The position numbers and the translations under genes are program-made. From Myxococcaceae bacterium (lineage in GTDB: Bacteria; Myxococcota; Myxococcia; Myxococcales; Myxococcaceae): a stretch of 64,000 nt of DNA. The DNA lies in the NCBI GenBank assembly GCA_019694595.1, contig JAIBBQ010000002.1:1-64000 (forward strand), read 5' to 3'. This document shows positions 1 through 64,000 of the stretch, one piece after another. Position 1 is the stretch's first letter, and each line of letters begins with the position of its first letter. The notes beneath the pieces were generated by a model. It was given only the letters and a program-made list of their open reading frames with translations, made no database searches and was not told the DNA's origin.

Positions 1-66
1 TTGCGTGGGCATCGACGAGCAGGTGGCGCTGAGGGCGATGAGCGAACCGAGGAGGAGGAAGCGCAT
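1..66 (-). CDS. N-terminus of a secreted or lipoprotein gene, cut by the window edge
   Basis: Only the first 22 codons are visible. The translation starts MRFLLLGSLIALSATCSS, a short basic start followed by a hydrophobic stretch and a cysteine at residue 16. This looks like a signal peptide, possibly lipoprotein type, although SATC is a weak lipobox. The gene starts 9 nt after the stop of the NTF2-like gene and is probably in the same operon. Nothing can be said about function. Confidence 0.5.
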   Translation of the reverse strand, partial: MRFLLLGSLIALSATCSSMPTQ

Positions 67-75
67 GGCGCGCTC

Positions 76-489
76 TTACATCGAGGCGTCGTGCACGATC
101 ATCCACTTGCCGTCGCGCAGGCGCAGGTCGAGCAAGGTGTGGCCGCTCACCGCCGGCTTGCCGGGGTAGCTCAGCGTCCACTGGGCGACCACCGAGGCCG
201 CGGGCCCGTCGACCCGGGTGTCCACGAAGGCGAAGCTCAAGGTGCCCATGGCTGCCTTGTCGGGGTAGCGCTTCTGGTAGCGCTCCAGCACCTGCTGCCG
301 GCCCCGGGTCACGCCCTTGGGGGTCACGAAGACCGCGTCGTCGACGTACACCGCGCAGAAGGCCACCAGGTCGCCCTTGTTCCAGGCCTCGGCCTGGGTG
401 GTGAGCATGCGCTCGACGTCGGCGCCGGGCGCGGCGGCCGGCGTGACGCCGTCGGCAGCGAGGAGCGCGGTCAGGGCGAGCGCGAGCAC
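76..489 (-). CDS. NTF2/SnoaL-like small protein with signal peptide
   Basis: 137 aa. I chose the GTG at 489 because AAGGTGAGG lies just upstream at the right distance; it overlaps the end of the dsbD-like gene by 19 nt. Residues 1-20 form a short hydrophobic export signal ([11 protein letters not shown]). The remainder looks like the cone-shaped NTF2/SnoaL/DUF4440 fold: a helical start ([13 protein letters not shown]), an acidic turn ([11 protein letters not shown]) and C-terminal strands ending [10 protein letters not shown]. Such proteins are small ligand-binding or ketosteroid-isomerase-like domains. The overlap with a DsbD-type transporter suggests co-expression in the envelope. The substrate is unknown. 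Confidence 0.7.
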
Positions 490-1892
490 GTGGCCAGCCT
501 CACCTTCTTCATCTGCGAGATGAAGTCCGGCGCGTTGAGGAACCCGGTGATCTTCGGATCGTTCAGCGCCTCGCCCATCGGGTCCACGAAGGCCACCGTG
601 GGCAGGCCCTTCACGCCGTAGCGCTGGTAGAGCGTCTCCACCACCTCGTCGCCGTCGGTGCCGTCGACCTTGATGTTGACGAAGCGCTCCGATTCCTCGG
701 CCACCTTGGTGTCGCGGTAGGTGATGCGCTCGAGCTCGTTGCAGGCCGCACACCAGTCGGCGCCGAAGTCGATCATCACCGGCTTGCAGGCGGCCTTGGC
801 GTCGGCCAGCGCCTGATCGAAGGCCGCGGTGCCCTTGGCGACGTCGGTGCCCTTGAAGGTGAGCGACCAGCGGAAGTGGTGCTCGCCCCCCGCGCCGCCG
901 CCGGCGGCGAGCTCGGGCAGCGGGATCGACGTGGTGCGGATGAGAATGGCCGTCGCCACCAGCGCCACCCCCAGGCCCTTGAGGAGCGCCGGGCCGGCGC
1001 CGTCCTTGAACGAGAGGTGCACCGCGCCCGCGCTGACGCCGATCAGCGCCAGGAGCACGCTCACCCCGATGAGGCCGCTGTGCCCGAGCGCGGTGACCGC
1101 CGACTCCAGCGCGCCGCGGAACGCGGGGAACCCGTCGCGCAGGTAGCCCGCCGCCAGCGCCACCAGGGCGATGCCGAAGACCGACTTGATGGAATCCATC
1201 CACGCGCCGCCCTTGGGCAGCCGCACGGTGAAGACGCCGATGAGGAAGAACGGCACCCCGATGCCCAGGGCGTAGATGAAGAGCAGCACCGCGCCGAGCA
1301 CCGGGTCCTGGGTGCGCCCCACCCACGCCAGCACGCCGGTGAGCACCGGTCCGGTGCAGGGCGCGGCGAGGAAGCCCGAGACGCTCCCCATCAGGAAAGC
1401 GCCGGTGAAGCCCGCGCCACCGACGGTGTTGAGCCGGGTGGCGAGCCCCGTGGGCAGCGCCAGCTCGAAGGCGCCGAACATCGAGCTCGCCAGCAGCAGC
1501 ATGAACAGCGCGAGGATGACGATCACCAGCGCGCTGCTGAGCGCGGAGCCGAACGCCTTGCCGGACAGCGCCGCCACCACGCCCAGGGCGCTGAACACCA
1601 CGCCCATGCCCACCACGTAGCTGACGGTGAGCATGATCGCCTTGCCGCGGCTCTCGGCCTTGCGGGCCCCGAAGACCCCCACCGTGATGGGGATCAGCGG
1701 GTACACGCACGGGGTGAGCGAGGTGAGCAGCCCCCCGAGGAAGATGACCCCGGCGGCGACCAGCATGCGGCCACCTTCCAGGAACTGCGCCGCATCGAGG
1801 CCCGTGGTGGGGCCCGTGGGGAGCAGCTCGGGGACGACCGCCAGCGCGATCGCCCCCAGCACCGCCAGACCGAATACGCGCGCGAAGCCCAT
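471..1892 (-). CDS. DsbD-type thiol:disulfide interchange protein (CcdA-like membrane domain plus thioredoxin domain)
   Basis: 473 aa. A membrane region of about eight helices (residues 40-320) carries the two electron-relay cysteines of the DsbD/CcdA family, C62 in SLTPCVYPL and C179 in [11 protein letters not shown]-terminal thioredoxin-like domain (about 345-460) has the active site DWCAACNE (C381, C384). The family passes cytoplasmic reducing power to periplasmic substrates. The N-terminal DsbD-alpha domain of enterobacterial DsbD is absent, so the form is short. The last residues run through the start of the NTF2-like gene, which is therefore likely to be translationally coupled. The family call is secure; the periplasmic partner is not visible. 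Confidence 0.9.
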
Positions 1893-1946
1893 CGTGTGAC
1901 CAACTATGCGCGCAGAGGGCGTCTGGTTTCAGCCTTTTCGACGCCC

Positions 1947-3371
1947 CTACCCCTTCTTGGGCAGCTCCAGGCCCGCCGACCGCGCCAGCCCCATCACCCC
2001 TTCGACCGCCGCCGCCACGTACCCGAAAGGATTGGCCCCATCGACCGCGGTGACGTGCACCTCGCCCATCTTCTGCTGGAAGGCCTGGGCGAGCTCGGGG
2101 AGCTTCTGGGCGACCGCGAGCTGGATCACCTCCGACGACACGTCGTTCTCGATGGCGCGCACCTGGGTGAGCCGCTCCAGCTCCAGCCGCTGGGCGTGCG
2201 CCACCTTCTCCGCATCCAGCGCCATGGCCCGGTTCTCCAGCTCGGCCAGGGTGAGCTTCGCCTGGCTGATGCGCACCTTCGACTGCACCACTTCCTCGGC
2301 GTGGCTCAGCTCGAGCAGCGCCGCCTGCTGCCGCGCCGCCGCCTCTTCCATCTCCGCCCGGGCCCGCTCGGCCTGGGCGCGCAGCTTGGCTTCCGCGATC
2401 TGCGCTTCGAGCGCGACCTTCTGCAGCTCGTGCTGGCGCATCGCCGCCAGCGCCTCCTCGCGCGCCGCCCGCTCGTTGGCCAGCCGCTCGGACTCCACCC
2501 GCGCGTCGGAGGCCTGCTTCTCGAGCCGCGCCTGCTCGTCGGCGATGAGCTTCTTCTGGCGCACCTCGGTCTGGCTCGCGGTGCGCGCCAGCTCGATGGC
2601 CCGCTCGGTCTCCGCTTCCTGGAGCTTGAGCGAGCGCTGCTTGGCGAGCTCGGCCTCCCGCGCCAGCCGTTCCTGCTCGTTGCGGAAGCGGGCCTGCATG
2701 TTGGCGAACACCGCCGCCGACAGCACGCGCACGTCCTGGATCTCGATGGAGTCGAGCACCACGCCCCAGCCGCGCTGGGTGCCGTCGCTGAGCTGGCCCT
2801 GGCCGGAGACCACCGGGGCGATCTCGCGCATCAGCTCGCGGCCCAGCGCGTCCTTGCGGCGGGTGAGGCATTCCTCGACGGTGAGGTTGGCCACCAGCCG
2901 GCGCACCGCGCCCACGAACATCTCTTCCAGCATCGAGGCGAGCTTCTCCTGCGCGCGCTCCGCGTAGCTGAAGTTGAGCATGCGGAAGGCGATCATCGGC
3001 TCGGCGATGCGGTACACCGCGATGCCCGTCACCTTGACGCCCACCTTCTCGCTGGTGACCTGATCGGCGGTGAAGTGCAGCCGCTGCACGGTGGTCGGCA
3101 CCACCGCCACCGAGTCCCACGGCCACTTGAAACACGAGGCGCCCTGCCCGCTGGTCACCACCTTGCCGCCGCGCATGCGCACCAGGAACTCGCTCGGCTT
3201 CGCGCTCAGGAAGCCCCAGCGCTTGGTCTTCTCCGGGTCCTCCTCAGGGTGGCCCATGCGCCAGCCTTCGCGCACCCGCGCCGCGTCGACGTCGCCGCGC
3301 GCCAGCGCGAGCGCCTTCTTCTTTTCCTGCGGCGGGATCTGGGGGGCGAGGTTCGACGGGGTGCTGCTCAT
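1947..3371 (-). CDS. SPFH/band-7 domain protein (flotillin/prohibitin superfamily)
   Basis: 474 aa with no N-terminal membrane segment. Residues about 60-240 resemble an SPFH domain ([20 protein letters not shown], then a VQRLHF...[18 protein letters not shown] stretch). They are followed by a long Ala/Glu/Arg-rich coiled coil (about 250-410) and a short globular end. SPFH proteins form large ring or cage assemblies at membranes, often with partner proteases or in lipid microdomains. No NfeD-type partner is adjacent; the gene points away from the isc operon, 219 bp upstream. The family call is firm and the role is unknown. Confidence 0.85.
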
Positions 3372-3543
3372 GGCGGCTCCTCTTTCGTGCGCTGCGGGTG
3401 TGCCCCTGCCCAGTGCAGCCGCCCGGCCTGCGCCAACCCGGCGCAGCCTGGTCCCACCCCGCTCCGGAATGGATCACCGTGCGCCACGATGGCGCGGTCG
3501 TTAGGACCGCTAACAGAAGCCTGCTGTGCGATAGAATCGGCTC

Positions 3544-3568
3544 ATAGTGGACTTGACCTGTCCAGATT
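3544..3568 (+). promoter_or_regulatory. Candidate IscR/Rrf2-type operator upstream of iscS
   Basis: A 25 bp imperfect inverted repeat starts with ATAGTGGAC and ends with GTCCAGATT around a 7 bp core. This is the spacing of the Fe-S-dependent (type 1) IscR site, whose half-sites read ATA..., GAC and GTC.... The arms TGGAC/GTCCA are perfect. A -10-like TAGAAT (3532-3537) sits just upstream, so a bound repressor would block early transcription. It lies 22 bp before the iscS start. The match is by eye. Confidence 0.45.
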
Positions 3569-3590
3569 CGACCGGTACGAGAGAGGGGTC

Positions 3591-4955
3591 ATGGTGAAGC
3601 TCCCGATCTACTTCGACAACCACGCCACCACGCCCCTCGACCCGCGCGTCCTCGACGCGATGCTCCCGTACCTGAAAGACGACTTCGGGAACGCGGCCTC
3701 GCGCAACCACGTCTTCGGCTGGAAAGCCGAGGCCGCGGTGGAGCTGGCCCGCAAGCAGGTGGCCGCCCTCATCGGCGGCTCCGACAAGGAAATCGTCTTC
3801 ACGTCCGGAGCCACCGAGTCGAACAACCTCGCCATCAAGGGTGCGCTCGAGTTCTACCGGGAGAAGGGCGACCACATCATCACCCTGAAGACCGAGCACA
3901 AGGCCGTGCTCGACACCTGCAAGCGGCTCGAGCGCCAGCGGCAGGAGCGCATCGACGAGCTCAAGCTGATGCGCCTGGGCGACCTCGCCGGCCGCACCGT
4001 CAGCGCCGACGAGCTGGCCACGCTGGAGATCAAGCACGACCTCGAGCACGACGCGACGCTCGCGCGCTGGGTGAGCCAGGTGAAGACCGGCGCCCGGGTC
4101 ACCTACCTCGAGCCCAAGAAGGACGGGCTGGTCGACCTCGAGCAGCTGCGCGCCGCGATCACCGACCACACCGTGCTGGTGTCGATCATGCTCGCCAACA
4201 ACGAGATCGGCGTGGTGCAGCCGGTCGAGGCGATCGGCGCCCTCTGCCGCGAGAAGGGCGTGCTCTTCCACACCGACGCGGTGCAGGGCGCGGGCAAGAT
4301 CCCCTTCGACGTCGAGAAGTCGAAGTGCGACCTGGTCTCGCTGTCGGCCCACAAGATGTACGGGCCCAAGGGCGTGGGCGCGCTGTGGGTGCGCCGCAAG
4401 CCCCGCGTGCGCATCGCGCCGCTCATCGACGGCGGCGGTCACGAGCGCGGCATGCGGTCGGGCACCTTGAACGTCTCGGGCATCGTCGGCTTCGGCAAGG
4501 CGTGCGAGCTGGCGAAGGCCGAGCTCGCCCCGGAAGCGGCCCGGCTCCTCGGCCTGCGCCAGCGGCTCCACGACGGCCTCAAGGCCAAGCTCGACATGCT
4601 GGTGGTCAACGGCAGCCTCGAGCACCGCCTGCCCGGCAACCTGAACATCTCCTTCGCGTACGTCGAAGGCGAAGCGCTGATGATGGCCATCAAGGACGTG
4701 GCGGTGAGCTCCGGCTCCGCCTGCACCTCGGCCTCGCTCGAGCCCAGCTACGTGCTGCGCGCCCTGGGCGTCGACGAGGACATGGCGCACTCGTCGATTC
4801 GCTTCGGGCTGGGCCGCTTCAACACCGTGGAAGAAGTCGACTACGTGATCGACCTCATGGTGCGCGCGGTCAGCAAGCTGCGCGAGATGAGCCCGCTCTA
4901 CGAGATGGCGAAGGAAGGCATCGATCTCAAGTCCGTCCAGTGGACGGCGCACTGA
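3591..4955 (+). CDS. iscS: Cysteine desulfurase IscS with a large internal insertion
   Basis: 454 aa; the ATG at 3591 follows GAGAGGGG. A PLP enzyme that takes sulfur from cysteine for Fe-S cluster assembly on IscU. Family marks are [19 protein letters not shown] (H103), [10 protein letters not shown] with PLP lysine K255, [12 protein letters not shown], and the mobile loop [10 protein letters not shown] with catalytic C378. About 50 residues (roughly 115-165, charged and helical, rich in Arg/Glu/Leu) are inserted between LDTCKRLE and GARVTYLEP, where classical IscS (about 404 aa) has only a few. First gene of iscS-iscU-iscA-hscB-hscA-fdx. The insertion keeps the frame and lies away from the active-site motifs, so it is not a disruption. 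Confidence 0.96.
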
Positions 4956-4967
4956 CGAGGAGAACCC

Positions 4968-5402
4968 ATGGCCTACAGCGAGAAGGTCGTCGAGCACTAC
5001 GAGAACCCCCGCAACGTGGGGACGCTGGACAAGAACGACCCCAACGTGGGGACCGGGCTCGTCGGCGCGCCCGCCTGCGGCGACGTGATGCGCCTGCAGC
5101 TCAAGATCAACGATTCCGGCGTCATCGAGGACGCCAAGTTCAAGACGTTCGGCTGCGGCTCGGCCATCGCCTCGAGCTCGCTCGTCACCGAGTGGGTCAA
5201 GGGCAAGACGGTCGACGAGGCCGGCACCATCACCAACCAGCAGGTGGCGAAGGAGCTCGCGCTGCCGCCGGTGAAGATCCACTGCTCGGTGCTCGCCGAG
5301 GACGCCATCAAGGCGGCCATCGCCGACTTCAAGGCCAAGCGCGCCGCCCGCACCGGCCAGGCCGCCGCGCCGTCCGCCCCCTCGCCCCAGCTCCACAAGT
5401 GA
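4968..5402 (+). CDS. iscU: Fe-S cluster assembly scaffold IscU
   Basis: 144 aa. The scaffold on which IscS-derived sulfur and iron form a [2Fe-2S] cluster before transfer by HscA/HscB. All three ligand cysteines are present, in GAPACGD, FGCGSAIASSS and IHCSVLAED. The HscA recognition segment LPPVKIHC is intact. It starts with MAYSEKVVEHYENPRNVG, the standard N-terminus. A Pro/Ala-rich tail of about 18 residues follows the usual end. It starts 12 nt after iscS behind GAGGAGAA, and its stop overlaps the next start by 1 nt (TGATG). Confidence 0.97.
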   Translation: MAYSEKVVEHYENPRNVGTLDKNDPNVGTGLVGAPACGDVMRLQLKINDSGVIEDAKFKTFGCGSAIASSSLVTEWVKGKTVDEAGTITNQQVAKELALPPVKIHCSVLAEDAIKAAIADFKAKRAARTGQAAAPSAPSPQLHK

Positions 5403-5788
5403 TGGCCGAGAGCGTCCAGGCACCGACTCCCGCCCCGGTCCCCACCGGCAAGCCGATGGGCAAGGGCGTGGGCATCGACGACTCCGCGGTGGCGCGGCTC
5501 AAGGCGCTGCTCGAGCAGCGGCAGACGCCCAGCGCCGGGCTGCGCATCGCCATTCGCGGCGGCGGCTGCTCCGGGCTCGCCTACCACCTCGAGTGGGCCG
5601 AAGGCGCCAAGGAGCGCGACAAGGTCTTCGAGCGCGACGGCGTGCGCGTGTTCGTCGACCCCAAGAGCTACCTCTACCTGATGGGCACCGAGCTCATCTT
5701 CGAAGAGACGCTGATGGCCTCGGGCTTCAAGCTGCGCAACCCCAACGAGAAGGCCGCCTGCGGGTGCGGTGAGAGCTTCTCGGTCTGA
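5402..5788 (+). CDS. iscA: A-type Fe-S carrier protein IscA
   Basis: 128 aa. Carrier that accepts Fe-S clusters from IscU and delivers them to target proteins. The three conserved cysteines are in GGGCSGLAY and the C-terminal [10 protein letters not shown]. The first 25 residues are a Pro/Thr-rich leader not found in compact A-type proteins; an internal ATG at MGKGVG is a possible alternative start. The start overlaps the iscU stop by 1 nt, which indicates translational coupling. Position in the operon supports IscA rather than the paralogues ErpA or SufA. Confidence 0.93.
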
Positions 5789-5800
5789 CGGGCGGGCGCG

Positions 5801-6337
5801 GTGACGGATCACTTCCAGCGGCTGGGTCTGAAGGCGCACGTGGACCTCGACGTGGCCGCGCTCGAGGCGCGCCACCGCGAGCTCGCGCTGGTGCACCACC
5901 CCGACCGGCAGACGCCGGGCGATGCCAAGGCGCGCCTCAGGGCCGCCGAGGAGACCGCCTCGCTCAACGAGGCGCTCAAGACGCTGAAAGACCCGGTGCG
6001 CCGCGGCGTGTACCTGCTCAAGCTCCACGGGGTCGACCTGGAGAAGGACGAGGCCGGCGGCAGCGGCAAGCTCCCCCAGGGGTTCCTGGCCGAGATCCTC
6101 GACCTGCGCGAGGCGCTGGAAGACGCCCGGGCCGCCAAGGACCTCGAGAAGGTCCAGACGCTCGCCAGGCAGATCCACGAGCGCCAGGCGGGTACGCTCG
6201 AGAGCGCCCGGGCGGCCCTGCGCCGCTTGCCGGCCGCCGACGCCATCGCCGCCGCGACGCCGCTGCTCGCGCAGCTCAAGTACTTCACGCGCTTCCTCGA
6301 AGAGGTCGACGCCATCGAAGAGGAAGCACTCGGATGA
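5801..6337 (+). CDS. hscB: Fe-S assembly co-chaperone HscB (J-domain)
   Basis: 178 aa, GTG start. The N-terminal J domain (1-75) carries the HPD signature in [10 protein letters not shown]. The C-terminal three-helix region (about 90-175, rich in Leu and Glu) is where HscB binds IscU. HscB recruits loaded IscU to HscA and stimulates its ATPase. The last 4 nt overlap hscA (ATGA). The length matches the family (about 170-176 aa). Confidence 0.93.
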
Positions 6338-8184
6338 AGGGGCTCCTGCAGATCCACGACCCGCTGGCGCCCAAGGGGCACGTGGTGGGCATCGACCTCG
6401 GCACCACCAACTCGCTGGTGGCCTCGGTCGTCCAGGGCAAGCCGGTGTGCCTCGCGGCCGACGAGGACGAGTCGCGGCTGCTGCCGTCGGTGGTGCACTA
6501 CGGGAAGGACGGCGGCGTGGTGGTGGGCGCCCGCGCGGTGTCGCTCCTGAGCGAGCACCCGACGGACACCATCAAGTCGGTGAAGCGCTTCATGGGCAAG
6601 TCGCTCGCCGACGCGGAGACCCGCAAGCTCGGCGCCTACCAGTTCGCGTCCGGCGAAGGCGTGGTCCGCTTCCAGGTCGCCGGGGGCCAGCCGGTGACGC
6701 CCATCGAGGTCTCGGGCGAGATCCTCCGCGCGCTCAAGCGGCGCGCCGAGTCGCACTTCATGGGCAAGGTCGAGCGCGCGGTGATCACCGTGCCCGCCTA
6801 CTTCGACGACGCCCAGCGCCAGGCGACCAAGGACGCGGGCCGCCTCGCCGGCCTCGAGGTGCTGCGCCTGCTCAACGAGCCCACCGCGGCCGCGCTGGCC
6901 TACGGCCTCGACAAGGGCAGCCAGGGCCTCTTCGCCGTCTACGATCTCGGCGGCGGCACCTTCGACATCTCGATCCTCGAGCTGACCGACGGCGTGTTCC
7001 AGGTGAAGTCCACCGGCGGCGACTCCGCGCTGGGCGGCGACGACTTCGACCGCGCCATCGCCGAGGCGGTCCTGAAGGAACGCGGCCTCACCTCGCCCAG
7101 CCCGCAGCAGATCGCCACCCTGCTCCAGGCCGCCAAGGCGGTGAAGGAAGCGCTCACCGACGAGCAGGTGGCGCCGCTGGTGTTCGAAGAGCAGACCACC
7201 AGCGTCTCGCGCGCCCAGCTCGACGCGTGGATCGCGCCCTTGCTGCAGAAGACCGGCCTCGCCTGCCGCCGCGCGCTCAAGGACGCGGGGGTCAAGGCCG
7301 AGGACCTGAACGGCGTGGTGCTGGTCGGCGGGTCGACCCGGGTGCCTCGCGTGCGCAGCTACGTGCAGGAGCTGTTCGGCAAGCCCCCGCTCGCCGACAT
7401 CGACCCCGACCAGGTGGTGGCGCTGGGCGCGGCCGTGCAGGCCGACCTGCTCACCAACGAGGCCCGGCAGGACGAGGTGCTCCTGCTCGACGTCATCCCC
7501 CTGTCGCTGGGGCTCGAGACCATGGGCGGCGTGGTGGAGAAGGTGATTCCCCGAAACAGCGCCATTCCCGCCGCGGTGGCCCAGGTGTTCACCACCTTCC
7601 AGGACGGGCAGAACGCGATGGACGTGCACGTCGTGCAGGGCGAGCGCGAGCTGGTGGAAGACTGCCGCTCGCTCGCCCGCTTCCGGCTGAGCGGCATTCC
7701 CGCGCTGCCGGCCGGCGTGGGCCGCGTCGAAGTGCGCTTCGAGGTCGATGCCGACGGCATCCTCAAGGTGTCGGCCACCGAGCAGACCACCGGCGTCAAG
7801 CAGGCGATCACCGTCAAGCCCACGCACGGGCTCACCGACGAGGAGATCGAGCAGATGCTGCTCGACTCCATCGACCACGGCGAAGAGGACATCCAGAAGC
7901 GGCAGCTGCGGGAACAGCAGGTCGAGGCGCAGCGCATGGTCATCGACGCGCGCAAGCAGCTGAAGGAGAACGGCGACCTCCTGGGCGCGGCCGAGCGGGC
8001 GGCGTTGCTCGCCGACGTCGACGCCCTCGAGGCGCTGGCGAAGACCGAGAGCGATCACCTCAAGCTCAAGGCCGCGCTGGTGGCGCTCGACGAGAAGGCC
8101 AAGCCCTTCGTCGAGCTGATCATGAATCGATCGATCGCCCGCGCCGTGGGCGGCAAGTCGATCGAAGACGTGGCGCGGGGCTAG
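6334..8184 (+). CDS. hscA: Fe-S assembly Hsp70 chaperone HscA
   Basis: 616 aa. Specialised Hsp70 that uses ATP to drive cluster transfer from IscU. The nucleotide-binding domain (1-390) shows [49 protein letters not shown] and [12 protein letters not shown]. The substrate-binding domain follows ([10 protein letters not shown], then IPRNSAIPA). Size matches HscA (about 616 aa) rather than DnaK, and the hscB/fdx context confirms it. It has a 4 nt overlap with hscB. Confidence 0.97.
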
Positions 8185-8189
8185 CGGCG

Positions 8190-8567
8190 ATGCCGAAGGT
8201 CCGCTTCATCTCGCCGCTGCAGGACCTGACCTGCGAGGTCGCCAAGGGCACGCCGATTCTCGAGGCGGCGGAGATCGCCGGGGCCCAGGTCGGCCACAGC
8301 TGCGGCGGCGTGTGCGCCTGCTCCACCTGCCACGTCTACGTGCGCCAGGGCCTCTCCTCGCTGTCGGAACAGAGCGACCAGGAGATGGACCGGCTCGACC
8401 AGGCCTTCGACGTGAAGCCCACCTCGCGGCTGTCCTGCCAGGCCGAGCTCGGTGACGCCGACGTCGAGGTGTTCATCACCGAGGAATCGCTCAACGCCTT
8501 CATGGACGAGAACCCCGACGTCCGGAAGGCGCTGCTCGCCGAAGGCAAGTGGCCGGTGAAGAAGTAG
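8190..8567 (+). CDS. fdx: [2Fe-2S] ferredoxin of the isc operon
   Basis: 125 aa. Adrenodoxin-type ferredoxin that supplies electrons for cluster assembly. The cluster cysteines are in HSCGGVCACSTCHVYV, with the distal one in RLSCQAEL. The start ATG is 5 nt after the hscA stop. The C-terminal tail (SLNAFMDENPDVRKALLAEG) is about 15 residues longer than enterobacterial Fdx. Last gene of the operon; it converges with the Usp gene 6 nt away, with no obvious terminator between them. Confidence 0.94.
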   Translation: MPKVRFISPLQDLTCEVAKGTPILEAAEIAGAQVGHSCGGVCACSTCHVYVRQGLSSLSEQSDQEMDRLDQAFDVKPTSRLSCQAELGDADVEVFITEESLNAFMDENPDVRKALLAEGKWPVKK

Positions 8568-8573
8568 CCGCGC

Positions 8574-8990
8574 TCAGCGCACGACCATCACGGGCCTCGG
8601 GCTGATGTGCACCAGGCGATCTGCGACGCTCCCCAGGAGCACCCGGGACACCGCGCCGCGGCCCTTGTTGCCCACCACCACCAGGTCGAATTCCCCGTCC
8701 ATCGCGGTGTCGGCGATCACCTCGGCGGGCGAGCCCACCAGGTTGAGCGTCCTCACCGGCGCGCCCTCGAGCGCGGAGACCACCCCGTCGAGCACCTGCT
8801 GGCCGCGCGCCAGCTCGGCCTGACGGTGCCGTGCCGCTTCCGGCAGCGATTCCTCGCCTGACCACTGCTCGTACGGCTCGACGTGAATGAGCGTCACCTC
8901 GCCCCCCAGCTGCCGGGCGAGCGCGACCGCGTGCTTGGCCGCGTGGACCGAGGGAATCGAGCCATCGACGGCCGCCATGAGCTTCTTCAT
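8574..8990 (-). CDS. Universal stress protein (UspA family)
   Basis: 138 aa single-domain Usp starting MKKLMAAVDGSIPS. The ATP-binding signature of the ATP-type subclass is present as VVVGNKGRGAVSRVLLGSVA followed by ISPRPVMVV. An upstream in-frame extension to 9218 has the composition of shadow coding, so I use the ATG at 8990. It diverges from the hemerythrin gene across 199 bp. Likely a stress or redox-responsive nucleotide-binding protein. Confidence 0.9.
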   Translation of the reverse strand: MKKLMAAVDGSIPSVHAAKHAVALARQLGGEVTLIHVEPYEQWSGEESLPEAARHRQAELARGQQVLDGVVSALEGAPVRTLNLVGSPAEVIADTAMDGEFDLVVVGNKGRGAVSRVLLGSVADRLVHISPRPVMVVR

Positions 8991-9189
8991 GCGTGACTCC
9001 TCGAAGGTGTTCAGGCCCACCCGCTCCAAGCTGCGTGCCAGGCCGGAGGCCGCTGGACCGGGCGCTGCAGCGCATTCCGTTCGCCGGGGAAGGCGTGAGC
9101 GCGCAGGTCCTGCGGTCGATCGCCCCGTCGCGCCCTGGGCGCCGAGGCTGGCTCCGAAGCTGCACGGGCCCTCGACCGGAGGCCTGGCC

Positions 9190-9645
9190 ATGAATCGACT
9201 CCAGCACCTGAAGACCATGGCGAGCCTGCTCGACCGAGATCACGAGCTGCTGCTCCACCACCTGAGTGACGTGCGGGCGCTCTGCGCCAAGGGCGCCTTC
9301 CAGCCCGCGGCGCGGGTGTTCGGCGAATACCGCCACGCCCAGGAGCACCACCTGGCGAGCGAGGAGCTGGCGCTCCACAGGCTCGAGGAAGCCAATGGCT
9401 GCCCGACAGGCTTCGCTGCCTCCATGGAAGCCGAGCACGCCAAGCTGCGGGTCATGGTCGACCAGACCTGGGCCGCCCTGTCTCACCACGACGCCGCACT
9501 GCTCCTGGGCGCCATCGGCCCCCTCATGGAGGCCGTCTCGGCCCACGAGCGGCGAGAACGCGATGAGCTGCTCCCGAAGCTCGCGAGCACCCTGGTCGAC
9601 CCCGACCGCCTGGACCGCGCCGTTCGCCAGCTGGTCCAGCGCTGA
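9190..9645 (+). CDS. Hemerythrin-like (HHE) cation-binding protein
   Basis: 151 aa, four-helix bundle. Candidate di-iron ligands fall in the HHE pattern: H18 (DRDHELL), H53/H54 with E58 (QEHHLASEE), H84 (EAEHAKL) and H118 with E122 (SAHERRERDE). Such domains bind O2, NO or sense iron/redox state. The ATG at 9190 is the first sensible start; an in-frame extension to 8887 overlaps the divergent Usp promoter and was rejected. No regulatory domain is attached. Confidence 0.82.
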   Translation: MNRLQHLKTMASLLDRDHELLLHHLSDVRALCAKGAFQPAARVFGEYRHAQEHHLASEELALHRLEEANGCPTGFAASMEAEHAKLRVMVDQTWAALSHHDAALLLGAIGPLMEAVSAHERRERDELLPKLASTLVDPDRLDRAVRQLVQR

Positions 9646-9768
9646 AAGCTCCCGGGCCTGGTCGATTTTTCGGGCCGCGATGAGACCGCAAGGGCGTGGA
9701 TTCGCTCGCCCGGCGCTCGGTTTCAGCCCCGCGCGTGGTGCCGTCAGGCCTGGGCGGAGCGAATCGTC

Positions 9769-9798
9769 TTGCCCTGGGCGGGGGGGACTCCCTATAAG
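9769..9798 (+). promoter_or_regulatory. Promoter of tRNA-Leu
   Basis: TTGCCC (9769-9774) and TATAAG (9793-9798) are separated by 18 bp. Transcription would begin near 9805, about 8 nt before the mature tRNA. The spacer is G-rich (GGGGGGG). A near-consensus sigma-70-type promoter in the right place. Confidence 0.6.
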
Positions 9799-9812
9799 CC
9801 CGCGCGCCAGTC

Positions 9813-9896
9813 GCCCAGGTGGTGGAATTGGTAGACACGCTAGATTCAGGGTCTAGTGGTGGTGACACCGTGGAGGTTCGAGTCCTCTCCTGGGCA
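9813..9896 (+). tRNA. tRNA-Leu (anticodon CAG)
   Basis: 84 nt long-arm (type II) tRNA. The acceptor stem GCCCAGG pairs with CCTGGGC, followed by discriminator A at 9896. The anticodon arm CTAGA-TTCAGGG-TCTAG gives anticodon CAG, which reads CTG, a common codon in this GC-rich genome. The T-arm contains GGTTCGAGTCC, and the D-loop GG is in ATTGGTAGAC. The 3' CCA is not encoded and must be added after transcription. Flanked by its own promoter and terminator, so it is a single-gene unit. Confidence 0.97.
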
Positions 9897-9903
9897 TAAG
9901 GCA

Positions 9904-9930
9904 GCCGGTCGAAAGACCGGCTTTTTTTTT
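9904..9930 (+). terminator. Rho-independent terminator of tRNA-Leu
   Basis: A perfect 7 bp stem GCCGGTC/GACCGGC with a GAAA tetraloop is followed by nine T residues (9922-9930). It begins 8 nt after the tRNA. This is one of the few T-tract terminators in the window. Confidence 0.95.
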
Positions 9931-9946
9931 GCCCGAGGTGAGCCCG

Positions 9947-10804
9947 GTGCCCCGTTGGTGGCTTCTCGCCCTGGTGGTCTCAGGCTGTGCGTACAACCGG
10001 CTCGGCCTCGACGTTCGCGTCGAAGAATCGCTGAGCCGGGTCACCGCGCGCCCTTCCAGCCTGCCCCGCTGTGCTCCGGTGGTGGTCTTCTTCGAAGGCG
10101 ACGGTTCCCGGTGCCAGGAATGGTCCCCTCGCTTCTGGCGTCGCTTCGTCACCCGGGAAACCGGGCAGTTCGTGTTCGTTCGGCCCGTCGAGCCACGGAA
10201 TCTCGCCTGCGGGACACCGGCTTTCGCCGGCATGGACTTCGAGTCACGCCTGGTTCCCCTCACCGCCCTGCTCCGGGAACTGCGCTCCGAGGCGCCCGAG
10301 CGGCCGCTGGTGATTCTCGGTCAGTCCGCGGGGGCGCACCTGGCGATGCTGCTGTCGAACACCAGCCCCGAGCTGATCGACGGCGTGGCGAACCTGGGGG
10401 GCGGCATCGATTCGCTCCAGGACGTCCTCCGGACCCTCGCCGCGCAGGGCACCGACCAGGACCTCCAGGACTTCGAGACGCTCAAGGCGACCCTGGAACG
10501 CAACGACGACCCCGGCGCGCCGATGTGGCAGCGCAGCCGGGCCTTCTGGCACCAGCTCTTCTTCACCGACGTGAAGCCGCTCTGGCGGGCCTACCAGGGC
10601 CCCCTCTTCCTGGCCCACGGAGAGCAGGACAGCAGCAGCGTGCCGTTCTCGCTGGTCCAGGCGTCCGTGGACGCGACCCACCTCGACCGCGCGCCCAACG
10701 TCACCTACGTGACGTTCCCGGACCTCGGCCACGATCTCCTCAAGCCCGAGGTGATGGCCGCCATCGACGCCTGGCTCGTCCGCAGCTTCCCCCGCTGCCG
10801 CTGA
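9947..10804 (+). CDS. Lipoprotein alpha/beta hydrolase
   Basis: 285 aa from the GTG at 9947, chosen because GAGGTGA lies 5 nt upstream. Reading to the TTG at 9929 would place the start inside the tRNA terminator T-tract. A lipoprotein signal (WWLLALVVSGC, lipidated C14) is followed by an alpha/beta-hydrolase core: nucleophile elbow GQSAG (S127), an acid region at HGEQDSSS and a C-terminal histidine in PDLGHDLL. FFEGDGSRCQEW may form the oxyanion region. Probably an envelope-anchored esterase or peptidase-like enzyme; the substrate is unknown. It has no operon partner. Confidence 0.8.
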   Translation: MPRWWLLALVVSGCAYNRLGLDVRVEESLSRVTARPSSLPRCAPVVVFFEGDGSRCQEWSPRFWRRFVTRETGQFVFVRPVEPRNLACGTPAFAGMDFESRLVPLTALLRELRSEAPERPLVILGQSAGAHLAMLLSNTSPELIDGVANLGGGIDSLQDVLRTLAAQGTDQDLQDFETLKATLERNDDPGAPMWQRSRAFWHQLFFTDVKPLWRAYQGPLFLAHGEQDSSSVPFSLVQASVDATHLDRAPNVTYVTFPDLGHDLLKPEVMAAIDAWLVRSFPRCR

Positions 10805-10843
10805 CGCTGGCCCCTCGCGCCGGACTCGCGTAGTCACCGCGCC

Positions 10844-13765
10844 ATGGCGTCTCCGCTCCTCGACGCGATCCGCGCTGAAGCCAAGCCCGGCATCTGGTCG
10901 GTCGGCGTGAAGCTGGCCCGCGAGGGCGCCGTGAAGCTCGAGAAGCGCGCCAAGGAGCTCACCTTCCGGGTTCGCGTGGCAGGCCGGGCGGTGCCCTGGA
11001 CGGCGGTGCTCTACCCCGACGACACCGTGTGGGAATGCGACTGCCCGAGCCGGGTGGACCCGTGCGAGCACGTGGTGGCTGCCGCCGTCGCGCTCCAGCA
11101 CGAGGCGAGCACGCCGCTCACCACCACCGAGGCGACCTGGTCGCGCGTCATCTACCGCTTCACCCGGGTGCCCCAGGGCCTGCAGCTCACCCGCAGCCTC
11201 GCCCACGCCAAGGGCGCGGAGACGCCGCTGGAGTCGACGCTGACCGCCGTGCTCGCCGACCCGCAGCGGGCCGCGGGCGTGCAAGTGGAGCAGTTCGATC
11301 TCCAGGTCGAACGCATCCTCGAGCGGCCGCTGCGACCGCCGTTGCCGCGCGAGCGGCTGGAAGCGCTCCTCACGGCACTGGCCGGCGCACGCACCGTGCT
11401 CCTCGACGGCCGCCCGGTCAGCGTGGCGAGCGAGCCCTTTCTTCCCCGTGTCGTGGTCGAGGACGTGGGGTCCCAGGTGCGGGTGACCCTGGCGCGCGAG
11501 GAGAAGGACCTCGAGGTGCTGTCGGCGACCGTCGCCCGCTCCGGCGACGTGCTCGGCCGGCTCGCCGAGACCGAACAGCCGCTCCCGGTGGTGCGCACCT
11601 TCGAAGCGAGCCAGCTCGCCGAGCTGTCGGCGCGCACCCTGCCCGAACTCGCCCGCCGCTATCCGGTGGAGATCCGCAGCACCCGGCTGCCGAGGCTCGA
11701 CCGCGAGCTCAAGCCGCGCATCCAGATCGAGCTCACCCAGATCGACGCCGGCCTCACCGTGTTCCCCACCCTGGTCTACGGCGCACCGGCCTGCGTGCGC
11801 ATCGACGGCGGGCGGCTGGTGTCGCTGCGCAACGTGGTCCCCCTGCGCGACGAGGCCGCGGAGACCCAGCTCGTCCACCAGCTGCGCGAGCAGCTCGACC
11901 TGGTCCCCGGCCGGCGCACCACGGTGGTGGGGCCGGACATGGCCCGCTTCGCCGACCGCCTCAAGCGCTGGCGGGGCGACCTCACCGGCGACGCCGCCCG
12001 CGTGGTGGGGTCGGAGCTCGAGCTCGTGCCGAGGCTGACGCTGTCCGGAAACACCACCGAGGGCGGCTTTCCCCGCGTGGGCTTCACGCTCGACTTCACC
12101 GTGAAGGGCGAGCGCGGCGCCGAGCGCACCGTCGAGGCGGCCGCGGTGGTGCGCGCCTGGAAGGAAGGGCTGTCGCTGGTGCCCCTCGACGGCGGCGGCT
12201 GGGCGCCCCTGCCCGCGGCCTGGCTCGCCGCCCACGGCCACCAGGTGGCGGACCTGCTCGCCGCCCGCGGCGAAGACGGCGTCGCCGCGAGCCATGCGCT
12301 CCCGGTCCTCGGCCAGCTCTGCGAGGCCCTGGAGACCCCGCCCCCGGTCGGCCTCGAGAAGCTCCGCCCGCTGGTCGACGGCTTCGAGTCGATTCCCCAG
12401 GCGGCCTTGCCTGCCGATCTCACCGCCACCTTGCGGCCGTACCAGCGCCGCGGCGTCGACTGGCTCACCTTCCTCCGCCAGGCCGGCCTGGGCGCGGTGC
12501 TCGCCGACGACATGGGCCTCGGCAAGACGCTGCAGACCATCTGCGTGCTGGGCAAGGGCACCCTCGTGGTCTGCCCGACCAGCGTGCTGCCCAACTGGGC
12601 GGCCGAGCTCGAGCGGTTCCGCCCGTCGCTCAAGGTCTGCCAGTACCACGGCCCCAACCGCGCCCTGGACGCGGCGGCCGACGTCACCCTCACCACCTAC
12701 GCGCTGCTGCGGCTCGACGCCCCGGTGCTCCAGGGCACCCGGTGGACGACGCTGGTGCTCGACGAGGCCCAGGCGATCAAGAACCCCGACAGCCAGGTGG
12801 CGCGGGCGGCCTACGAGCTGAAGGCCGACTTCCGGGTCGCGCTCAGCGGCACGCCGCTCGAGAACCGGCTGGAAGAGCTCTGGAGCGTGCTGCACTTCAC
12901 CAACCCCGGGCTGCTCGGCGGCCGGCGCGACTTCGAGGAGCGCTGGGCCAAGCCGGTGGCCGACAACCGTCAGGGCGCGGCCGCGGCCTTGCGCCAGAAG
13001 ATCCGCCCCTTCGTGCTGCGCCGCCTCAAGCGCGACGTGGTCCCCGAGCTGCCGCCCAAGTCGGAGACGGTGCTCCGCGTCGAGCTCGACGTGAAGGAGC
13101 GCGACGTCTACCAGACGGTGCTCGCGGCGACGCGCGCCGAGGTCGTCGGGCTCCTCCAGAGCGGCGGCAGCGTGCTCAAGGCGCTGGAGGCGCTGCTCCG
13201 GCTGCGCCAGGCGGCGTGCCACAGCGCACTGGTGCCCGGGCAGCAGGCGACCAGCTCCTCGAAGGTCCGCACGCTGGTCGACACCCTCACCAGCGCCGCG
13301 GAAGACGGCCACAAGGCGCTCGTCTTCTCGCAGTGGACCTCGCTGCTCGATCTCATCGAGCCCGAGCTGAAGGCCGCGGGCCTCGGCTTCGAGCGCCTCG
13401 ACGGGTCCACCGCCGATCGCGCCGGCGTCACGGCCCGCTTCGAAGCCGATGACGGCCCCCCGGTGATGCTCATCTCCCTCAAGGCGGGCGGCACCGGCCT
13501 CAACCTCACCTCGGCCGACCACGTCTTCCTGGTCGACCCCTGGTGGAACCCCGCGGTCGAGCAGCAGGCCGCCGATCGCGCCCACCGCATCGGCCAGACG
13601 CGGCCCGTGCTGGTGCACCGGCTGGTCGCCCAGGACACGGTGGAAGAGAAGATCCTCAAGCTCCAGGATCAGAAGCGGGCGCTCTTCGAGGCCGCGCTCG
13701 GAGAAGGCGGCGGGGCGGGCACGTCGATCACCCGCGACGACCTGCTCCAGCTGTTCGCCGACTAG
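10844..13765 (+). CDS. SWIM zinc-finger SNF2-family helicase
   Basis: 973 aa. An N-terminal SWIM-type finger (C65, C67, C74, H76 in [14 protein letters not shown]) and a long accessory region (about 80-520) precede a two-lobe SNF2/Rad54-like ATPase. The ATPase has Walker A DDMGLGKT near residue 555, DEAQ box near 640, [10 protein letters not shown], and motif [11 protein letters not shown] near 900. Bacterial members are DNA translocases of the RapA/HepA-like group, usually linked to transcription recycling or repair. The stop overlaps that of the convergent flippase gene by 4 nt (CTAG). It stands alone. Confidence 0.92.
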
Positions 13766-15267
13766 AACGCCTCGCGCAGGAAGCCCTGCACTTCCTTCCA
13801 GACCACCACCCGCGCGCCGAAGATCACCGCCAGATACAGCACACTGTCGAGCCCCAGCCGCGCGAAGCCCAGGGCCGCGTCCAGCCCGACGGCGCGCAGG
13901 CCGAGATCGACGCCCACCACCAGGGCCGCCACCAGCGCGGTCTTCAGCAGCATCGACGTCGTCCGCCGATCGATCGCCCGGCGGCCCAGCAGCCAGAACA
14001 TCGCCACCGCCAGGGCGAGCTCACCACCGAGCTGCACGGCGGCGCAGGCGGTTCCGCCGGCGCCCGCGCCGTGGGCGTTCATCGCCACCTGGGCCGCCAC
14101 GACGTCGAGCACCAGCACCGCGGCCATCGCGCCGCCGGCCAGCCAGGCGAGCTGCCGCAGCTTCCCTTCCACCTGCAGCACCATCACCGCCACCAGCGAG
14201 GCGTAGTTGAGCAGGTACACCGGCGCGAGGAGCCGCACCGCCGGCACCGCAGGGCCGTACTCCTCGCCGAACATCACCCGCACCCAGGTGTCGGCCCCGA
14301 CGCCGATGAGCAGCGTCATGGGAATGGAGGCGATCAGCGCCAGCTCCAGCGTTCGACGCACGAGCCCCTCGTAGGCGGCGGCGTCCTGCGTGCGCGTGCG
14401 CGCCAGCATCGGTGCCAGCACGCCCGCGAGCAGCGGCGTCAGCATGGTCGCCAGGCCACCCAGGGTCGCCGCAGCGCCGTACCAGGCCGTCTCCTGCCGC
14501 CCTGCCGCCTCGCCCAAAACGCCTTCCGCCACCACGCTGAGGATGAAGACGTCGGCCTTGCTCCCCACCGTGCGGAAGAGCGTGTGCAGGAAGTACGGGA
14601 GCGTCGCGCCGACGATCGCCACCGTCGAGCCGAGCGCCGGCCACCCGAACCTGAGCCCCAGGTGCCTGCGGCAGAGCCAGCCCGACGCCACCGCCTTGAG
14701 CAGCTCGCTGCCGAGCCACGCCCACCCGATGGCCGCCACCCCCAGCCCCGCCTCGACGCCCAGCATCGCCCCGGCGCCCCACAGCACCCGGGCCCCCAGG
14801 TTCACCGCGGGCAGCCCGCCCACGGTGGTGTTGGCCTGCAGCAGCGCCGCGAAGGTGGCGTTGACGGCGAGCAACAGCTGCACTCCGGACAGCACCCACA
14901 CCAGCTCCATGAAGGCGGCGTCGCGGTGGGTGAGCCGCATCACCCCCCACATGCCGAGCGCGAGCGGCACCATCAGCACCAGCCGCAGCCAGAGCGTGCT
15001 CCCCACGAAGGCGCTCGCGCGCGACGGCTCCACGGAGATCGTGGTCCGCACGTACGCGTCGACCCCGAGGCCCAGCACGATGCCCCAGGCGAAGGTGAAG
15101 CTCTCGGCGGCGTCGAAGGGACCGAAGGCGCCCGGGTCGAGCTGACGCCGCAGGATCGCCCGCACCACGAAGCCCAGCAGCACCACCGTGCCCAGCGAGG
15201 CCGAGAGCAGCGTCAGGTTGCGCACCGCGACGTGCGCCTCGGTGCGCGCTGGCTGTGGCGTCGCCAT
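13762..15267 (-). CDS. Wzx-like flippase (polysaccharide/lipid exporter, MOP superfamily)
   Basis: 501 aa with about 12-14 hydrophobic helices across the whole length, including [20 protein letters not shown] and further pairs of helices to the end. It starts at the ATG at 15267; a longer frame would overlap the divergent gene. The pattern is that of oligosaccharide-lipid flippases (Wzx/MVF type), which move lipid-linked sugars or lipid II-like molecules across the inner membrane. It sits at the edge of the oxygenase/glycosyltransferase island, so export of a glycolipid product is an inference. 67 bp separate it from the divergent CAT-like gene. Confidence 0.78.
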
Positions 15268-15334
15268 GGAACGGTGAACCTTAGGCCCGGCGGGCGCTGC
15301 CGGCGCCACCACCGCGTGGTACAGCACCCGCGCG

Positions 15335-16108
15335 ATGCGCACCCGAAAGCTGACGCTCCAGGAGTGGTTCCAGAGCTACCAGTTCGAGTACCTCGCCCGG
15401 TACCACCTCATGCTCCCCTGCTGGGTGGACATGGACGTCACCCGCATCGCCGAGCGCTGGCGCGCCAAGGGTCAGCGCATGCCGCACACCGCGATCCTCA
15501 CCAAGGCGATGGGCCTGGCCGCGCTCAAGGTCCCCGAGATCAACTCCGCCTACGTGCGCACCTTCTGGGGCAAGCGCCTGGTGCTCTTCGACGGCGCGAA
15601 CGTCAACGTGCCCGTGCTCTGCGAGGAGAACGGCGTGCGCTACCTGAACCCCGCCACCGTCACCGACGTCGACCGCAAGAGCGTCTCCGAGATCAGCCAG
15701 TTCCTCCACGAGGTCCGCGCCAAGAAGCTGTCTTCCCCCGACATGCCGCTCACCCGCCTGGTCGCGCTGGGGAAGAACACCTTCTTCAACCGGCTCCGGC
15801 TCCGCGTGGTCCACTTCCTCGTCTTCAACTTCCCGTCGCTGTGGAAGCGCCGGCCGGTGGGGGGCGTCAGCGTGAGTTCCTTGCTCAACCACGACTCGAA
15901 GCTCGCGGGCGCGGTCGCGGTCGCCTACGGCCCCACCACCGTCACCGCCTGCTTCGGACAGGTGCTCGAGCAGCCCGGTGGGAAGACCATCTTCCGGGTC
16001 GGCTACGGGTTCGACCACTCGATCGCCCCCGGCTACCTCTGGCGTCAGTTCGCCGACACGCTGGCGGCGGTCCTCGACGACGAAGCGCTCGCTTCCCAGT
16101 TCGACTGA
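15335..16108 (+). CDS. CAT/E2-fold acyltransferase-like protein with altered catalytic motif
   Basis: 257 aa resembling the catalytic domain of 2-oxo-acid dehydrogenase E2/chloramphenicol acetyltransferase: LTKAMGLAALKVPEIN and NVPVLCEENGVRYLNPATV fit the strands and helices before the active site. The usual HxxxDG motif reads HSIAPG (H228 to G233): the histidine is kept, but the Asp is Pro. There is no lipoyl domain. Members with this truncation may be acyltransferases with a different acid or inactive relatives. It converges with the ferritin-like gene (3 nt gap) and probably belongs to the same island. Function uncertain. Confidence 0.65.
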   Translation: MRTRKLTLQEWFQSYQFEYLARYHLMLPCWVDMDVTRIAERWRAKGQRMPHTAILTKAMGLAALKVPEINSAYVRTFWGKRLVLFDGANVNVPVLCEENGVRYLNPATVTDVDRKSVSEISQFLHEVRAKKLSSPDMPLTRLVALGKNTFFNRLRLRVVHFLVFNFPSLWKRRPVGGVSVSSLLNHDSKLAGAVAVAYGPTTVTACFGQVLEQPGGKTIFRVGYGFDHSIAPGYLWRQFADTLAAVLDDEALASQFD

Positions 16109-16111
16109 TCG

Positions 16112-17041
16112 TCAGCCGAGGAACGCTGCCGTCGCCTGGGAGCAGCCTGCGGCGTCGAACGGCGTGAAGAGCCCCTGGCCTTCGAGCGTCTCGACCAGGC
16201 CGTCCACCCCGCGGCCGAGCATGAGTTTGCGCAGGAGCTGCAGCTTCTTGGCGCTCTCCGCCTGCGCGTCGAGCTCGGCGAAGACCTGCTCCGCCTGGCG
16301 GAGGCTCTCCTCGCCCAGCGCCCGGAAGAGCGAGATCGCCACCCCCTGCGGCCCGACCTGCACCATGGTCAGCACCATCGCCATCGCCTCGGAGATCGTC
16401 TCCCGATCCTCTGGCCGCAGCGCGCGCGGGTCGAACAGCACGCCCCCGGTGCCGTGGTGCAGCCGCTCGTCCACCAGGATCCGCTCGAGCGACGCGCGCA
16501 GCCCCGGGTCGACGCAGCCGTCGGCGAGCAGCCGGTAGTGCGAGAGGCCCCAGCCTTCGAGCACGCACTGCAGCAGGTAGAAGAGCGCGTGCTTGGACGC
16601 CGTCTCCACCAGCCCGCCCATCAGGCCCACGAAGGGGTTGTCGGCCACCGCTTCCGGCCTCGCCACGAAGGGCGTCACCCACGCCAGGTGCGACGCCTCG
16701 TCGCCGGCGATGTGACAGAACGTCATGCGTTCCTCGGTCGTCTCCGACACGAGGATCATCTTCGCCGCCGAGGCCATGCCCAGCTTCTCGATGGCGTAGG
16801 CCTCCACCAGCAGGTTCTGCGCGCACGACTTCACGATCTGCGCTCGCTGCTCCGCGGAGGCCTCGCGGAAGAGCTTCACCTTCTCCAGCCCGAAGAACGC
16901 CGCCGGCCAGGGCGACGGACCGACCGGGGCGACAGGCGCCGCGCGGCGCTCGAGGTACGCGCGCACCACGCCGTTCAGCCGGTGCTTGGGCTCGAGGTGC
17001 GGCGCATCGAGCCGCACGCCCACATCGACGGAGCGGCTCAT
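16112..17041 (-). CDS. Ferritin-like di-iron protein (putative oxygenase)
   Basis: 309 aa, mostly helical. Two ExxH pairs typical of carboxylate-bridged di-iron centres are visible: E115xxH118 in GDEASHLAW and E192xxH195 in VDERLHHG, with extra Glu ligands at E80 (LLVEAYAIEK) and E162 (LEGWGLSHY). The pattern resembles the AurF/ferritin-like oxygenases that hydroxylate amines or activated carbon. The ATG overlaps the stop of the upstream SDR gene by 4 nt (ATGA). It is the last gene of the minus-strand operon of the island. Substrate unknown. Confidence 0.72.
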   Translation of the reverse strand: MSRSVDVGVRLDAPHLEPKHRLNGVVRAYLERRAAPVAPVGPSPWPAAFFGLEKVKLFREASAEQRAQIVKSCAQNLLVEAYAIEKLGMASAAKMILVSETTEERMTFCHIAGDEASHLAWVTPFVARPEAVADNPFVGLMGGLVETASKHALFYLLQCVLEGWGLSHYRLLADGCVDPGLRASLERILVDERLHHGTGGVLFDPRALRPEDRETISEAMAMVLTMVQVGPQGVAISLFRALGEESLRQAEQVFAELDAQAESAKKLQLLRKLMLGRGVDGLVETLEGQGLFTPFDAAGCSQATAAFLG

Positions 17042-17901
17042 CCTGCCCCCAGTGACGGAGGCATCGCCTGCACGCGGCGGGCGAAGCGCCCCACCAGCAG
17101 GTTCCCGAGCCACTCCGGCAGCCACTTCATCGCCCGGTAGACCCAGCGGGCGTCGCTGCCCACGCGCACCCGCGGCGGCATCCGGCCCGCCGAGGCCAGG
17201 CGGAGCAGCGCGCGGGTGACGCCTTCGGTCCCGGTGCCCTTGCCCGCCCCCAGCTTCTGCCGGAACGCGAAATAGCCCTGCGACTGGCGGTGGTACGGGC
17301 TCGCGGGGTCGTCGAAGCGCTTCGCCCAGGCGATGTTGGCCCCGAAGCGCGTGCGGTGCCCGCCGGGCTCGAGGAGCGAGACCTGCACTCCGTGCGGCGC
17401 CAGCTCGTGCCGCAGCGACTCGGTGAGGCCCTTCACCGCGAACTTGCTCGCGCAGTACGCACTCGCCATCGGGAACGCCATGTACCCGAACACCGACGAC
17501 ACGTTGACCACCCGGCCCTTGGAGGCGCGCAGCAGCGGCAGCAGGTCCCGGGTGAGGAACGCGGTGCCGAAGAAGTTCACCTCGAACTCGTCGCGCAGCT
17601 GCTCGGGGCTCTGGTCTTCCAGCGCGCCGAAGAGCGCGTACCCCGCGTTGTTCACCAGCAGATCGAGCCGGCCGAAGCGCTGCTCCACCGCCTGGCGCAC
17701 CGCGGCCCGCTCCGCCTCGCTGGTGACGTCGAGCGGCAGCACCGCGAGCGATTCGGGGTGGGCTTTCGACTCCGCCTCGAAGAGGTTCCGCTGGTCCGCG
17801 CGGCGCGCGGTGGCCACCACCGTCCACCCGGCGCCCAGCAGGGCGCGCACGAAGGCCTCGCCGAAGCCCGACGAGCAGCCGGTGATCAGCGCCACCTTCA
17901 C
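17038..17901 (-). CDS. Short-chain dehydrogenase/reductase
   Basis: 287 aa, GTG start at 17901 overlapping the Rieske stop by 4 nt (GTGA). Classical SDR marks are present: cofactor loop TGCSSGFG, NNAGYALFG, the catalytic SSVFGYMAF with YCASK, and LEPGGHRT. An Arg after the first strand region (ATARRADQ) suggests NADP(H). C-terminal residues WVYRAMKWLPEWLGNLLVGR are amphipathic, like the retinol/steroid-type SDRs that sit on membranes. It probably interconverts an alcohol and a ketone made by the neighbouring oxygenases. Confidence 0.85.
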   Translation of the reverse strand: MKVALITGCSSGFGEAFVRALLGAGWTVVATARRADQRNLFEAESKAHPESLAVLPLDVTSEAERAAVRQAVEQRFGRLDLLVNNAGYALFGALEDQSPEQLRDEFEVNFFGTAFLTRDLLPLLRASKGRVVNVSSVFGYMAFPMASAYCASKFAVKGLTESLRHELAPHGVQVSLLEPGGHRTRFGANIAWAKRFDDPASPYHRQSQGYFAFRQKLGAGKGTGTEGVTRALLRLASAGRMPPRVRVGSDARWVYRAMKWLPEWLGNLLVGRFARRVQAMPPSLGAG

Positions 17902-18950
17902 GGCGTGCCGCCACCCTGGACCAGGCGCAGCGGCAAGCTCTCCGCCGGCGGGCTGCCCGGCAGCGTCCCCACGCCCCACTCCACCGGCGTCAGCCGCTCC
18001 ACCGCGCGCGCGAACTCGACGATCGCGTGATCGGCCTTCACCGGCGTCTTGAGCGCGAACTTGATGGTCTGGAAGACCTTGGTGTCTCCCGCCGCGAAGT
18101 AGTTGCCCACCTGCTGCGTCGCCCACAGGAGCAGCGGTGTCACCAGGCGCCAGAGCAGCCCCTTGCGCTTCTGGGTCAGCAGCACCGTCTGCCCCTGCGT
18201 GGTGCCGCCCGGGCCCTGGCGCAGCGCGAACATGATGTAGAAGTGCAGGAAGTCGGGCCCCACCCGGACGGTCCCCGTGCTCCCGTTCCAGTAGGTGAGC
18301 ACGTAGGTGATGGCCTTCTCGTAGAAGCGGTTGATGAACCGGTACACCCAGCTCGTCGGCGGCGCCTTCGCCAGGTTCGAGAAGTGGATCGCGTTGGGGT
18401 GCGGCTGCGACGTCTCGAACTGAAAGACGTTCGGAATGTGGTGCACCGTGTGGAAGTGCTGGATGTCGATGGCGTTGATCAGCACCACGTTCGGGTGGCA
18501 GTTCTTCACGAAGGTGTTGCCCAGCGAGGCGTCCACCTCGCCCTCACCCAGCTCCAGCTCGTACGGCACCGGCTGGCGCACTTCCTTCGCGGTGTAGATC
18601 CAGATGAGGCCGTACTTCTCCTCCACCGGCCACGACTCGTTCTTCACCCGCGGCGGCTTGGGCATCGCCGGCACCTCGGTGCACTGGCCCGAGGCGTCGA
18701 ACTTCCAGTTGTGAAAGAAGCACCGGACCTCGCACCCCTCGACCTTGCCCTCGGCGAGGTGGGCGCCCATGTGCGGGCAGTAGGCGTCGAGCGCGACCAC
18801 CTTGCCGTCTTCCCCGCGGTAGACGGCGAGCTCCTTGCCCATCAGGTTGAGCGGCTTCACCTGCCCCTTGCGCAGCTCGCGCGATGGCATGGCCCAGTAC
18901 CAGCCTTCGGCCACGCGATCGGTCCTGGCGAACATCTCGAAGGAATCCAT
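17898..18950 (-). CDS. Rieske non-heme iron oxygenase A
   Basis: 350 aa. An N-terminal Rieske [2Fe-2S] domain has ligands C58/H60 (YCPHMGAHL) and C77/H80 (RCFFHNW). The mononuclear iron site D162-x2-H165-x4-H170 lies in AIDIQHFHTVHHIP. The domain layout resembles KshA/Neverland-type oxygenases acting on lipids or steroids; this is a resemblance by eye. C-terminal hydrophobic segments (VTPLLLWATQQVGNYF) suggest membrane association. It lies between the glycosyltransferase and the SDR in a tight operon and shares about the same size and layout with oxygenase B, consistent with duplication. Confidence 0.88.
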   Translation of the reverse strand: MDSFEMFARTDRVAEGWYWAMPSRELRKGQVKPLNLMGKELAVYRGEDGKVVALDAYCPHMGAHLAEGKVEGCEVRCFFHNWKFDASGQCTEVPAMPKPPRVKNESWPVEEKYGLIWIYTAKEVRQPVPYELELGEGEVDASLGNTFVKNCHPNVVLINAIDIQHFHTVHHIPNVFQFETSQPHPNAIHFSNLAKAPPTSWVYRFINRFYEKAITYVLTYWNGSTGTVRVGPDFLHFYIMFALRQGPGGTTQGQTVLLTQKRKGLLWRLVTPLLLWATQQVGNYFAAGDTKVFQTIKFALKTPVKADHAIVEFARAVERLTPVEWGVGTLPGSPPAESLPLRLVQGGGTP

Positions 18951-18993
18951 GGGGGAGCGGCTCCTCGACGGCGAATGGTAGCAGACTTGGGCT

Positions 18994-20109
18994 TCAGCCC
19001 CCGGTGAGGGCCCGCAAGGTGGCGTCGACCGTCACGAAACACTGACGGTTGTCGAAGAAGGGCGTCGCGCCGTGGAACCGCTCCAGGACCGCCGCCCGGT
19101 AGCCCGCGAGATTCCGGGCGAAGTCCGCAATGGGGCCGGCCTCGATCGCCTTCAGCGCCCGCCCCACCCCCAGCGCTTCCACCGCGTGGCCGTTGAGCTC
19201 CTGCTCGAACTGGCCCTGCGAAGGGTACGCCAGCACCGGCTTGCCCAGCGCCAGCGCGTCGCAGATCGACGAATGCCCCGCGCTCACCAGCACGAAGGGC
19301 GCGTCGGCCAGCGCGTCGAGGTACGCGTCGTGCGCGAAGCGCCGGAACTGCACTTGGCCCACGTCCTCGTCACGCTCGGCGCCGAAGACCACGAAGCGCA
19401 GCCCCGTCGCCTCCAGCGTCTGTTGCAGCCCCGGCTCGCGCCGCAGCCCGAGGTAGGCCAGCACCGGCGCGGTGCCGTCCGCAGCGCGAGCCCGCGGCAG
19501 CCGCGCCAGCACGTCGTCGCGGATCGGCGGGGGCACGTACGCCGCGCGCGCGTCGCGGAGCGCCGGCTGCGCGAAGTTCGCCACCAGGTACCGATCGGCG
19601 AAGGGCACCACCGTCCACGCCTGGAACCGGATCGCCTCGAGCCGCTTCGCCTCCGACGCGGGCATCCCGGGCGGGTCGGCGAAGCGGAACATGCCCTGGT
19701 TGTCGAGCGAGACGATCGGCAGCCGGAAGAGCGGCCGCACCAGCAGCGCCGACCAGATGCTCTGCGTCTCGAAGTCGGTGAGCAGCGCCACCGGCCGCCT
19801 GGTCAGCCGCGCCCACCACAGCCGGCAGAGACTCCAGACGATGAGCGGCGAGGTGACGAGGATGTAGAGGTAGATCAGATCGGGCGCGACCCGGTTCCCC
19901 CGGAAGAAGTAGCGCGGCCGGTGAATGCGCCGCACGTCGGGGAAGCGCGCCGACAGGTACGCGTGGGCCGGCCCTCCGGTGAAGACGATCACCTCGTAGT
20001 GCTCGCGGAGATGGGCGATCAGCGGCTCGGCGCGCACCGCGTGGCCCATGCCCATGCTCGCCAGCGCGTAGAGGAGCGCGGGCTTCCTGGGCGACGGGGC
20101 GGCAGCCAT
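18994..20109 (-). CDS. Glycosyltransferase of the MGT/MurG-like (GT-B) type
   Basis: 371 aa. The N-terminal LLYALASMGMGHAVRAEPLI is a GT-B start with a Gly-rich loop that binds the acceptor. The C-terminal VLVSAGHSSICDALALGKP with LAYPSQGQFEQELNG is the donor-binding region of the MGT/Glyco_trans_1_3 group. A hydrophobic stretch near residues 80-100 (LIYLYILVTSPLIVWSL) may hold it at the membrane. It lies 5 nt after oxygenase B and 43 nt before oxygenase A in the same operon, so the final product is probably glycosylated. Donor sugar unknown. Confidence 0.8.
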   Translation of the reverse strand: MAAAPSPRKPALLYALASMGMGHAVRAEPLIAHLREHYEVIVFTGGPAHAYLSARFPDVRRIHRPRYFFRGNRVAPDLIYLYILVTSPLIVWSLCRLWWARLTRRPVALLTDFETQSIWSALLVRPLFRLPIVSLDNQGMFRFADPPGMPASEAKRLEAIRFQAWTVVPFADRYLVANFAQPALRDARAAYVPPPIRDDVLARLPRARAADGTAPVLAYLGLRREPGLQQTLEATGLRFVVFGAERDEDVGQVQFRRFAHDAYLDALADAPFVLVSAGHSSICDALALGKPVLAYPSQGQFEQELNGHAVEALGVGRALKAIEAGPIADFARNLAGYRAAVLERFHGATPFFDNRQCFVTVDATLRALTGG

Positions 20110-20114
20110 CGACC

Positions 20115-21203
20115 TCACTCGCTCCCGGTGCGCACGCCGCTCCAGGCCGACGGCGTGAGCGCGTTCACGTACTTCGCGAACTGCGCCACCGACTGGTCGG
20201 CCTCGGTCAGGTTCGACAGCTGGAAGCGCATGTTGGGAAACGCCTTCACGTCGTCGTCTTGCAGGAAGCCCAGCAGCGCGAAGGTCACCCACACCTGGAG
20301 CCGGTTGAGCAGCCAGCCCAGCGGCCCGCCCCGCCTGGGCGTCAGCACGAAGGCGTGCACCTGGCTCACCCCCGACTTGAGCGGCACGCAGCCCCAGAAG
20401 AGGTGCAGCGTGGGCAACCGCGGCCCCGTCCCGAAGAGCCGCGGCGCATCGCCGTAGGTGATGCCGCCCGCCGACCCGCCCGCGAAGCGCACCGCGTAGG
20501 CGATGGTCTTCCCCACCAGGAACCGGCCCACCCGCGCCCGCCAGCCCGTGGTCGGCAGCTCGCCCGAGAGTCGCCATTCCGCGGTGTCGTCGTCGGCCAC
20601 CTTGGCCTTCAGCTCGAAGGTGACGTCGAGGTCGTGCACCGAACCGAAGTGCGCGAGGTCGATGCCGCCCGCCATCATCACGTGGTGGTGCGCGTAGAGC
20701 GTGGTGGCGCCGAGGTACTGCGCGTGCACCTCCCGGCCCTCGAGCCCGATGCAGGTGGGCACCGGCCCCTTGGGCCGCTCGCCGGCGAACGCCCAGATGA
20801 AGCCGTAGCGCTCCTCGCTCGGCCAGGCGCGCGTCTTGACCGGATGCCGGGGCTTCTCGCCGCACTTCACGCCCACCAGCTCGCCAGCGCCGTCGAAGCG
20901 CCACTGGTGGAAGTAGCAGGCGAGCGTGTTGCCCTGGACCTTCCCGTTGCCCAGGTCGGCGCCCATGTGCGGGCAGAACGCGTCGAGCACCCGCACCGCG
21001 CCGTCCTCGCCGCGAAACGCCACCAGGCGCTGCTGGGCGATCAGGTACGACCGCGCCGTGCCCTTGCGCAGCTCGTGCGACGGCCCGAGCGGGTACCACC
21101 CTTCGGCCACCACGCCCGGGTTGTTGAAGACCGGCTGATCGCGCAGCGGCTGCGTGCCGCGGTTCTCCTCGCGGGTGTGCGCGCTGCGAGTGACCTCGCC
21201 CAT
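20115..21203 (-). CDS. Rieske non-heme iron oxygenase B
   Basis: 362 aa. Rieske ligands C77/H79 (FCPHMGADL) and C96/H99 (ACYFHQW); catalytic iron site D182-x2-H185-x4-H190 in GGIDLAHFGSVHD. It is close in layout to oxygenase A, including the GWYPLGPSHELRKG start that matches GWYWAMPSRELRKG, which suggests an old tandem duplication. The ATG overlaps the stop of the GNAT-like gene by 1 nt. It is the second gene of the minus-strand operon. No reductase is encoded nearby, so electrons may come from the ferredoxin at 23368. Confidence 0.88.
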   Translation of the reverse strand: MGEVTRSAHTREENRGTQPLRDQPVFNNPGVVAEGWYPLGPSHELRKGTARSYLIAQQRLVAFRGEDGAVRVLDAFCPHMGADLGNGKVQGNTLACYFHQWRFDGAGELVGVKCGEKPRHPVKTRAWPSEERYGFIWAFAGERPKGPVPTCIGLEGREVHAQYLGATTLYAHHHVMMAGGIDLAHFGSVHDLDVTFELKAKVADDDTAEWRLSGELPTTGWRARVGRFLVGKTIAYAVRFAGGSAGGITYGDAPRLFGTGPRLPTLHLFWGCVPLKSGVSQVHAFVLTPRRGGPLGWLLNRLQVWVTFALLGFLQDDDVKAFPNMRFQLSNLTEADQSVAQFAKYVNALTPSAWSGVRTGSE

Positions 21204-22000
21204 CAGCGCGTGGTGCGGGCCTGGGGCTGCGCGTCGGCCGGCAGCGCCCGCGGGCGGTTCGACAGCCCGAACGCCTTGCGCAGCGCCTTCCAGCCGTAGC
21301 CGAGGAAGTTGGGCAGATCGAGCTTGCCCAGGCAGGCGAGCTCGTCACCCTGCGAGTGCCCGGGGTTCTTCTTGAGGAAGAAGGCGATGTCCGGGGCCGC
21401 CAGCGCCTCGGTGTCGATCGGCGCCACGCCGTCGCGCAGCGCGCCCACGCACTGCTCGAACTTCATCACCCCGAGCTCCTTGCGCCACGCGTCCGGGTAC
21501 AGCTGGGTCGCGAAGGCGTCGAGCACCCGCCCCTGCCACTGCGGCGTCGGGCGATCGTACCGCGGCCAGTACTCCACGAAGTTGCGCGACAGCAGCAGGT
21601 ACGTCTTGAAGCCCTTGGAGATCAGGAACCAGAACACCGGCCGCCAGAAGTGCCGCAGCTTGAACTTCAGCACCTCCAGGTAGAACGTCACCTGCAGCGC
21701 CGACTGCCCCCAGTAGCGGGGGTCGATGATGGTGTCGCCCGAGAAGATGCCCATCGCCGTGCGGCCGTCGATCTGGGCTTCGAATTCCTTCATCGTCGAG
21801 AAGCCCTGGATCGAGCCGTCGCCCGAGTCGCGGCAGACGATCACCCGGTGCTTCTTGTCGAGGTCCGACTCGAACTGCTCCCGCGTCACGCTGACGTAGA
21901 AGCGCGAGAAGAGGCTCCACATGCCATCGCGGGCCTCCGCGCTCAGCTTCGCGGGGGGACAGACGCTGGCCTTCAGCTGACCGGAGCGCATGGGGTGCAC
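21203..22000 (-). CDS. Possible GNAT-fold acyltransferase, first gene of the minus-strand operon
   Basis: 265 aa, not confidently recognised. The middle (about 45-120: VIVCRDSGDGSIQGFSTMK, then GIFSGDTIIDPRYWGQSALQ) has the strand-helix order of a GNAT fold, with WGQSAL where GNATs hold the acyl-CoA pyrophosphate loop. A hydrophobic segment (FWRPVFWFLISKGFKTYLLL) suggests membrane contact or a long acyl chain. The start is MHPMRSGQ; the second Met at residue 4 is equally possible. It opens the operon at the divergent control region and overlaps oxygenase B by 1 nt. It could be an N-acyltransferase, but this is inference. Confidence 0.5.
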   Translation of the reverse strand: MHPMRSGQLKASVCPPAKLSAEARDGMWSLFSRFYVSVTREQFESDLDKKHRVIVCRDSGDGSIQGFSTMKEFEAQIDGRTAMGIFSGDTIIDPRYWGQSALQVTFYLEVLKFKLRHFWRPVFWFLISKGFKTYLLLSRNFVEYWPRYDRPTPQWQGRVLDAFATQLYPDAWRKELGVMKFEQCVGALRDGVAPIDTEALAAPDIAFFLKKNPGHSQGDELACLGKLDLPNFLGYGWKALRKAFGLSNRPRALPADAQPQARTTR

Positions 22001-22076
22001 AGATTATCGCCCTCGCCATGTAGGAGGTTGCCTGACCACACCGCACCCAGTGACGGAACTAACCCGTTGATGTCGC

Positions 22077-22092
22077 TTTCATTCGAACGAAA
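22077..22092. promoter_or_regulatory. Near-perfect palindrome in the divergent control region of the oxygenase island
   Basis: TTTCATTCGAACGAAA is a 16 bp palindrome around TTCGAA with one mismatched pair. A second overlapping repeat, ATTCG/CGAAT, extends to 22097. It sits in an unusually AT-rich stretch of the 132 bp gap between the divergent operons, 41 bp before the plus-strand start and 77 bp from the minus-strand start. The symmetry suits a dimeric repressor such as a TetR or LysR protein. No regulator gene lies inside the island. Confidence 0.5.
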
Positions 22093-22132
22093 CGAATCTT
22101 TACTGCCCGCTCGCCGATAAACTCGCCACCCC

Positions 22133-23371
22133 ATGCACCCTCAGCTCGCCCAGCGGCAGACGAAGTCGCTCCTCGACGACGAGCGCACCTTGAAGCGCCT
22201 GGCGATGAACCAGCGGCGCAACAAGGAGCAGGACCACTCGCCCAAGCTCGACGCCGCGTCGGCCGCCTTCAAGTACGCCGACTGCAAGAACGAGTTCTGG
22301 AACCCCGAACGCTTCTCGCTGCTCTACGGCACCCCGCTCTGGAACGAGGCCACCCAGAGCCAGAAGGTGCTCCTCAACCAGCTCTACTGGGTCGGCTACT
22401 ACGCGCAGATCATCTCCGCGGAGATCGCCACCATCTTCTTCAACCAGACCTGCGCCGCCGGGCTCTACGCGCTCGAGGACTTCCGCTCCGTCTGCGACAC
22501 CCTCGACCTCGAGTCCGCCCAGGAGCGCGCGCACATCAACGCGTTCAAGGTGGTCTCGGAGCAGGTCGAGGCCGAGGTCTTCGGCGAGCGGATCTTCACG
22601 TACCCGATGCGCGCCTGGCACGCCGAGACGATGATCTTCAACGACTCGGGGCCCTTCCGCCGCGCGTGGAAGCGCTTCCTGCTCCAGGCCTTCAGCCTCG
22701 TCTCCTCGAGCAACCCGTTCCTCGCCTGCCAGTACTTCACCGTGCGCGGCCTGCGCACGCTCAAGGGCAAGATGGTGCAGCACGAGCTGTCGCAGTACTA
22801 CGCGACGCACGCCGACCAGGAACACGCCCCGATCCCGTCGAAGATCTCGTACTTCCACTTCCTCGACGAGTCGTTCCACTTCAACAGCAGCTGCCTCATC
22901 GGCCACGACGTCATCAACTCGCTGCCCAAGCCCACCCGCTTCGAGGCCATGCTCGGCAACGCCGGCATCGCGGGCTGCCAGAAGGACCACTTCCCCATCT
23001 CCATCGCGGTCAACGGCCTGTTCTGGCACGACCCGGCGCTCTTCCCGGTCGTCTACCGGGTGCTGCGCTCGCGCGCGTTCGGCTTCTCCGATGCCGACGC
23101 CAAGGAGATGATCCGCCGCTGCTTCACCGAGGAGACGCAGGGCCTCGTCGAGGCCGCCAAGACGCACGCCACCGCGGTCGATTCCTACAAGGCGTACCTG
23201 GCCAACCTCGAATACGTGAACCGGACCAACAAGGACATGGCCATCATGGCCAGGAGCACCTCGCAGAACTACCTCGAGACCAACCGCCGCGCGTTCGCCC
23301 GGTTCCTCCGCCGGCCCGAGCTCCACGCCGCGAGCCCGCAGCCGGTCGCCGCGCTCCCCGCCCCCGCATGA
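22133..23371 (+). CDS. AurF-like di-iron oxygenase
   Basis: 412 aa, helical. Candidate metal ligands are E97 (IISAEIATIFFNQT), E131xxH134 (AQERAHINAF), E218 (MVQHELSQYY) and E246xxH249 (LDESFHFNSS). This is the pattern of carboxylate-bridged di-iron enzymes such as the arylamine N-oxygenase AurF. First gene of the plus-strand operon. Its stop overlaps the start of the ferredoxin gene by 4 nt (ATGA), implying that the ferredoxin is its electron donor. It is only distantly similar to the other di-iron protein at 16112. The reaction is unproven; N- or C-hydroxylation are both possible. Confidence 0.72.
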   Translation: MHPQLAQRQTKSLLDDERTLKRLAMNQRRNKEQDHSPKLDAASAAFKYADCKNEFWNPERFSLLYGTPLWNEATQSQKVLLNQLYWVGYYAQIISAEIATIFFNQTCAAGLYALEDFRSVCDTLDLESAQERAHINAFKVVSEQVEAEVFGERIFTYPMRAWHAETMIFNDSGPFRRAWKRFLLQAFSLVSSSNPFLACQYFTVRGLRTLKGKMVQHELSQYYATHADQEHAPIPSKISYFHFLDESFHFNSSCLIGHDVINSLPKPTRFEAMLGNAGIAGCQKDHFPISIAVNGLFWHDPALFPVVYRVLRSRAFGFSDADAKEMIRRCFTEETQGLVEAAKTHATAVDSYKAYLANLEYVNRTNKDMAIMARSTSQNYLETNRRAFARFLRRPELHAASPQPVAALPAPA

Positions 23372-23673
23372 CGTCGGCGTCGCACGCGGTCTCCTTCAAG
23401 AGCGCTTCCCACCCGCCGGTCCAGGTGCCCCGCGGGAAGAACCTGTCGCTCCACCTCACCGCTTCCAACTCGCCGGTGCTCTTCGGTTGCCGCACCGGCA
23501 TCTGCGGCACCTGCATGTCGCACGTGCGGGTCGTCGCCGGCGAGCTCGTGCCGCCGAACGAAGACGAGCGCGAGTCGCTCGACGTCAACGGAGCCCCGAG
23601 CGCCGACTGCCGGCTGCTCTGCCAGATCGACGTCAGCGCGGACATCGAGGTCGACCCCGTGGGAGACCGGTAG
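23368..23673 (+). CDS. [2Fe-2S] plant-type ferredoxin
   Basis: 101 aa. The cluster motif is GCRTGICGTCMSH (C41, C46, C49), with the fourth ligand in RLLCQIDV (C85), the plant/vertebrate-type spacing. Soluble one-electron carrier. Coupled to the di-iron oxygenase by a 4 nt overlap and 2 nt from oxygenase C, so it probably feeds these enzymes. No ferredoxin reductase is found in the window; a general cellular reductase must reload it. Confidence 0.9.
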   Translation: MTSASHAVSFKSASHPPVQVPRGKNLSLHLTASNSPVLFGCRTGICGTCMSHVRVVAGELVPPNEDERESLDVNGAPSADCRLLCQIDVSADIEVDPVGDR

Positions 23674-23675
23674 CC

Positions 23676-24698
23676 ATGGACTTCCGCGACTTCTGGTACG
23701 TGGTGAGCGAGTCGCGCGCGCTCAAGGCCAACCAGGTCATCGCCCGCCAGGTGCTCGACGAGTGGCTCGCCATCTACCGCGACGAGCAGGGCCAGGCGAT
23801 CGCACTCCAGGACCGCTGCCTCCACCGCGCCTCCCAGCTCTCGCGGGGCACCGTGCGCAACGGCCAGCTGACCTGCGGGTACCACGGCTGGGTCTACGAC
23901 GGCACCGGCAAGGTGGTGCAGGTGCCCTCGCTCGGACCCGACGGCAAGAAGCTCGGCAACCGCTGCGCCAAGCGCTACCCGGTCACCGAACGAGACGGCT
24001 TCGTCTACGTGCGCTTGAACGAATCACCCGAGGAAGCGCTCGAGCCCTTCGCCATGCCTCACTACGGCGAGCCCGGGTACAAGACGCTGCGGCTGCTCAA
24101 CGTCTTCGACAACGACGTCACCAACTGCGCCGAGAACTTCATCGACATCCCCCACACCGCCTTCGTCCACCGCGGCATCTTCCGCTCCACCAAGAACGAG
24201 GCGCTCACCGCCACCATCGAGCGCAAGCACGGCTCGGTGCAGGTCTCCTACGGCGGCGAGAAGAACAACCTCGGCTTCTTCCAGAAGTTCCTGAACCCCG
24301 GCGGCGTGCCGCTGGTGCACAAGGACAACTTCTACATGCCGAACGTGACGTCGGTGGAATACGTCGCCGGCAAGCACCGCCACTTCATCATCACCTCGCA
24401 GTCGGTGCCCGCGACGCCCAGGTCGACCTGGGTCTACACCGATCTCACGTACAACTACGGCCTGTGGACCGGCCTCGCCGCGCCCTTCGTGCGCGCCTAC
24501 GGGCAGAAGATCATCGACCAGGACCTCGAGATCCTTCAGAACCAGATGAAGGTCATCGAGAAGTACGGCGCGGAGTTCAACAACACGCCCGCCGACATGA
24601 TCCACGTCTTCATCGAGTCCATCCGCAACGAACTCGCCGCCGGGCGCGACCCGCGCAAGCTCCCCGACAAGTCCCACCAGGTCGAGTTCTTCGTATGA
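23676..24698 (+). CDS. Rieske non-heme iron oxygenase C
   Basis: 340 aa. Rieske ligands C48/H50 (RCLHRASQL) and C67/H70 (TCGYHGWVYD); mononuclear site D157-x2-H160-x4-H165 in ENFIDIPHTAFVHRG. The site and the DGTGKVVQVPSL stretch are more like the VanA/PobA/aminopyrrolnitrin-type oxygenases than A and B are, so this is a separate subfamily. It starts 2 nt after the ferredoxin stop and overlaps the next gene by 4 nt. Expected to hydroxylate, demethylate or oxidise the cluster intermediate. Confidence 0.88.
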   Translation: MDFRDFWYVVSESRALKANQVIARQVLDEWLAIYRDEQGQAIALQDRCLHRASQLSRGTVRNGQLTCGYHGWVYDGTGKVVQVPSLGPDGKKLGNRCAKRYPVTERDGFVYVRLNESPEEALEPFAMPHYGEPGYKTLRLLNVFDNDVTNCAENFIDIPHTAFVHRGIFRSTKNEALTATIERKHGSVQVSYGGEKNNLGFFQKFLNPGGVPLVHKDNFYMPNVTSVEYVAGKHRHFIITSQSVPATPRSTWVYTDLTYNYGLWTGLAAPFVRAYGQKIIDQDLEILQNQMKVIEKYGAEFNNTPADMIHVFIESIRNELAAGRDPRKLPDKSHQVEFFV

Positions 24699-25432
24699 GC
24701 CTCGCCCTGGTGTTCGCCGCCTTCTGGGGCCTGCTGGCGTTCACCTGGGTGACCCGCCGGCAGGCGCTGCTCGCGCGGGGCCGCGACGAGTGGGTGGTCG
24801 ACCTGAGCGGACTGCTCGTCCAGGGCGCGGCCGTGCCGCTCGGTCAGTGGGTCTTCTCCACCTGGGTGTGGCCGGCGCTGGTGCCGGGCTGGCACGCCGC
24901 GTGGGACGCGCCCGCCCCCGTCGCCTTCCTGCTCGACTTCGTCCTCGTCGACTACCTCTATTACTGGAACCACCGGCTGCTCCACGTGAAGGCCCTCTGG
25001 CGCTTCCACGAGGTCCACCACACCGCCACCGCGATGGACGTGCTCGTCACCTCGCGCAACACGCTCTTCACCCCGCTCCTCATCGTCTACTTCTGGGCCG
25101 GCGGCCTGCTCGGCTTCGTGCTCGCCGATCCTGCGCCCTTCGCCCTCGCCGCCGCGCTCACCGCCGCGCTCGACCTCTGGCGCCACTCCACCTTCGCACC
25201 GCCCATCGGCTCCGGCGCCCACCGCGCCCTGGCGACCGTGCTCATCACCCCCCACGAGCACGCGTGGCACCACAGCCGCTCGGCCGTCGAGGTGAACTTC
25301 GGCGCCAACCTCTCGCTCTGGGACCGGCTCCACGGCTCGTACGCCAAGGCTGACGCGGCGCCCGAGGCCCTCGGCGTCGAACGCCAGGGCGCGCTGTGGC
25401 GGCCGTTCCTCTTCCCCGGGCCGACCCGGTGA
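24695..25432 (+). CDS. Membrane fatty acid hydroxylase/sterol desaturase family protein
   Basis: 245 aa with about four hydrophobic helices. The histidine clusters that bind the di-iron centre of this family are complete: HRLLH (93-97), HEVHH (105-109) and HEHAWHH (187-193). These enzymes hydroxylate or desaturate lipids, carotenoids, sterols or sphingoid bases at the membrane. It has 4 nt overlaps with both neighbours (ATGA and GTGA). Its presence argues that at least one intermediate of the island is membrane-bound. Confidence 0.88.
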   Translation: MSLALVFAAFWGLLAFTWVTRRQALLARGRDEWVVDLSGLLVQGAAVPLGQWVFSTWVWPALVPGWHAAWDAPAPVAFLLDFVLVDYLYYWNHRLLHVKALWRFHEVHHTATAMDVLVTSRNTLFTPLLIVYFWAGGLLGFVLADPAPFALAAALTAALDLWRHSTFAPPIGSGAHRALATVLITPHEHAWHHSRSAVEVNFGANLSLWDRLHGSYAKADAAPEALGVERQGALWRPFLFPGPTR

Positions 25433-26091
25433 CCCTCGTCGGCCGGCTGTTCGCGCTCTTCCCGCCGCTGTGGGCGGTGCTCACCTTCGGCAGCCTCGGG
25501 TGGGCACTGTGGGACCGCAACGGGTGGTTCGCGCTCGGCGCCTTCGGCAGCGCGTACCTGCTCCCGGTGGCCTCGTTCCGGCTGCTCAGCGCCATCCGGC
25601 CCATTCCCACCGGCTTCACCGCCATCGACGAGCCGAAGTTCTCGCCCTGGTGGGCCGCTCACAACCTCCAGCTCGGCTACGACGTCTTTCCGTTCTTCGA
25701 GAACGCCATTCGCCTGGTGCCGGGCCTCTACTCGGCGTGGCTCCGGCTCTGGGGCAGCCGCATCGGCGCCGGCGTGTACTGGACCCAGTCGGTCCGGGTG
25801 ATGGACCGCAGCCTGGTCGACATCGACGCCGGCGCGATCTTCGGCCACCAGATCGACCTCATCGCCCACGCCATCTTCCCGCGGCAGAAGCAGCTCCTGC
25901 TCTACGTCGAGCGCATCCACGTGGGCGCCGGCACGTTGATCGGCGCCTACAGCACCCTCGGCCCCGGCCTCGACATCGGCGAGCGCTCGCTCGTCGGCAA
26001 CAACTGCAAGCTGGGCGTGAAGGTCTACCCGCCGGGCACCCGCGTCCAGGCCAACACCTACGAAGCGGGCGACTGGCGGGAACGGCTGTGA
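25429..26091 (+). CDS. Membrane-anchored left-handed beta-helix (hexapeptide) acyltransferase-like protein
   Basis: 220 aa, GTG start overlapping the previous stop. Two N-terminal hydrophobic segments (LFALFPPLWAVLTFGSL and FGSAYLLPVASF) are followed by hexapeptide-repeat turns (VDIDAGAIFGHQIDLIAH, HVGAGTLIGAYSTLGPGL, IGERSLVGNNCKLGVK). This fold usually acyl- or aminoacyl-transfers from CoA or ACP, as in LpxA or DapD/NeuD-like proteins. The helix is short, so it may act with partners. The product could be the acylation step of the island; no catalytic His is certain. Confidence 0.7.
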   Translation: MTLVGRLFALFPPLWAVLTFGSLGWALWDRNGWFALGAFGSAYLLPVASFRLLSAIRPIPTGFTAIDEPKFSPWWAAHNLQLGYDVFPFFENAIRLVPGLYSAWLRLWGSRIGAGVYWTQSVRVMDRSLVDIDAGAIFGHQIDLIAHAIFPRQKQLLLYVERIHVGAGTLIGAYSTLGPGLDIGERSLVGNNCKLGVKVYPPGTRVQANTYEAGDWRERL

Positions 26092-27608
26092 GCCTCTGGC
26101 GCCGCGCCCTCTTCGCGTCCTCCAAGGCCGCGCTCAGGGTGCTCGCTGCGCCGGTCCGACGCAGCGAAGCCCGCGCCCTCGAGAATCCCGCCCAGGCCCA
26201 GGAAGCGCTCCGCCAGGAACTCACCCGCGCCGCCGCGCGCACCGAGCGAGGTCGGTCGCTCGGACTCGACGGGGCCGAGGATCTCGCGGCCTTCCGCGCC
26301 AAGGTGCCCCTGGTCGCCTACGAGGCGCTCGAACCGTGGATCGAGCGGCAGCGCCAGAGCGACCAGCCGCTCATCGCGCCGGACCGGGTGAAGTTCTTCG
26401 AGACCACCTCCGGCAGCAACGGCCACAAGAAGCTCGTGCCGTACACCGCGGCGCTCCAGCGCTCGATGACCCGCATGTTCCTGCTCTGGGCCTCCGACGT
26501 CCTCGAGCGCGGCCCGACGCTCGAGACCGGTCTCGCCTACTTCTCGGTCTCGCCGCGCTTCCAGGTCCCCGAGGCCACAGCGGGCACGCCGATCGGCGTC
26601 GAGGACGACCGCGACTACCTCGAAGGCCCCACCCGCGCACTCCTGGAGAAGCTCCTGGTGATGGTGCCCGGGCTCCCGGGCCTCACCACCCCGGGCGCTT
26701 TTCACGACGCCCTCCTGCGCCGGCTGCTCGAGGAACCTCGGCTCGAGGTGATCTCCATCTGGAGTCCCACCTTCCTCCTCGTCGTCCTCGAACACGCCGA
26801 GCGCGACCTCGAGCGCTACGCGGCGGGCCTCGAACCCGACCGCGCCCAGGCGCTGCGCGAACGCCGCTGGGACCAGGTGTGGCCGGCGCTCAAGCTCATC
26901 TCCTGCTGGGCCGACGGCGGCTCCGTGCTGCCCGCCCGCCAGCTCGCCGAGCGCTTCCCCGGGGTGCTGCTCCAGCCCAAGGGCTTGCTCGCCACCGAGG
27001 CGCCGCTCACCTACCCGCGCATAGGCCTCGATGGCGGCGTGCCGCTCCTCGACGAGGTGTTCTTCGAGTTCCTCACCGGTGCCGGCGACGTCAGGACGCT
27101 CGCCGAGCTCCAGCCCGGCGAGGAAGCCGAAGTGGTGATCTCCCAGCGCTCGGGACTGCTGCGCTACCGCCTCGGCGATCGCGTCGCGGTCACCGGCCTC
27201 GTGGGGAAGACGCCGGCCCTCCGCTTCCTCGGCCGCAGCCAGGCCGTGAGCGATCTGGTGGGAGAGAAGCTCAACGAGGCCGTCGTCGCCGAGGCCCTCG
27301 CGGCGCTCTCGCTCACCTCGAGCGTGCTCATCCCCGACATCGCCCGCCGCCGCTACGTGCTCGTCACTCCGGGCGCTGCCGATGCGAACGCCTTCGACCG
27401 CCGCCTGCAGGCGGCCTTCCACTACCAGCGGGCCCGCCAGCTCGGTCAGCTCGAGGCCCCCGCCCACGTGCGCCACGCAGGGCTCCCGCAGCTGCTCCAG
27501 CGCCTGTTCTCCCAGCGCGGCATGAAGCTCGGCGATCTCAAGGACCGCGCGCTCCTCTGGCGCCCCGACGAGGCCAGCGCCGCGCTCGAGGCCCTGGAGC
27601 GCCCGTGA
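26088..27608 (+). CDS. GH3-family acyl-adenylating enzyme (amide/ester synthetase)
   Basis: 506 aa, GTG start overlapping the previous stop. Typical GH3 features are visible: phosphate-binding loop TTSGSNGHKKLVPYT (near residue 105), GLLATEAPLTYP, YRLGDRVAVTG and LGRSQAVSDLVGEKLNE near the C-terminal hinge. GH3 proteins adenylate a carboxylic acid and join it to an amino acid or another acceptor; the best-known members make plant auxin conjugates, but bacterial clusters use them too. In this operon it probably activates a fatty or aromatic acid made or modified by the oxygenases. Confidence 0.85.
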   Translation: MSLWRRALFASSKAALRVLAAPVRRSEARALENPAQAQEALRQELTRAAARTERGRSLGLDGAEDLAAFRAKVPLVAYEALEPWIERQRQSDQPLIAPDRVKFFETTSGSNGHKKLVPYTAALQRSMTRMFLLWASDVLERGPTLETGLAYFSVSPRFQVPEATAGTPIGVEDDRDYLEGPTRALLEKLLVMVPGLPGLTTPGAFHDALLRRLLEEPRLEVISIWSPTFLLVVLEHAERDLERYAAGLEPDRAQALRERRWDQVWPALKLISCWADGGSVLPARQLAERFPGVLLQPKGLLATEAPLTYPRIGLDGGVPLLDEVFFEFLTGAGDVRTLAELQPGEEAEVVISQRSGLLRYRLGDRVAVTGLVGKTPALRFLGRSQAVSDLVGEKLNEAVVAEALAALSLTSSVLIPDIARRRYVLVTPGAADANAFDRRLQAAFHYQRARQLGQLEAPAHVRHAGLPQLLQRLFSQRGMKLGDLKDRALLWRPDEASAALEALERP

Positions 27609-28582
27609 TCCGCACTGCGCTCGTCACCGGCGCCAACGGCTTCGTCGGCGGCCACGTGGTCGCCGAGCTCGAGCGCCGGGGTGCGCAGGTCACCGCCCTC
27701 AAGCGCCTCGGTTCCTCCCCTGGCATGTTGCCCAGGCTGCAGACACGCGTCGTCGAGCTCCCCAGCTACTCCGAGGAGCACCTCACGGGCGCGGTCCCCG
27801 AAGGACTCGACGCCGTCTTTCACGTGGCGGGCGATGCGTCGTTCTGGGCCGGCCACGCCGCACGCCAGCTCGACGGCAATGTCGGCGTCACCCAGCGGCT
27901 GATCGCGGTGGCCCGGCGCAAGGGCGCCCGCGCCCTGGTGTTCACCTCGACCGCCGGCGCCCTCGGACTGCAGCCCGGCGTCCTCACCGAGGCGTCGCCC
28001 ATCACCGCCGCGACCAGCCGCATCGGGTACGTGCGGACCAAGCACCTGGCCGAGCAGCTGGTGCTCGCCGCCACCGATCTGCACCCCGTGGTCTTGAACC
28101 CCGGCACCATCATCGGCCCCGACAACCCCGGCTACTGGGGCCGCGTCTTCCAGATGGTGGAGACCGGGCGGCTGTCCATCGTCCCCAAGGGGCAGACCAG
28201 CTTCGCCGACGTCGCCCAGGTCGCCCGGGCCCACGTGGAAGCCGTCGAACGCGGTGCCAGCGGCGAGCGCTTCCTGCTCGGAGGGGCCGACGCGACCTTC
28301 CAGGAAGCGATAACCGTCGCCTCGCGGCTGTGCGGGAGGACCGGTGCGGTGCGCGAGGCGCCCGCCTTCGCGCTCTGGCTCATGGGGCTCTTCGGCGAAG
28401 GCCTCGCCCTGCTCACCCGGAAGGAGCCGCTGATGACCCGACAGGGCGCCGAGTACCTGATGCACCGCAACCGGGTGTCGTCGGCCAAGGCGATCGACCG
28501 GCTCGGCTATCAGCCCGTTCCGCTCGAGGAGATGCTCGCGCGAACCCACGCCTGGTACCGCACGTGGTCGTCTGCGCGGTAG
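27605..28582 (+). CDS. NAD(P)-dependent epimerase/reductase (extended SDR)
   Basis: 325 aa, GTG start overlapping the GH3 stop. Rossmann motif VTGANGFVGGHV at the start; catalytic triad elements in FTSTAG and YVRTKHLAEQ. NPGTIIGPDNPGYWG and FADVAQVARAHVEAV place it in the extended SDR group with dihydroflavonol-4-reductase/HpnA-like reductases. Likely reduces a ketone or makes a sugar or sterol-like alcohol. Last clearly coupled gene of the plus-strand operon. Confidence 0.82.
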   Translation: MIRTALVTGANGFVGGHVVAELERRGAQVTALKRLGSSPGMLPRLQTRVVELPSYSEEHLTGAVPEGLDAVFHVAGDASFWAGHAARQLDGNVGVTQRLIAVARRKGARALVFTSTAGALGLQPGVLTEASPITAATSRIGYVRTKHLAEQLVLAATDLHPVVLNPGTIIGPDNPGYWGRVFQMVETGRLSIVPKGQTSFADVAQVARAHVEAVERGASGERFLLGGADATFQEAITVASRLCGRTGAVREAPAFALWLMGLFGEGLALLTRKEPLMTRQGAEYLMHRNRVSSAKAIDRLGYQPVPLEEMLARTHAWYRTWSSAR

Positions 28583-28590
28583 ATCGCGCC

Positions 28591-29193
28591 ATGCGTCAGT
28601 CACTCCTCGTCACCCTGCTCGCTGCCGGCGCCTGGGCCACCCCGCCCACCCAGCCGGTGCTCCGGGCCGAGCTGCTCATCCTCAGGGACACCGATCAGGC
28701 CAGCCGGCAGGCGCTCTTCGGGCATGACCCGGCGGGCGAATGGGGCGAGCTGGTGAGCCGCTTCGATGCCCGCAACGCGGCCCGACTGCGCGAGATCCTC
28801 GACCAGCAGGGCTGGCCCACTGCGGACCAGGTCGGAGAGGACGGCGCGGAAGCAGCCTGGATCCTCGCGCTCCACCTCGCGAGTGATGCCCCGCTGATGC
28901 AGCGCTGTCTCACCTTGCTCGAGTCCGCGGTGAAGCGTGGCGTGGCGCCGCCCGAGCATCTCGCCCGGCTCACGGACAAGGTGCTCCTGCAGCAGGGCAA
29001 GCCCCAGCGGTACGGCTCCCAGCTCGACTTTCTCCCCGATGGCGGAACGACGCCAGCCGCCCCCATCGAAGCCCCGGAGCTGCTCGAGTCACGTCGCCGC
29101 GCCCTCAAGCTGGTGCCGTACCCCGCCTACCTGAAGCAGCGGCGTCAGGGGTACGACGAGCTCGCTCGGGCAGCGCTCAGGTCGAAGCCTTGA
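28591..29193 (+). CDS. Secreted DUF6624 family protein
   Basis: 200 aa. The start ATG is 8 nt after the epimerase stop. A signal peptide (SLLVTLLAAGAWA) is followed by a DUF6624-like helical domain: ILDQQGWPTADQVGEDGAEA, LALHLASDAPLMQRCL, KRGVAPPEHLARLTDK and QGKPQRYGSQL. The family is common in Myxococcota and Bacteroidota and has no known function. Its 3' end overlaps the convergent methyltransferase gene by 17 nt. It may be an unrelated passenger behind the operon. Confidence 0.75.
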   Translation: MRQSLLVTLLAAGAWATPPTQPVLRAELLILRDTDQASRQALFGHDPAGEWGELVSRFDARNAARLREILDQQGWPTADQVGEDGAEAAWILALHLASDAPLMQRCLTLLESAVKRGVAPPEHLARLTDKVLLQQGKPQRYGSQLDFLPDGGTTPAAPIEAPELLESRRRALKLVPYPAYLKQRRQGYDELARAALRSKP

Positions 29194-29821
29194 GCACGAT
29201 GCGGTACGCCCGGTCCGTGCCTCCGCCGACGGCTGCCGCAACCCGGGGATTGAAGCCGGGCGCCTCGCTCAGCACCTCGAGCGTGTCCTTCCCGTACAGC
29301 CTGCGGACCTCGGGCTGAGGGACCGAATGCGGCGGGCCTTCGACGCCCGGCGGGTAGTCGAACGTCACCAGGAGCCCCGGCGAGCCCGGAGGCACCAGTG
29401 CGCGCACCGCGGCCACGTAGCGATCGCGCGACTCGGGCTCCACCGCGATCAGCGCAGCCCGATCGTAGAAGGCATCGACCTCGCCCACGTCGGCACGCGT
29501 CACCGCGTAGAAGTCCCCCACCACGATGGTGACGTCACCCGCCGAATAGGTCGGAAAGCGCGCTCCCGCAGCCCGGCTGGGCTTGACCCCGTGCTCCTCG
29601 AAGAAGGCGATCGCCGCCTGCTCGACGTACTCCACCCCCACCACGCGGTGCCCCTGCGCAGCGAGAAAGGCGAGATCCTCGGCCTTCCCACACAGCGGTA
29701 CCAGGACCCGCCGCTTGCTCCCCAGCACCCCCACGTGGCGCTCGAGGAACGGGTTCGGCTTGCCCTCGTGGAAGCCGATCTTCCCTTCGCGCCAACGGCC
29801 TGCCCAGTCGTGTTCCGGCAT
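29177..29821 (-). CDS. Thiopurine S-methyltransferase (TPMT) family protein
   Basis: 214 aa. The TPMT signature is clear: WAGRWREGKIGFHEGKPNP at the N-terminus, RVLVPLCGKAEDLAFL as the SAM-binding motif and GHRVVGVEYVEQAA. Bacterial TPMTs methylate thio, tellurite or selenite compounds, and some are pathway enzymes. Expected length for bacterial TPMT is about 215 aa. It runs in the same direction as the GHMP kinase (9 nt gap) and may be co-transcribed. Confidence 0.87.
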   Translation of the reverse strand: MPEHDWAGRWREGKIGFHEGKPNPFLERHVGVLGSKRRVLVPLCGKAEDLAFLAAQGHRVVGVEYVEQAAIAFFEEHGVKPSRAAGARFPTYSAGDVTIVVGDFYAVTRADVGEVDAFYDRAALIAVEPESRDRYVAAVRALVPPGSPGLLVTFDYPPGVEGPPHSVPQPEVRRLYGKDTLEVLSEAPGFNPRVAAAVGGGTDRAYRIVLKAST

Positions 29822-29830
29822 GGTGCTCCT

Positions 29831-30910
29831 TCAGCTCGATGCGGTGATCCAGCTCAACAGCGTGGGGTCGCTGGTCGGCGACCCCTGCAGTCCTGCTTCC
29901 GGCTCGAGCTCCAGCGCGAAGAAGCCGCGCGCCCGGACCGCGTCGAGCAGCTCCTTCCGCGCGCCCACGTCGGGGGCGAACACGATGCAGCCGTCACCTC
30001 CGCCCGCGCCCGAGACCTTCCCCACGCAGCCGAAGGTGTTCGCCAGCGTCAGGATGCGCTCGATCTCCTCGGTGACCACCGGCCCCAGCTCCGAGAGCAG
30101 CGCCTGCAGCCCCCGGGTGGCCTCCGAGACCAGCGCGAAGTCTCCCCGGCCCAGCCCGTCCTCGAGCTGGATCGACAGCCCGTCGGAACGGCTCACGAAC
30201 ACCTCGCGCCCCGACGCGCCCAGCGTGCGCTCCACCTCGCCGATGAGCAGCGGCGTCGAGGCGCTCTGGCCGGTGAAGATCCAGGCCATCGGCAGCTTCG
30301 GCTTCGCAGCCCGCCACACGTCGACCGGAGGGGAGACCGCCAGCGCGCTGCCCAGGTCTCCGCCGCGCGCCGCCTTGAGCAGCGCCGACACGTCGTACCG
30401 GCGGTACCCCACCAGCCCGCCGGCGAAGATGGCCGCCACGTCCGCCCCGCTCCCGCGCCCCCCCTGCGCATCGGCATGCGCCACCAGGGCCAGCTTGAGC
30501 GCGTCGAATTGCACGTCGAGCGCGCAGCGAATCGCCTCCGCCGTCAGCACCGCCGTGCGCGCACTGCTCCCCAGTCCCAGCTTGCCGCCGTGCGGCCCGA
30601 GCGGCGACGGCGCCAGGGCCACCGTCGCACCCGCACGGGGCCGCGCCAGCGCCCGCAGCGCCAGGTCGAGCGCCGTCGCGGCGAAGTGAAACGCCTGCCC
30701 CGGCGCCTCGGTCCAGCCCACCCCACCCGGCGTCGCCGGCCCCCCGCGCGCCCCTTGATCGAGCAGCAGCTGCACCCGCCCGTCGTCGCGCGGCCTCGCG
30801 TGCGCCCCGACCCGGGGACCGCAGGCGAGCACCCGGGCCACGCCGCCCCAGAGCACCGCGTACTCGCCCGCGACGAAGAGCTTGCCCGCGGCGGTGAGCG
30901 CCCGCTCCAC
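29831..30910 (-). CDS. GHMP kinase, probable phosphomevalonate kinase
   Basis: 359 aa. GHMP motifs: GKLFVAGEYAVLWGG near the start, the ATP-binding LGLGSSARTAVL near residue 115, and the C-terminal KVSGAGGGDGCIVF. The GEYAVL motif, the length and the gap between motifs fit eukaryote-type phosphomevalonate kinase better than mevalonate or homoserine kinase. Myxobacteria use the mevalonate route, so this fits. It is apart from the other pathway genes and lies 1 nt from psuG on the same strand. Assignment to the exact phosphate acceptor is inference. Confidence 0.7.
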   Translation of the reverse strand: MERALTAAGKLFVAGEYAVLWGGVARVLACGPRVGAHARPRDDGRVQLLLDQGARGGPATPGGVGWTEAPGQAFHFAATALDLALRALARPRAGATVALAPSPLGPHGGKLGLGSSARTAVLTAEAIRCALDVQFDALKLALVAHADAQGGRGSGADVAAIFAGGLVGYRRYDVSALLKAARGGDLGSALAVSPPVDVWRAAKPKLPMAWIFTGQSASTPLLIGEVERTLGASGREVFVSRSDGLSIQLEDGLGRGDFALVSEATRGLQALLSELGPVVTEEIERILTLANTFGCVGKVSGAGGGDGCIVFAPDVGARKELLDAVRARGFFALELEPEAGLQGSPTSDPTLLSWITASS

Positions 30911-30911
30911 C

Positions 30912-31811
30912 TCAGCGCCTCCACGCCGCGGCCAGGGCCCCGGCGAAGCGCGCGTTGTTCTCCAGCAGCGCCAGGTTCGCGAGCAGCGTCTTGCCCCGCG
31001 TCGCCGCCGCCATGGCCTTCAGCAAGAAGGGGGTCACCTGCTTGCCTTCGATCTTCTTCCGCTTCGCTTCGCGCAGCGCCACGGCCAGGTGCTTGTCCAC
31101 CAGCTGGCGCGGCAAGGCCGTGGCCGCGGGAGGCGGCAGCGCGAAGATGAGCCCACCCTGGCCCAGCTCGACGCGGGCGCGCGCGATCTCCGCGGCCTCC
31201 TCGGCGGTCCCCACCTGGTGCTCCAGGTGAATGCCCGTCTCGCGCGTGTAGAACCCGGGCAGTTCGTTGGTCCCCACGCCGAGCACCGGCACCCCGAGCG
31301 TCTCCAGCGCCTCCATGGTCTTCGGCAGGTCGAGCACCGACTTCGCGCCAGCACACACCACCGCCACCGGGAAACGGGCGAGGGCCGGCAAGTCCTGCGA
31401 GACGTCGAGCGCCTTCGCCACCTCGCGGTGCACCCCGCCCAGCCCGCCCGTCGCGAACACCCGGATGCCGGCCGCCGCCGCGAGCTCGCACGTCGCGCTC
31501 ACCGTGGTGCCCCCCGTGAGCCGCCGAGCCACCGCCACCGCGAGATCCCGCGAGCCCACCTTGAGCAGCCCGTCGCTCTTCGCCAGGCGCTGCAGCTCCT
31601 CGGGCTCGAGGCCGATGCACAGCTCCCCGTCGATCACCGCGATGGTCGCCGGCTCCGCGCCCTCGGCCCGCACCGCCGCCTCGCAGGTCATCGCCGCGTG
31701 CAGGTTCTGCGGCCGGGGCAGCCCCTGAGCAATGACCGACGACTCCAGCGCCACCAGCGGGCGCTTGCGGAGCATCGCGCCCTGCACCGCCTGGGAAAAC
31801 CGCAGCTTCAC
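30912..31811 (-). CDS. psuG: Pseudouridine-5'-phosphate glycosidase PsuG
   Basis: 299 aa. PsuG marks: ALESSVIAQGLPRPQN (20-35), GGTTVSATCELAA, RVFATGGLGGVHRE, VVCAGAKSVLDLPKTMEALE with the catalytic Lys in AGAK, and LPGFYTRETG. It reversibly splits the C-C bond of pseudouridine 5'-phosphate to give uracil and ribose 5-phosphate. No pseudouridine kinase (psuK) is adjacent, so the kinase must be elsewhere. Overlaps the regulator gene by 4 nt. Confidence 0.93.
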   Translation of the reverse strand: MKLRFSQAVQGAMLRKRPLVALESSVIAQGLPRPQNLHAAMTCEAAVRAEGAEPATIAVIDGELCIGLEPEELQRLAKSDGLLKVGSRDLAVAVARRLTGGTTVSATCELAAAAGIRVFATGGLGGVHREVAKALDVSQDLPALARFPVAVVCAGAKSVLDLPKTMEALETLGVPVLGVGTNELPGFYTRETGIHLEHQVGTAEEAAEIARARVELGQGGLIFALPPPAATALPRQLVDKHLAVALREAKRKKIEGKQVTPFLLKAMAAATRGKTLLANLALLENNARFAGALAAAWRR

Positions 31812-33508
31812 TGCCTGCGCTTTTCGACCACGAGCTGGAAGTCTTCGATCTTCTTGTCGAGCGTCGGCCGGCTGATCCCCAGCAGCGCCGCGGCCTTGAT
31901 CTTCTTGCCCCGCGCCTCGCGCAGCGCCTCGCTGATCGCGTCGCGCTCGAGCCGCGCGATCATCTGCGCCAGCGTCGCCGGCTGACCGCTCCCCGGCCCG
32001 TCCTGGATCTCCGGAGGCAGCTTGAGCGCCGTCACCTCGGTGCCCGCGTACAGCAGCGCCAGCCGCTCCGAGACGCCCTTGAGCTCTTCCACGTTGCCTG
32101 GCCAGCCGTAGTCCACCAAGAGCCGCCGCGCGTCGGGCGACAAGGTGGGAATCTCCTTCTTCCGCAGCTTCGCCATGCGCCCCGCGAAGTACTCGTAGAG
32201 CGCCGGCACGTCGGGGCGGCGCTCGCGCAGCGGCAGCGACTCGATCTCGATGCCCGTGACCGCCTTCGCCAGCTCCCCGTCGACCTCGCCGCGCTGGGCC
32301 ACCGTGGCCAGCGGCGCGGTGATGGTCACCATCAGGCGAATGTCCACCGGCTCCTCGCCGCCCGCACGCGCCGGCGCCGTCTTGCGAGACAGGTGCCGCC
32401 CCAGACGCTCCGAGAGGTGCCTCGGCAGCGACTCCAGCTGCCGCAGCACGAAGGTGCCCCCGTCGGCCCGCAAGAGCGCCGACGACATCGGCGGCACGCC
32501 CGGCGCCGAGGTACGCCCGAAGAGCTCTTCCTCGACCTGCGCCGCAGGCCGCCGGCAGTCCACCACCACGAACGGGCCCAGCGCCCGAGGGCTGCGCGAA
32601 TGAATGTAGTGCGCCGTGTGCAGGCGCCCGGTGCCCAGCTCGCCGTACACCGCCACCGGCTCCAGCACCGCCGCCGCGCGCCGCGCGTGCTCCACCGACT
32701 TGCGGAACTGCCGCGAGCTGCCCAGCAGCTGCACCTGCGGAGCGTCGGCGTCGGTCCGCGAGCGAACTGCCGCCAGCGCCTCACCCGCGATGCGCCCCAG
32801 CGACGCCAGCAGCCGGCCATCGCCCTGCGCGAACGGCTCCGGCCGCTCCGCGTAGAGGATGCCGAAGGGCGCACCACCCGAGGCGATCAGCGGCGCACAG
32901 AGCACCCCTGCCGAGCGGCCCACTTCCTTGCGCTCCAGCGCCCCGCGGGCCAGCGAGCGAGGCACCTCGACCGACTCCGCGCCCACCACCGACGCGGTGA
33001 GCAGGCCTTCGGAGCCACCGAGCAGCGCCGCCGCCTTGTCCGCGTTGAGCGCCCGCGCGACCTCCTCCGCCGCCCGACGCAGCACCATCGCCTCCGTCGT
33101 CGCCGACAGCAGCGCCACCGAGAAGTTGTAGAGGCCCGCCTCGGCCCCGACCGCCGGCAGCAGCTCCTCCAGCGGCAGGGAATCGAGCTCGCCCGCGTCC
33201 TTCTCCGTCAACGCCGCGCGCGAAGGCGGCTCGAAGAGCAGGTTCGAGTCGCCCACCTGGAACTGATCTCCAGGCAGCAGCGTGACCTCGCCTTCGATCT
33301 TCTCGCCGTTGACGAGCGTGCCGTTGCGGCTGCCCAGGTCGGAGACCCGCGCCTGCCCGCCTTCGAGCACCACCCGCGCGTGCCGACGCGAGACCTTGCT
33401 GTCCTCCAGCGGAATGTCGCAGGACGGACTGCGGCCGATGATGACTTCGCCCTTCACTTCATGCCGCAACCCAACCGACGGGCCCGACAACAGGAGCAGT
33501 GCTGGCAT
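31808..33508 (-). CDS. FHA-GAF regulator with a degenerate NtrC-type AAA+ domain and Fis-type HTH
   Basis: 566 aa. FHA domain 1-95 (GRSPSCDIPL, SRRHARV, GSRNGTLVN), GAF-like domain about 130-248, an NtrC-family AAA+ domain about 257-490, and a Fis-type helix-turn-helix about 520-560 (AALLGISRPTLDKKI). The ATPase is eroded. Walker A reads GELGTGRL (K to R295). The GAFTGA sigma-54 loop is missing after EELFG. Walker B reads GTFVLRQ instead of a DE pair (R356, Q357). WPGNVEEL is kept. It therefore probably binds DNA and phospho-Thr partners but cannot remodel sigma-54. Last two codons overlap psuG. Confidence 0.88.
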   Translation of the reverse strand: MPALLLLSGPSVGLRHEVKGEVIIGRSPSCDIPLEDSKVSRRHARVVLEGGQARVSDLGSRNGTLVNGEKIEGEVTLLPGDQFQVGDSNLLFEPPSRAALTEKDAGELDSLPLEELLPAVGAEAGLYNFSVALLSATTEAMVLRRAAEEVARALNADKAAALLGGSEGLLTASVVGAESVEVPRSLARGALERKEVGRSAGVLCAPLIASGGAPFGILYAERPEPFAQGDGRLLASLGRIAGEALAAVRSRTDADAPQVQLLGSSRQFRKSVEHARRAAAVLEPVAVYGELGTGRLHTAHYIHSRSPRALGPFVVVDCRRPAAQVEEELFGRTSAPGVPPMSSALLRADGGTFVLRQLESLPRHLSERLGRHLSRKTAPARAGGEEPVDIRLMVTITAPLATVAQRGEVDGELAKAVTGIEIESLPLRERRPDVPALYEYFAGRMAKLRKKEIPTLSPDARRLLVDYGWPGNVEELKGVSERLALLYAGTEVTALKLPPEIQDGPGSGQPATLAQMIARLERDAISEALREARGKKIKAAALLGISRPTLDKKIEDFQLVVEKRRQ

Positions 33509-33523
33509 TGGTGGAACGCGACT

Positions 33524-34705
33524 TTACATCGGTCTTTCAGCGTTCAGAAGATTCTTCAGATCCTCTTCGTCGAGCGTCCGCCCGTCCCGGCTGACCGCCA
33601 GGGCGTTGATCTGCGATTGCTCGATTTCCACGTGGGCCCCCCGGCGCCACTCCGTGGTCCGTTCACCCCCGTCGACCAGCTTGCCGATGAGCGTGTCCTC
33701 TTCCCACTGGACCACCTCGACCCACAGCTGCTCCTCGTCGGCCTCCCCCTCGTCGCCGTTGGGGTGAACCTCGAAGGGGGCCCGCACCACGAAGCTCAAC
33801 GGCTCCATCAGCCCCCGCCGCAGGAAGCGCGCCTTGAACGACGGCAGCAACGCCTTCGCCTGGCTCGCCAGCGCGTCCTTCTCTTCCGGGGTCTCCGCTT
33901 CGAAGCGGTCGCGGTACTGCTTGAGCACCTCGGTCAGGCTGTGACGGCCTTCCGGGCTGGTCACCGTCAGGTAGCCCGACTCGTGTCCTTCGAACTGCTC
34001 CGGCGCCACGCCGTACAGGCTCGGGCGCGCCTCGTCGCTGGGCATCACCTGGAAGCTCATGCCCACGCTCGTCGAGACCGCCGTGCGCCAGGCGGGGCCG
34101 TGGTCGAACGCCATGTCCGTGCACAGCTCGTGGAGAAACGTCTCCGCCGGCTGCAGGTCTTCCGCGCTCAGCGAGAACATCTCCACGTCGAGCATGCCGA
34201 ACTTGGCCATGCCGTGCGTGTGCACCCACATCGGCGTCGACGTCTCCGACGCCTCCACCGCGTGGAGCGTGATGTGGTCGCGAATGTCGAACTCCAGCTC
34301 GGTGATCTCCTCGATGTCCTCGGCGCTGTGGATCTTGAAGGCGCTCACGTCGACCACCACGCCTTCCACGTGCTCCATCAGCGTGCGCACGCACCACAGC
34401 GCCTCGAACACCGCCACGCTTCCCTGTGGCTTTCCCGGCTCGAAGGCCACCCGGTAGAAGCCCCGCGCCGACCGCAGCGCCGCCTGCGACGCCTCGGTGC
34501 CGGTGAGCAGATCGGGCGTCCACCCCAGCTTCTGCGAGCGCGTCTCGAAGGTGACGTCGACCCGCGAGTCTTCCGCCCGCAACGAGAACAGGCAGCCGTC
34601 TTCTCCGAAGACCAGCGCCACGTCCTCCGCCTCGAAGGCCTCCTTGAGCGCCGCCTCGTCCACCGGCTCGGTCGAGGCCGTCGCCAGCAGGTACAGGTCC
34701 CTCAC
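33524..34705 (-). CDS. DUF2314-domain protein
   Basis: 393 aa, soluble and acidic. The C-terminal 65 residues (EEQLWVEVVQWEEDTLIGKL, then RRGAHVEIEQSQINALAV) match DUF2314. The remainder has a domain of the DUF4026 kind with an acidic, aromatic-rich pattern but no catalytic motif I recognise. Genes with DUF2314 are found in many bacteria without known function. It is 15 nt from the FHA regulator and 13 nt after the deoxynucleoside kinase stop on the same strand, so a five- to six-gene operon from dNK down to the GHMP kinase is likely. Confidence 0.65.
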   Translation of the reverse strand: MRDLYLLATASTEPVDEAALKEAFEAEDVALVFGEDGCLFSLRAEDSRVDVTFETRSQKLGWTPDLLTGTEASQAALRSARGFYRVAFEPGKPQGSVAVFEALWCVRTLMEHVEGVVVDVSAFKIHSAEDIEEITELEFDIRDHITLHAVEASETSTPMWVHTHGMAKFGMLDVEMFSLSAEDLQPAETFLHELCTDMAFDHGPAWRTAVSTSVGMSFQVMPSDEARPSLYGVAPEQFEGHESGYLTVTSPEGRHSLTEVLKQYRDRFEAETPEEKDALASQAKALLPSFKARFLRRGLMEPLSFVVRAPFEVHPNGDEGEADEEQLWVEVVQWEEDTLIGKLVDGGERTTEWRRGAHVEIEQSQINALAVSRDGRTLDEEDLKNLLNAERPM

Positions 34706-34718
34706 GGCAGACTCCCGC

Positions 34719-35333
34719 TCACAGGTACTTCTCGATCTGGCGGAACAGATCCATGCGGTCGACCAGGTCGGTCAGGTAGTCGAGCGTGTCCGTCTGCAGC
34801 ACCAGCACCGGGCTCATGGTGTACGTCTTGAACCACCCCTCGTAGAGCGCGTTGAGCCGCGACAGGTACGCCGTGGGAATGTCCTGCTCCATCGCCCGGC
34901 CGCGAATCTTGATGCGCTGGCGCAGCGTCCGCACCGGGCAGCGCAGGTAGATCATCAGGTCGGGCGGCCGCAGCGCCGCGGCGATCGTCTGGTACAGCTC
35001 CCAGTAAGTGCCCCAGTCGCGCTTGTCGATGTAGCGCTGCTTGTAGAGGTTGCGCGCGAAGATCTCCGCGTCTTCGTAGATGGTCCGGTCCTGGATCGAC
35101 GCGCCCTCGCCCTGCTCCAGCTGCCGGTGCAGCCGGAACTTGTGGGTCAGGAAGAAGATCTGGGACCGGAACGCCCAGGTCTTCATGTCCTTGTAGAAGT
35201 CCGCCAGGTACGGGTTCTGATCGTTGGGCTCGTAGAACGGGGTGATCCCGTACTTCTTGCAGAGGAACCCCGTCAGCTCCGTCTTCCCGGCGCCGATGTT
35301 CCCCGCGATGGCGATGAAGCGCTGGCGACCCAC
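34719..35333 (-). CDS. Deoxynucleoside kinase (dNK family)
   Basis: 204 aa from the GTG at 35333. Walker A GNIGAGKT (11-18), a DRT motif in QDRTIYEDAEIF, and the Arg-rich lid in LRQRIKIRGRAMEQ are typical of dCK/dGK-type kinases. These phosphorylate deoxynucleosides for salvage. The ORF continues upstream, but no SD-supported start was found there and the upstream composition looks non-coding, so 35333 is preferred (VGRQRFIAIAG, close to the usual dNK start). First gene of the minus-strand operon, divergent from the TPR lipoprotein gene. Confidence 0.82.
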   Translation of the reverse strand: MGRQRFIAIAGNIGAGKTELTGFLCKKYGITPFYEPNDQNPYLADFYKDMKTWAFRSQIFFLTHKFRLHRQLEQGEGASIQDRTIYEDAEIFARNLYKQRYIDKRDWGTYWELYQTIAAALRPPDLMIYLRCPVRTLRQRIKIRGRAMEQDIPTAYLSRLNALYEGWFKTYTMSPVLVLQTDTLDYLTDLVDRMDLFRQIEKYL

Positions 35334-35394
35334 GAGAACCAGGGGTTGTACCAGACGCGCACCGCTGCTGGCGCGTGGTACATGCACGCCGCCC

Positions 35395-36180
35395 ATGCCG
35401 GCCCGGCGCCACAGCCCAGGCTCCCTCTGGTCCGCCCTCCCGGGCGCCCTCGCCCTTTGGCTCTGCGCCTGCCCGGCGCCGGGCGACGCCGAGCTCGAAC
35501 AGGGCAACCGGGCCGCCCGTGCCGGCCGCCTCGCCGACGCCGAGACCGCCTTCACCGCCGCCACCAAGCTGCGCCCCACCGACGAGCGCGCCTGGAGACT
35601 GCTGGGGGAAGCCGCCCTCGCCCAGGGCCACCTCGACGTCGCCCTCGACGCCTTCACCCGCGCCGCCGCCCAGAGCAAGACGCCCACCGAGGCCCGCATC
35701 GGCCTCGCCCGCGCCCAGCTCGAGAGCGGAGACGCCGGCGCCGCCGAGGCCGAGGTCAACGCACTCCTCGCCGTCGCTGCCCAGCGCGCCGAGGTCCGCT
35801 GCCTCCAGGCCCGGCTGCTCCTCGCCCGCGGCGACGCCGACGCCGCGCTCGAGGCCCTCGAGCCGGCCCTCAAGGCGCAGGCCCCCTCCGCCGAGCTTCT
35901 CTACCTCAAGGGCCTCGCGCTCCTGGCCGCCCGCCGCTACGCCGACGCCCAGTCCGCCTTCGACGCCACCGGCCGCGCGGCCCCCGCGTCCGCCTACGCC
36001 GCCTGGGGCAACGCCCGCCTCGCCGCCGCCCAGGGCCGCAAGGCCGACGTGCTCCTCTACCTCCGCGAGGCCCGCACCAAGGCGGGCCCCGGCTTCGTCC
36101 CCGCCGACGTGAAGTCAGACCCCGCCTTCTCCACGCTCCTCGCCGACGGCGAGCTCCAGCGGCTCCTCGAGGTCCCCTGA
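35395..36180 (+). CDS. TPR-repeat lipoprotein
   Basis: 261 aa. A lipoprotein signal (PGALALWLCAC) precedes TPR-like helix pairs: EQGNRAARAGRLADAETAFT, AFTRAAAQSKTPTEARIG, LEALEPALKAQAPSAEL and LALLAARRYADAQSAFDATG. About five to six repeats, Ala-rich. TPR proteins are scaffolds for protein assembly. The ATG at 35395 is the first start that leaves the divergent kinase start free. It is followed after 1 nt by plsC. Confidence 0.78.
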   Translation: MPARRHSPGSLWSALPGALALWLCACPAPGDAELEQGNRAARAGRLADAETAFTAATKLRPTDERAWRLLGEAALAQGHLDVALDAFTRAAAQSKTPTEARIGLARAQLESGDAGAAEAEVNALLAVAAQRAEVRCLQARLLLARGDADAALEALEPALKAQAPSAELLYLKGLALLAARRYADAQSAFDATGRAAPASAYAAWGNARLAAAQGRKADVLLYLREARTKAGPGFVPADVKSDPAFSTLLADGELQRLLEVP

Positions 36181-36181
36181 C

Positions 36182-36973
36182 ATGCGCAAGTGGTTCTGCA
36201 TCTTCATCGCCGGCTTCGCCACCCTCGTCTTCTTCCCCTGCACCGTGATCGCCATGGCGCTCACCTTGAGGACCAGCGCCTCGATGTACGTGGTGCAGCG
36301 CTGGTGGTCTCCCGTGCTCCTGTGGGCCGGCGGCGCCACCCTGGAGGTGATCGGCAAGGAGAACGCCGACCCCAAGCGCGCCGCCATCTACGTCTGCAAC
36401 CACCAGTCGACCCTCGACATCCCCGCCGTGTTCCGCGGGCTGTGGCCGGTCGATTTCCGCTTCGTGGTGAAGCAGCAGCTCAAGTACGTGCCGGTGCTCG
36501 GCTGGTACCTCTCGCTCGCCGGCTACCCCTTCGTCGACCGTGGCAACCACGCCAAGGCCGTCGCGTCGCTCGCCAAGGCCGGGCGGAAGATCCGCAACGG
36601 CACCTCGGTGGTCGTCTTCGCCGAAGGCACGCGCAGCGACAACGGCTCCATTCTCCCGTTCAAGAAGGGCCCCTTCGCCCTGGCCATGGAAGCCAAGGTC
36701 CCCGTCATTCCCGTCACCATCGAAGGCACCCGCCACGTGATGCCCAAGAACTCGTGGGACATCGTGCCCGGCCCGGTGCGCATCAAGGTCGGCCAGCCCA
36801 TCGACATCGCCCAGTTCGACGGCAACCGCGACGCGCTCATCCGCGCGGTGCGCGACGTCATCATCGCCCAGAGCCTCGAGCTCGGAGGCCTGGGCGGAGA
36901 TTCCAACGCCGCCGTCGCTGCCCGAGGCAAGGAAGGCATCGGCCGCGCCGCCGACGAGAAGCAGAGCGCATGA
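36182..36973 (+). CDS. plsC: 1-acyl-sn-glycerol-3-phosphate acyltransferase (PlsC family)
   Basis: 263 aa. N-terminal membrane helix (residues 5-28); motif I NHQSTLD (73-79, HX4D), motif II YPFVDRG (115-121), motif III FAEGTRS (146-152) and motif IV VPVIPVTIEGTRH. Transfers an acyl chain to lysophosphatidic acid in phospholipid synthesis. A basic tail of about 35 residues follows the usual end. The start is 1 nt after the TPR lipoprotein stop and the end overlaps the next TPR gene by 4 nt (ATGA). Confidence 0.9.
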   Translation: MRKWFCIFIAGFATLVFFPCTVIAMALTLRTSASMYVVQRWWSPVLLWAGGATLEVIGKENADPKRAAIYVCNHQSTLDIPAVFRGLWPVDFRFVVKQQLKYVPVLGWYLSLAGYPFVDRGNHAKAVASLAKAGRKIRNGTSVVVFAEGTRSDNGSILPFKKGPFALAMEAKVPVIPVTIEGTRHVMPKNSWDIVPGPVRIKVGQPIDIAQFDGNRDALIRAVRDVIIAQSLELGGLGGDSNAAVAARGKEGIGRAADEKQSA

Positions 36974-38286
36974 GGCGCGCGCTCCTCACCGCGCTGCTCC
37001 TCGCCGCCTGCGCCACCCCCGCCCCGGCCCTCGCCCCGCGCGACGAGGCCCGGCGGCTCCTGGGGGCCCGATCCTGGCCGGAAGCGGTGAAGCTCCTCGA
37101 GCAGCTCCATCGAGAAGCGCCCGGCGACGTCGAGCTCGCCCGCCTCCTCGCCGAGGCGCACGTCAAGAACGGCAGCGGGCCACTGCTCCTTGAGCGCCTC
37201 ACCGGCCGCGAGGACGCCATCGCCTGCTTCCAGCGAGGCCTGATTCGCTTCGCCACCGCCCGCGACGCCGGCGGCCCCGCCATCGACGAGTTTCGCAAGG
37301 CGGTCCGCGCCGCGCCCCAGGAGCCCGAGCTCCACTACCGCCTCGGCCTCGCGCTGCTCGAGTCCGAGGCCGACGCCGAGGCCCGCACCGAGCTGGAGCG
37401 CGCGGTCAGCCTCGCGCCCGACCACCCCGGCTGGTTTCTCCCGCTCGCCAAGGCCCGCGGCCGCGTGGGCGATCACGACGGCGCCGTCCAGGCACTCCAC
37501 CGCGTCGTCGACGCCGGGCCCACCGAAGCCGAGCTCGCCACCGCCCGCGCGCTGATGGAACAGCTCACCGCCACCAGGCTCCCCGAGACGGCCCGCGCCC
37601 GCTTCGAGCAAGGCCTCCAGTGGCTCCAGGTCGCCGACGTCCCCCAGCAGGCCATCGTCGCCTTCGAGGAAGTGCTCCAGGACTTCCCCGACCTGCCCGA
37701 AGTGCACTCCGTGCTCGGCCTCGCCTACCTGCGCATCGACGACGCGGCCCGCGCCGTCGACGAACTCCAGCGCGCCATCGAGCTCGCCCCCAAGGACGGG
37801 CGCCCCCACCTGTACCTGGGCCAGCTCTACCTGGGAAAGCAGCGCACCGCCCAGGCCCGCGAGCAGCTCGAGAAGGCCGTGGCCTTGAACCCGCTCCTCG
37901 ACGACGCGTGGACCGCGCTGGGAGATCTCGCCCTCGACCGCCGCGACGGCGCCGAGGCCAAGCGCTGCTACCGAGCCTGGGTCAGCCTCGCGCCCAGGAG
38001 CTTCCCGCCCCGCGGCAAGCTCGCCCTGGTGCTCCAGCAGGAAGCCGACTGGGCCGGCGCTCAGCGGCAGCTCGAACAGGCCCTCGAGCACGAGCCCGAG
38101 AACGCCGAGGTGTGGCTGCGCCTCGGCCTGCTCCACACCGACCACGCCCAGCACGCCCGCGGCACCGCGGAACGCGAGGCCGCCAAGACCCAGGGCGTCC
38201 GCTGGCTCCAGAAGGTCCTCGAACAGCAGCCCGAGAACGCCATGGCATCACAGGCGCTCGCGCTCCTCACCGCGGCCCGGCCTTAG
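36970..38286 (+). CDS. TPR-repeat lipoprotein
   Basis: 438 aa. A lipoprotein signal (LLTALLLAAC) is followed by about nine TPR units, for example LARLLAEAHVKNGSGP, ELHYRLGLALLESEADAEAR, VHSVLGLAYLRIDDAARAVD, PHLYLGQLYLGKQRTAQARE and PLLDDAWTALGDLALDRRDG. Outer-membrane or periplasmic scaffold; no enzymatic motif. Coupled to plsC by a 4 nt overlap. Confidence 0.85.
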   Translation: MRRALLTALLLAACATPAPALAPRDEARRLLGARSWPEAVKLLEQLHREAPGDVELARLLAEAHVKNGSGPLLLERLTGREDAIACFQRGLIRFATARDAGGPAIDEFRKAVRAAPQEPELHYRLGLALLESEADAEARTELERAVSLAPDHPGWFLPLAKARGRVGDHDGAVQALHRVVDAGPTEAELATARALMEQLTATRLPETARARFEQGLQWLQVADVPQQAIVAFEEVLQDFPDLPEVHSVLGLAYLRIDDAARAVDELQRAIELAPKDGRPHLYLGQLYLGKQRTAQAREQLEKAVALNPLLDDAWTALGDLALDRRDGAEAKRCYRAWVSLAPRSFPPRGKLALVLQQEADWAGAQRQLEQALEHEPENAEVWLRLGLLHTDHAQHARGTAEREAAKTQGVRWLQKVLEQQPENAMASQALALLTAARP

Positions 38287-38302
38287 GTAGACTGCCGCCA
38301 CC

Positions 38303-38875
38303 GTGAGCGAGCCCAGGCGCACCAAGTCCGGCGACGAATACCGCAAGGTGATGTCCGCCGCGCGGGCCGAGCCCCTGGCCCCCGGCCCCAAAGCCAAGGC
38401 CAGCGAGCGGCTGCGCGAAGGCGCCATCGACACGCTCCTCAACGCCGCGTCGATCCTCAAGGAGATGGTCCAGGACTTCCGGAACTCGGACCGCTTCTTC
38501 AAGTACAAGGCCGTCGTCGTCGCCGCCTGGTTCGTCCTCTCGTCCACCAGCATCGGCGTCGCCTGCTCCGGCGGCGAGACCACCAACGCCCTCGGCGCCC
38601 GCCTGGTCATCGCCGGCGACGCCCGCGAGCCCATCTTCATGGTGAAGAACGACTCCGAGCGTGCCTGGCAAGACGTCGAAGTGGTGGTCAACGGGGCCTA
38701 CCGCAGCACCACCACCACCGTCTCCCCGCGAGACGCCCTCACGCTCTCGCCCGTCATCCTCTTCGACGCCAGCGGCAAGCCAGCCCCCCGGGGCCTCACC
38801 ATCTCCGACATCCGCGTCAGCGCCCGCGACCCCGATGAGGACGTCTCGCTCCTCATCAGCGGCCAGGCGCCCTGA
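38303..38875 (+). CDS. Single-span membrane protein of unknown function
   Basis: 190 aa, GTG start. Residues 1-65 are charged and cytoplasmic-like (EYRKVMSAARAEPLAPGPKA). One membrane helix follows (about 70-90, AVVVAAWFVLSSTSIGVAC). Then comes a beta-rich domain of about 95 residues (LVIAGDAREPIFMVKNDSER, VEVVVNGAYRSTTTTVSPRD) that resembles an Ig-like or outer-membrane accessory domain. I do not recognise the family. It is downstream of a TPR lipoprotein operon and converges on rplQ. Confidence 0.6.
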   Translation: MSEPRRTKSGDEYRKVMSAARAEPLAPGPKAKASERLREGAIDTLLNAASILKEMVQDFRNSDRFFKYKAVVVAAWFVLSSTSIGVACSGGETTNALGARLVIAGDAREPIFMVKNDSERAWQDVEVVVNGAYRSTTTTVSPRDALTLSPVILFDASGKPAPRGLTISDIRVSARDPDEDVSLLISGQAP

Positions 38876-38915
38876 CGGCCGTACCGCCTCGAACGCTCCG
38901 TCGCCTCAAACACCT

Positions 38916-38950
38916 CGGCCCGGGCTCCTCGTGCGAGGAATCCCGGGCCG
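38916..38950. terminator. Large hairpin between convergent genes
   Basis: Perfect 9 bp arms CGGCCCGGG/CCCGGGCCG enclose an inner stem TCCTC/GAGGA with loop GTGC. It lies between the stop of the gene at 38875 and that of rplQ at 38980, so it may serve both directions. There is no long T-tract on either side, so termination efficiency is uncertain. Confidence 0.55.
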
Positions 38951-38979
38951 CGTGCACTGCCTCGACTGCGAACGGGCGA

Positions 38980-39489
38980 CTACTTCTTCTCGGCCTTCGC
39001 CTTGGGGGCCTTCTCGGCCTTGGGCGCCTTGGGCGCCTTCTCCGCCTTGGGGGCCTTCTCGGCCTTCGCCTCGGCCTTGGGCTCGCTCTTCGCCTCGGCC
39101 TTCGCCGGAGCCTCGGTCTCCACCACCGCCGCGGGGCGGTCGACGAGCTCGAGCACCGCCACGTCCGCCGCGTCACCCTTGCGGAAGCCCGCGCGCAGCA
39201 GGCGCGTGTACCCACCCGGGCGCTTGGCGTAGCGGTCCTTCAGCTCGCCGAAGACCTTGGTCAGCACCGCGCGGTCGTGCACCGTCTTCTCGGCCAGCCG
39301 CACGTTGTGCAGGCCACCCTTCTTGCCCAGGGTGATGATCTTCTCGGCCAGGCGGCGCGCTTCCTTCGCCTTGGGAACCGTGGTGGTGATCTGCTCGTGG
39401 ATCAGCAGCGACGTGACCATGTTCTTCAGCATCGCCAGGCGGTGCGAAGTGGTGCGCTGCAGCTTCCGGTGTCCGACGTGGTGCCGCAT
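38980..39489 (-). CDS. rplQ: Ribosomal protein L17, with Lys/Ala-rich tail
   Basis: 169 aa. Residues 1-118 are standard L17 ([30 protein letters not shown]). The last 50 or so residues are a low-complexity tail of KAEKAPKA-type repeats absent from compact L17 (about 120-130 aa). The tail is in frame and ends with a stop. The last gene of the ribosomal super-operon. Confidence 0.96.
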
Positions 39490-39611
39490 GGTGGTGCTCC
39501 TTCAGGTGAACCACCCCGGCCGTGTCAGGTACCGAGGGGCGAGGCGGCACTCGAGGCGAGCACCGCGCTTTTGTGACCGGACACCGCGAAGTGCGAGCCC
39601 GGGACTTCAGG

Positions 39612-39635
39612 GCGCCCTCGAACCTCCGAGGGCGC
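39612..39635 (-). repeat. Stem-loop in the rpoA-rplQ spacer
   Basis: A perfect 9 bp stem (GCGCCCTCG/CGAGGGCGC) with a 6 nt loop. No T-tract follows, so it is more likely a processing or mRNA-stability element than a terminator. The spacer is 158 bp, long for this operon. Confidence 0.55.
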
Positions 39636-39647
39636 TCCACGACGACT

Positions 39648-40670
<1,023 letters not shown>

Positions 40671-40708
40671 GGTGTGCAGCTCCTCGTTCGCAGCCGGTCA
40701 CCGACGTC

Positions 40709-40776
40709 CCCGCCACAAAGGCGGGAGGACCGCTGGAAGGTTGATGGCGCGCGCCCCCGTGAAGGGCTCGCGCGCC
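40709..40776 (-). repeat. Two stem-loops in the rpsD-rpoA spacer
   Basis: Hairpin 1 at 40709-40725: CCCGCC/GGCGGG with loop ACAAA. Hairpin 2 at 40746-40776: GGCGCGCG/CGCGCGCC around a 15 nt loop holding an inner CCC/GGG pair. Both arms are perfect. The spacer is 117 bp. There are no T-tracts. Confidence 0.55.
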
Positions 40777-40787
40777 GAAGGGGTGAA

Positions 40788-41414
40788 TTACTTCGAGTAC
40801 AGTTCGACGATCAGCTGCTCCTGGATCGGCATCGTCAGGTCCTCGCGATTCGGAACCGACTTCACCGTGCCCTTGAGCGCCTTCTTGTCCACGTCGAGCC
40901 ACTGCGGAATGCCACGGCGGTCGACCGTCTCGATCGCCTCCTGGATCCGCAGCACCTTCTTCGACTTGTCGTGCACCTCGACCACCGTGCCCGGCCGCAC
41001 CGCGAACGAGGGAATGTTCACCCGCTTGCCGTTGACCGTGAAGTGCCCGTGGCGCACCAGCTGCCGCGCCTCGTTGCGCGTGTCCGCGAAGCCCATGCGG
41101 AACACCACGTTGTCGAGCCGCAGCTCGAGGTTCTGCAGCAGGGTCTCGCCCGTCTTGCCCTTGGCCGACGCCGCGCGGCGGAAGTAGCCGCGGAACTGGC
41201 TCTCGAGCAGGCCGTACATGCGCTTGACCTTCTGCTTCTCGCGCAGCTGCACGCCGTAGCCGCTGAACTTCACGCGGCCCTGGCCGTGCTGGCCGGGGGG
41301 ATACGGGCGGCGCTCGATCGCGCACTTGTCCGTGTAGCAACGGTCGCCCTTCAGGTACATCTTCAGGTTCTCGCGCCGGCAGATGCGGCAGGCGCTTGCG
41401 GTATAGCGAGCCAA
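40788..41414 (-). CDS. rpsD: Ribosomal protein S4
   Basis: 208 aa. The N-terminal zinc-binding cysteines CRICRREN and KCAIERR mark the C+ form of S4; the S4 RNA-binding domain holds [21 protein letters not shown]4 binds 16S rRNA early and represses its own operon in many species. Confidence 0.97.
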
Positions 41415-41444
41415 GGTCGTGTCTCCTGGAATCTTTGGTTGGGC

Positions 41445-41906
41445 TTAGACGCGGCGGCGCTTCGGCTGCCGGCATCCGTTGTGGGGAATCGGGGTCACGT
41501 CGCGGATCACCGAGATCTTGAGACCCGCCGCCGCGATCGACCGCAGCGCCGACTCACGGCCCGAACCCGGGCCCTTGACCATGACCTGCACGTTCTTCAG
41601 GCCGTGCTCCATCGCCTTCGCCACCGCATCGCCCGCCGCGATCTGCGCCGCGTAGGGGGTCGACTTGCGGCTGCCCTTGAAGCCACGGGCGCCGGCGGAG
41701 CTCCACGCGATCACGTTCCCCGACACGTCGGTGATGGTGATGAGCGTGTTGTTGAACGTCGCCTGGATGTGGACGATCCCGTTGAGGATGTTCTTCTTCG
41801 ACTTCCGCTTCGCCTTGCGCTCGGCGGGAGTGCCTTCGGCGCCAGGCGCCGCTGCGGCGGCCGGAGCCGCGGGTGCTGCCGGGGTCTGCGTGGTCTCTTC
41901 AGCCAT
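41445..41906 (-). CDS. rpsK: Ribosomal protein S11, with Ala/Pro-rich N-terminal extension
   Basis: 153 aa. The S11 core starts near residue 40 ([20 protein letters not shown]) and ends [15 protein letters not shown]. The first 35 residues are an Ala/Pro-rich extension ([12 protein letters not shown]) not found in most bacteria. Confidence 0.96.
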
Positions 41907-41935
41907 GGTGTCCTTCGATGCTTCGAGGTGATCGA

Positions 41936-41954
41936 CCTCCGCTCATCGCGGAGG
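41936..41954 (-). repeat. Stem-loop in the rpsM-rpsK spacer
   Basis: CCTCCGC/GCGGAGG with a 5 nt loop. The left arm overlaps a second possible pairing with GAGGT at 41925-41929, so two exclusive hairpins could form. Confidence 0.5.
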
Positions 41955-41966
41955 CAGGTGAATGGG

Positions 41967-42356
41967 TCAGGCCTTGCCGGGAGCTGCAGCCGGCTTGGCG
42001 CGCACGATGCCGCGCTTCGGGCCCTTGCGGGTCCGCGCGTTGGTGTGGGTCCGCTGGCCGCGAACCGGCAGGCCCTTGCGGTGCCGCAGGCCGCGGTGAC
42101 AGCCCAGGTCCATCAGGCGCTTGATGTTCATCGTCACCTCGCGGCGCAGGTCGCCTTCGACCTTGTAGCCCTGCTCGATGACTTCACGGATCTTGCGCAG
42201 CTGGTCCTCGGAGAGGTCCTTGGTGCGCGAGGTCAGATCGATCCCAGCCTTGGTCACGATGTCCAGCGCGCTCTTCTTGCCGATGCCGTAGATGTACTGC
42301 AGCGAGATCACCACGCGCTTGGCGGGGGGAACGTCGACTCCTGCGATGCGGGCCAT
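41967..42356 (-). CDS. rpsM: Ribosomal protein S13
   Basis: 129 aa starting [20 protein letters not shown], with the tail [18 protein letters not shown]13 contacts the 50S subunit and P-site tRNA. Ends with an Ala/Pro-rich tail (PAAAPGKA). Confidence 0.97.
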
Positions 42357-42408
42357 GAGGTCTTCTTTGCCTTTCCTTCGAGATGGTCTCGAGCTGACGA
42401 GCTGCGAA

Positions 42409-42525
42409 TCAGCCCTGGCGCTGCTTGTGACGGGGGTTGGCGGCGCAGATCACCCGCACCACGCCCTGGCGGCGAATCACCTTGCACTTCTCACAGATCT
42501 TCTTGACCGACGGACGAACCTTCAT
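42409..42525 (-). CDS. rpmJ: Ribosomal protein L36
   Basis: 38 aa: [20 protein letters not shown] at the start, then [14 protein letters not shown]. The Cys-x2-Cys...Cys-x4-His zinc site is intact, so this is the zinc (C+) form. It lies between infA and rpsM in the usual order. Confidence 0.95.
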
Positions 42526-42557
42526 GACGCCTCGCTGCTTGATTGAAAGAGTTGGGG

Positions 42558-42776
42558 CTACTTCGCCCGATAGGTGATGCGACCGCGGGTCAGGTCGTAC
42601 GGCGACAGCTCGACCTTCACCTTGTCGCCGGGGAGAATGCGAATGAAGTGCATGCGCATCTTCCCGGAGATGTGCGCGAGGATCTTGTGGCCGTTGTCCA
42701 GCACCACGCGGAACATCGCGTTGGGCAACGGCTCCATCACCGTTCCCTCGACTTCGATGGCATCATCTTTCGGCAA
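42558..42776 (-). CDS. infA: Translation initiation factor IF-1
   Basis: 72 aa, standard length: the OB-fold includes [20 protein letters not shown] and [20 protein letters not shown]. It lies between map and rpmJ. Confidence 0.97.
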
Positions 42777-42902
42777 TCAAAAACCTCGGAATTCTAAGAA
42801 CTTCGAAAGCCCTGGGATCTCCAGGAAAGCGCGCGGCACTACCACCATTGGTTACCTGCGCGCAAGCCCCCCAAGCGCAGCCCAAAGACTCCCCTGATTT
42901 CA

Positions 42903-43673
42903 TCAGCTTGCACTGAGGGTCAGCACCTCCGGCTGCCCCTCGGTGATGAGCACCGTGTGCTCGAAGTGGGCCGACAGCCGCCGATCGAGCGTCACCGCCG
43001 TCCACTCGTCGTCGAGGATCTCCACCTTGTCCGTGCCCGCATTCACCATCGGCTCGATGGCGATCGTCATGTTCGGCGTCAGCTGCGGCCCCGAATGCGC
43101 CAGCCCGTAGTTCGGCACCGTCGGGGCCTCGTGCAGCGCCCGCCCCACCCCGTGGCCGTGAAAGTCCTTCACCACCGAGAAGCCGTGCGCTTCCACCCAG
43201 CTCTGCACCGTGTGCCCGATGTCGCCCACCCGCGCGCCCGCGACGCACACCCCGATCGCCCGGGCCAGCGCTTCCTTGGTCACCGCGATCAGCTTCTCGG
43301 CTTCGTCCGACACCGTGCCGATGCGGACCGTGCGCGCCGAGTCCGCGAACAGCCCGTGGTAGCTCACCCCGAAGTCCAGCTTGAGCAGGTCGCCTTCCTC
43401 GAGCCGCGTCTGCTTGCTGGGGATGCCGTGCACCACCTGCGCGTTCACCGAGGCGCACAGCACCGCCGGAAACCCGTGGTACCCCTTGAAGGCCGGCTTC
43501 GCCCCCATCTTCTTGATCAGCCGCTCGGCCTGCTGATCGAGCGCGTGGGTGGTCACCCCGGGCTTCGCCGCGGCTTCCAGCTCGTCGAGGATCGCGCACA
43601 CGATCTTCGCCGCCTGACGCATCTGCTTGAGCTCCTCGGGCGTCTTCGGCGCGCCCTGAGGCCCCAGGTTCAA
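42903..43673 (-). CDS. map: Type I methionine aminopeptidase
   Basis: 256 aa from a TTG start at 43673 that overlaps the adk stop by 4 nt. Residues KTPEELKQMRQAAKIV at 11-26 match the family N-terminus. Metal ligands lie in LKLDFGVSYHGLFADSART, GHGVGRALHEAP, AIEPM and FEHTVLIT. Removes the N-terminal Met from new proteins. No ATG lies before the KTPEEL motif, which supports the coupled TTG start. Confidence 0.94.
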   Translation of the reverse strand: MNLGPQGAPKTPEELKQMRQAAKIVCAILDELEAAAKPGVTTHALDQQAERLIKKMGAKPAFKGYHGFPAVLCASVNAQVVHGIPSKQTRLEEGDLLKLDFGVSYHGLFADSARTVRIGTVSDEAEKLIAVTKEALARAIGVCVAGARVGDIGHTVQSWVEAHGFSVVKDFHGHGVGRALHEAPTVPNYGLAHSGPQLTPNMTIAIEPMVNAGTDKVEILDDEWTAVTLDRRLSAHFEHTVLITEGQPEVLTLSAS

Positions 43674-44239
43674 GCGCCGATCGCCTTGCGGATGAGCGCG
43701 TACACCTGGTCGAGCGCGCCCACGCCGTTGAGCGTGCGCAGGAGCCCCGCCTTCGCGTAGTAGCTCTTGAGCGGGGCAGTCTGCTCCGCGTACGCCTTGA
43801 GCCGCGCCTGCGCCTTCTCCGGCGTGTCGTCGCTGCGCTTCTCGACCGACGTCGCCGCGCGGTGCTTGATGCGCTCGATGATCACCTCGTCGGGCACCTC
43901 GAGCGAGACCACGTGGTCGATCGCCTTGCCCGACGCCTTGAGCTTCGCCGCCAGCGCGTCGGCCTGCGGAATCGTGCGCGGGAACCCGTCGAGAATGAAG
44001 CCGCGCGCGCAGTCCTTCTCCTTCAGGCGCTCGTCGACGATGCCCACCACCAGCTCGTCGGGCACCAGCTTGCCCGCGTCCATCAGCGGGCCAGCCTGCT
44101 TGCCGAGCGGCGTTCCGTTCTTCACCGCCGCGCGCAAGATCTCGCCCGTCGAGATCTGCGGGATGCCGAGGTCGGCCACCAGGCGCTGCGCCTGCGTGCC
44201 CTTCCCCGCCCCCGGCGGCCCCAGGAGGATGAGGTTCAT
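43670..44239 (-). CDS. adk: Adenylate kinase, short form
   Basis: 189 aa. P-loop GPPGAGKGTQ, GEILRAAV, GFILDGFPRTIPQA. The long LID insertion of E. coli Adk (214 aa) is replaced by a short turn near RAATSVEKRSDDTPEK, so this is the short-LID class. Interconverts ATP, AMP and ADP. It sits between secY and map, a typical order. Confidence 0.95.
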   Translation of the reverse strand: MNLILLGPPGAGKGTQAQRLVADLGIPQISTGEILRAAVKNGTPLGKQAGPLMDAGKLVPDELVVGIVDERLKEKDCARGFILDGFPRTIPQADALAAKLKASGKAIDHVVSLEVPDEVIIERIKHRAATSVEKRSDDTPEKAQARLKAYAEQTAPLKSYYAKAGLLRTLNGVGALDQVYALIRKAIGA

Positions 44240-44266
44240 GTCCCGCGTGCCCCCAGCTGCATTCCC

Positions 44267-45616
<1,350 letters not shown>

Positions 45617-45656
45617 GACCTCACCTCACCTACCCACGATGCACTGCAAAAAGTCT

Positions 45657-45703
45657 CGCGCCCTTCGATAACCACTCTTCGTCGAGTGGCCATGAAGGGC
45701 GCG
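45657..45703 (-). promoter_or_regulatory. Leader stem-loop ahead of secY, possible attenuator
   Basis: Outer arms CGCGCCCTTC/GAAGGGCGCG (10 bp, perfect) and inner arms CCACTC/GAGTGG form a 47 nt structure. On the transcribed strand it is followed by AGACTTTTTG, a short T5 run. It lies between rplO and secY just after a candidate promoter, so it could be a partial terminator or leader hairpin that sets secY-adk-map levels. Confidence 0.55.
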
Positions 45704-45706
45704 GCA

Positions 45707-45736
45707 CCTATAGCCAATTTCTTCGCTCGAACCCAA
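45707..45736 (-). promoter_or_regulatory. Candidate internal promoter for secY-adk-map
   Basis: On the minus strand TTGGGT (45731-45736) and TATAGG (45707-45712) are separated by 18 bp in the 149 bp rplO-secY gap. Transcription would start at the first base of the leader stem-loop. Visual match only. Confidence 0.4.
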
Positions 45737-45765
45737 GCCGCGAACGGCCCGGGACCGACGTTTCT

Positions 45766-46284
45766 TTAGGCCTTCGGCGCGGCGGGAACGCCCTTGCCCG
45801 AGTGCGCCTTCGCGGCGGCCTCCGGCTTGTGCGCCATCAGCGGCAGCTCTTCCACCGTGCCCCCGGCCTTGGCGATCGCTTCCTTCGCCCCGGCGGAGAA
45901 CTTGTGGGCCTTCACCGTCAGCTTCCGGGTGAGCTTGCCCTCGGCGAGAATCTTGATGCCGTCCCAGTTGCCACGGACCAGGCCCTGCTTGCGCAGCGCG
46001 GCCTCGTCCACCACCGACCCGGCGGCGAACTTCTCCAGCGAGCCCACGTTCACCACCGCGTACCAGGTGCGGTTCGGCGAGGTGAAGCCGAACTTCGGAA
46101 GGCGGCGCTGCAGGGGGCTCTGGCCACCCTCGAAGCCCTCGAAGTGCATGTTGCCGGAACGGGCCTTCTGGCCCTTGCCACCACGGCCTGCCGTCTTGCC
46201 CAGGCCGGAGCCCTGGCCACGGCCCACCCGCTTCTTGCGGTGGGTCGAACGAACGGGCTTCTTCAGCGAATGCAGGGTGCTCAT
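45766..46284 (-). CDS. rplO: Ribosomal protein L15
   Basis: 172 aa. Starts MSTLHSLKKPVRSTHRKKRV, with the Gly-rich L15 signature GRGQGSGLGKTAGRGGKGQK. An Ala/Lys-rich tail (PEAAAKAHSGKG) adds about 20 residues to the usual length. Confidence 0.97.
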   Translation of the reverse strand: MSTLHSLKKPVRSTHRKKRVGRGQGSGLGKTAGRGGKGQKARSGNMHFEGFEGGQSPLQRRLPKFGFTSPNRTWYAVVNVGSLEKFAAGSVVDEAALRKQGLVRGNWDGIKILAEGKLTRKLTVKAHKFSAGAKEAIAKAGGTVEELPLMAHKPEAAAKAHSGKGVPAAPKA

Positions 46285-46297
46285 GACGTTTCCTTTC

Positions 46298-46558
46298 CTA
46301 GGCCTTCTCGGCCTTGGCGCGAGCCGCCTCGCGAAGCTTTGCCCGGCGGGGCTTGGTGCGCGCGCGAACCCTGGGCTCCTCGGCCACCTTCTGGCTCGAG
46401 ACCAGGTGCTGCACCTTGAAGAGCATGCCGCGGATCTCCGGCGTGTCCTTCAGCAGACGCTCCTCGTTGAACTTGGTCAGCCCCAGCCCACGGATCGTGG
46501 CCAGCTGACGCTCGTTCGAACCCGCGAAGCTCTTGATGAGCTTGATCTTCAGACCCAT
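46298..46558 (-). CDS. rpmD: Ribosomal protein L30
   Basis: 86 aa; compact L30 is about 60. The core IKLIKSFAGSNERQLATIRG matches L30; residues 60-86 are a basic Arg/Lys/Ala tail. Confidence 0.95.
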   Translation of the reverse strand: MGLKIKLIKSFAGSNERQLATIRGLGLTKFNEERLLKDTPEIRGMLFKVQHLVSSQKVAEEPRVRARTKPRRAKLREAARAKAEKA

Positions 46559-46561
46559 GAC

Positions 46562-47089
46562 TTAGTTCCTCGCCTCGGCGTTGTTCGCCGGCTTGCCGAA
46601 GTGAATCTCCTTGCCGCGCAGGCGCGAGACCTGGTCCGGGCTGCGGAGCTGCTTCAGGCCTTCGACCGTGGCCTTGAGCACGTTGTGCGGGTTCCGCGAC
46701 CCCTGGCTCTTGGTGAGGATGTTGCGAATCCCCGCCGCCTCGAGCACGTGGCGCACCGAGGCGCCCGCGATGACGCCGGTACCTTCCGACGCCGGCTTCA
46801 GCAGCACCTTGCCGGCGCCGAAGTGCCCCAGCACCTCGTGCGGAATCGTGTGGCCCATGAGCGGCACGCGGAACAGGTGCTTCTTCGCGTTCTCGCCGCC
46901 CTTGCGAATGGCCTCGGGCACTTCGTTCGCCTTGCCCAGGCCCACGCCGACGTGGCCGTTGCCGTCGCCCACGACGACCAGCGCCGCGAAGCTGAACCGC
47001 CGGCCGCCCTTCACCACCTTGGCCACGCGGTTGATGTTGACGACGCGGTCCTGCAGGTCGAGATCGTTCGGATTGATGGGAGTCGCCAT
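46562..47089 (-). CDS. rpsE: Ribosomal protein S5
   Basis: 175 aa; core motif [20 protein letters not shown] and [21 protein letters not shown]5 acts in translational fidelity. It lies between rpmD and rplR. Confidence 0.97.
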
Positions 47090-47098
47090 GAGTTCTCC

Positions 47099-47452
47099 TT
47101 AGAACTTCAGCCCGGCCTCGCGGGCCGCATCGGCGGCCGCTGCGATCCGCCCGTGGTAGGGAAAGCCGTTGCGGTCGAACACCACCTGCTCGACCTTGGC
47201 CGCCTTCGCCTTCTGGGCGATCAGCGTTCCGACGCGCTTCGCGTCGTCCTTCTTGTCGCCGTCGTTCTTGCCCTTGAGCTCCTTCGACAGGCTCGAGGCG
47301 AACGCCAGCGTACGGCCGGTCGAGTCGTCGATGACCTGCGCGTAGAGGTGCTTGAGCGACTTGTAGACGGTGAGGCGGGGGCGCTCGGGCGTGCCGACCA
47401 GCTTCTTGCGAATGCGCGCCTTGCGGTGCAACCGGGGATCGATCTTGGCCAT
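47099..47452 (-). CDS. rplR: Ribosomal protein L18
   Basis: 117 aa; [20 protein letters not shown] and the C-terminal [20 protein letters not shown] mark L18, which binds 5S rRNA together with L5. L18 length is standard. Confidence 0.97.
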
Positions 47453-47468
47453 GGTGTTTTCCTTTCCT

Positions 47469-47499
47469 TCCGCGAGAGATGAGGTCTTCCCCTCGCGGA
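47469..47499 (-). repeat. Stem-loop in the rplF-rplR spacer
   Basis: A perfect 8 bp stem (TCCGCGAG/CTCGCGGA) with a 15 nt loop in a 63 bp spacer. No T-tract. Confidence 0.5.
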
Positions 47500-47515
47500 T
47501 GAGAACCGGGAGGCG

Positions 47516-48085
47516 TTATGCCGTACCGGTCTTGCCCTCCTTGCGGCGGACCACTTCGGTGTGCAGCTTGATGCCCTTGCCCTTGTACGGCTCCGGCGGG
47601 CGCAGCGCGCGGATCTTCACCGCGGTCAGCCCCACGAGCTCGCGGTTGACGCTCTTGAGCTTGAGGTCCACCGTCGGCAGCGTGTCTTCGGTGCGCGGGG
47701 TCTTCCCCACTTCGGCCGTCACGCCTTCCGGGAGGTCGAAGACCACCGGGTGCGAATAGCCGAGCGAGAAGTGAATCTGCTTGCCCTTGACCTCGGCGCG
47801 GTAACCGACGCCGCGGATCGCCAGGTCCTTCTCCCAGCCCACCGCCACGCCGTGCGCGGCGTTGGCCATGATGGCCCGGGTCAGCCCGTGCAGCGCGCGG
47901 TGCTGCCGCGACTCGCTCGGGCGGCTCACGGTGAGCACCCCGTCCTTCACCGCCAGGGTGATGTCCCCGTGGGGGATCTTCACCGCGAGCTTGCCCTTGG
48001 GGCCTTCGAACGCGACCTGGCCATTGGCCACCACGGCCTTGACCTTGTCCGCCAGCTTGATCGGCATCTTTCCAACGCGGCTCAT
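47516..48085 (-). CDS. rplF: Ribosomal protein L6
   Basis: 189 aa; the two-repeat L6 fold includes MSRVGKMPIKLADKVKAVV and the C-terminal RPPEPYKGKGIKLHTEVVRR. L6 sits near the factor-binding site. Confidence 0.97.
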   Translation of the reverse strand: MSRVGKMPIKLADKVKAVVANGQVAFEGPKGKLAVKIPHGDITLAVKDGVLTVSRPSESRQHRALHGLTRAIMANAAHGVAVGWEKDLAIRGVGYRAEVKGKQIHFSLGYSHPVVFDLPEGVTAEVGKTPRTEDTLPTVDLKLKSVNRELVGLTAVKIRALRPPEPYKGKGIKLHTEVVRRKEGKTGTA

Positions 48086-48095
48086 GGTCGTCCTC

Positions 48096-48494
48096 TCAGT
48101 ACACGGTGCAGATCAGCTCGCCGCCCAGCTTCTGCTTGCGAGCCTCGGCGTCGGACATCACGCCCTTGGAAGTGGTCAGGATCGCGACGCCCATGCCGCC
48201 CAGCACGTGCGGCAGGTTGCGCACGTTCGAGTAGCGGCGCAGGCCCGGCTTCGACACCCGGCGAATCCCGGTGATCACCGGCTCGCGGTTGGGGCCGTAC
48301 TTGAGCATCACGGTCAGCTCGTTCTGCGGCTTCTTCTCGTGCACCACGTAGTCGGCCACGAAGCCTTCGGACTTGAGCACCTTGACCAGCTGCTCCTTCA
48401 GCTTCGACGAAGGCATGGTCGCCTTGTCGTGCCGAGCGTTCGACGCGTTGCGCAGGCGGGTGATGAGATCGCCCATCGGATCGTTCACGGCCAT
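48096..48494 (-). CDS. rpsH: Ribosomal protein S8
   Basis: 132 aa; starts [20 protein letters not shown] and ends [21 protein letters not shown]8 binds 16S helix 21 and often represses the spc operon. The gene upstream is rplE, not rpsN as in most bacteria. Confidence 0.97.
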
Positions 48495-48559
48495 GTCGGT
48501 GTGCCTCTTCCTTTGCTGCCGGCTGCGCGGTTTCCCCCGCGGCCGTTGGTTGGGGACCT

Positions 48560-48599
48560 CATCGCCGCCTTCCAGGATTCTCCTGGTGGTTCGGCGATG
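48560..48599 (-). repeat. Stem-loop in the slot normally used by rpsN
   Basis: Outer arms CATCGCCG/CGGCGATG and inner arms CCAGGA/TCCTGG form a 40 nt structure in the 148 bp spacer between rplE and rpsH. The spacer is shorter than the 186 bp needed for zinc-type S14, and no Cys-x2-Cys reading frame is seen. Confidence 0.55.
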
Positions 48600-48642
48600 G
48601 GTCGTTCGACGTCAGTGCTTCGCTTCCTTGGTCTCTATCGTC

Positions 48643-49326
48643 TTACTGCTTGAACGGCATGCCGAAGTGCTTCAGCAGCGCCAGGCCGTGCTCGTCCTTC
48701 TTGGCCGTGGTCACGATGCTGATGTTGAGGCCCTTCACCTTCTCGATGGCGTCGTAGTTGATCTCCGGGAAGATGATCTGCTCCCGGACGCCCAGGGTGT
48801 AGTTGCCGCGGCCGTCGAACGCCTTGCTCGAGACGCCCTTGAAGTCACGCACGCGCGGCAGCGCCACGGTGATGAGCCGGTCGAGGAACTCGTACATCCG
48901 CTCCGAGCGCAGCGTGACCGCGGCGCCGATCGCCTGCCCCTCGCGGAGCTTGAAGTTCGCGATGGCCTTGCGGGACCGGGTGATGATCGGCTTCTGGCCG
49001 GTGATGGACGCCAGCTGGTCGACCGCCGACTCCATGATCTTGTTGTTCGCCAGCGCCTCGCCGAGGCCCATGTTCACCACGATCTTCTCGATCTTGGGAA
49101 CCTGGTTGGGGTTCTTGAACCCCAGCTCCCTCATCAGCTTGGGGACGATCTCGCTCTTGTAGCGCAGGCGCAGACGCGCAGGCTTCGCCTCGAGGCCTTC
49201 CTCGATGTTCGCCTCGAACCCGGCGCGCTTGACGTCGTCCTTCTTCTTCTTCGACGCACGCTTGGCCTTCGCCTCGGCGGCGGCCTTCGCGTGATCGACG
49301 TTGTCCTTGCTCTTCTCGTCAGCCAT
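48643..49326 (-). CDS. rplE: Ribosomal protein L5, with long basic N-terminal extension
   Basis: 227 aa. The L5 core begins near residue 52 ([18 protein letters not shown]) and continues [16 protein letters not shown] and [20 protein letters not shown]. The first 50 residues are Lys/Ala/Glu-rich ([19 protein letters not shown]) and are absent from most bacterial L5 (about 179 aa). L5 with L18 binds 5S rRNA. Confidence 0.96.
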
Positions 49327-49341
49327 GGCTTCTTCTCACTT

Positions 49342-49362
49342 GAGACGCCGACCTCGCGTCTC
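49342..49362 (-). repeat. Stem-loop in the rplX-rplE spacer
   Basis: A perfect 7 bp stem GAGACGC/GCGTCTC with loop CGACCTC in a 44 bp spacer. No T-tract. Confidence 0.5.
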
Positions 49363-49370
49363 GTCGAAAG

Positions 49371-49697
49371 TCAGTCGATCGTCGCTTCGCACTTCTTGCA
49401 GAAGCGCTTCTTCTTCTCGCCGTCGACCTTCACGCCGACGCGGGTCGCCTTGTCGCACTTCGGGCACACCAGGCTGACCGACGCCAGCGCGATGGTGCCC
49501 GCCGTTTCCACGATGCCCCCTTCGGGGTTCGCGCGATCGCGGCCCTTCTTCACGTGCCGCTTGATGAGGCGCAGACCTTCGACCCGGACCCGGTTCGCCT
49601 CGCGGTCGATCGCCAGGATCTTGCCGCGGTTCGCCTTCTGGGTGCGCTCGGCACCGCTGGTCACCTGCACCGTGTCGCCAACCTTGAGCTTCTGCAT
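49371..49697 (-). CDS. rplX: Ribosomal protein L24, zinc-binding form
   Basis: 108 aa. KOW motif at the start (MQKLKVGDTVQVTSGAERTQ, GKILAIDREANRV). Two Cys-x2-Cys pairs, LVCPKCDKAT and FCKKCEATID, form a zinc knuckle. L24 initiates 50S assembly. Confidence 0.96.
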   Translation of the reverse strand: MQKLKVGDTVQVTSGAERTQKANRGKILAIDREANRVRVEGLRLIKRHVKKGRDRANPEGGIVETAGTIALASVSLVCPKCDKATRVGVKVDGEKKKRFCKKCEATID

Positions 49698-49699
49698 GA

Positions 49700-50068
49700 C
49701 TACAGGACCTCGGGCGCGAGCGAGATGATCTTCATGAACTTCTTGGCGCGGAGCTCGCGAGCGACCGGGCCGAAGATGCGGGTGCCGATGGGCTCCATGT
49801 CCTTGCTGATGAGGACCGCGGAGTTCCCGTCGAACTTGATGTAGCTGCCGTCGGTGCGGCGCACTTCACGCCGGGTGCGCACGATGACCGCCTTGGCCAC
49901 GTCGCCCTTCTTCACCTTCGCGTTCGGCAGCGCCTCGCGAATCGAGACGACGATCACGTCGCCGATCGAGGCGTACTCACGCTGCGAGCCCCCGAGCACC
50001 TTGATGCAGAACACCTTCTTGGCGCCGGAGTTGTCCGCAACGTCGAGGACACTGGTCATCTGAATCAT
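49700..50068 (-). CDS. rplN: Ribosomal protein L14
   Basis: 122 aa; [20 protein letters not shown] and [14 protein letters not shown]-like [20 protein letters not shown] are typical. It sits 2 nt before rplX. Confidence 0.97.
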
Positions 50069-50087
50069 GGTCTGTCTCCTTGGCGAT

Positions 50088-50104
50088 CGCGTCGATCAGA
50101 CGCG
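50088..50104 (-). repeat. Small stem-loop with the rpsQ stop codon in its loop
   Basis: CGCGTC/GACGCG with a 5 nt loop that contains the rpsQ stop codon (50096-50098). A comparable CCGC/GCGG hairpin holds the rpsC stop at 51090-51101. Weak on its own but part of a repeated pattern. Confidence 0.35.
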
Positions 50105-50398
50105 GGTCGCACGCTCCAGGACCTTCGCCACCCGCCAGCGCTTGTCCTTCGAGGTGGGCCGGGTCTCGGCGATGAGGACCTTGTCGCCTTCGAACAGCGT
50201 CGGCTTCTTGGGGTCGTGATCCTCGGCGTGGGCCTTGTACTTGACCTTCAGCGTCATGATCTTGCCGTACTCGCGGTGCGAGGCGCGGCGCTTCACCGTC
50301 ACCGTGACGGTCTTCTGCATCTTCGCGGAGGTGACGATGCCCACGCGCGTCTTGGGACGCCCGCGGGTGATCTCGTTCTGGGTGGTCGCTTCGGCCAT
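50096..50398 (-). CDS. rpsQ: Ribosomal protein S17
   Basis: 100 aa; GIVTSAKMQKTVTVTVKRRA and GDKVLIAETRPTSKDKRWRV are conserved. A short N-terminal extension (MAEATTQNEITRGRPKTR) is present. S17 binds the 5' domain of 16S rRNA. Confidence 0.97.
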   Translation of the reverse strand: MAEATTQNEITRGRPKTRVGIVTSAKMQKTVTVTVKRRASHREYGKIMTLKVKYKAHAEDHDPKKPTLFEGDKVLIAETRPTSKDKRWRVAKVLERATRV

Positions 50399-50407
50399 GA
50401 TCGTTCC

Positions 50408-50623
50408 TTACGCCTTCGCCTTGGCCTGGGCCTTGGCGTTCTTCTGGGTGATGACGGTGAGCACCCGCGCGAGATCGCGCTTCTTGGTGGTGCGCTCCGC
50501 CGGGTTGTCCAGCGACCCGGTCTTCAGCTTCAGCTGGTCCTGGAACAGCTGCTCGCGCAGCTCCTGCGCGCGGCGGTTCAGGTCTTCCAGGTTGAGGTCG
50601 TGCAGCTCTTTCGCGGTGGCCAT
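50408..50623 (-). CDS. rpmC: Ribosomal protein L29
   Basis: 71 aa; ELHDLNLEDLNRRAQELREQ and ERTTKKRDLARVLTVI match the L29 coiled-coil. It sits at the tunnel exit near trigger factor. Confidence 0.95.
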   Translation of the reverse strand: MATAKELHDLNLEDLNRRAQELREQLFQDQLKLKTGSLDNPAERTTKKRDLARVLTVITQKNAKAQAKAKA

Positions 50624-50638
50624 GTTCGTGCGTTCCTC

Positions 50639-51058
50639 TTACAGCGCCTGCTCGCTGCGGTGGACGATGCGGGTCATCACCGGCAGCTTCGCCGCCGCCA
50701 GCTTGAACGCGCCGACCGCGAGCTCCTTGGTCATGCCGTCCATCTCGTAGAGCACGCGGCCGGGCTTCACCACCGCCACGTAGTACTCCACGTTGCCCTT
50801 GCCGGTACCCATGCGGGTCTCGGCCGCCTTCTTGGTGATCGGCTTGTCGGGGAACACGCGGATCCAGATCTTGCCGCCGCGCTTGATCTTGCGGCTCATC
50901 GCGATACGCGCCGCTTCGATCTGGCGCGAGGTGAGCCAACCCGGCTGGGTCGTGATCAGGCCGAACTCGCCGAACGACAGCGAGCTGCCCCGGTACGCCT
51001 TCCCCGGCATGCGGCCCTTGTGCATCTTGCGGAACTTGGTTCGTGCAGGCTGCAGCAT
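50639..51058 (-). CDS. rplP: Ribosomal protein L16
   Basis: 139 aa; [20 protein letters not shown] at the start and [20 protein letters not shown] with [19 protein letters not shown]16 acts near the peptidyl transferase centre. Confidence 0.97.
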
Positions 51059-51094
51059 TGGTGTTCCTCGTTCAGGAGTTCAGGAAGGCCCGCT

Positions 51095-51748
51095 TCAGCG
51101 GAGCTCCTTCACCCCCGCCTTTCCCTTGAGCACTTCACCGCGGCAGATCCACACCTTGCAGCCGATCTTGCCGTAGGTGGTCTTCGCCTCGGAGAAGCCG
51201 TAGTCGATGTCCGCGCGCAGCGTGTGCAACGGAACGCGGCCTTCGCGGTACCACTCGTAGCGCGCCATTTCCGCGCCGCCGAGGCGGCCGGAGCAGGCGA
51301 TGCGAATGCCCTTGGCGCCGAACTTCATCGCGGTCTGGATCGCCTTCTTCATCGCGCGACGGAACGCGATGCGGCGCTCGAGCTGCTGGGTCACGTTCTC
51401 CGCGACCAGCTGCGCGTCGATCTCCGCCTTGCGGACCTCGACGATGTTCAGGAAGACCTCGTTCTTGGTGTACTTCTGGAGGTCCTTCTTCACGGTCTCG
51501 ATGCCGCTGCCCCGCTTGCCGATCACGATGCCCGGCCGCGCGGTGTGCACGTTGACCTTCACCTTGTTCGCCGCGCGCTCGATCTCGACCTTCGAGACGC
51601 CCGCGTGGCCCAGGCTCTTCTTCACGAAGTCCCGGATCTTGATGTCCTCGTGCAACCACTGGGCGTAGTTCTTCTCCTCGAACCACTTGGAGTCCCAGCT
51701 GCGAATGACACCGAGGCGGAAGCCAATCGGATGAACTTTCTGACCCAT
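51095..51748 (-). CDS. rpsC: Ribosomal protein S3
   Basis: 217 aa; KH domain with [19 protein letters not shown], and the C-terminal [21 protein letters not shown]3 lines the mRNA entry tunnel. Stop codon in the loop of a small CCGC/GCGG hairpin. Confidence 0.97.
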
Positions 51749-51757
51749 GGTTTTCCT

Positions 51758-52111
51758 TTAGGCCTTCTTCTTGCCGGCGTCGGTGAGGACGACGTGGAGG
51801 TGGCTGGTCTTCTTGTTGATCCGGGTGGCACGGCCCATCGCGCGGGGCATGTAGCGCCGCGAGGTGGGGCCCTGGTCCACCGAGATGTGCTTCACGACGA
51901 GCGCGTCGATGTCGACGGAGCCCTTCGACAGGTCGGTGGCGTTGGCCACCGCGCTCTCGATGAGCTTCTGCACCGGGCGCGCCGCGGCGCGCTTGGTGAA
52001 CCGCAGGATGTTGATGGCGGCGCCGACCGGCTTGCCGCGCACCAGCGCCGCCACGTCCGAGACCTTCCGGGGGGCCATGCGCAGGAACCTCAGGTGTGCA
52101 GTCGATTCCAT
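51758..52111 (-). CDS. rplV: Ribosomal protein L22
   Basis: 117 aa from ATG 52111 (MESTAHLRFLRMAPRKVSDV), preferred over the upstream ATG at 52117 because GAGAGG sits 6 nt before it but directly against 52117. Tail GRATRINKKTSHLHVVLTDA. L22 lines the exit tunnel. Confidence 0.95.
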   Translation of the reverse strand: MESTAHLRFLRMAPRKVSDVAALVRGKPVGAAINILRFTKRAAARPVQKLIESAVANATDLSKGSVDIDALVVKHISVDQGPTSRRYMPRAMGRATRINKKTSHLHVVLTDAGKKKA

Positions 52112-52121
52112 GGTCATCCTC

Positions 52122-52424
52122 TCACTTCGCCGGAGGCGGCTTGGCGCCGGCCGGAGCGGCCTTCTTCTCGGCCGAGTGGCCGACGAAGGTGCGGGTGGGG
52201 CTGAACTCGCCGAGCTTGTGGCCGACCATGTTCTCGGTCACGAACACCGGCACGAACTTGCGGCCGTTGTGCACCGCGAAGGTGTGGCCCACGAACTCCG
52301 GCAGCACCATGGAGCGGCGCGACCAGGTCTTGATGACCGCCTTCTTGTTGCTCTTCTGCATGCCCTCAATCTTCTTGAGGAGCGACTTGTCGACGAAAGG
52401 GCCCTTGTAGATCGATCGTGCCAT
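52122..52424 (-). CDS. rpsS: Ribosomal protein S19
   Basis: 100 aa; [20 protein letters not shown], then [20 protein letters not shown] and [21 protein letters not shown] short Ala/Pro tail follows. S19 contacts S13 and the A-site tRNA. Confidence 0.97.
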
Positions 52425-52433
52425 GGCGGTTCC

Positions 52434-53279
52434 TTACTGGCTCCGGACGCCCTGACGGCGCCCAGTGATGATGAACTTGTCGGTGCGCTTGTTGGTGCGC
52501 GTGGTGAGGCCCTTGGTCTTCTTGCCCCAGGGCGAGACGGGGTGCGGGTTACCCTGGCCCGACTTGCCTTCGCCGCCACCGTGCGGGTGGTCGACCGGGT
52601 TCATCGCCAGACCGCGGACGGTCGGGCGAATGCCCAGCCAGCGGCTCTTGCCCGCCTTGCCGATGCGGATGATCTCGTGGTCGATGTTGCCCAGCTGGCC
52701 AACCGTCGCGCGGCAGGAGATCAGCACCTTGCGGACGGCGCCCGACGGCAGACGGATCTGCGCGTAGTCGCCTTCCTTCGCCATCAGCTGGCCCCAGCTG
52801 CCCGCGGAGCGGATCATCTGCGAGCCGCGGCCCGGCTTGAGCTCCACGTTGTGGATCACCGTGCCGACCGGGATGTTCTGGAGCGGCAGCTGGTTGCCAG
52901 GCCGGATGTCGGCGGTGGCGCCGGCGAACAGCGTGTCGCCCACCACCAGGCCGACCGGCGCCAGGATGTAGCGCTTGTCGCCGTCCTTGTAGTGCAGCAG
53001 CGCGAGGTTCGCGGTGCGGTTCGGGTCGTACTCCACCGCCACGACCTTGGCCGGCACGCCGTCCTTGTCGCGACGCTTGAAGTCGATCACGCGGAAGCGG
53101 CGCTTGTGGCCGCCACCCTGGTGACGCCGGGTGATGTGGCCATCGCTGTTGCGGCCGCCCGAGCGACGCATCGCCTGGGTGAGCGCCTTCTCCGGCTTGT
53201 CCTTGGTGATCTCGGCGAAGTCCGAGACCGTCATCAGGCGCCGCGCGGCACTCGTCGGCTTGTAGCTCTTGACGCCCAT
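52434..53279 (-). CDS. rplB: Ribosomal protein L2
   Basis: 281 aa; conserved [20 protein letters not shown] and the catalytic-site region [21 protein letters not shown]2 supports subunit joining and the peptidyl transferase centre. Confidence 0.97.
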
Positions 53280-53280
53280 G

Positions 53281-53574
53281 TCAGACCGTCCCTCCTTCGA
53301 ACAACTCGATCTTGTCGCCTTCCTTCAAGGTGACGAAGGCCTTCTTCCAGTTCGGGCGCTTGCCGATCGACTGACCGACGCGCTTCACCTTGCCGCGCAC
53401 CACGGAGGTGCGCACGTCGAGCACGGTGACCTTGAACAGCTGGGTCACGGCGCGCGCGACGTCGAGCTTGTTGGCAGCCCGGTCGACCACGAAGCTGTAC
53501 TGGCGCTGCTTCTCACGGAGCTGATCGAGCTTCTCGGTGATCAGCGGACCCTTGATGACCTCGGTAGCGAGCAT
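53281..53574 (-). CDS. rplW: Ribosomal protein L23
   Basis: 97 aa; [20 protein letters not shown] and [21 protein letters not shown]23 is the docking site for trigger factor and SRP at the exit. Starts 6 nt after... the rplD stop side of the operon is 9 nt away, the rplB start 1 nt away. Confidence 0.96.
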
Positions 53575-53583
53575 GACGTTCCT

Positions 53584-54222
53584 CTACGCCTTCGGGCCCT
53601 TGACCCGGGTGAGCGCCTCGTTGATGGCCTGGGCGGCCGCCTTGGTCAGCACCAGCGTGGGCCGACGCAGCACCGACTCCACGTTGATGCCCTCGGGGGG
53701 CAGCACGTCGAACTTCGCCAGGTTGCGCACCGCGCGGTGCACCTTGGCGTTGGCCTTGGTGTCGACCACGAGCGCCGCGGTGAGCTTCAGGTTCTTGGTC
53801 AGCGCCGACGCCGCCTGCTTCGTCTTCTCGAAGCCCAGGGTGTCGACGATGAGCAGCTTCTTTTCCTTCGCGCGCAGCGACAGCGCCACCGCGACGGCCG
53901 CGCGGCGAACCTGGCGGGGCGGGCGGTAGAAGTAGTCGCGGGGCTTGGGGCCCATGGCCTTGCCGCCGCCCACCCAGTGGGACGCGCGGGTCGAACCCTG
54001 GCGAGCGCGGCCGGTGCCCTTCTGCTTCCAGGGCTTCTTGCCGCCGCCCGAGACGAGCGAGCTGTTCTTGACCATCACCGTGCCGCGGCGGCGGTTGATC
54101 TGCTGCATCTTCGCAGCTTCGTAGATCAGGTTCTGGTTCGGCTCGGCCGCGAACACCTCGTCCGCGAGCTCGATCTCCGAGACCTTCTTCAGATTCATGT
54201 CGACGACGTCGAACTTGGCCAT
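53584..54222 (-). CDS. rplD: Ribosomal protein L4
   Basis: 212 aa; tunnel-loop region KKPWKQKGTGRARQGSTRAS and GGGKAMGPKPRDYFYRPPRQ are diagnostic of L4. It begins 10 nt after the rpsJ stop: the gene for L3 (rplC), which normally lies between them, is absent. The junction carries its own Shine-Dalgarno-like GGGAACC. Confidence 0.97.
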   Translation of the reverse strand: MAKFDVVDMNLKKVSEIELADEVFAAEPNQNLIYEAAKMQQINRRRGTVMVKNSSLVSGGGKKPWKQKGTGRARQGSTRASHWVGGGKAMGPKPRDYFYRPPRQVRRAAVAVALSLRAKEKKLLIVDTLGFEKTKQAASALTKNLKLTAALVVDTKANAKVHRAVRNLAKFDVLPPEGINVESVLRRPTLVLTKAAAQAINEALTRVKGPKA

Positions 54223-54232
54223 GGCGGTTCCC

Positions 54233-54541
54233 TTAGCTCTTGATCTCGACGTCGACGCCGGCCGAGAGGTCGAGCTTCATCAGCGCGTCGAGCGTCTGCT
54301 GAGTGGGCTCGAGAATGTCCAGGAGCCGCTTGTGGGTCCGGATCTCGAACTGCTCGCGGCTCTTCTTGTCCACGTGCGGGCTGCGGAGCACCGTGAACCG
54401 GTTGATGCGCGTGGGGAGCGGAATCGGGCCGGCGACCCGGGCACCGGTACGGCGCGCCGTTTCGACGATCTCGCCCGCGCTCTGGTCCAGGAGCTTCGAG
54501 TCGTATGCCTTGAGCCGAATGCGAATCTTCTGCGTAGCCAT
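54233..54541 (-). CDS. rpsJ: Ribosomal protein S10
   Basis: 102 aa; [40 protein letters not shown] and [21 protein letters not shown]10 is also NusE in antitermination. First gene of the S10 operon; a candidate promoter lies about 100 bp upstream. Confidence 0.97.
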
Positions 54542-54636
54542 TCTGAGCTGACCCTCGTCCTCGTGTTCTCTCGCCGAACGGGTGTCACGACCGAAACTGC
54601 CTGGTTGTCACAGAGCCGAACTGCGAAAGGGCGGTG

Positions 54637-54666
54637 CTGATACCTTATCCAGGGCGGCAATTGCAA
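54637..54666 (-). promoter_or_regulatory. Candidate S10-operon promoter
   Basis: On the minus strand TTGCAA (54661-54666) and TATCAG (54637-54642) are spaced by 18 bp, leaving a leader of about 85-90 nt before rpsJ. Visual match only. Confidence 0.4.
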
Positions 54667-54744
54667 GCCCCCTCGTACTTTCTCCCACCACTGCCTGGTT
54701 CATGGGCGGAACCCCAGGAATTTCAGGCTTCTTCCAAGAAGCGA

Positions 54745-54777
54745 AGACCCCGGGGGCCTCATCGGCCACCGGGGTCT
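54745..54777 (-). terminator. Hairpin downstream of tuf
   Basis: Arms AGACCCCGG/CCGGGGTCT (9 bp, perfect) continue through GGCC-type inner pairing. It follows the tuf stop by about 107 nt. The transcribed strand continues TCGCTTCTTGG, so the T-run is weak; it could terminate the tuf transcript or partly separate it from the S10 operon. Confidence 0.55.
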
Positions 54778-54883
54778 CTGCACTTCACCGAGGTGAGCGT
54801 TCGGTCTTTCGATCCGACCCCCACCCGTGGGACGGGGCGTCAGCCCCGCCCTGCTGCGCCGCGGGAGCGGGCGCTGCAGACGG

Positions 54884-56074
<1,191 letters not shown>

Positions 56075-56108
56075 CGCATCTCCTGAAGAGGGTGTTCTCC
56101 GGCGCGCG

Positions 56109-56137
56109 TCTTAGGGCCACGTCGTGGAAAATCACAA
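56109..56137 (-). promoter_or_regulatory. Candidate tuf promoter
   Basis: On the minus strand TTGTGA (56132-56137) and CTAAGA (56109-56114) are spaced by 17 bp in the 98 bp pal-tuf gap. A small CCACG/CGTGG repeat lies in the spacer. Confidence 0.4.
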
Positions 56138-56172
56138 CCCCTTTGCGGCGTGAGCGGCGGTCTGGTCGTCGA

Positions 56173-56709
56173 CTAGTGGCCGGCCAGCAGCGAGAACTCG
56201 TCCCGCCGGTTGGCGGCCCAGGCGTCCTCGGCCTCGCGTCGGTCGACCGGGCGCTCTTCGCCGCCACTCACCACCTCGATCCGCGACGAGGCGATTCCCA
56301 GGTCGACGAGGTATCGCTTCGCCGCCGCTGCACGCTCCTGCCCCAGCGCGAAGTTGTATTCCTCGGTTCCCCGGTCGTCACAGTTTCCGGTGACCTGGAT
56401 CTTCGCCTCCGGGTGGGCCCTCAACGCCTGCGCCAACCGGTCGAGCCGGACAAGGCTCTCGGAGTTCAGCCGCTTGGCGTCGAAGTCGAAATGAATGATG
56501 CACTGCTCCAGGAGCGCCGCCAGGTCATCGGGTGCACTGCCCTGGGGGACCACGACCCTTGCAGACTCGACAGAGGCCGGTGTCGTGGCCGCGCGCGAGA
56601 CCGGCGCCTCTGACGGCGGAGTCACCGGACGGTGGGCGCATCCGGTGATTCCAACGAAGGCGACCCCGAGCAACATGAAGGACTTCGACGACTCTCGCTT
56701 CGAACGCAT
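56173..56709 (-). CDS. Pal-type OmpA-domain lipoprotein
   Basis: 178 aa. A lipoprotein signal (MLLGVAFVGITGC, lipid Cys near residue 24) is followed by a Pro/Thr-rich linker and an OmpA-C domain (about 70-170): IIHFDFDAKRLN, GNCDDRGTEEYNFALGQERA and YLVDLGIASSRIEVVSGGEE. Binds peptidoglycan at the outer membrane. The Tol genes are not adjacent, so it is a stand-alone Pal-like protein rather than certain Pal. Confidence 0.85.
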   Translation of the reverse strand: MRSKRESSKSFMLLGVAFVGITGCAHRPVTPPSEAPVSRAATTPASVESARVVVPQGSAPDDLAALLEQCIIHFDFDAKRLNSESLVRLDRLAQALRAHPEAKIQVTGNCDDRGTEEYNFALGQERAAAAKRYLVDLGIASSRIEVVSGGEERPVDRREAEDAWAANRRDEFSLLAGH

Positions 56710-56739
56710 GACGACCTCCTTGGTTGGACCTCAAAGACC

Positions 56740-57654
56740 TCAGGCGACTCCAGGCCTCCCGCCCCAGCCGACTCGGGTGAAAGGAACGACCATGACGCTC
56801 TGGGGCGCGTGGGCCACCACGCGCTCGGCCACCGGGTGACGGCTGGACTCGAGGGCAGACGGTGCACCGACCACCACGACGCCTGCGCCGACACTCGCGG
56901 CGGCGCGGATGATGCCCGTGGCCGTGTCGAGCTCACGGGTCACGGTGAACTCCGCTCCGAGCGCGTGGGCGACGTGCTCCAGCTGCTGGGTGTGCGCGAG
57001 GGCCAGGCGTTCCTCGGTTTCCTGCTGGAGGCCCCCCCAACCGATCCCCTCGGGACTCACCATGACAGGAAGGATCGGCTCCACGTTGTGCAGCAGTGTC
57101 AACCGGTGTCCGGCCACCGAGGCCCACTGCGCCGCCAGCCGAAGGACCGGCCTCGTGACGTCCTTCAGGTTCGACGCCGCCAGCATCCGCCGTTGCGCTG
57201 GACCTTCGCGAGCCACCAGGACCGGAACGTCGAGGAGCGTCGCCAACCGCACCACGTTGACCTCGGGCCAGGACCTCGAGGCGGGCATCACCACCAGCCC
57301 AGGTCGGATACCCGCGAGGGCCTCCGCGAGATGGAGCACCCCGAGGTTGACGATCGACACCATCGGCAGAAGCGCTTGGCCTTCCGGGAAACGGTCCTGC
57401 CAGCGCGCACGCGCCCGCATGAGACGTTCCGCCCTGCGGACTTCGAAGAAGCCATCGACCAGGTTCTCCTGGGGGAACAGCACGTTGGAGCGCAACCCCG
57501 ACTGGTTGATGAGGCGTGCGAGCACCAGCGGTGCGTCGAGCGCATCGGCGAAGCGATGTGCCCACCCTCCCGCGACCAGATGACCGGCGTGCTCGAGGCG
57601 AAGCAACACCACCGGCCGGCCTTCCTCGGGAGCGCTCGTCACGTTGCCGTTCAT
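56740..57654 (-). CDS. Tandem universal stress protein
   Basis: 304 aa from the ATG at 57654; the ORF continues upstream only as shadow sequence through the divergent promoter. Two Usp-like halves: residues 10-145 (VVLLRLEHAGHLVAGGWA, VVMPASRSW) and 160-300 (LTLLHNVEPILPVMV, VVVVGAPSALESSRHPVAER, QSVMVVPF). The second half keeps parts of the nucleotide-binding pattern. It diverges from a LysR regulator, which may control it. Confidence 0.75.
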   Translation of the reverse strand: MNGNVTSAPEEGRPVVLLRLEHAGHLVAGGWAHRFADALDAPLVLARLINQSGLRSNVLFPQENLVDGFFEVRRAERLMRARARWQDRFPEGQALLPMVSIVNLGVLHLAEALAGIRPGLVVMPASRSWPEVNVVRLATLLDVPVLVAREGPAQRRMLAASNLKDVTRPVLRLAAQWASVAGHRLTLLHNVEPILPVMVSPEGIGWGGLQQETEERLALAHTQQLEHVAHALGAEFTVTRELDTATGIIRAAASVGAGVVVVGAPSALESSRHPVAERVVAHAPQSVMVVPFTRVGWGGRPGVA

Positions 57655-57679
57655 GGCGGCACAGAGTCGCCGATGACCA

Positions 57680-57713
57680 ATGTGTAGAAAATAACGAAAA
57701 GCCATCAACACAT
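57680..57713. promoter_or_regulatory. Inverted repeat in the Usp/LysR divergent gap
   Basis: ATGTGT and ACACAT arms are separated by 22 bp of AT-rich sequence (including AAAATAACGAAAA) in the 106 bp gap. Position and AT-richness suit a LysR autoregulatory site, but the classical T-N11-A spacing is not shown clearly. Confidence 0.25.
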
Positions 57714-57760
57714 GACGTTTCAGTCGACAGATTGGCTCGCGCAATGATTGGCTCCACTGC

Positions 57761-58672
57761 ATGGCCACCTGGCTCAACCACCACCACCTCCAGTATTTCC
57801 GCGTCATCGCGCGAGAAGGCGGTGTGAGTTCAGCCGCACGCCACCTGGGGCTGACCCACAGCACGCTCTCGACGCAGCTCAGACAGCTCGAAGAGATGCT
57901 GGGCGGCAGCCTGTTCGATCGGAAGGGCCGCAGGTTGATCCTGACGCCTTTCGGGGAAGAGGTGCTGGGATACGCGGAGTCGATTCATCGGCTGGGAACG
58001 CAGCTCCTCGACTTCGCCAGCGGCCGGGCGACCCCCGAGCGCAGCCGGGAGTTCCGAGTCGGAGTGATCAGCGCGCTGCCGAAGACGCTCATCTATCGGC
58101 TTCTCGAGCCGGTGCTCACGGGCAATCGCTGGGGGCCCATCGAGATTCGCGAGTTCGAGCCTCAGGAGATGCTGGGGGCGCTCGTCTCGGGCCGCGTCCA
58201 TCTCGGGCTGTCGGACTCGCCGTCGCTCCAGGCAGGCGTTCATTCGCATTTCCTGGGGAGCTCGGGACTGACGTGGTTCGGCACCCCTGCCCTGGCGCGA
58301 CGCCATCGAAGGCGGTTCCCATCGAGCCTTCGGGATGCGGCGTTCGTGCTCCCAGCGGCGAACGTGTCGCTCCGGCGCTCACTCGATCGCTGGCTGGTCG
58401 AACACGCCAACGGTGCCCGCATCGCCGCCGAGGCCGACGACACGGCGATGCTGCGGGTTCTCGGCGCCAACGGACTGGGCATCTTCCCGGCCCGCAATGC
58501 GCTGAAGGCGGAGGTGCGCGACGCTCTGCACGCCGAACCCATCGGCCCCATCGACGGGGTCGTCGAGCGCTACTACGCGGTCAGCGTCGAGCGCACACTC
58601 CGGGACGAGGCGGTGGCCGCGATCGTCGCGGCCGCGCGCTCCAGGCTCGGCGCGCCGCCGCCACGCGAGTAG
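57761..58672 (+). CDS. LysR-family transcriptional regulator
   Basis: 303 aa. N-terminal winged HTH (LQYFRVIAREGGVSSAARHL, LGLTHSTLSTQLRQLEEML) and a substrate-binding domain starting near residue 95 (FRVGVISALPKTLI). The N-terminal NHHHLQYFRVIAREGGVS is close to NhaR/ion-stress LysR proteins. Divergent from the tandem Usp gene and convergent with the marR gene 7 nt away. Confidence 0.88.
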   Translation: MATWLNHHHLQYFRVIAREGGVSSAARHLGLTHSTLSTQLRQLEEMLGGSLFDRKGRRLILTPFGEEVLGYAESIHRLGTQLLDFASGRATPERSREFRVGVISALPKTLIYRLLEPVLTGNRWGPIEIREFEPQEMLGALVSGRVHLGLSDSPSLQAGVHSHFLGSSGLTWFGTPALARRHRRRFPSSLRDAAFVLPAANVSLRRSLDRWLVEHANGARIAAEADDTAMLRVLGANGLGIFPARNALKAEVRDALHAEPIGPIDGVVERYYAVSVERTLRDEAVAAIVAAARSRLGAPPPRE

Positions 58673-58679
58673 CAGGCCT

Positions 58680-59144
58680 TCAGGTGTTCTTCGAGTCGAG
58701 CCGCTCCGCGAGCGCGTCGAGGAGTTCGCCAGCCTTGGCGGCATGAGACGCGGTGAGGCTGCCGAGGAGCTCTTCCACCGCCTCCTCGGCGGTGCCCTTG
58801 GTCGGAACGTCGAGCGCGCGGCCCCGCGCGGTGAGCCGAAGCGTGACCCGTCTGCGGTCGGCCGCATCGGAGCGCCTGGTGAGCAGGCGCTTCGCTTCCA
58901 GTCGGCCGAGGGCGGCGGAGATCGTCCCGGGGTCGAGATGCAACAGGCGCGCGAGTTGCCCTGCATTCATGCCGGGGAACGCGCCAACGCACCTCACGAT
59001 GAGGCGCTGCTGGGCGGTGACGCCGATGCGGCGTTCCATGCGGTGCGAGAGCGTCTCGAGCGCATGGTTGAGCCGCCACAGGCGCCGCAGGAAGTCGAGC
59101 GGCGGACTCAGCGGCAAGTTCTCGACTGGCTCCCCTGCCGTCAT
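58680..59144 (-). CDS. MarR-family transcriptional regulator
   Basis: 154 aa. Winged HTH core with MNAGQLARLLHLDPGTISAA, LGRLEAKRLLTRRSDAADRR and RVTLRLTARG (wing). Its start overlaps the otsB stop by 4 nt (ATGA), so it is part of the otsA-otsB operon and probably feeds back on it. A TTG-N6-CAA palindrome upstream of otsA is a likely site. Confidence 0.9.
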   Translation of the reverse strand: MTAGEPVENLPLSPPLDFLRRLWRLNHALETLSHRMERRIGVTAQQRLIVRCVGAFPGMNAGQLARLLHLDPGTISAALGRLEAKRLLTRRSDAADRRRVTLRLTARGRALDVPTKGTAEEAVEELLGSLTASHAAKAGELLDALAERLDSKNT

Positions 59145-59910
59145 TCCCGTGTCTCTCCGACCCTGGCGCCGGCCGCGCGAGCCGCCACCAGGACCTCCAG
59201 CAGCAGATCGATCTCTCGTTGATGGCGGAGATAGTACTCCGCCGACGAGCCCCGTGAGGCCCCGACACGGACCGTCACCAGACGCCCGGGCTGGCGAAGC
59301 TCGAAGACGTCTTCATCGGTCACGTCGTCGCCCACGTACAAGGCAGCCTCGGCGCGACTGGCGTCACGGAGCGCGAGCAGCGCGTCACCTTTGTGGGGGG
59401 CTCCGAAAGGCAACACGTTGATCACGAACTTTCCGGGCACGATCCGGGTCGGCCCAGGGAGCACCTGGAGCGCCTGCAGGATCTGCGACCTGGCCTGATT
59501 CGGTCGCCTCGCGCGGCGATAGTGAAGCGAGATCGAACTTCCCTTGTCCTCGAGTTCGACGCCCTGGACGGTCGCGAGTCCGCGCTCGAGCGACGTCACC
59601 GCCCGCGCCATCGTCGATCGGTATGGCGCGTCGGAGCCATCGACCTCGACGCCGTGGTTTCCGACCACGTACTTCACCCTCGCCTGCCCGAGCCGACCAG
59701 CGACGTCTCGCCGGCCGCGGCCAGAGATCACCGCGCACGGATACAGCCGGCACACCTGTTCCAGGAGTCGCGCCGTCCGCTCCCGCATTCTGGCTGCTCC
59801 CGGCTCGGCCACGATCGGCGCGAGGGTGCCATCGAAGTCGAAGGCGAGGAGCACCTTGCGCGCCGCCACCTCGCGCAGCCACTGCAGGTTGCGCCTCGAC
59901 AGGAGCCTCT

Positions 59911-59914
<4 letters not shown>
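59141..59914 (-). CDS. otsB: Trehalose-6-phosphate phosphatase
   Basis: 257 aa from the GTG at 59914, overlapping the otsA stop by 4 nt (GTGA). HAD-type motifs: LLAFDFDGTLAPIV, AVISGRGRRD, VVGNHGVEVD and LYVGDDVTDEDVFE. Removes phosphate from trehalose 6-phosphate, the OtsA product. Confidence 0.95.
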
Positions 59915-62145
<2,231 letters not shown>

Positions 62146-62164
62146 GATCGGCTACCACGCATTA

Positions 62165-62178
62165 CTTGGAGTTCCAAG
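62165..62178. promoter_or_regulatory. Candidate MarR-type operator between otsA and the GH15 gene
   Basis: CTTGGAGTTCCAAG is a perfect inverted repeat of two 6 bp arms around GT. The inner TTGGA-GT-TCCAA has the TTG...CAA layout with 5 bp half-sites and a 2 bp gap, like classic MarR boxes. It lies 20 bp from the otsA start and 23 bp from the GH15 start, so binding could block both. Confidence 0.5.
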
Positions 62179-62200
62179 CATCTCCTGGTACACGCCCCCC

Positions 62201-63970
62201 ATGAGCCTCGCGGACCTCGGACTGATCGGTAACTGTCAGATCGCCGCGCACGTGCACCGTGGTGGCGACGTGGTCTGGTGTTGCCTGCCCCGCTTCGATT
62301 CGCCACCCGTCTTCGGCGCGCTCCTCGATGAGCGCGCAGGTGGCCGCTTCAGCATCGGTCCGGCCGACGGCCGCCTCGGCACCCAGCGCTACCTTCCCAA
62401 CACCAACGTGCTCGAGACGCGCTTCGAGACCCCAGAAGGGGCTTTCAGGGTCATCGACTACGCGCCGCGCTTCATCCAGCACGGTCGGACCTTTCGGCCC
62501 ACCAAGCTGATACGCACCCTGGAGCCACTCTCGGGCACCCCCCGCGTCCGGGTGGAGTGCGACCCCGTGCTCGGCTGGTCCAAGACCAGGCCGACGCGCG
62601 ACCAGGGGTCTCACCACGTCACGTTTCACGGTTACGAGTCAGAGCTCAGGCTGACGACCAATGCTCCGCTCGCGTACCTCAACGGAGCGCCGTTCGCGCT
62701 CACCGGGACCAGACACTTCGTCCTCGCGTGGGGCGCTCCGGTGGAAGAGGCGCTCGAGCCGTTGTGTGACCGGTTCCTCGCGGAGACCTGTCGCTACTGG
62801 ACCACGTGGGTGAAGCACTGCGACGTCCCCACGACGTACCAGGAAGAGGTGATCCGATCGGCGCTGGCGCTCAAGCTCCACTGCTACGAGGACACCGGTG
62901 CCATCGTCGCTTCACTGACCACTTCGATCCCAGAAGCTCCGGGCTCGGGACGAACGTGGGACTACCGCTACTGCTGGCTGCGCGACTCCTTCTATGCGCT
63001 GGCGGCCTTCCGGCACCTGGGCCACTTCGAGGAGCGTGAGCAATTTCTCGGCTACCTGCTCAACATCGTCGCCAACAGCCCCGAGCTCACGCTCGCCCCG
63101 CTCTACCGGATCGATGGCCGCAGCGACCTCTCGGAGGAGATCCTGCCCGGCTGGCCGGGGTACTTGGGCGAAGGGCCCGTTCGAATCGGGAACGGAGCCG
63201 CCACCCACATCCAGAACGACGTCTTCGGAGAGCTGGTCCTGGCACTTGCGCCGTTGTTCCTCGACGCCCGCTTCCGGGAGCAAGCCAGCCCCGAAGTCCT
63301 CGAACTCCTGATTCGCCTGGCTCGGAGGGCCGTGTCGTTGTCGGGACAACCCGACGCCAGCATCTGGGAATACCGCACCGAGGGGCGCGCCAGGACCTTC
63401 AGCACCCTGATGTGCTGGGCCGCCGCCGATCGTGTCGCCCAGGTGGCCGCGACGCACCGCCCTTCGGTGGCCGCCGAGTTCACCGCGGCGGCAGCGAAGA
63501 TCCGCGGCGAGATCCTCTCTCGGGCCACGTCCCCCACGCACGGCGGACTGGTGGCCGACTACGGAGGCGTCGAGGTCGATGCCGCCCTGCTGCAGGCAGT
63601 GACCCTCAGGTTCTTCGGCCCCGGCGACCCCAGGGCCTTGGTGACCATCGACGCGGTTCGCCGTGACCTCGAGCATCACGGCTGGCTCAAGCGGTACCGG
63701 AGCGACGATGGGTTCGGGCCGCCGAAGGTCGCCTTCACGCTCTGTACGTTCTGGTTGGTCGAGGCCCTGGCCAGAGTCGGCCGGGAAGAAGAGGCACGGA
63801 AGCTGCTCGAGCGCGTCGGCGAGCTCAAGGCTCCACTCGGTCTCTATGCGGAAGACGTCGAGCCGACGACCGGAGTGATGTGGGGGAACTACCCTCAGGC
63901 GTACTCCCACGTCGGCCTGATCACGGCCGCCTTTGCCGCTGCTCCCCGTTGGTCCGAGTTCGGGCCATGA
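62201..63970 (+). CDS. Glycoside hydrolase family 15-type protein (glucoamylase/trehalase-like)
   Basis: 589 aa. N-terminal beta-sandwich (about 1-220; LGLIGNCQIAAHVHRGGDVV, PRFDSPPVFGALL) and an (alpha/alpha)6 catalytic domain (about 250-580) with RTWDYRYCWLRDSFYALAAF, GWPGYLGEGPVRIGN and SIWEYRTEG. GH15 proteins cleave alpha-linked glucosides and some bacterial members are trehalases. It is divergent from otsA, so a role in trehalose or glycogen turnover is likely. Start ATG at 62201 is the first that clears the otsA start. Confidence 0.9.
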   Translation: MSLADLGLIGNCQIAAHVHRGGDVVWCCLPRFDSPPVFGALLDERAGGRFSIGPADGRLGTQRYLPNTNVLETRFETPEGAFRVIDYAPRFIQHGRTFRPTKLIRTLEPLSGTPRVRVECDPVLGWSKTRPTRDQGSHHVTFHGYESELRLTTNAPLAYLNGAPFALTGTRHFVLAWGAPVEEALEPLCDRFLAETCRYWTTWVKHCDVPTTYQEEVIRSALALKLHCYEDTGAIVASLTTSIPEAPGSGRTWDYRYCWLRDSFYALAAFRHLGHFEEREQFLGYLLNIVANSPELTLAPLYRIDGRSDLSEEILPGWPGYLGEGPVRIGNGAATHIQNDVFGELVLALAPLFLDARFREQASPEVLELLIRLARRAVSLSGQPDASIWEYRTEGRARTFSTLMCWAAADRVAQVAATHRPSVAAEFTAAAAKIRGEILSRATSPTHGGLVADYGGVEVDAALLQAVTLRFFGPGDPRALVTIDAVRRDLEHHGWLKRYRSDDGFGPPKVAFTLCTFWLVEALARVGREEEARKLLERVGELKAPLGLYAEDVEPTTGVMWGNYPQAYSHVGLITAAFAAAPRWSEFGP

Positions 63971-64000
63971 CGCCCGCCGAGCGCTCGGCCGCTGTCAGGC

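Follow-up and report, generated by a model that had tools for sequence, protein, structure and literature searches.

Does the absence of rplC, the gene for ribosomal protein L3, from the S10 operon of this Myxococcaceae genome reflect a genuine relocation, or a fault in the assembly? In the textbook S10 operon of E. coli and B. subtilis, the genes are ordered rpsJ-rplC-rplD-rplW-rplB-rpsS-rplV-rpsC-rplP, and rpsJ-rplC-rplD is one of the most conserved gene orders in bacteria. In the stretch of DNA analysed here (the window, 64,000 nt, bases 1-64000 of contig C59), every gene of this series other than rplC is present in the usual order and strand, and NCBIfam matches confirm the canonical series from rplD to rplP. 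The difference lies between rpsJ and rplD, where a 10-nt spacer stands in place of rplC (Table 1), which is located elsewhere. The original prediction, made from the letters of the window, had described just this junction, and the NCBIfam calls agree with it; no rplC is found anywhere in the 64,000 nt. It had also proposed a ribosome binding site at this point, and we do find a Shine-Dalgarno-like AAGGGAA, formed by the end of rpsJ together with the spacer and overlapping the rpsJ stop codon (TAA, 54233-54235, minus strand), ahead of the rplD start codon (ATG at 54222). The inverted repeat between tuf and rpsJ is a possible tuf terminator and, since this terminator-like element lies upstream of rpsJ, transcription probably starts anew at rpsJ.

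Table 1 Features of the S10 region, the relocated rplC and recurrent neighbours of rplC in other genomes
Feature	Position	Strand	Evidence or remark
tuf (EF-Tu)	54884-56074	-	TIGR00485, 754.8 bits; neighbour upstream of rpsJ
14-bp inverted repeat between tuf and rpsJ	54745-54777	-	Repeat search; putative function
rpsJ (uS10)	54233-54541	-	TIGR01049, 157.7 bits (NCBIfam); first S10-operon gene here
rpsJ-rplD spacer, usual place of rplC	54223-54232	-	10 nt, GGGAACCGCC on the coding strand
rplD (uL4)	53584-54222	-	TIGR03953, 211.6 bits (NCBIfam); directly after rpsJ
rplW (uL23)	53281-53574	-	NF004366, 122.6 bits
rplB (uL2)	52434-53279	-	TIGR01171, 419.5 bits
rpsS-rplV-rpsC-rplP	50639-52424	-	NCBIfam matches; rest of the S10 operon, normal order
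rplC (L3)	C59:104735-105406	-	TIGR03625 (L3_bact), 223 aa
Small protein after rplC	L107:5948-6334, L108:3882-4172, L110:4354-4662		L107 copy: no Pfam match
RlmE/RrmJ-like gene	L210:2073-2675, L104:7734-8438, L106:3717-4154		

The original prediction had suggested searching the rest of the genome for rplC and comparing the junction in close relatives. The genome (7.28 Mb, 394 contigs, 99% complete) contains a single copy of the gene, recovered as one match both with Pfam and with a protein query, and this copy lies on the same contig as the S10 operon, 50 kb upstream of rpsJ and outside the window. It is a full-length match to bacterial uL3, scoring 266.5 bits against TIGR03625, for which the cut-off is 142.9, and spanning positions 1-202 of the 202 in the model. 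An intergenic gap of 154 nt separates it from the stop of the upstream gene, a Shine-Dalgarno-like GGAAAGG precedes its ATG, and a candidate lipoprotein start follows 15 nt past its stop. rplC presumably has a promoter of its own; a scan around the gene gave no match to a sigma-70-like promoter, and no known leader RNA was matched in Rfam at either rplC or rpsJ. A repeat search at the junction and around the new rplC site found no mobile-element scar, merely short chance-like repeats. The function of L3 itself is most likely unaltered and confined to its ordinary ribosomal role.

The same junction is found well beyond this genome. Among 60 relatives sampled from the same family and order, rpsJ directly adjoins rplD in all 55 in which both genes were found, and rplC is located elsewhere in 56 of the 60 genomes. 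Across the phylum, 20 of 20 loci representing 20 families likewise have rplD directly after rpsJ, and the junction also occurs in single-contig genomes (for example G022, G045, G054 and G057). A scan of 156 Myxococcota genomes, each at least 90% complete, recovered rplC in 151 and rpsJ in 153, with no adjacent rplC/rpsJ pair among those listed; the five genomes in which rplC was not found are probably explained by draft gaps. In the 48 genomes carrying both genes on one contig, the distance between them, computed from positions transcribed by hand, ranges from 4,873 nt to 1.8 Mb with a median of 71 kb, and stays below 200 kb in 42. The missing rplC that the original prediction pointed out is therefore real, but it is not a peculiarity of one genome: it is a state shared across the phylum. 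Such a phylum-wide exception provides a simple gene-order marker for Myxococcota, and serves as a natural experiment on whether L3 needs to share a transcript with the other early 50S proteins. It also means that pipelines which extract S10 as one uninterrupted block will overlook L3 in Myxococcota. In a separate observation, the draft genome G116 has two partial rplC matches (C78:20845-21237 and C73:9646-10059, on L260 and L261), most likely the result of a contig break within the gene.

In a tree of 109 L3 sequences, 35 of the 36 from Myxococcota fall into a single clade (SH-aLRT 90), and in the L4 tree all 28 do so (SH-aLRT 88). The exception in the L3 tree is the sequence of G144, which attaches to the alphaproteobacteria with weak support (85). 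With this one weakly placed exception, the L3 gene tree fits vertical descent, and neither it nor the L4 tree points to a foreign origin of L3; the simplest reading is that the native rplC was moved, and not replaced. We consider it highly likely that a single intrachromosomal relocation, at or before the base of Myxococcota, took rplC out of the S10 operon, and that the gene has been inherited ectopically throughout the phylum. One ancient move is suggested by the intact copy 50 kb away together with the phylum-wide rpsJ-rplD junction and the grouping of the L3 sequences, and we infer that the event was both single and local. In such a scenario, rplC would have exited the operon at or before the base of the phylum, and the S10 cluster would have closed, with rplD translated from the ribosome binding site overlapping the rpsJ stop. 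The relocated gene would use a ribosome binding site of its own, and presumably its own promoter, and would have been passed on at ectopic, usually S10-linked positions. That linkage may simply have persisted through inertia, or selection may favour a similar gene dosage close to the origin. Because the named loci do not include the sister phyla Bdellovibrionota and Desulfobacterota, the event may also predate Myxococcota.

Other histories could be imagined. The original prediction had weighed misassembly against a move and favoured the latter, a preference that the data uphold: although the genome is a 394-contig draft, in which an artefact might take rplC out of the operon, the gene is intact on the very contig that carries the operon, and the junction recurs in dozens of independent assemblies, one-contig genomes included. 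The junction is therefore not due to chance either. Since it is conserved in closed genomes, we reject misassembly, which is hardly conceivable. One could also speculate that the native rplC was lost and that a horizontally acquired L3 gene at another site took its place, an idea to which the variation in rplC gene context between classes and the separate grouping of the G144 protein lend some appeal. However, the Myxococcota sequences of L3, like those of L4, make up essentially a single clade, and in 42 of 48 genomes rplC lies less than 200 kb from S10, which is more readily explained by a local move than by foreign DNA inserted at random; replacement finds no support in the L3 and L4 trees, and we regard it as very unlikely. 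The variable neighbourhoods, with tonB-like and str-operon genes in two families (f24 and f28), rlmE-like genes at some loci and nfs/glt-like genes at others, could alternatively be taken as traces of several independent exits from the operon within Myxococcota. Yet a gene that is once outside an operon is free to drift, the canonical order is kept in no sampled genome of the phylum, and a single loss needs fewer steps, which makes repeated exits very unlikely.

The relocation is unusual among the named bacterial loci sampled. A search with an L3 N-terminus pattern gave at least 80 such loci with rplC, drawn from about 20 phyla, Bdellovibrionota and Desulfobacterota not being among them. Among the matches listed, rplC is flanked by both rpsJ and rplD in 62 of 80 named loci and has one of the two beside it in 14, mostly where the ends of the locus are cut. 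Neither neighbour is present in the remaining four among the matches listed: a 416-bp fragment, Anaeromyxobacter soli (L205, itself a member of Myxococcota), L210, which is labelled Proteobacteria yet falls within the Myxococcota L3 clade, and L140 from Planctomycetota. In the last of these (L140:1540-2526), rplC is likewise displaced from the S10 operon, but there it precedes rpsT, in a lineage unrelated to Myxococcota, and its displacement is an independent event. Displacement of rplC is common to Myxococcota and rare among the matches listed from these roughly 20 phyla, which do not include the nearest sister phyla.

The surroundings of the relocated gene differ between lineages. Two low-GC lineages carry rplC near the beginning of the str operon (rpsL-rpsG), with the gene oriented away from the operon and behind a tonB-like gene. 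At L266, rplC and a tonB-like gene, both on the minus strand, are followed on the opposite strand by rpsL, rpsG, fusA, rpsJ and rplD, and the same pair of tonB-like gene and rplC adjoins rpsL-rpsG at L269. This str-operon site may be near the place where rplC originally landed. TPR, FHA-domain and tonB-like genes also flank the str-near rplC (L266:663-5034 and L267:3461-10270); these domain types occur in the Glt/Nfs machinery as well, GltG combining FHA with TonB. In Myxococcia, and in two families that do not belong to this class (f11 and f17), a conserved OMP1-OMP2-TPR set, encoding barrel-like proteins of the outer membrane and a TPR protein, follows rplC on the same strand, separated from it by two further genes in several families. 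In Myxococcia and some families outside the class, a block of nfsABC/gltABC-like envelope genes thus lies just downstream of rplC. The association of rplC with nfs/glt-like genes is conserved and striking, and rplC may have become linked to envelope machinery before Myxococcia arose. It is conceivable, though in our view unlikely, that the new site is functional, coupling L3 supply or growth state to the gliding and spore-coat machinery, or sheltering the nfsABC/gltABC-like block from loss.

For Myxococcus xanthus, these neighbours can be related to a characterized locus. In the Myxococcus-like genome G140, rplC is followed by a 323-bp gap and then by genes of 294, 442 and 520 aa. The nfs locus of M. 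xanthus comprises MXAN_3371-3378, in which the sporulation genes nfsA, nfsB and nfsC encode 294, 442 and 512 aa, with the nfsA promoter inside the 323 bp that precede the gene (PMC2875238). From this correspondence with G140, Mxan_3370, just upstream of nfsA, is very probably rplC. Mxan_3370 and nfsA are reported to have differing transcription patterns (PMC2875238), and the M. xanthus nfs genes are therefore not simply read from rplC. The glt genes, which act in gliding, are paralogous to the nfs genes (PMC3858216). The window genome differs from M. xanthus in having two extra genes, a Cys-rich gene and a vWA-like lipoprotein gene as judged by eye, between rplC and its nfs-like block.

Ribosomal operons are known to lose single genes (PMC8046335). 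In those cases, as here, one gene exits and the order of the operon is otherwise intact, but they concern two other clades and rplC is unnamed in the main text, whereas here a whole phylum is marked. No open-access paper reporting a phylum-wide displacement of rplC was found, the subscription literature being mostly beyond the search; public annotations should show the arrangement.

Some further features of these regions were also noted. A conserved protein of about 100-130 aa is encoded directly after rplC in families f19, f20 and f22 (Table 1). In some members outside Myxococcia, what looks by eye like an RlmE/RrmJ-like methyltransferase gene adjoins rplC or lies near it. In the window itself, genes resembling trehalose-6-phosphate phosphatase and synthase, going by sequence appearance, adjoin a glucoamylase-like gene at 59141-63970.
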